From NCBI RefSeq assembly GCF_037076425.1, contig NZ_AP028127.1, forward strand, positions 1 through 27,500: DNA of 27,500 nt, in the 5' to 3' direction. This document shows, piece after piece, positions 1 to 27,500 of the stretch. Source of the stretch: Turicibacter faecis (lineage in GTDB: Bacteria > Bacillota_I > Bacilli_A > MOL361 > Turicibacteraceae). Each line of letters begins with the position of its first letter. Position 1 is the first letter of the stretch. The notes under the pieces are model-generated. The model was not told the DNA's origin, ran no database searches, and saw only the letters and a program-made list of their open reading frames with translations. Position numbers and translations under genes: made by a program.

Positions 1-17
1 AGTCGCCAAAAGGGCGA
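1..17 (+). promoter_or_regulatory. 5' transcript-start hairpin of a promoter module cut off by the window edge
   Basis: The window opens with GTCGCC and the short hairpin TCGCC-AAAAG-GGCGA (3-17). The same block follows the -10 of the promoter at 134-162, and a degenerate form follows the one at 50-78. By analogy its start point would be near base 2, with the -35/-10 lying just outside the window. This is inference from the periodic layout (starts near 2, 85 and 169). Confidence 0.5.
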
Positions 18-49
18 TGGAAAAGAAAACAAAAAAAGTTAAAAAGTGT

Positions 50-78
50 TTGACAGAAATGGTTGAACATGATAAACT
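50..78 (+). promoter_or_regulatory. rRNA operon promoter (upstream of two visible)
   Basis: TTGACA (50-55), a 17-bp spacer and TAAACT (73-78) form a near-consensus vegetative promoter. A-rich tracts upstream could act as an UP element. The predicted start is the G at about 85, opening GTCGCC. A starting G fits the known control of Bacillus rRNA promoters by the GTP pool, but that is family knowledge, not shown here. Confidence 0.85.
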
Positions 79-133
79 AGAAAAGTCGCCAAGAGAGGCA
101 GACAAGAAATCTTACAAAAAAGATAAAAAACAT

Positions 134-162
134 TTGACAGAAAAAGTCGAATGTGGTAAGAT
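134..162 (+). promoter_or_regulatory. rRNA operon promoter (downstream of two visible)
   Basis: TTGACA (134-139), a 17-bp spacer and TAAGAT (157-162) form a second promoter 84 bp after the first. The predicted start is the G at about 169, again opening GTCGCC and a 5-bp hairpin (170-183). Both promoters read toward the 16S gene about 95 bp away. Confidence 0.85.
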
Positions 163-189
163 AAAGAAGTCGCCAAAAGGCGAGAGAAG

Positions 190-202
190 TTCTTTGAAAA
201 CT
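190..202 (+). promoter_or_regulatory. boxA-like antitermination element in the 16S leader
   Basis: TTCTTTGAAAACT matches the boxA-type sequence seen in Bacillus rRNA leaders, where Nus factors load to prevent premature termination. Almost the same element (ATCTTTGAAAACT) recurs before both 23S genes. A hairpin GCGAAA-GAAA-TTTCGC lies at 226-241, just upstream of 16S. The rest of 203-260 shows nothing else. Confidence 0.7.
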
Positions 203-260
203 AAACAGAACGTCAAGAATCATGAGCGAAAGAAATTTCGCAAGCTAAGGAAACAAACAA

Positions 261-1776
<1,516 letters not shown>

Positions 1777-1866
1777 TATGGAGAAAGAGACGTTCTGTTT
1801 AGTTTTGGGAGAATTTCGATTTTCCTAGAATTGATCTTTGAAAACTAGATATCTTCTGAAGAAGAA
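1777..1866 (+). other. 16S-23S spacer without tRNA, with boxA and the 5' half of the 23S processing stem
   Basis: A 90-nt spacer with no tRNA. It holds a boxA-like ATCTTTGAAAACT at 1834-1846. The 18-nt segment 1841-1858 (AAAACTAGATATCTTCTG) is perfectly complementary to 4889-4906 downstream of 23S, so the two would form the long-range stem normally cut by RNase III. The spacer from 1827 onward is repeated at 6053 before the second 23S gene. Confidence 0.8.
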
Positions 1867-4758
<2,892 letters not shown>

Positions 4759-4931
4759 AAATAGGAAAGGCAAAAACGAGCGATTATCACAGGCAGAAAG
4801 TGAAAAGAACTGAGGAATCACGAAGGTGATGAACAGTTATTGAACTTTACCACTGTGATGCGAGAGTTGCCGGACAAGAAGAAGTAAGCAGAAGATATCT
4901 AGTTTTGTGAGATTGATAAGATCTGACAGAA
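4759..4931 (+). other. 23S-5S spacer with the 3' half of the 23S processing stem
   Basis: Segment 4889-4906 is the perfect reverse complement of 1841-1858, giving an 18-bp stem that brackets 23S. Between 23S and this stem lie smaller self-complementary segments, for example TCACGAAGGTGA near 4818-4829. No tRNA or ORF is seen. Confidence 0.75.
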
Positions 4932-5043
4932 GGTCTAGTGATAAGGGCAAGGAGGGCACACCTGTTCCCATACCGAACACAGAAGTTAAGCTCCTTAGCG
5001 CCGAGGGTAGTACGCAAGTGCGAGAGTAGGACGTCGCTAGGCC
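4932..5043 (+). rRNA. rrf: 5S ribosomal RNA, copy 1
   Basis: A 112-nt gene whose ends pair as helix I (GGTCTAG with CTAGGCC). It contains the conserved CCCATACCGAACAC and GAAGTTAAGC segments. No terminator follows; the tRNA cluster begins 11 bases later, so the transcript probably continues. Confidence 0.95.
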
Positions 5044-5054
5044 ATAAATAAAAA

Positions 5055-5131
5055 GCCTCAATAGCTCAGTTGGTTAGAGCACTTGACTGTTAATCAAGGG
5101 GTCCTAGGTTCGAGTCCTAGTTGGGGCGCCA
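5055..5131 (+). tRNA. tRNA-Asn (GUU)
   Basis: A 77-nt cloverleaf with a 7-bp acceptor stem GCCTCAA/TTGGGGC (one wobble), anticodon loop CTGTTAA and encoded CCA. First of eleven tRNAs between the two 23S-5S blocks. Confidence 0.96.
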
Positions 5132-5140
5132 TTAAAAAAT

Positions 5141-5217
5141 GGCCCGTTGGTGAAGCGGTTTAACACACATGCCTTTCACGCATGCATACACGGGTTCGAA
5201 TCCCGTACGGGTCACCA
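5141..5217 (+). tRNA. tRNA-Glu (UUC)
   Basis: A 77-nt cloverleaf, acceptor GGCCCGT/ACGGGTC, anticodon loop CTTTCAC within stem CATGC/GCATG, CCA encoded. Confidence 0.96.
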
Positions 5218-5231
5218 TTAAAAATAAAAGT

Positions 5232-5307
5232 GGAGGATTAGCTCAGCTGGGAGAGCATCTGCCTTACAAGCAGAGGGTCGGCGGTTCGAGCCCGTCATCC
5301 TCCACCA
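5232..5307 (+). tRNA. tRNA-Val (UAC)
   Basis: A 76-nt cloverleaf, acceptor GGAGGAT/ATCCTCC, anticodon loop CTTACAA within TCTGC/GCAGA, CCA encoded. Confidence 0.96.
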
Positions 5308-5313
5308 TAAAGA

Positions 5314-5389
<76 letters not shown>

Positions 5390-5405
5390 TATAATAAAAG
5401 AATAC

Positions 5406-5490
5406 GGTGGGGTAGCGAAGTGGCTAAACGCGGCGGACTGTAAATCCGCTCTCTGAGAGTTCGGCGGTTCGAATCCGTCCCCCACCACCA
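5406..5490 (+). tRNA. tRNA-Tyr (GUA)
   Basis: An 85-nt class II tRNA with a long variable arm, acceptor GGTGGGG/CCCCACC, anticodon loop CTGTAAA within GCGGA/TCCGC, CCA encoded. Confidence 0.96.
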
Positions 5491-5498
5491 CTTAAGAA

Positions 5499-5573
5499 TG
5501 GGCTATAGCCAAGCGGTAAGGCAACGGACTTTGACTCCGTCATGCGCTGGTTCGAATCCAGCTAGCCCAGCCA
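5499..5573 (+). tRNA. tRNA-Gln (UUG)
   Basis: A 75-nt cloverleaf, acceptor TGGGCTA/TAGCCCA, anticodon loop CTTTGAC within ACGGA/TCCGT, CCA encoded. Confidence 0.96.
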
Positions 5574-5578
5574 ATGAT

Positions 5579-5654
5579 GTCCTGCTAGCTCAGTTGGTAG
5601 AGCATCTGACTTTTAATCAGAGGGTCAGAGGTTCGAGTCCTCTGCAGGACACCA
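5579..5654 (+). tRNA. tRNA-Lys (UUU)
   Basis: A 76-nt cloverleaf, acceptor GTCCTGC/GCAGGAC, anticodon loop CTTTTAA within TCTGA/TCAGA, CCA encoded. Followed by the longest gap in the cluster (41 nt), which begins with a T-run but has no terminator hairpin. Confidence 0.96.
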
Positions 5655-5695
5655 TTTTTTTAACTGAAAAAGAGTACATAAAGCATAGATAAAAA

Positions 5696-5784
5696 GCCTG
5701 GGTGGCGGAACTGGTAGACGCACAGGACTTAAAATCCTGCGGGTGGTGACACCCGTGCCGGTTCGATTCCGGCCCTAGGCACCA
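5696..5784 (+). tRNA. tRNA-Leu (UAA)
   Basis: An 89-nt class II tRNA with a long variable arm, acceptor GCCTGGG/CCTAGGC, anticodon loop CTTAAAA within CAGGA/TCCTG, CCA encoded. Confidence 0.96.
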
Positions 5785-5792
5785 ACTAAATA

Positions 5793-5869
5793 GCGCCCAT
5801 AGCTCAATTGGATAGAGCGTTTGACTACGGATCAAAAGGTTAGGGGTTCGACTCCTCTTGGGCGCGCCA
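5793..5869 (+). tRNA. tRNA-Arg (ACG)
   Basis: A 77-nt cloverleaf, acceptor GCGCCCA/TGGGCGC, anticodon loop CTACGGA within TTTGA/TCAAA, CCA encoded. The wobble A34 is normally edited to inosine by TadA. Confidence 0.96.
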
Positions 5870-5876
5870 TAAAAAA

Positions 5877-5953
5877 CGGGAAGTGGCTCAGCTTGGTAGA
5901 GCACCTGGTTTGGGACCAGGGGGTCGCAGGTTCGAATCCTGTCTTCCCGACCA
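5877..5953 (+). tRNA. tRNA-Pro (UGG)
   Basis: A 77-nt cloverleaf, acceptor CGGGAAG/CTTCCCG, anticodon loop TTTGGGA within CCTGG/CCAGG, CCA encoded. Confidence 0.96.
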
Positions 5954-5973
5954 TTAAAAAAGAAAAAGAGAAT

Positions 5974-6049
5974 GGGGACTTAGCTCAGCTGGGAGAGCGC
6001 CTGCCTTGCACGCAGGAGGTCAGGGGTTCGATCCCCCTAGTCTCCACCA
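5974..6049 (+). tRNA. tRNA-Ala (UGC)
   Basis: A 76-nt cloverleaf, acceptor GGGGACT/AGTCTCC, anticodon loop CTTGCAC within CCTGC/GCAGG, CCA encoded. It is the last tRNA. The 23S-flanking repeat (AGAATTGATC at 6053) starts four bases later, so this Ala tRNA occupies the place usual for a 16S-23S spacer tRNA although no 16S precedes it. Confidence 0.96.
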
Positions 6050-6092
6050 AAAAGAATTGATCTTTGAAAACTAGATATCTTCTGAAGAAGAA

Positions 6093-8985
<2,893 letters not shown>

Positions 8986-9158
8986 AAATAGGAAAGGCAA
9001 AAACGAGCGATTATCACAGGCAGAAAGTGAAAAGAACTGAGGAATCACGAAGGTGATGAACAGTTATTGAACTTTACCACTGTGATGCGAGAGTTGCCGG
9101 ACAAGAAGAAGTAAGCAGAAGATATCTAGTTTTGTGAGATTGATAAGATCTGACAGAA
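8986..9158 (+). other. 23S-5S spacer, copy 2, with processing stem
   Basis: I saw no difference from 4759-4931. The segment corresponding to 4889-4906 lies at 9116-9133 and can pair with 6067-6084 upstream of the second 23S. Confidence 0.75.
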
Positions 9159-9270
9159 GGTCTAGTGATAAGGGCAAGGAGGGCACACCTGTTCCCATAC
9201 CGAACACAGAAGTTAAGCTCCTTAGCGCCGAGGGTAGTACGCAAGTGCGAGAGTAGGACGTCGCTAGGCC
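9159..9270 (+). rRNA. rrf: 5S ribosomal RNA, copy 2
   Basis: The same 112-nt gene as 4932-5043, with helix I GGTCTAG/CTAGGCC. Here a terminator follows immediately, marking the end of the rRNA/tRNA unit. Confidence 0.95.
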
Positions 9271-9274
9271 ATAA

Positions 9275-9317
9275 ATAGAAAAAGCAAGGAATAATTATTT
9301 TTCCTTGCTTTTTCTAT
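9275..9317 (+). terminator. rRNA operon terminator
   Basis: A perfect 17-bp stem (9275-9291 with 9301-9317) centred on AAGCAAGGAA/TTCCTTGCTT, with a 9-nt AT loop and T-rich descending arm. It closes the transcript that starts at the promoters at 50-162. Confidence 0.9.
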
Positions 9318-9339
9318 ATTAGTTTATAAATATTTCTTA

Positions 9340-9368
9340 TTGTATTCTTAAAATATATCTGATAATAT
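9340..9368 (+). promoter_or_regulatory. pyrG promoter
   Basis: TTGTAT (9340-9345), a 17-bp spacer and TAATAT (9363-9368). Transcription should begin near 9374-9376 (GAGCCC), about 78 nt before the pyrG start codon. Confidence 0.75.
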
Positions 9369-9388
9369 ATTTAAGAGCCCTAAAATTT

Positions 9389-9417
9389 GCTCTCCATTGC
9401 GGAGGGCTTATTTTTTT
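9389..9417 (+). terminator. pyrG leader attenuator
   Basis: A 7-bp hairpin GCTCTCC-ATTGC-GGAGGGC (9389-9407) followed by TTATTTTTTT sits between the promoter and pyrG, so it can stop transcription before the gene. In Bacillus pyrG a similar leader terminator is opened when CTP is low by extra G residues added at the transcript start. Here the predicted start is GAGCCC rather than a G run. The GGAGGGCT arm can also pair with AGCCCT at 9376-9381. Attenuation is likely; the exact mechanism is uncertain. Confidence 0.65.
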
Positions 9418-9452
9418 ATCTAAGACAAAAACTATTAGCGGAGGAATAATAA

Positions 9453-11057
<1,605 letters not shown>

Positions 11058-11070
11058 TTATCAATTATAG

Positions 11071-11116
11071 TTAGGGGATTATCCTATTGAGTTAGGTTAA
11101 TTACCCTAATTTTTTT
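11071..11116 (+). terminator. pyrG terminator
   Basis: TTAGGG (11071-11076) pairs with CCCTAA (11104-11109), extended inside by ATTA/TAAT with a mismatch, followed by seven T residues. Confidence 0.7.
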
Positions 11117-11126
11117 ATTTTTAGGG

Positions 11127-11155
11127 ATTACAGATAGTCAGTTGTTTGGTATAAT
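11127..11155 (+). promoter_or_regulatory. Promoter for the 17-codon ORF unit
   Basis: A perfect TATAAT (11150-11155) with a weak -35 ATTACA (11127-11132) at 17-bp spacing. The predicted start is about 11162. Confidence 0.6.
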
Positions 11156-11190
11156 ATTAATGTTCAATTTTAAATATAAAGGTGAAAATT

Positions 11191-11244
11191 ATGAAACTGA
11201 CAAGTATGGAGACTAACTTAATAGGTTTATTATATATTTTATAG
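11191..11244 (+). CDS. 17-residue short ORF, possible leader peptide
   Basis: ATG at 11191 with a good Shine-Dalgarno (AAAGGTG, about 6 nt upstream) opens a short frame encoding MKLTSMETNLIGLLYIL. The C-terminal half is rich in Leu and Ile. The TAG stop (11242-11244) lies on the first bases of the following terminator stem. The compact order promoter, SD, ORF, terminator, then the oxidoreductase gene fits a transcription-attenuation leader peptide or an independent small-protein gene. I cannot tell which, and no clear anti-terminator helix was found. Confidence 0.45.
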   Translation: MKLTSMETNLIGLLYIL

Positions 11245-11273
11245 CACGCTATGCTCGCATAGGGTGCTTTTTT
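11243..11273 (+). terminator. Terminator after the 17-codon ORF, upstream of the oxidoreductase gene
   Basis: AGCAC-g-CTATG (11243-11253), loop CTCG, CATAG-g-GTGCT (11258-11268) and a T run. The left arm overlaps the stop codon of the short ORF, so a ribosome paused there would block the hairpin. Confidence 0.8.
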
Positions 11274-11313
11274 GTTGGTATATACCAGACTTGTTTAAAG
11301 GAGTGTTTGCTGG

Positions 11314-12729
11314 ATGAATAGTTATGATGTGATTATTGTTGGTGCAGGACCGGCAGGAATTTTTGCCGCTTATGAGTTGTCATTAAAGAATAAGGATTTA
11401 AAGGTTGCGTTGATTGATAAAGGGCTAGATATTTACCGACGTCGATGCCCAATACTTGAGCATAAAATAAAGAAATGTCCAGTGATTAAAGATCATGTAG
11501 GTTGTATGCCGGCGTGTTCTATTACGAATGGCTTTGGTGGGGCAGGGGCCTATTCAGATGGTAAATTTAATATTACACATGAGTTTGGTGGATGGATGAC
11601 AGATTATTTATCAAACACTGAAGTAGAAGATTTGATAGAATACGTGGATAATATTAATTTAAGGCACGGAGCAACTAGTGATATTACAGATCCAACGACT
11701 GATAAAGTTCGTGAGATTGAGAAACGTGGTTATGCTGTAGGATTGAAATTGTTACGTGCGAAAGTTCGACATTTAGGGACGGAACAAAATTTAGAAATAT
11801 TAAAGAGTATTTATGAGGAAATGAAAGATCGTGTGGATTATCATTTTAAAACTGAAGTTAAGGATGTCATTGTTGAAAACAATGAAGTTCGCGGTGTGGT
11901 CCTTGCAAATGGAGAGACAATGAAAGCAAATCAAGTTTTCTTAGCTCCTGGGCGTGATGGATCAGTTTGGTTAAAAGATGTGATGCGTGGTCAAAAAATC
12001 CCAATGAAGAATTTACAAGTCGATATTGGGGTACGTGTTGAAACTTCGGATATTGTTATGCAAGAGATTAATGAACATTTATACGAAGGAAAGTTTATGT
12101 ATCGTACGAGTGTTGGAACAGTAGTTCGAACATTTTGTTCAAATCCATCAGGACATGTTGTAGTGGAAAATCATTCAGGAACGATGTTGGCGAACGGTCA
12201 TGCTTATAAGGACCCTAAACTTGGAAGTAAGAATACTAATTTTGCTTTATTAGTCTCTCATACGTTTGAGGAGCCTTTCGATCAACCGAATGAATTTGCA
12301 CATGAGGTGTCTCATTTAGCAAATAAGTTATCAAATGGTTCGATTATTGTGCAGAAGTACGGGGATATTTTGAAGGGAAGACGTACGACGCCTAAACGAT
12401 TAAAAGAAGGATTTGTTGAACCAACACTTAAGGAGGCTGTCCCAGGTGATTTAGGATTAGTGCTTCCATATAATACGATGAAGTCATTAATTGAAATGAC
12501 GGAAGCTCTTGACCATGTGACTCCAGGTATTGCTTCTGAGCATACGTTGTTTTATGGTGTAGAGGCAAAGTTCTACTCTGCCCGTCCTGAAATTGATAAT
12601 AAATTCGAAACAAAGGTAAAAGGTTTATTTGTAGGTGGCGATGGGGCTGGTGTGACTCGCGGACTGGCGCAGGCAGGAGCGAGTGGTGTTCTAGTAGCAC
12701 GTCATATCTTAGACCGCTATGAGGCATAG
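11314..12729 (+). CDS. FAD-dependent oxidoreductase of the COG2509 type
   Basis: A predicted flavoprotein of 471 residues, annotated in many Firmicutes as an uncharacterised NAD(FAD)-utilising dehydrogenase. The N-terminus holds the Rossmann FAD motif (IIVGAGPAGIFAAYE, about 7-21). A cysteine-rich segment follows (RRRCP ... KKCP ... GCMPAC) and then GFGGAGAYSDGKFN, typical of this family. The C-terminus has GGDGAGVTRGLAQAGASG, closing the FAD site. Substrate unknown. The ATG is supported by AAAGGAG nine bases upstream. No terminator separates it from purA 85 bp downstream, so co-transcription is possible. Preceded by a leader-like unit (11127-11273). Confidence 0.85.
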   Translation: MNSYDVIIVGAGPAGIFAAYELSLKNKDLKVALIDKGLDIYRRRCPILEHKIKKCPVIKDHVGCMPACSITNGFGGAGAYSDGKFNITHEFGGWMTDYLSNTEVEDLIEYVDNINLRHGATSDITDPTTDKVREIEKRGYAVGLKLLRAKVRHLGTEQNLEILKSIYEEMKDRVDYHFKTEVKDVIVENNEVRGVVLANGETMKANQVFLAPGRDGSVWLKDVMRGQKIPMKNLQVDIGVRVETSDIVMQEINEHLYEGKFMYRTSVGTVVRTFCSNPSGHVVVENHSGTMLANGHAYKDPKLGSKNTNFALLVSHTFEEPFDQPNEFAHEVSHLANKLSNGSIIVQKYGDILKGRRTTPKRLKEGFVEPTLKEAVPGDLGLVLPYNTMKSLIEMTEALDHVTPGIASEHTLFYGVEAKFYSARPEIDNKFETKVKGLFVGGDGAGVTRGLAQAGASGVLVARHILDRYEA

Positions 12730-12796
12730 GGTTGATAAAATAAATTTATTAGGAAAGTTTCTAAGATATTGTAGTAAATATTAAATTCTATTATAA

Positions 12797-14095
<1,299 letters not shown>

Positions 14096-14183
14096 TTGGG
14101 GACAATTTTTAATTTAGATTTTTCGTTTTTATTAAAGAGTGAGAAGGCATTAATTGTATCAAAGTGGGATTTTTATAAGAAAA

Positions 14184-14212
14184 AAGCGACGCATTTTGCG
14201 TTGCTTTTTTTT
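14184..14212 (+). terminator. purA terminator
   Basis: A 10-bp stem AAGCGACGCA/TGCGTTGCTT (one G-T pair) with a TTT loop, followed by a run of T. Confidence 0.88.
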
Positions 14213-14255
14213 AGCTTTGATGTAAAATAGTGGTATAAAAGGAGGTTGTTATGGG

Positions 14256-14537
14256 ATGAAGAAATGGTATTATATTATTTTTTTAGGGTGTTTGTTTTGT
14301 TTTAATCAGGCCTTCAAATCATATGTTGAGTTATACGGATTATTAGAAGGGGTTTTTGTGGGGTTAGTGATTGCCTTTTTGTGTAAATTAGCATTTAATG
14401 TTGTGACGAAGACGATTATTTTTATTGCGATTGTGTGCGGGTTATTAGTATTTTTAATTTCTTCAGGTTATTTAACACTTCCAGGAGAACTGATGAATCT
14501 TTTTAACCTTTCACATATATTTCATAGTTTTTTCTAA
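14256..14537 (+). CDS. Small hydrophobic membrane protein, function unknown
   Basis: A 93-residue, strongly hydrophobic protein with about three predicted membrane segments (roughly 4-22, 30-50 and 55-75) and few charges. I do not recognise a family. The Shine-Dalgarno GGAGG (14241-14245) lies 10 bases before ATG 14256; another ATG at 14251 would stop after two codons (ATG-GGA-TGA), so 14256 is chosen. It sits between the purA terminator and the thioredoxin-like gene, 42 bp upstream of the latter and without a terminator between, so the two may be co-transcribed. Confidence 0.7.
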   Translation: MKKWYYIIFLGCLFCFNQAFKSYVELYGLLEGVFVGLVIAFLCKLAFNVVTKTIIFIAIVCGLLVFLISSGYLTLPGELMNLFNLSHIFHSFF

Positions 14538-14579
14538 TATTTGAGTTATAATAAGAGAGGAAGTAAAGGAGTAGTTATT

Positions 14580-15164
14580 ATGAAGAAAATTTTAATTGGA
14601 TTAGTAGCAGTTGTTGTTATTGCGGTCACGGCTAACTTCCTATTTCCATCAGTTAATTCATTGGCTGATTTAAAAAGGATTGATTATCGAGATTCATTCA
14701 GTCAGAAGGAATCGGAGTATTATGTTTATTTTTATCAAGAAAGTTGTCCACTTTGTTTGCAATTTAGTCCCGAGTTAGTGGCGGCTTATAATGATAATGG
14801 AGCCCCAATTTATGTAGTTGATATGGCAGCCGATCAAAATGTTGGTGCTTGGTATGATTGGGATGCACATAAAAAACAGTATACGAAGGTTATTGGTAAG
14901 GTTGAAAATGGAGTACAGGTATTTAATGAGGGTGAATCGAGTGCAAAATATCCATCAAATGAAGGATGGGTCATTTCTGTAAAGGATAACAATGAGATTG
15001 TTGCTTATAATGATACGCCTATGAATAATCGTTTGCCACAGTCTGCCGAAGAGATTCAAGTATCCGGGACGCCAGCATTGCTTAAGATTAAAGATGGAAA
15101 GTTCGCGGGATATGCTGAGGGAGTGGCTGAGGCGCGACAATTGTTAGGAACATATAAAAAATAA
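14580..15164 (+). CDS. Membrane-anchored thioredoxin-like protein
   Basis: A 194-residue protein with an N-terminal hydrophobic segment (about 4-22) acting as membrane anchor or uncleaved signal, so the domain should face outside. The thioredoxin fold is indicated by YFYQESCPLCLQF with redox motif CPLC (Cys56, Cys59) and by SGTPALLKI carrying the expected cis-proline (Pro165). About 105 residues separate the CXXC and cis-Pro, against about 40 in thioredoxin, implying a 60-70-residue insertion. A likely role is thiol-disulfide exchange at the surface, inferred only from the motifs. ATG 14580 follows AAAGGAG; a TTG at 14541 is in frame but has no good ribosome site. Confidence 0.75.
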   Translation: MKKILIGLVAVVVIAVTANFLFPSVNSLADLKRIDYRDSFSQKESEYYVYFYQESCPLCLQFSPELVAAYNDNGAPIYVVDMAADQNVGAWYDWDAHKKQYTKVIGKVENGVQVFNEGESSAKYPSNEGWVISVKDNNEIVAYNDTPMNNRLPQSAEEIQVSGTPALLKIKDGKFAGYAEGVAEARQLLGTYKK

Positions 15165-15171
15165 ATGAGCT

Positions 15172-15201
15172 AATCTTGCTTTAAAAAAAGCAAGATTTTT
15201 T
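15172..15201 (+). terminator. Terminator between the thioredoxin-like gene and the two-component system
   Basis: An 11-bp perfect stem AATCTTGCTTT/AAAGCAAGATT with an AAAA loop and T tail. Confidence 0.88.
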
Positions 15202-15231
15202 ATAATATAAATAGTATAAGAGGTGAAGAAG

Positions 15232-15924
15232 ATGAAACATATTTTTGTAATAGATGATGATGCAAACATCAGACAGTTAATTTTAAGGTATTTGGAAAAG
15301 GAAGGTTATCGTGTGACGACGTTTGAAAATGCGGACACGGTATTAGAGGCTTTTAATGCGATGCAGCCAGACGCCCTAGTTTTGGATATTATGATGCCTG
15401 GGACGATGGATGGACTTGATTTATGTAAAAAGATTCGAATGGTGAGCCAGGTTCCAATTATTTTTGTTTCTGCAAAAGATGAGGCGGTTGATCGTATTAT
15501 TGGGCTTGAATTAGGGGCAGATGATTATTTATCTAAGCCATTTAGTCCTCGTGAGTTGTTGGTTCGATTAAAGATTATTTTTCGTCGAATTGAACCGGTG
15601 GTGATTAATGAGGTGGAGACGAGTATTTATCAAATTAAGGATATGAAGATTGATGACTCGAAGCGTGTTTGCACGGTGAATGATGTGGAGATGACGTTAA
15701 CTAATAATGAATATATGTTACTAGCTTATTTGGTGAAAAATAAAAATATTTCATTTACTCGTGAAAATTTGATTCAGAATATATGGGGATACGATTATGT
15801 GGGGGAATCTCGCATGATTGACGACTTGGTAAAACGCCTTCGTAAAAAATTAAAAGCGATGAATGCTAAGGTGGAAATTACTACAGTCTGGGGTTATGGT
15901 TATCGAATTGATGATAATAATTAG
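15232..15924 (+). CDS. Response regulator, OmpR/PhoB type
   Basis: A 230-residue DNA-binding response regulator. The receiver domain (about 1-118) has the acidic pocket Asp8-Asp9-Asp10, the phospho-acceptor Asp52 in LVLDIMMPG and the conserved Lys in DDYLSKPFSP. The C-terminal winged-helix domain (about 130-228) ends in TTVWGYGYRID, typical of the OmpR family. The ATG at 15232 is preferred to a GTG at 15223 because the Shine-Dalgarno AGAGGTG overlaps that GTG. The partner kinase starts six bases after the stop. Targets are unknown; the thioredoxin-like and membrane genes upstream are candidates only by position. Confidence 0.92.
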   Translation: MKHIFVIDDDANIRQLILRYLEKEGYRVTTFENADTVLEAFNAMQPDALVLDIMMPGTMDGLDLCKKIRMVSQVPIIFVSAKDEAVDRIIGLELGADDYLSKPFSPRELLVRLKIIFRRIEPVVINEVETSIYQIKDMKIDDSKRVCTVNDVEMTLTNNEYMLLAYLVKNKNISFTRENLIQNIWGYDYVGESRMIDDLVKRLRKKLKAMNAKVEITTVWGYGYRIDDNN

Positions 15925-15930
15925 GTGTGA

Positions 15931-17277
15931 ATGATGAGATTAGATCGCAAATTATTTTGGAGTTACATTATTACCATTTTAATTGCCATTTCCACATCGT
16001 TTACGTTGTTTACTGTAACGTCTAATCAGTTTTTATCATATCGATTGTTAGATAGTATGAAAAAGGAAATGGATTTAATTCAAGAAAATTTGATGGTTTA
16101 TAATACAGGTTACTTTCAACCAGGTGTTGTCATTCGTAATCACATTATGCAACTGGTGGAGTCGGAGTTAATTATTATTCAGGATAATGAGACTGTTTTT
16201 TATGAAAATAAGGCAATCCTGGATGATTTACAGACTTATGGAGTTGAGAGTACCTATTTCAAAAAGCACTATTTAATGATTTCAGGTAGTGTTGAGGTGA
16301 TGGACTGGAAATTTGATATTATTTTATTAAGAGATAAAGGAACGGTTGTTGATTTAAATCGCTTGAATTTAAATATTTTATTTATTACTTCATTAGTGAG
16401 TATGTTAATTGCGGCATTTTTTGGAGTTTATGTACAAAATAATATTTCTAGACCGATTCATTTATTAAAGAATAAGATTCGTAATTTTCAGGAAAATTTA
16501 GAGGCACCAGAGGTGACGATTTATACGGGAGATGAGATTCAGGAATTGGATGAGGATATTGTCCGCATGGCCAAGGCTATTGTTAATAATGACCGAAAAC
16601 GCAAAGCATTTTTTGAGAATACGTCTCATGAGTTAAAAACGCCGCTCATGAATATTCGAGGATATGCTGAGGGGCTAAAGGATGGTATTTTCTCGATTGA
16701 TGAGGCTGCGGACGTGATTTCTAAAGAAAGTGAATCTCTTCGAACGTTGGTAGAATCAATTTTATATTTGTCTAAGCTTGAAGATGCGACTCATGATCGA
16801 TATCAATTACAAGTTGTTGATTTAAATGTCTTCTTAGATGGATTTTATCATAAGATGGCAGGTCTTGTTGCGGACAAAGGGTTAGAACTTCGCTTGAATT
16901 TAGATCGATCTGTCTTTGTCAAATTAGATGATGATAAGATGATTCGCGCGTTATCTAATATTATTACTAATGCCGTTCGTTATGCAAAGACGATGATTTC
17001 TATTACGACAAAGATTGATGAGGACTGGGTGGAAATTCGTTTATTTAATGATGGTCCCCAAATTAAAGAGACTGATTTACCGTATATTTTTGATCGTTTT
17101 TATAAGGGTGATAAAGGTCAGTCAGGACTTGGCCTGTCTATTGTGCAAAGTATTATTACGACTCATCAGGGAGTAATTGAAGCGTTGAATGTTGAGAATG
17201 GAGTCTGCATGAGTGTAAAGTTACCTTATGTTAAGCCGTCTAATAAACGGCGATCAAGTGAAGTGAAGAAGGGCTGA
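15931..17277 (+). CDS. Sensor histidine kinase
   Basis: A 448-residue membrane kinase paired with the preceding regulator. Two membrane segments (about 9-31 and 148-168) enclose an extracellular sensor region of roughly 115 residues with no family I recognise. A HAMP linker (NISRPIHLL) follows. The dimerisation/phosphoacceptor helix carries His233 in SHELKTPL. The ATPase domain has the N-box (Asn343, Asn347) and the G-box GQSGLGLSIV near 396-405. It starts at ATGATG right after the regulator stop, with AGGTG overlapping that stop, so the two are translationally coupled. Signal unknown. Confidence 0.92.
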   Translation: MMRLDRKLFWSYIITILIAISTSFTLFTVTSNQFLSYRLLDSMKKEMDLIQENLMVYNTGYFQPGVVIRNHIMQLVESELIIIQDNETVFYENKAILDDLQTYGVESTYFKKHYLMISGSVEVMDWKFDIILLRDKGTVVDLNRLNLNILFITSLVSMLIAAFFGVYVQNNISRPIHLLKNKIRNFQENLEAPEVTIYTGDEIQELDEDIVRMAKAIVNNDRKRKAFFENTSHELKTPLMNIRGYAEGLKDGIFSIDEAADVISKESESLRTLVESILYLSKLEDATHDRYQLQVVDLNVFLDGFYHKMAGLVADKGLELRLNLDRSVFVKLDDDKMIRALSNIITNAVRYAKTMISITTKIDEDWVEIRLFNDGPQIKETDLPYIFDRFYKGDKGQSGLGLSIVQSIITTHQGVIEALNVENGVCMSVKLPYVKPSNKRRSSEVKKG

Positions 17278-17301
17278 GTCATGATTGGCGATGCCCTTCT
17301 T
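17266..17301 (+). terminator. Possible terminator overlapping the kinase stop codon
   Basis: AAGAAGGGC (17266-17274) pairs with GCCCTTCTT (17293-17301) across an 18-nt loop that begins with the kinase TGA stop. The T-tract is weak, so efficiency is doubtful. Confidence 0.5.
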
Positions 17302-17377
17302 TATATTGGGACGCAATTCTTGCTTATCAGAGGTACGTTTTCATCGGGGAATCTGGTGTAATTTTCAAAATATTTGT

Positions 17378-17406
17378 TTGTTTGATTAGAAAATTTAAGT
17401 TAAAAT
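17378..17406 (+). promoter_or_regulatory. purB promoter
   Basis: TTGTTT (17378-17383), a 17-bp spacer and TAAAAT (17401-17406), about 40 bp upstream of the purB start. Confidence 0.7.
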
Positions 17407-17445
17407 AGAAGGGTAAGTAAAATAGGATAAGGTGGGAGTTTACGC

Positions 17446-18741
17446 ATGATTAATCGTTATTCGCGCCCTGAGATGGCGGCTATTTGGACAGAACAAAATA
17501 AGTTTGAAGCCTATTTAAAGGTTGAAATTTTGGCTTGTGAGGCTTGGGCTCAATTAGGGCATATTCCGATGGAGGATGTTGAGAAGTTATGGAAGAATGC
17601 TTCTTTTGATCTTGATCGAATTTATGAAATTGAACAAGAGACTCGTCATGACGTGGTTGCTTTTACACGAGCGGTGAGTGAAACATGTGGTGAGGAGAAG
17701 AAATGGGTTCATTATGGATTAACTTCGACTGATGTTGTTGATACGGCCAATGGGTATTTATTAAAACAAGCAAATGATATTTTACGTGAAGATTTAAATC
17801 GCTTTATTCAAGTGTTAGGTGAAAAAGCGAAGAAGTATAAACATACCGTTCAAATGGGACGTACGCATGGGGTTCATGCTGAGATTACGACATTTGGATT
17901 AAAGTTAGCGTTATGGTATGAGGAGATGAAACGAAACCAAGCGCGTTTTGAAGAAGCGGCACGTGCTGTTGAATGTGGTAAAATTTCTGGTGCGGTTGGA
18001 ACACACGCCAATATTCCATTCTTTGTTCAAGACTATACATGTGAGAAATTAGGAATTGATTCAGCGAAGATTTCAACGCAAACATTGCAACGTGATCGAC
18101 ATGCAGCTTATATGTCAGCTATTGCCTTAATTGGGGCATCAATTGAAAAAATGGGGGTTGAGATTCGCCATTTACAACGTACAGAGGTTCGTGAAGCCGA
18201 GGAGTTTTTCCGCAAAGGGCAAAAGGGATCTTCAGCAATGCCTCATAAACGTAATCCAATTGGTTCTGAGAATATGGCAGGGTGTGCCCGTGTATTACGT
18301 GGATATATGGTTACAGCTTACGAAAATATCGCGCTTTGGCATGAACGTGATATTTCACACTCATCAGCAGAACGTATCATTATGCCAGATGCAACAATTT
18401 TACTTGATTACATGTTAAATCGTTTCACTAACTTAATTGATAATTTAACGGTTTATGAAGAAAATATGTTAGAAAATATTAATAAAACGCATGGAGTTAT
18501 TTTCTCTCAACGCGTGATGTTAAAATTAATTGAAAAAGGATTTGTTCGTGAGCAAGCTTATGACCTTGTTCAACCAAAAGCGATGCAAGCTTGGGAGAAT
18601 CGTCAATCATTCCGTCAATTATTAGAGTCTGATGAAACAGTGATGAGTCATTTAACAATGGCAGATTTAGATGACTGTTTTGATCATACGTACCATTTAA
18701 AATCAGTTGATGGAATCTTTGAACGATTAGGATTAGAATAG
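17446..18741 (+). CDS. purB: Adenylosuccinate lyase
   Basis: Cleaves adenylosuccinate to AMP and fumarate, and SAICAR to AICAR, in purine synthesis; cytosolic homotetramer in this family. 431 residues, the usual length. It has the fumarase/aspartase superfamily signature [11 protein letters not shown] with catalytic Ser263 (or its neighbour Ser262), the conserved RTHGVHA (His141), and an N-terminal block beginning [14 protein letters not shown]. The ATG follows AAGGTGGGA. It has its own promoter and terminator, so it appears monocistronic although purA is nearby. Confidence 0.97.
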
Positions 18742-18760
18742 TTATTAGTGATGGGTTATT

Positions 18761-18800
18761 AAAAAGAGTAGCTTCGATTAGATTCGATGCTACTCTTTTT
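18761..18800. terminator. purB terminator, possibly bidirectional
   Basis: A 12-bp stem AAAAAGAGTAGC/GCTACTCTTTTT with a 16-nt loop. The A/T flanks make it usable from both strands. The rubrerythrin hairpin follows about 30 bp later. Confidence 0.85.
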
Positions 18801-18830
18801 CAGTTAGTAGGAGAGATGATGCTAAAAGAG

Positions 18831-18870
18831 AAAATGTGGATAACTTTATTTAAAAAGTTATCCACATTTT
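18831..18870. terminator. Hairpin after rubrerythrin containing two inverted perfect DnaA boxes
   Basis: A perfect 17-bp stem (18831-18847 with 18854-18870) with loop ATTTAA. It lies directly after the minus-strand rubrerythrin stop and, read on the minus strand, is followed by a T-rich stretch, so it is probably its terminator. The arms contain TGTGGATAA (18835-18843) and TTATCCACA (18858-18866), both exact matches to the bacterial DnaA box, in opposite orientation. DnaA binding is inference. Confidence 0.75.
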
Positions 18871-18876
18871 TAATGA

Positions 18877-19419
18877 TTAGTAGTTTACTGAACGAATTTC
18901 GAAGTGTGCTTGATCATATCCACAGACTGGACATTTTTTAGGAGCCTTTTTACCGTAGTGGATGTGACCGCACTCTTGACAAATCCATGATGTTTCTTCT
19001 TCTTGAGCGAAGACTTTATCTTCTTCAATGTTTTGTAATAACTTTAAGTAACGCTCTTCGTGTTCCTTCTCAATGTTACCAACCATTTCGAAAAGAGCAG
19101 CGATACGTTTGAAGCCTTCTTCGCGAGCTTCTTGTGCAAAGGTTGCATACATGTCTGTCCATTCATCATGTTCTCCCGCTGCAGCATCGCGTAAATTTGT
19201 TTGGGTATCAGCAACTTCACCTTCATGTAAGAATTTAAACCAAAGTTTAGCATGGTTCATTTCATTATGAGCGGTCTCTAGGAATAAGTTTGCAATTTGT
19301 TCATATCCTTCTTCACGTGCTTTAGCCGCGTAGAAAGTATATTTATTTCGAGCCATTGATTCTCCCGCGAATGCGTGCATTAAGTTTGCTTCAGTTTTAG
19401 TACCCTTTAAATTTGTCAT
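18877..19419 (-). CDS. rbr: Rubrerythrin
   Basis: A non-haem iron peroxidase that reduces hydrogen peroxide in anaerobes and microaerophiles; cytosolic. 180 residues. The N-terminal ferritin-like four-helix domain carries di-iron ligands: FAGES (Glu20), ETAH (Glu48, His51) and a later GNIEKEH. The C-terminal rubredoxin domain has Cys147, Cys150, Cys163 and Cys166 in CQECGH and CPVCGY, which bind a single iron. The start follows a very strong GGGGGGA site. It converges on purB and is probably transcribed alone from the minus-strand promoter at 19459-19487. No clear PerR box was seen. Confidence 0.95.
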   Translation of the reverse strand: MTNLKGTKTEANLMHAFAGESMARNKYTFYAAKAREEGYEQIANLFLETAHNEMNHAKLWFKFLHEGEVADTQTNLRDAAAGEHDEWTDMYATFAQEAREEGFKRIAALFEMVGNIEKEHEERYLKLLQNIEEDKVFAQEEETSWICQECGHIHYGKKAPKKCPVCGYDQAHFEIRSVNY

Positions 19420-19458
19420 GCTTAAAATCCCCCCAAGATTACTTTAATATCTAGTCCT

Positions 19459-19487
19459 AACATAACCTACTGCGAGATAAAACGCAA
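19459..19487 (-). promoter_or_regulatory. Rubrerythrin promoter
   Basis: On the minus strand TTGCGT (19482-19487), a 17-bp spacer and TATGTT (19459-19464), about 40 bp upstream of the start codon. A small inverted repeat ACAAA-tgg-TTTGT lies further upstream at 19511-19523 and might be an operator, with weak support. Confidence 0.5.
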
Positions 19488-19637
19488 CGGTCATTTCTTA
19501 GATTTGATTGACAAATGGTTTGTAATGAGAGTGATTATTAATAGAGGTGAGATAAAGGGATAATTTATCCTATATCCTCCAATTTTATGCTCAAAGCTGA
19601 CAGTCTAGGTGCGATTAATTTTAGAATTTGATTTTAT

Positions 19638-19666
19638 TTGACTTATGAATGAATTCTTGATATTAT
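19638..19666 (+). promoter_or_regulatory. Promoter of candidate small RNA
   Basis: TTGACT (19638-19643), a 17-bp spacer and TATTAT (19661-19666), near consensus. No plausible ORF follows before the terminator at 19732-19759. Apart from the rubrerythrin promoter, I saw no coding sequence in 19420-19637. Confidence 0.65.
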
Positions 19667-19672
19667 TTTTAT

Positions 19673-19759
19673 GAGATCAGTATGGAGTGGTGTGATTCGG
19701 CAGCCCACTATATAAAAAATAAAGAGTCGAGAAAAAAAGAGCCTCACGGCTCTTTTTTT
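19673..19759 (+). ncRNA. Candidate small RNA of about 87 nt
   Basis: Defined by a strong promoter and an intrinsic terminator with no ORF between. It contains a possible hairpin (AGTGG with CCACT, about 19686-19710), an A-rich linker and a terminator hairpin. This is prediction from signals only; function unknown. Confidence 0.45.
19732..19759. terminator. Bidirectional terminator
   Basis: AAAAAAAGAGCC (19732-19743), loop TCAC, GGCTCTTTTTTT (19748-19759). It ends the candidate plus-strand RNA and lies 22 bp downstream of the minus-strand 54-residue gene. Confidence 0.9.
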
Positions 19760-19781
19760 ATATTTTTATTAAATAGACTCT

Positions 19782-19946
19782 TTAGACGATATGTTGACAA
19801 ATAAACACGAAGAAAAGAATTAGCGCTATGCTCGCTAAAGAGACATTTAATTTTTTCATTTTTCGTGGTCCAACTTCCGGGGCAAACCAAAATAAGTTGT
19901 CCATGATGTTAAATAAGGTTTGAATTAGGTCATCGATAAATTCCAT
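19782..19946 (-). CDS. 54-residue membrane protein, function unknown
   Basis: A short frame starting MEFIDDLIQTLFNIM and ending FICQHIV. The N-terminal half is amphipathic (residues 1-30, including DNLFWFAPEVGPRK). One membrane helix is predicted at about 34-51 (LNVSLASIALILFFVF). It is supported by a Shine-Dalgarno GGGGAG six bases before the ATG, by a strong terminator 22 bp after the stop, and by a TATAAT on the minus strand at 19981-19986. I recognise no family. It could be a small membrane regulator or stress peptide, but this is open. Confidence 0.6.
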   Translation of the reverse strand: MEFIDDLIQTLFNIMDNLFWFAPEVGPRKMKKLNVSLASIALILFFVFICQHIV

Positions 19947-20053
19947 TGTGTGCTCCCCTATTTTGGTATGTTAGAATTTTATTATATGTGTAAAAAGTTT
20001 AAAAAAATGTCGGAATAAAGTAGTAATTTTACTTTTTAATATATTTATTGTGA

Positions 20054-20081
20054 TTGACGGTATATTTCTCACGATTATGGG
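20054..20081 (+). promoter_or_regulatory. Possible promoter of structured RNA copy 1
   Basis: TTGACG (20054-20059), a 16-bp spacer and TATGGG (20076-20081), placing the start at the beginning of copy 1. The -10 is weak. No similarly good promoter was found before copies 2-4. Confidence 0.4.
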
Positions 20082-20084
20082 AAA

Positions 20085-20257
20085 AGTAGTGGTGTAGAGT
20101 TTTACGGAATGGTTATTGGACGGCCACGAAGTGCTCAGGTGACGGTCAGTCATCACTAAATATTAGAGTTGATGTTTAGGAGTGGTTGATTGTTAGGAAT
20201 TCTACGAATGAAGTGCTTTGTTGTAGGAAATAGTTCTTATGGCAGGGCACTTTTTTT
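20085..20257 (+). ncRNA. Tandem structured RNA element, copy 1
   Basis: First of four related elements. From 5' to 3' it holds GTAGAGTT able to pair with AATTCTAC near the 3' end, a short hairpin with loop GCCACGAAG, a hairpin CTAAATAT/ATGTTTAG extended by a bulged lower stem, and a terminator AAGTGCTTTG/CAGGGCACTT with seven T. The 5' AGC-GCT hairpin of the other copies is degenerate here. No ORF is conserved. Family unknown. Confidence 0.7.
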
Positions 20258-20300
20258 GTTAGAAAAAATTAAATCCTGCGTGTAGAGTGAATAAAAATAA

Positions 20301-20485
20301 AGTAGCGGGGAAAGCTAGTTTTGTAGAGTTTTACGGAATGGTTATTGGGCAGCCACGAAGTGCTCAGGTGATGGTTGGTAAGGGCTGAATATGAGAATTG
20401 ATGTTCAGTGGTTATTAGCTATTAGAAATTCTGCAATTCAAGTACCCTCTTGTAAGAAATAGTTCTTATGACAGGGTACTTTTTT
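20301..20485 (+). ncRNA. Tandem structured RNA element, copy 2 (divergent)
   Basis: The 5' half matches the other copies, while the 3' half differs at many bases yet keeps the helices. TTGTAGAGTT pairs with AATTCTGCAA; CTGAATAT pairs with ATGTTCAG, where other copies have CTAAATAT/ATGTTTAG; the terminator is AAGTACCCT/AGGGTACTT, where others have AAGTGC/GCACTT. Such paired changes are evidence for selection on RNA structure. Confidence 0.75.
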
Positions 20486-20487
20486 GA

Positions 20488-20516
20488 TTGACTAGAATAT
20501 TTTTGGGGAATATACT
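20488..20516 (+). promoter_or_regulatory. Promoter of the 72-residue membrane protein gene
   Basis: TTGACT (20488-20493), a 17-bp spacer and TATACT (20511-20516), directly after the terminator of RNA copy 2. Confidence 0.75.
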
Positions 20517-20544
20517 GGGTTAAATAAGTGGGAGGGGAATATTA

Positions 20545-20763
20545 GTGAAAGTGATTAACTTTATATTGATTTGTTTAACCATTTTGATTGGGATATCTAT
20601 CTGGATGGGATACGATAGGAATGTTCCGCTTTTGCTTTTAGTTGTAGCAGGATCGCAAATGGTTAATGGATGGGATCGCTATCGTAAAAATAGGGGAGAA
20701 GCGATTGTTTTATTTTTGCTTGCTGTGTTCTTGATGGGAGTTGCTATAAATTTAGTAGAATAA
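20545..20763 (+). CDS. 72-residue membrane protein, function unknown
   Basis: A small hydrophobic protein with two or three membrane segments (about 5-23, 27-43 and 53-71) and a positively charged loop DRYRKNRGE between the last two. It starts at GTG 20545 with GGAGGGG seven bases upstream. Its own near-consensus promoter lies just after RNA copy 2. No terminator directly follows; the next is that of RNA copy 3, so copy 3 may lie in its 3' UTR. I recognise no family. Its position between pairs of structured RNAs makes a functional link possible but unproven. Confidence 0.7.
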   Translation: MKVINFILICLTILIGISIWMGYDRNVPLLLLVVAGSQMVNGWDRYRKNRGEAIVLFLLAVFLMGVAINLVE

Positions 20764-20787
20764 TAAGTGAATGATGGATAAAAAAAG

Positions 20788-20972
20788 AGTAGCGGGGAAA
20801 GCTAGTTTTGTAGAGTTTTACGGAATGGTTATTGGGTAGCCACGAAGTGCTCAGGTAACGGTCAGTCATCACTAAATATTAGAGTTGATATTTAGGAGTG
20901 GTTGATTGTTAGGAATTCTACGAATGAAGTGCTTTGTTGTAGGAAATAGTTCTTATGGCAAGGCACTTTTTT
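20788..20972 (+). ncRNA. Tandem structured RNA element, copy 3
   Basis: It contains all helices: 5' TAGC/GCTA hairpin, long-range TTTGTAGAGTT/AATTCTACGAA, GGGTA/TGCTC around loop GCCACGAAG (here C to T, keeping a wobble pair), CTAAATAT/ATATTTAG and terminator AAGTGCTTTG/CAAGGCACTT with T run. Starts 24 bp after the membrane protein stop codon. Confidence 0.75.
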
Positions 20973-21022
20973 GTTAGAAAAAAATAAAAATTAAATCATG
21001 CGTGTAGAGTGAATAAAAAAAG

Positions 21023-21209
21023 AGTAGCGGGGAAAGCTAGTTTTGTAGAGTTTTACGGAATGGTTATTGGGCAGCCACGAAGTGCTCAGGTGATGGTCAG
21101 TCATCACTAAATATTAGAGTTGATGTTTAGGAGTGATTGATTGTTAGGAATTCTACGAATGAAGTGCTTTGTTGTAGGAAATAGTTCTTATGGCAAGGCA
21201 CTTTTTTTT
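21023..21209 (+). ncRNA. Tandem structured RNA element, copy 4
   Basis: Very close to copy 3. The helices are TAGC/GCTA, TTTGTAGAGTT/AATTCTACGAA, GGGCA/TGCTC, CTAAATAT/ATGTTTAG, and terminator AAGTGCTTTG/CAAGGCACTT with eight T. The linker before it (GCGTGTAGAGTGAATAAAAA) also precedes copy 2. No coding sequence was seen in 21210-21377 after it. Confidence 0.75.
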
Positions 21210-21377
21210 GTTTGGAAAAAATAAAATGATAAGGTTAGTTGAGTCGTTTAGAGAAAAATTCTAATTTCATAGAACGGATAGTGGTGATGGTTCAGTGATT
21301 AACTTCAGATTAATTTTGTAAAATGGGGTTGAAATTTTTTATTAATAGAGTAGGAAGAGAAATAAAGGGGATATGAT

Positions 21378-21406
21378 TTGGTGATTTAGTGTTTTTATGG
21401 CACAAT
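21378..21406 (+). promoter_or_regulatory. glyA-folD promoter
   Basis: TTGGTG (21378-21383), a 17-bp spacer and CACAAT (21401-21406). The leader is only about 25 nt, leaving no room for a riboswitch after this start. Confidence 0.6.
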
Positions 21407-21438
21407 GGAATTAGGACGTTGTTAGGAGGGATTTGTTG

Positions 21439-22668
21439 ATGAAAGATCAAGCGATTTTTAATGCCTTAGCGCAAGAGTTGAAGCGTCAACGTGAAAATGT
21501 AGAGTTGATTGCTTCGGAGAATTACGTGTCACAAGAAGTGATGGATGTTCAAGGTTCTATTTTAACGAATAAGTATGCCGAGGGATATCCATCAAAACGA
21601 TATTATGGCGGATGCGAGTTCGTTGATCGTGTTGAAGAAATTGCGCGTGAACGTGCAAAACAACTATTTGGAGCAAAGTTTGTTAATGTTCAACCTCATT
21701 CAGGTTCTCAGGCAAATATGGGAGCGTATCGTGCGATTTTAAAACCAGGTGCAAAAGTGCTAGGTATGAATTTAAGTCATGGAGGGCATTTAACACATGG
21801 CCACCCTCTTAACTTTTCAGGAAAAGATTATGAGTTTTATGAGTATGGTGTAGATGAAAAAACAGAAATGATTAATTATGAAGTTGTGCGTCAAATCGCC
21901 TTAGACGTAAAACCACAATTAATTGTAGCGGGAGCTTCGGCGTATCCACGTCTTATTGATTTTAAAAAATTCCGTGAAATTGCGGACGAAGTTGGAGCAT
22001 ATTTAATGGTGGATATGGCCCACATTGCTGGATTAGTTGCAGCCGGTGTGCATCCTAATCCAGTAGAGTTTGCTCATGTTGTCACGACGACGACGCATAA
22101 AACATTACGTGGTCCTCGTGGAGGAATGATTTTGACAAATGATGAAGAAATTGCGACAAAATTAGATAAAGTAGTGTTCCCTGGTATTCAAGGTGGCCCA
22201 TTAATGCATGTAATTGGTGCGAAGGCTGTCTCGTTTTTTGAAGCTTTGTCAGATGAGTTCGTGGACTATCAAAAACAAGTCGTAAAAAATGCAAAGGTCT
22301 TGTCTGATGAATTAACGAAACATGGTTTACGTATTGTATCAGGAGGAACAGATAATCATTTGCTTCTTGTTGATGTAAAATCTAGTTTTGGTTTAACTGG
22401 AAAAGTAGCGGAAGCCGTTTTAGATCGAGTGGCGATTACGTGTAATAAAAATACGATCCCATTTGATACGGAGAAACCTTTTGTGACGAGTGGTATTCGT
22501 TTAGGAACGCCAGCGATTACAACGAGAGGATTTAAAGAGGCTGAAATGGTGGAGTTAGCGGGATATATCGCAAGAGCTTTACGTTCAGTTGATGATGAGA
22601 AAGAGTTAGAGGCTATTCGTGAATCTGTTCTTCAGTTAACGAGTCGCTTTCCTTTATATGATGCCTAA
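21439..22668 (+). CDS. glyA: Serine hydroxymethyltransferase
   Basis: A PLP enzyme that interconverts serine plus tetrahydrofolate with glycine plus 5,10-methylene-tetrahydrofolate, the main entry of one-carbon units; cytosolic. 409 residues, normal length. Motifs: [10 protein letters not shown] at the N-terminus, [16 protein letters not shown], and the PLP-binding lysine Lys221 in [14 protein letters not shown]. The ATG at 21439 is preferred to in-frame TTGs at 21433 and 21436, since AGGAGGG ends eight bases before it. folD follows after 17 bp, forming a one-carbon operon. Just upstream lies RNA copy 4, which ends in a terminator 169 bp before the glyA promoter. Confidence 0.97.
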
Positions 22669-22685
22669 GGGGAGGTTGCGAGATA

Positions 22686-23543
22686 ATGTCTATATTAATT
22701 GATGGGAAAAAGGTTTCAAATGATTTAAGAGCTTCTATTTCCCAGGAAACCAAAAAGTTTATAGAGAAAACAAATGTTCGCCCTCATCTTGTAGTGATTA
22801 TTGTAGGAAAAGATCCGGCGTCTATGACGTATGTTCGTAATAAGAAGAAGGCGTGTGAGTCGGTAGGGTTTGAATCGACAGTGATTGAATTACCTGAACA
22901 AATTAGTGAATCAGAGTTATTAAAACAGATTCATCAATTGAATCAAGATGAAACGGTACATGGTATCTTGGTGCAACTACCATTACCAAAGCATATCGAT
23001 GAAGAAAAAGTGATTCAAACGATTGCTGTTGAAAAAGATGTAGATGGTTTTCATCCTTACCAAGTTGGGGCACTAGTCCTCGGATTGAATGGACTACGCT
23101 CTTGCACACCAGCGGGAGTGATTGAATTATTAAAAGCCTATGACATTCCGATGGTGGGACGCCATGCTGTGATTGTTGGTCGGAGTCAAATTGTCGGTAA
23201 GCCACTGATTCAAATGTTGTTGAATGAAAATGCAACAGTGACTGTCTGTCACTCAAGGACTAAAGAATTGAGTGAGTTTACAAAACAGGCTGACTTGTTA
23301 ATTGTGGCTATTGGACAACCACAGTTTATTACGGCTGATATGGTTAAAGAAGGGGCCGTTGTCGTTGATGTTGGAATTAATCGTTTAGAGAGTGGGAAGC
23401 TTGTTGGGGATGTGTTGTTCGATGAAGTTTCCGAGAAGGCGAGTTATATAACTCCAGTTCCAGGTGGTGTTGGTCCGATGACAATTACGATGTTATTGCG
23501 AAATACGTTGAAGGCTGCAGCAAATCAATTAGGTTTAAAGTAG
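22686..23543 (+). CDS. folD: Methylene-THF dehydrogenase / methenyl-THF cyclohydrolase
   Basis: A bifunctional enzyme oxidising 5,10-methylene-THF with NADP and hydrolysing methenyl-THF to 10-formyl-THF, which feeds purine synthesis and formyl-Met-tRNA. 285 residues, normal. Motifs: Tyr49 and catalytic Lys53 in YVRNKKKAC, VQLPLPKH, DVDGFHP, the Rossmann GRSQIVGKP and the C-terminal TPVPGGVGPMT. Shine-Dalgarno GGGGAGG starts right after the glyA stop. Second gene of the glyA-folD operon, using the product of GlyA; it ends in a terminator shared with the convergent leucine-rich-repeat gene. Confidence 0.97.
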   Translation: MSILIDGKKVSNDLRASISQETKKFIEKTNVRPHLVVIIVGKDPASMTYVRNKKKACESVGFESTVIELPEQISESELLKQIHQLNQDETVHGILVQLPLPKHIDEEKVIQTIAVEKDVDGFHPYQVGALVLGLNGLRSCTPAGVIELLKAYDIPMVGRHAVIVGRSQIVGKPLIQMLLNENATVTVCHSRTKELSEFTKQADLLIVAIGQPQFITADMVKEGAVVVDVGINRLESGKLVGDVLFDEVSEKASYITPVPGGVGPMTITMLLRNTLKAAANQLGLK

Positions 23544-23547
23544 AATA

Positions 23548-23581
23548 AAAAAAGAAGTCATTAATCAATGACTTCTTTTTT
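23548..23581. terminator. Bidirectional terminator shared by folD and the LRR gene
   Basis: AAAAAAGAAGTCATT/AATGACTTCTTTTTT with loop AATC. The minus-strand LRR stop codon (23561-23563) lies in the stem/loop, so part of this terminator is also the last codons of the LRR protein. Confidence 0.9.
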
Positions 23582-24622
23582 ATAGGGCTGGATAGCTTCC
23601 CCGTCAAAGGATCCTTCTTCCCATTCAAAGGAGACGAAGCCTTCTAGGTTAGAAATATTTTGCCATGTGATGGTGTTTGTTTGGGGGTCATACGTGTAGT
23701 TTGGATGGATAAGCGGGGGGATTTTTTCGCCGTTTTTATTGGTGATTGGATTCATTATTGTAAGTGTTGGCCCTTGAAAAGTTAATTTAGGTAAAGTAAC
23801 TCGTTGATTTTCGAGCGATTCGTGATGGAGTGAGAGTGGGAGTAGAGGTTGGAGGTCGGTGACGCTATTTTCCTCTAAGTTTAGGCAGACAAGGTTAGGC
23901 ATTGTTTTTGGGTTAATGGGAGTGACATCGCTAATGTCATTATAATTTAGGCTAAGAATGGTTAGATTTTTTAGGGTGATATGACTTAGGGGAGACAGAT
24001 CTTTGATTCCAGTGTTATCGAGGTAAAGTTCTGAGAGTTGTTCGGCGTTTTTAGGGAGATGATCGAGTTTTTGAATGGGGTTGCCGATTAAAATAAGGGA
24101 GAGGGAATTTAAAGAATTATTTTTTAGTAGGGGAGAACAATCAGTGATGTGATTATATTCTAGAAAAATGGATGCGAGATTAGGAAGGGGGATATGCTGT
24201 AGAGGGGAGAGGTCGGTGATCTTATTATTGTTGAGATAAATGGTTTTTAGGGTTTGTAGATGAGCTTGCTTAAGTGGAGAAAGATTTTCGATTTTGTTAT
24301 AGCCAAGGCCGAGGTCTGTTAGCCTCGGAAAGGTGAGTTTGGCAAGCGGTGAAAGGTCAGAGATTTGATTATCATTTAGTTGGAGTTCGGTCAGATGGTC
24401 GGTGACGAGCTGTTTGAGTGGGGAAAGATTTGTAATGAGGTTGGAGTCTAGATATAGTTTTTGAAGATGACGGCAATGTTCAATTCCATCAAGTGATTGG
24501 ATTTGTTGATGGGAGGCATCGAGTACGGAGATGGTTTGCAGGGTACTTTGTGTGAGAGGCACGTCAGGGCCTAAGGTGTTTTGAATGACTTGTTTAAGAT
24601 AGGGGTCTTTGATGAGTGACAT
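23561..24622 (-). CDS. Internalin-like leucine-rich-repeat protein without visible secretion signal
   Basis: A 353-residue protein. An N-terminal cap (about 1-45) is followed by roughly nine 22-25-residue leucine-rich repeats (about 46-265) of the SDS22/internalin type, with units such as LQLNDNQISDLSPL and IYLNNNKITDLSPL. The tail (about 275-353) looks like the Ig-like domain that follows repeats in internalins. There is no hydrophobic signal peptide, no LPXTG and no membrane helix, so a cytoplasmic place is likely, unlike true internalins. The start is supported by AAGGAG eight bases upstream. Its last codons run into the folD terminator. Repeats of this type bind proteins; partner unknown. 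Confidence 0.85.
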   Translation of the reverse strand: MSLIKDPYLKQVIQNTLGPDVPLTQSTLQTISVLDASHQQIQSLDGIEHCRHLQKLYLDSNLITNLSPLKQLVTDHLTELQLNDNQISDLSPLAKLTFPRLTDLGLGYNKIENLSPLKQAHLQTLKTIYLNNNKITDLSPLQHIPLPNLASIFLEYNHITDCSPLLKNNSLNSLSLILIGNPIQKLDHLPKNAEQLSELYLDNTGIKDLSPLSHITLKNLTILSLNYNDISDVTPINPKTMPNLVCLNLEENSVTDLQPLLPLSLHHESLENQRVTLPKLTFQGPTLTIMNPITNKNGEKIPPLIHPNYTYDPQTNTITWQNISNLEGFVSFEWEEGSFDGEAIQPYKKEVID

Positions 24623-24706
24623 GGTGAATTCTCCTTTTTGTTTGTTAGTTTGTGGGGGGAAAAAGAGTTTGATGCATACAACAATGGAAACGTTATCTGT
24701 AAGGGG

Positions 24707-24735
24707 TTGCTTTTTTGGTGATGGAGCTTTATAAT
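24707..24735 (+). promoter_or_regulatory. Promoter of a candidate small RNA upstream of lysS
   Basis: TTGCTT (24707-24712), a 17-bp spacer and a perfect TATAAT (24730-24735). It lies between the divergent LRR gene and lysS. Confidence 0.65.
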
Positions 24736-24741
24736 GGGGAT

Positions 24742-24846
24742 TGGATAACCATATAGTGTTTGATGATTGAGGGGTCTAGTTTTTAAGGTTAATGTGGTTA
24801 TTTATTTGAGGAGGAAGTAGTATCACGATATGATACTACTTTTTTT
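24742..24846 (+). ncRNA. Candidate small RNA of about 105 nt, or abandoned leader of lysS
   Basis: Bounded by the promoter at 24707-24735 and the intrinsic terminator at 24816-24846, with no ORF that has a good ribosome site. lysS has its own promoter after the terminator, so this is either an independent RNA or a terminated leader. No T-box landmarks were seen. Confidence 0.45.
24816..24846 (+). terminator. Strong intrinsic terminator upstream of lysS
   Basis: A 10-bp perfect stem AGTAGTATCA/TGATACTACT, loop CGATA, then seven T. Confidence 0.9.
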
Positions 24847-24885
24847 ATGGGATTTGAATATTTTTGTGGGAAATGGTCAATAATT

Positions 24886-24915
24886 AAGACAAAATATGCG
24901 TTTGCGTGTTATAAT
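24886..24915 (+). promoter_or_regulatory. lysS promoter
   Basis: An extended -10 TGTTATAAT with TATAAT at 24910-24915, and a weak -35 AAGACA (24886-24891) at 18-bp spacing. The start would be near 24922, about 34 nt before the gene. Confidence 0.65.
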
Positions 24916-24934
24916 GAAAAAATGAAAAAAATAG

Positions 24935-26443
<1,509 letters not shown>

Positions 26444-26452
26444 TTATCTATT

Positions 26453-26481
26453 AATCTCGCTCTTTGGAGCGAGATTTTTTT
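26453..26481 (+). terminator. lysS terminator
   Basis: A 10-bp perfect stem AATCTCGCTC/GAGCGAGATT with loop TTTG, then a T run. The IS30 element begins about ten bases later. Confidence 0.92.
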
Positions 26482-26490
26482 GTTGACGAA

Positions 26491-27489
26491 TTGTCAATAC
26501 AAATGCGACAGTTTCTCATGAAATAGCTCGAATGAAGTTTTCCAACCTAAGCATTTTCGTGGTCGATGATTAATGAGGAGGAGGGCTTCATCAATCTCTT
26601 TCTCACTAACTCGTGCTAAGTCCGTCTTCTTCGGAAAGAATTCTCGAAGAAGACCATTGGCATTTTCATTACTTCCTCTTTGCCAAGAGGAATAGGCGTC
26701 AGCGAAGTAAACAGGAACCTTTAAATCTGCTTCTACTTTGGAATAACAAGCAAACTCTTTTCCTCGATCAACGGTATAAGTTTTAAAGGTGTCTTTAGGA
26801 AAATGTTCATATAACTCACTAATCGCTCGGTACATTTCAGATGCTGAGCGATTTTCGATTTTAACGGCGACATAAAATCGTGTTTGACGTTCAATAAATG
26901 TAGCTAAACATCCTTTACTTTTACCACGGCTTGAAACAACTGTATCAAGTTCCCAATGACCAAATGCCTGACGTTTTTTTACCTCTTTAGGACGTTGATG
27001 AATTGATGTCCCAATGTTAAATCGTCCGCGTGTTTCTCGTGGTTTTCGGCGTTTTCCCTTTTGCCTTAAACAGCTTAAATCCCCTAACAAAATCGTTCCG
27101 TCATAAATCCAACGATAAATAGTTTTGAATGAAATAACACCCTTTAAAACCGTATTAGAAATTTGTTCAGGCGACCAGGTTAACTTTAAATAATGTTGGA
27201 TGGTTTGAATAACTTCTTCAGATTTGGTCTCTGGACGATGACAAACTAAGCGACGTTGCTCGGCTAATTCATCTGCTAGCTCTGCTTGATACGTCTTTTG
27301 AGTATTTCGTTTTAGTTCACGAGCAATAGTTGAATGATGACGATTTAATTGCCCCGCAATTTGTCTCGTTGAATAACCCATTTTTGAAAGAACTTCTATA
27401 CGTGTACGCTCAAATGTGTTAAGATGTTTATAACTCATAAATAGATCTCCTTGTTAAGAATTTGGTGTGGTAACTTCATTCTATAACAA
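26491..27489 (-). mobile_element. IS30-family insertion sequence (ends approximate)
   Basis: An intact IS30-type transposase fills almost the whole element. The outer ends show only a weak inverted similarity (TTGTCAATACAAATG at 26491 against TTGTTATAGAATG read from 27489 on the minus strand), so the borders are tentative. No convincing target duplication was seen. The right end may lie at or beyond the window edge. Confidence 0.6.
26494..27438 (-). CDS. IS30-family transposase
   Basis: A 314-residue DDE transposase. The N-terminal helix-turn-helix (about 5-45, GYSTRQIAGQLNRHHSTIAR) binds the inverted repeats. The catalytic core shows Asp165 in HWELDTVV, Asp224 in YTVDRG and Glu258 in GSNENANG, with 33 residues between the last two, as expected for IS30. 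The following HRPRKCLGW segment is typical of the family. The start follows AAGGAG. No frameshift or internal stop, so it is potentially active. It reads toward the lysS terminator on the opposite strand. Confidence 0.96.
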   Translation of the reverse strand: MSYKHLNTFERTRIEVLSKMGYSTRQIAGQLNRHHSTIARELKRNTQKTYQAELADELAEQRRLVCHRPETKSEEVIQTIQHYLKLTWSPEQISNTVLKGVISFKTIYRWIYDGTILLGDLSCLRQKGKRRKPRETRGRFNIGTSIHQRPKEVKKRQAFGHWELDTVVSSRGKSKGCLATFIERQTRFYVAVKIENRSASEMYRAISELYEHFPKDTFKTYTVDRGKEFACYSKVEADLKVPVYFADAYSSWQRGSNENANGLLREFFPKKTDLARVSEKEIDEALLLINHRPRKCLGWKTSFELFHEKLSHLY

Positions 27490-27500
27490 AGAATTCTATT

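Follow-up and report, generated by a model that had tools for sequence, protein, structure and literature searches.

Tandem candidate small RNA genes with a pseudoknotted fold upstream of glyA in Turicibacter, probably acting in spore development

Upstream of glyA, the window (the whole 27,500-nucleotide stretch of Turicibacter faecis DNA that was analysed) carries a repeat family of 214 nt. Its four copies lie on the same strand at spacings of 229, 487 and 235 nt and share one common fold, at the place where they had originally been predicted. The RNA bodies are:

20093..20258, + strand, copy 1 RNA: closing helix (P0), predicted pseudoknot, long hairpin and terminator
20322..20487, + strand, copy 2 RNA, the most diverged of the four
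20809..20973, + strand, copy 3 RNA
21044..21211, + strand, copy 4 RNA

From the closing helix to the terminator each of the four copies measures exactly 163 nt, with no indels. Copies 1, 3 and 4 are 96-97% identical to one another and copy 2 is 79-82% identical to its siblings; the near identity of the three suggests recent duplication or gene conversion. Each copy was expected to end in its own Rho-independent terminator: these were detected for copies 1, 3 and 4, and for copy 2 the candidate is an inverted repeat at 20440-20481 followed by a T run. The region holds six terminator-like sites against 0.5 expected. A conserved small peptide within the RNA was considered and rejected, in agreement with the predicted lack of a conserved ORF, as the frame that is open in copies 1, 2 and 4 is stopped in copy 3 and in the homologues g2b and g4C. 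Two small hydrophobic proteins are encoded among the copies, one of 54 aa (19782-19946, - strand) that recurs by eye in genomes G001, G002 and G004, and one of 72 aa (20545-20763, + strand) that recurs within the array only in G002; neither has a family match above cut-off.

Homologues were detected by DNA similarity and with two covariance models, R1 (type B, the diverged form found in sister species) and R2 (type A, the form of the window). All five Turicibacter genomes examined encode the family, with 2-4 copies per genome and 16 in total, confined in each genome to one locus that is always upstream of glyA. The R1 search returned nothing credible in ~390 other genomes of the class or in 388 genomes of a phylum sample; R2 was searched within the genus, and copy 4 DNA in 40 relatives. 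Weak model matches in G063:C2 and G002:C40 were inspected and do not repeat the conserved parts of the fold, a BLAST match in G028 falls in the apparent coding sequence of a sigma-factor-like gene, and at 1.349 Mb in G004 the short matches fall in repetitive, coding-looking sequence. The latter region (G004:C1 ~1348500-1350600, - strand) is an apparent coding region with several nearly identical ~320 bp repeats. Phage, plasmid and viral collections gave no match, and a phage, plasmid or viral origin was rejected. In Rfam 15 the window copies have no match at gathering score, as anticipated from the sequence, and only chance-level matches up to E 10; the homologues have none above gathering score either. 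Literature searches found no paper on Turicibacter small RNAs.

The RNA bodies are 78-84% identical to those of G002 with no indels, while the spacers and upstream sequence are only ~56% identical. A non-functional or mobile, MITE-like repeat that folds by chance would also give tandem copies, three of them closely alike. We find this scarcely credible: the repeat keeps to one locus in every genome, its indel-free bodies stand amid less conserved spacers, and its helices carry the compensatory changes described below.

Copy 4 has a predicted folding energy of -68.2 kcal/mol, where shuffled sequences give -40.7 +/- 3.6 (z -7.6). Its parts are:

21044..21157, + strand, copy 4 closed domain, with P0 pairing 21044-21054 to 21147-21157
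21061..21089, + strand, copy 4 predicted H-type pseudoknot (S1 100% and S2 97% of cells paired, with type B counterparts)
21091..21146, + strand, copy 4 long hairpin of 24 pairs, four of them changed on both sides across copies
21161..21211, + strand, copy 4 intrinsic terminator, a 20-pair stem followed by a T run

Pairing holds in 97.9% of cells over five type A sequences, against 41-53% in slid controls, and seven pairs have changed on both sides. In the pseudoknot of copy 4, S1 pairs 21061-21065 with 21073-21077 (TGGTT/AGCCA), and S2, crossing S1, pairs 21067-21072 with 21084-21089 (TTGGGC/GCTCAG). The original prediction took the invariant loop GCCACGAAG as an open interaction site; its GCCA instead pairs with the upstream TGGT, and GCCACGAAG is one S1 strand plus a short third loop. 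In type A both S1 and S2 show one-sided changes only, and the type A sequences by themselves are consistent with the pseudoknot without proving it.

In type B the closing helix encloses a tandem pair of GTGG-(S2)-CCCAC-A-rich-(S2') modules, followed by a hairpin and the terminator. S1 and S2 cross, and the module is therefore a pseudoknot. The S2 strands vary widely yet stay paired (CAGATA/TATCTG, TAGATA/TATCTA, GTCGAT/ATCGAC and ATCGAC/GTCGAT), with 87% and 92% of cells paired and five and one two-sided changes in the two pseudoknots. The S1 helices are 94% paired and each carries one two-sided change, an A-U for G-C swap. Taking both crossing helices of type B together, 92% of cells are paired with 11 two-sided pairs, a result reached by 0 of 500 shuffles, and slid controls give 34-56%. 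In type B, crossing helices of the kind expected of an H-type pseudoknot are thus kept with compensatory changes; type A is consistent with the same structure, its TGGTT/AGCCA and TTGGGC/GCTCAG helices being the compact equivalent of the type B module. The proposal of an unrecognised structured RNA is supported, and homologues keep it with covariation. Within one genus, one pseudoknot plus a long hairpin has become two tandem pseudoknots, which makes the genus a natural experiment on the relative importance of the RNA's parts. When the genus was searched by pattern for the pseudoknot module, the array copies were recovered and, beyond them, GTGGATTGACAATGCCCACAATAATA, which occurs exactly at six scattered sites in G003:C1 and once as a variant in G001 and is possibly an insertion element.

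The TAGC/GCTA pairing at the 5' end had been read as a hairpin of the RNA. It is present only in copies 2-4, degenerate in copy 1 and broken in homologues, and is better explained as a conserved promoter-like block:

20060..20088, + strand, copy 1 predicted promoter: -35 GTATA (20060-20064), 17-nt spacer ending in GGG, -10 AAAAGTA (20082-20088)
20289..20317, + strand, copy 2 predicted promoter, GAATA-N17-AAAGCTA
20776..20804, + strand, copy 3 predicted promoter, GGATA-N17-AAAGCTA
21011..21039, + strand, copy 4 predicted promoter, GAATA-N17-AAAGCTA

In 15 of the 16 copies, which are related by descent so that their promoters are not independent, GNATA-N16-18-NANNNT[AG] ends 4-6 nt before P0; the sixteenth, g4C, has GAATA-N17-AATAATT. 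The motif matches 0.56% of random Turicibacter positions and 1.8% of shuffled upstream sequences. The layout, a GNATA-like -35 and, after 16-18 nt, a -10 that closely precedes the RNA, is that of forespore (sigma-F/sigma-G) promoters, whose consensus features we took from PMC3789822. In C. difficile the two kinds of promoter differ in the base next to the -10, a preceding G indicating sigma-F and a following A indicating sigma-G (PMC3789822); in the type A copies GGG precedes the -10.

Known sporulation genes of the genus look alike. The spoIIR promoter, present with its gene in all five genomes, reads G[TA]ATA-N17-CATA[AC]TGA. An open motif scan of the window's genome (G000) recovered spoIIQ (GAATA-N18-CATCATA; its identity rests on an NCBIfam SpoIIQ model match of E 6.6e-45 that is below the curated cut-off). 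The spoVT promoter, GTATA-N17-AAAACTA, is near the AAAGCTA of the copies. A pattern search for SASP and Gpr genes that covered one third of the genome, made to enlarge this promoter set, yielded none, only spoVT. A matrix built only from seven spoIIR, spoIIQ and spoVT promoters scores 14 of the 16 copies at p <= 0.023, leaving copy 3 (p 0.08) and g1B (p 0.24) as weak, and reaches p < 0.05 in one of 12 tandem 6S genes used as controls. The open scan, covering ~0.85 Mb, showed that the motif also precedes genes without a known sporulation role, and the motif alone is therefore not specific; the argument for the forespore is carried by its fixed position in diverged copies. One full match, GTATA-N17-TATTATA, precedes a candidate sporulation gene (L107:7559, + strand; G000:C1 ~2057559) whose 55-aa protein belongs to no known family.

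Could the RNAs instead be standalone sRNAs made by sigma-A in growing cells, the forespore-like motif being a chance product of AT-rich DNA? The type B -10 boxes TATTAT and TATCCT are also sigma-A-like and a TTGACG lies near copy 1. However, a sigma-70 scan found no promoter at the four copies, a sigma-A -35 being absent at the right distance, and GNATA, which is absent from the 6S controls, keeps its fixed spacing in the diverged copies; we hold this explanation to be improbable. Outside the array, a separate element has a predicted sigma-A-type promoter:

19638..19765, + strand, possible array relative: sigma-A-type promoter (19638-19666), pseudoknot candidate, terminator (19732-19759)

The element has one GTGG...CCCAC pseudoknot candidate, starting at 19687; it is nearly identical in G002 and G003, and its pseudoknot is lost in G004. 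The predicted transcript may be a relative of the array RNAs that is made in vegetative cells.

A riboswitch or attenuator leader of glyA or other downstream genes, one of the roles first suggested, would account for the conserved position upstream of glyA, and the order of parts, folded domain and then terminator, is like that of a riboswitch with its expression platform. This fits poorly with four tandem units that each have a terminator and a promoter-like block of their own. The neighbours 3' of each copy vary by genome and are often on the opposite strand, leaving no consistent co-directional downstream gene, and glyA itself starts ~230 nt past the last terminator behind its own promoter-like sequence, which is conserved in G002. 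We consider a leader very improbable.

The array is close to the replication origin. In G000 the GC skew switches at 2.406 Mb, the site of dnaA and rpmH, which places the array ~45 kb from oriC; the skew switch falls within ~22 kb of the array in G003, within ~101 kb in G004 and within ~92 kb in G001. In B. subtilis, origin-proximal DNA is the part of the chromosome first present in the forespore, and the position of the array fits forespore expression, which it supports weakly.

Turicibacter forms spores (PMC11320971). The promoter layout strongly suggests transcription of the array RNAs in the forespore, and they are probably spore-development RNAs, because each copy has a predicted start signal like those that operate in the developing spore. 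We judge it fairly likely that they are new, multi-copy standalone sRNAs of Turicibacter, ~165 nt long, made from forespore sigma-F/sigma-G promoters and folded so as to bind a protein or ligand. Each of the four paralogous genes would be transcribed from its own forespore-type promoter and ended by its own intrinsic terminator. In the window's species the P0-closed domain would hold one compact H-type pseudoknot and a long hairpin; in sister species it would hold two tandem pseudoknots and a short hairpin. The RNA would accumulate in the forespore, several gene copies supplying much of it within a brief stage of development, and its pseudoknot domain would bind a protein or ligand rather than act mainly by antisense pairing. 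We infer such binding because conserved positions are nearly all paired and the unpaired parts have no seed common to types A and B. The original prediction of a multi-copy small RNA thus survives in part: the RNA is unrecognised and structured, with covariation and terminators of its own, while the 5' hairpin within the RNA and the open loop fall away. The forespore-type promoter had not been part of that prediction.

The main rival reading shares the forespore and differs in the mode of action: an sRNA acting mainly antisense against sporulation or germination mRNAs, the action reported of Bvs196, with the pseudoknot and long hairpins mainly stabilising it. The forespore-type promoters serve this reading equally, and the divergence of copy 2 is as expected of sibling sRNAs with different targets. 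However, the pairing of nearly all conserved positions in the predicted fold leaves short unpaired parts, in which the two forms have no seed in common, and we rate antisense action as possible but unlikely. More tentatively than the protein- or ligand-binding small RNA itself, we propose that repeated pseudoknot modules may define a new class of non-coding RNA, kept in 2-4 origin-side copies, expressed only in the forespore and binding a protein or ligand instead of acting antisense. If true, such a class might sequester a forespore factor or be stored in the spore. Sporulation-specific small RNAs are little studied, and the publications consulted deal with Bacillus and C. difficile. In the array, a common gut commensal provides a case that can be tested, its transcript ends and sigma factor being predicted and its fold showing two-sided covariation.

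Among known RNAs, H-type pseudoknot riboswitches and the pistol ribozyme are built on a short stem, the loop of which reaches over an A-rich linker to pair with a strand further downstream, and the predicted fold of the array RNAs is of the same make. Such riboswitches are placed as leaders, unlike the array RNAs. A pistol ribozyme, brought to mind by CCACGATAAA of type B, was considered and gave no Rfam match, and pistol loop lengths differ from those of the array RNA. 6S RNA (RF00013) resembles the array RNAs in its similar length, its long closing helix and its several tandem copies in Turicibacter, but the array RNAs have pseudoknots and another promoter type. Identity with 6S RNA was rejected: RF00013 has no match to the copies, and true 6S genes lie elsewhere in all five genomes. 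These 6S genes are themselves in 2-4 tandem copies in each of the five (L044, L045, L046, L043, L047), so that tandem multiplication in Turicibacter extends to more than a single small RNA.

The closest counterparts in development are CsfG and Bvs196, two Bacillus small RNAs that sigma-F and sigma-G control in the forespore (PMC9147052). CsfG and Bvs196/S547 are likewise independent small RNAs with a sigma-F/sigma-G-type promoter and the same developmental niche (PMC9147052). They are confirmed experimentally, whereas the array RNAs are predicted from sequence. Bvs196, at 294 nt, is longer than the array RNAs at ~165 nt, and the array RNAs differ from both in their 2-4 tandem copies, their pseudoknot core, their rbr-glyA locus and their restriction to Turicibacter. 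By this analogy, a likeness of description rather than a claim of membership, the array RNAs appear to fill in Turicibacter the niche that CsfG and Bvs196 occupy in Bacillus.
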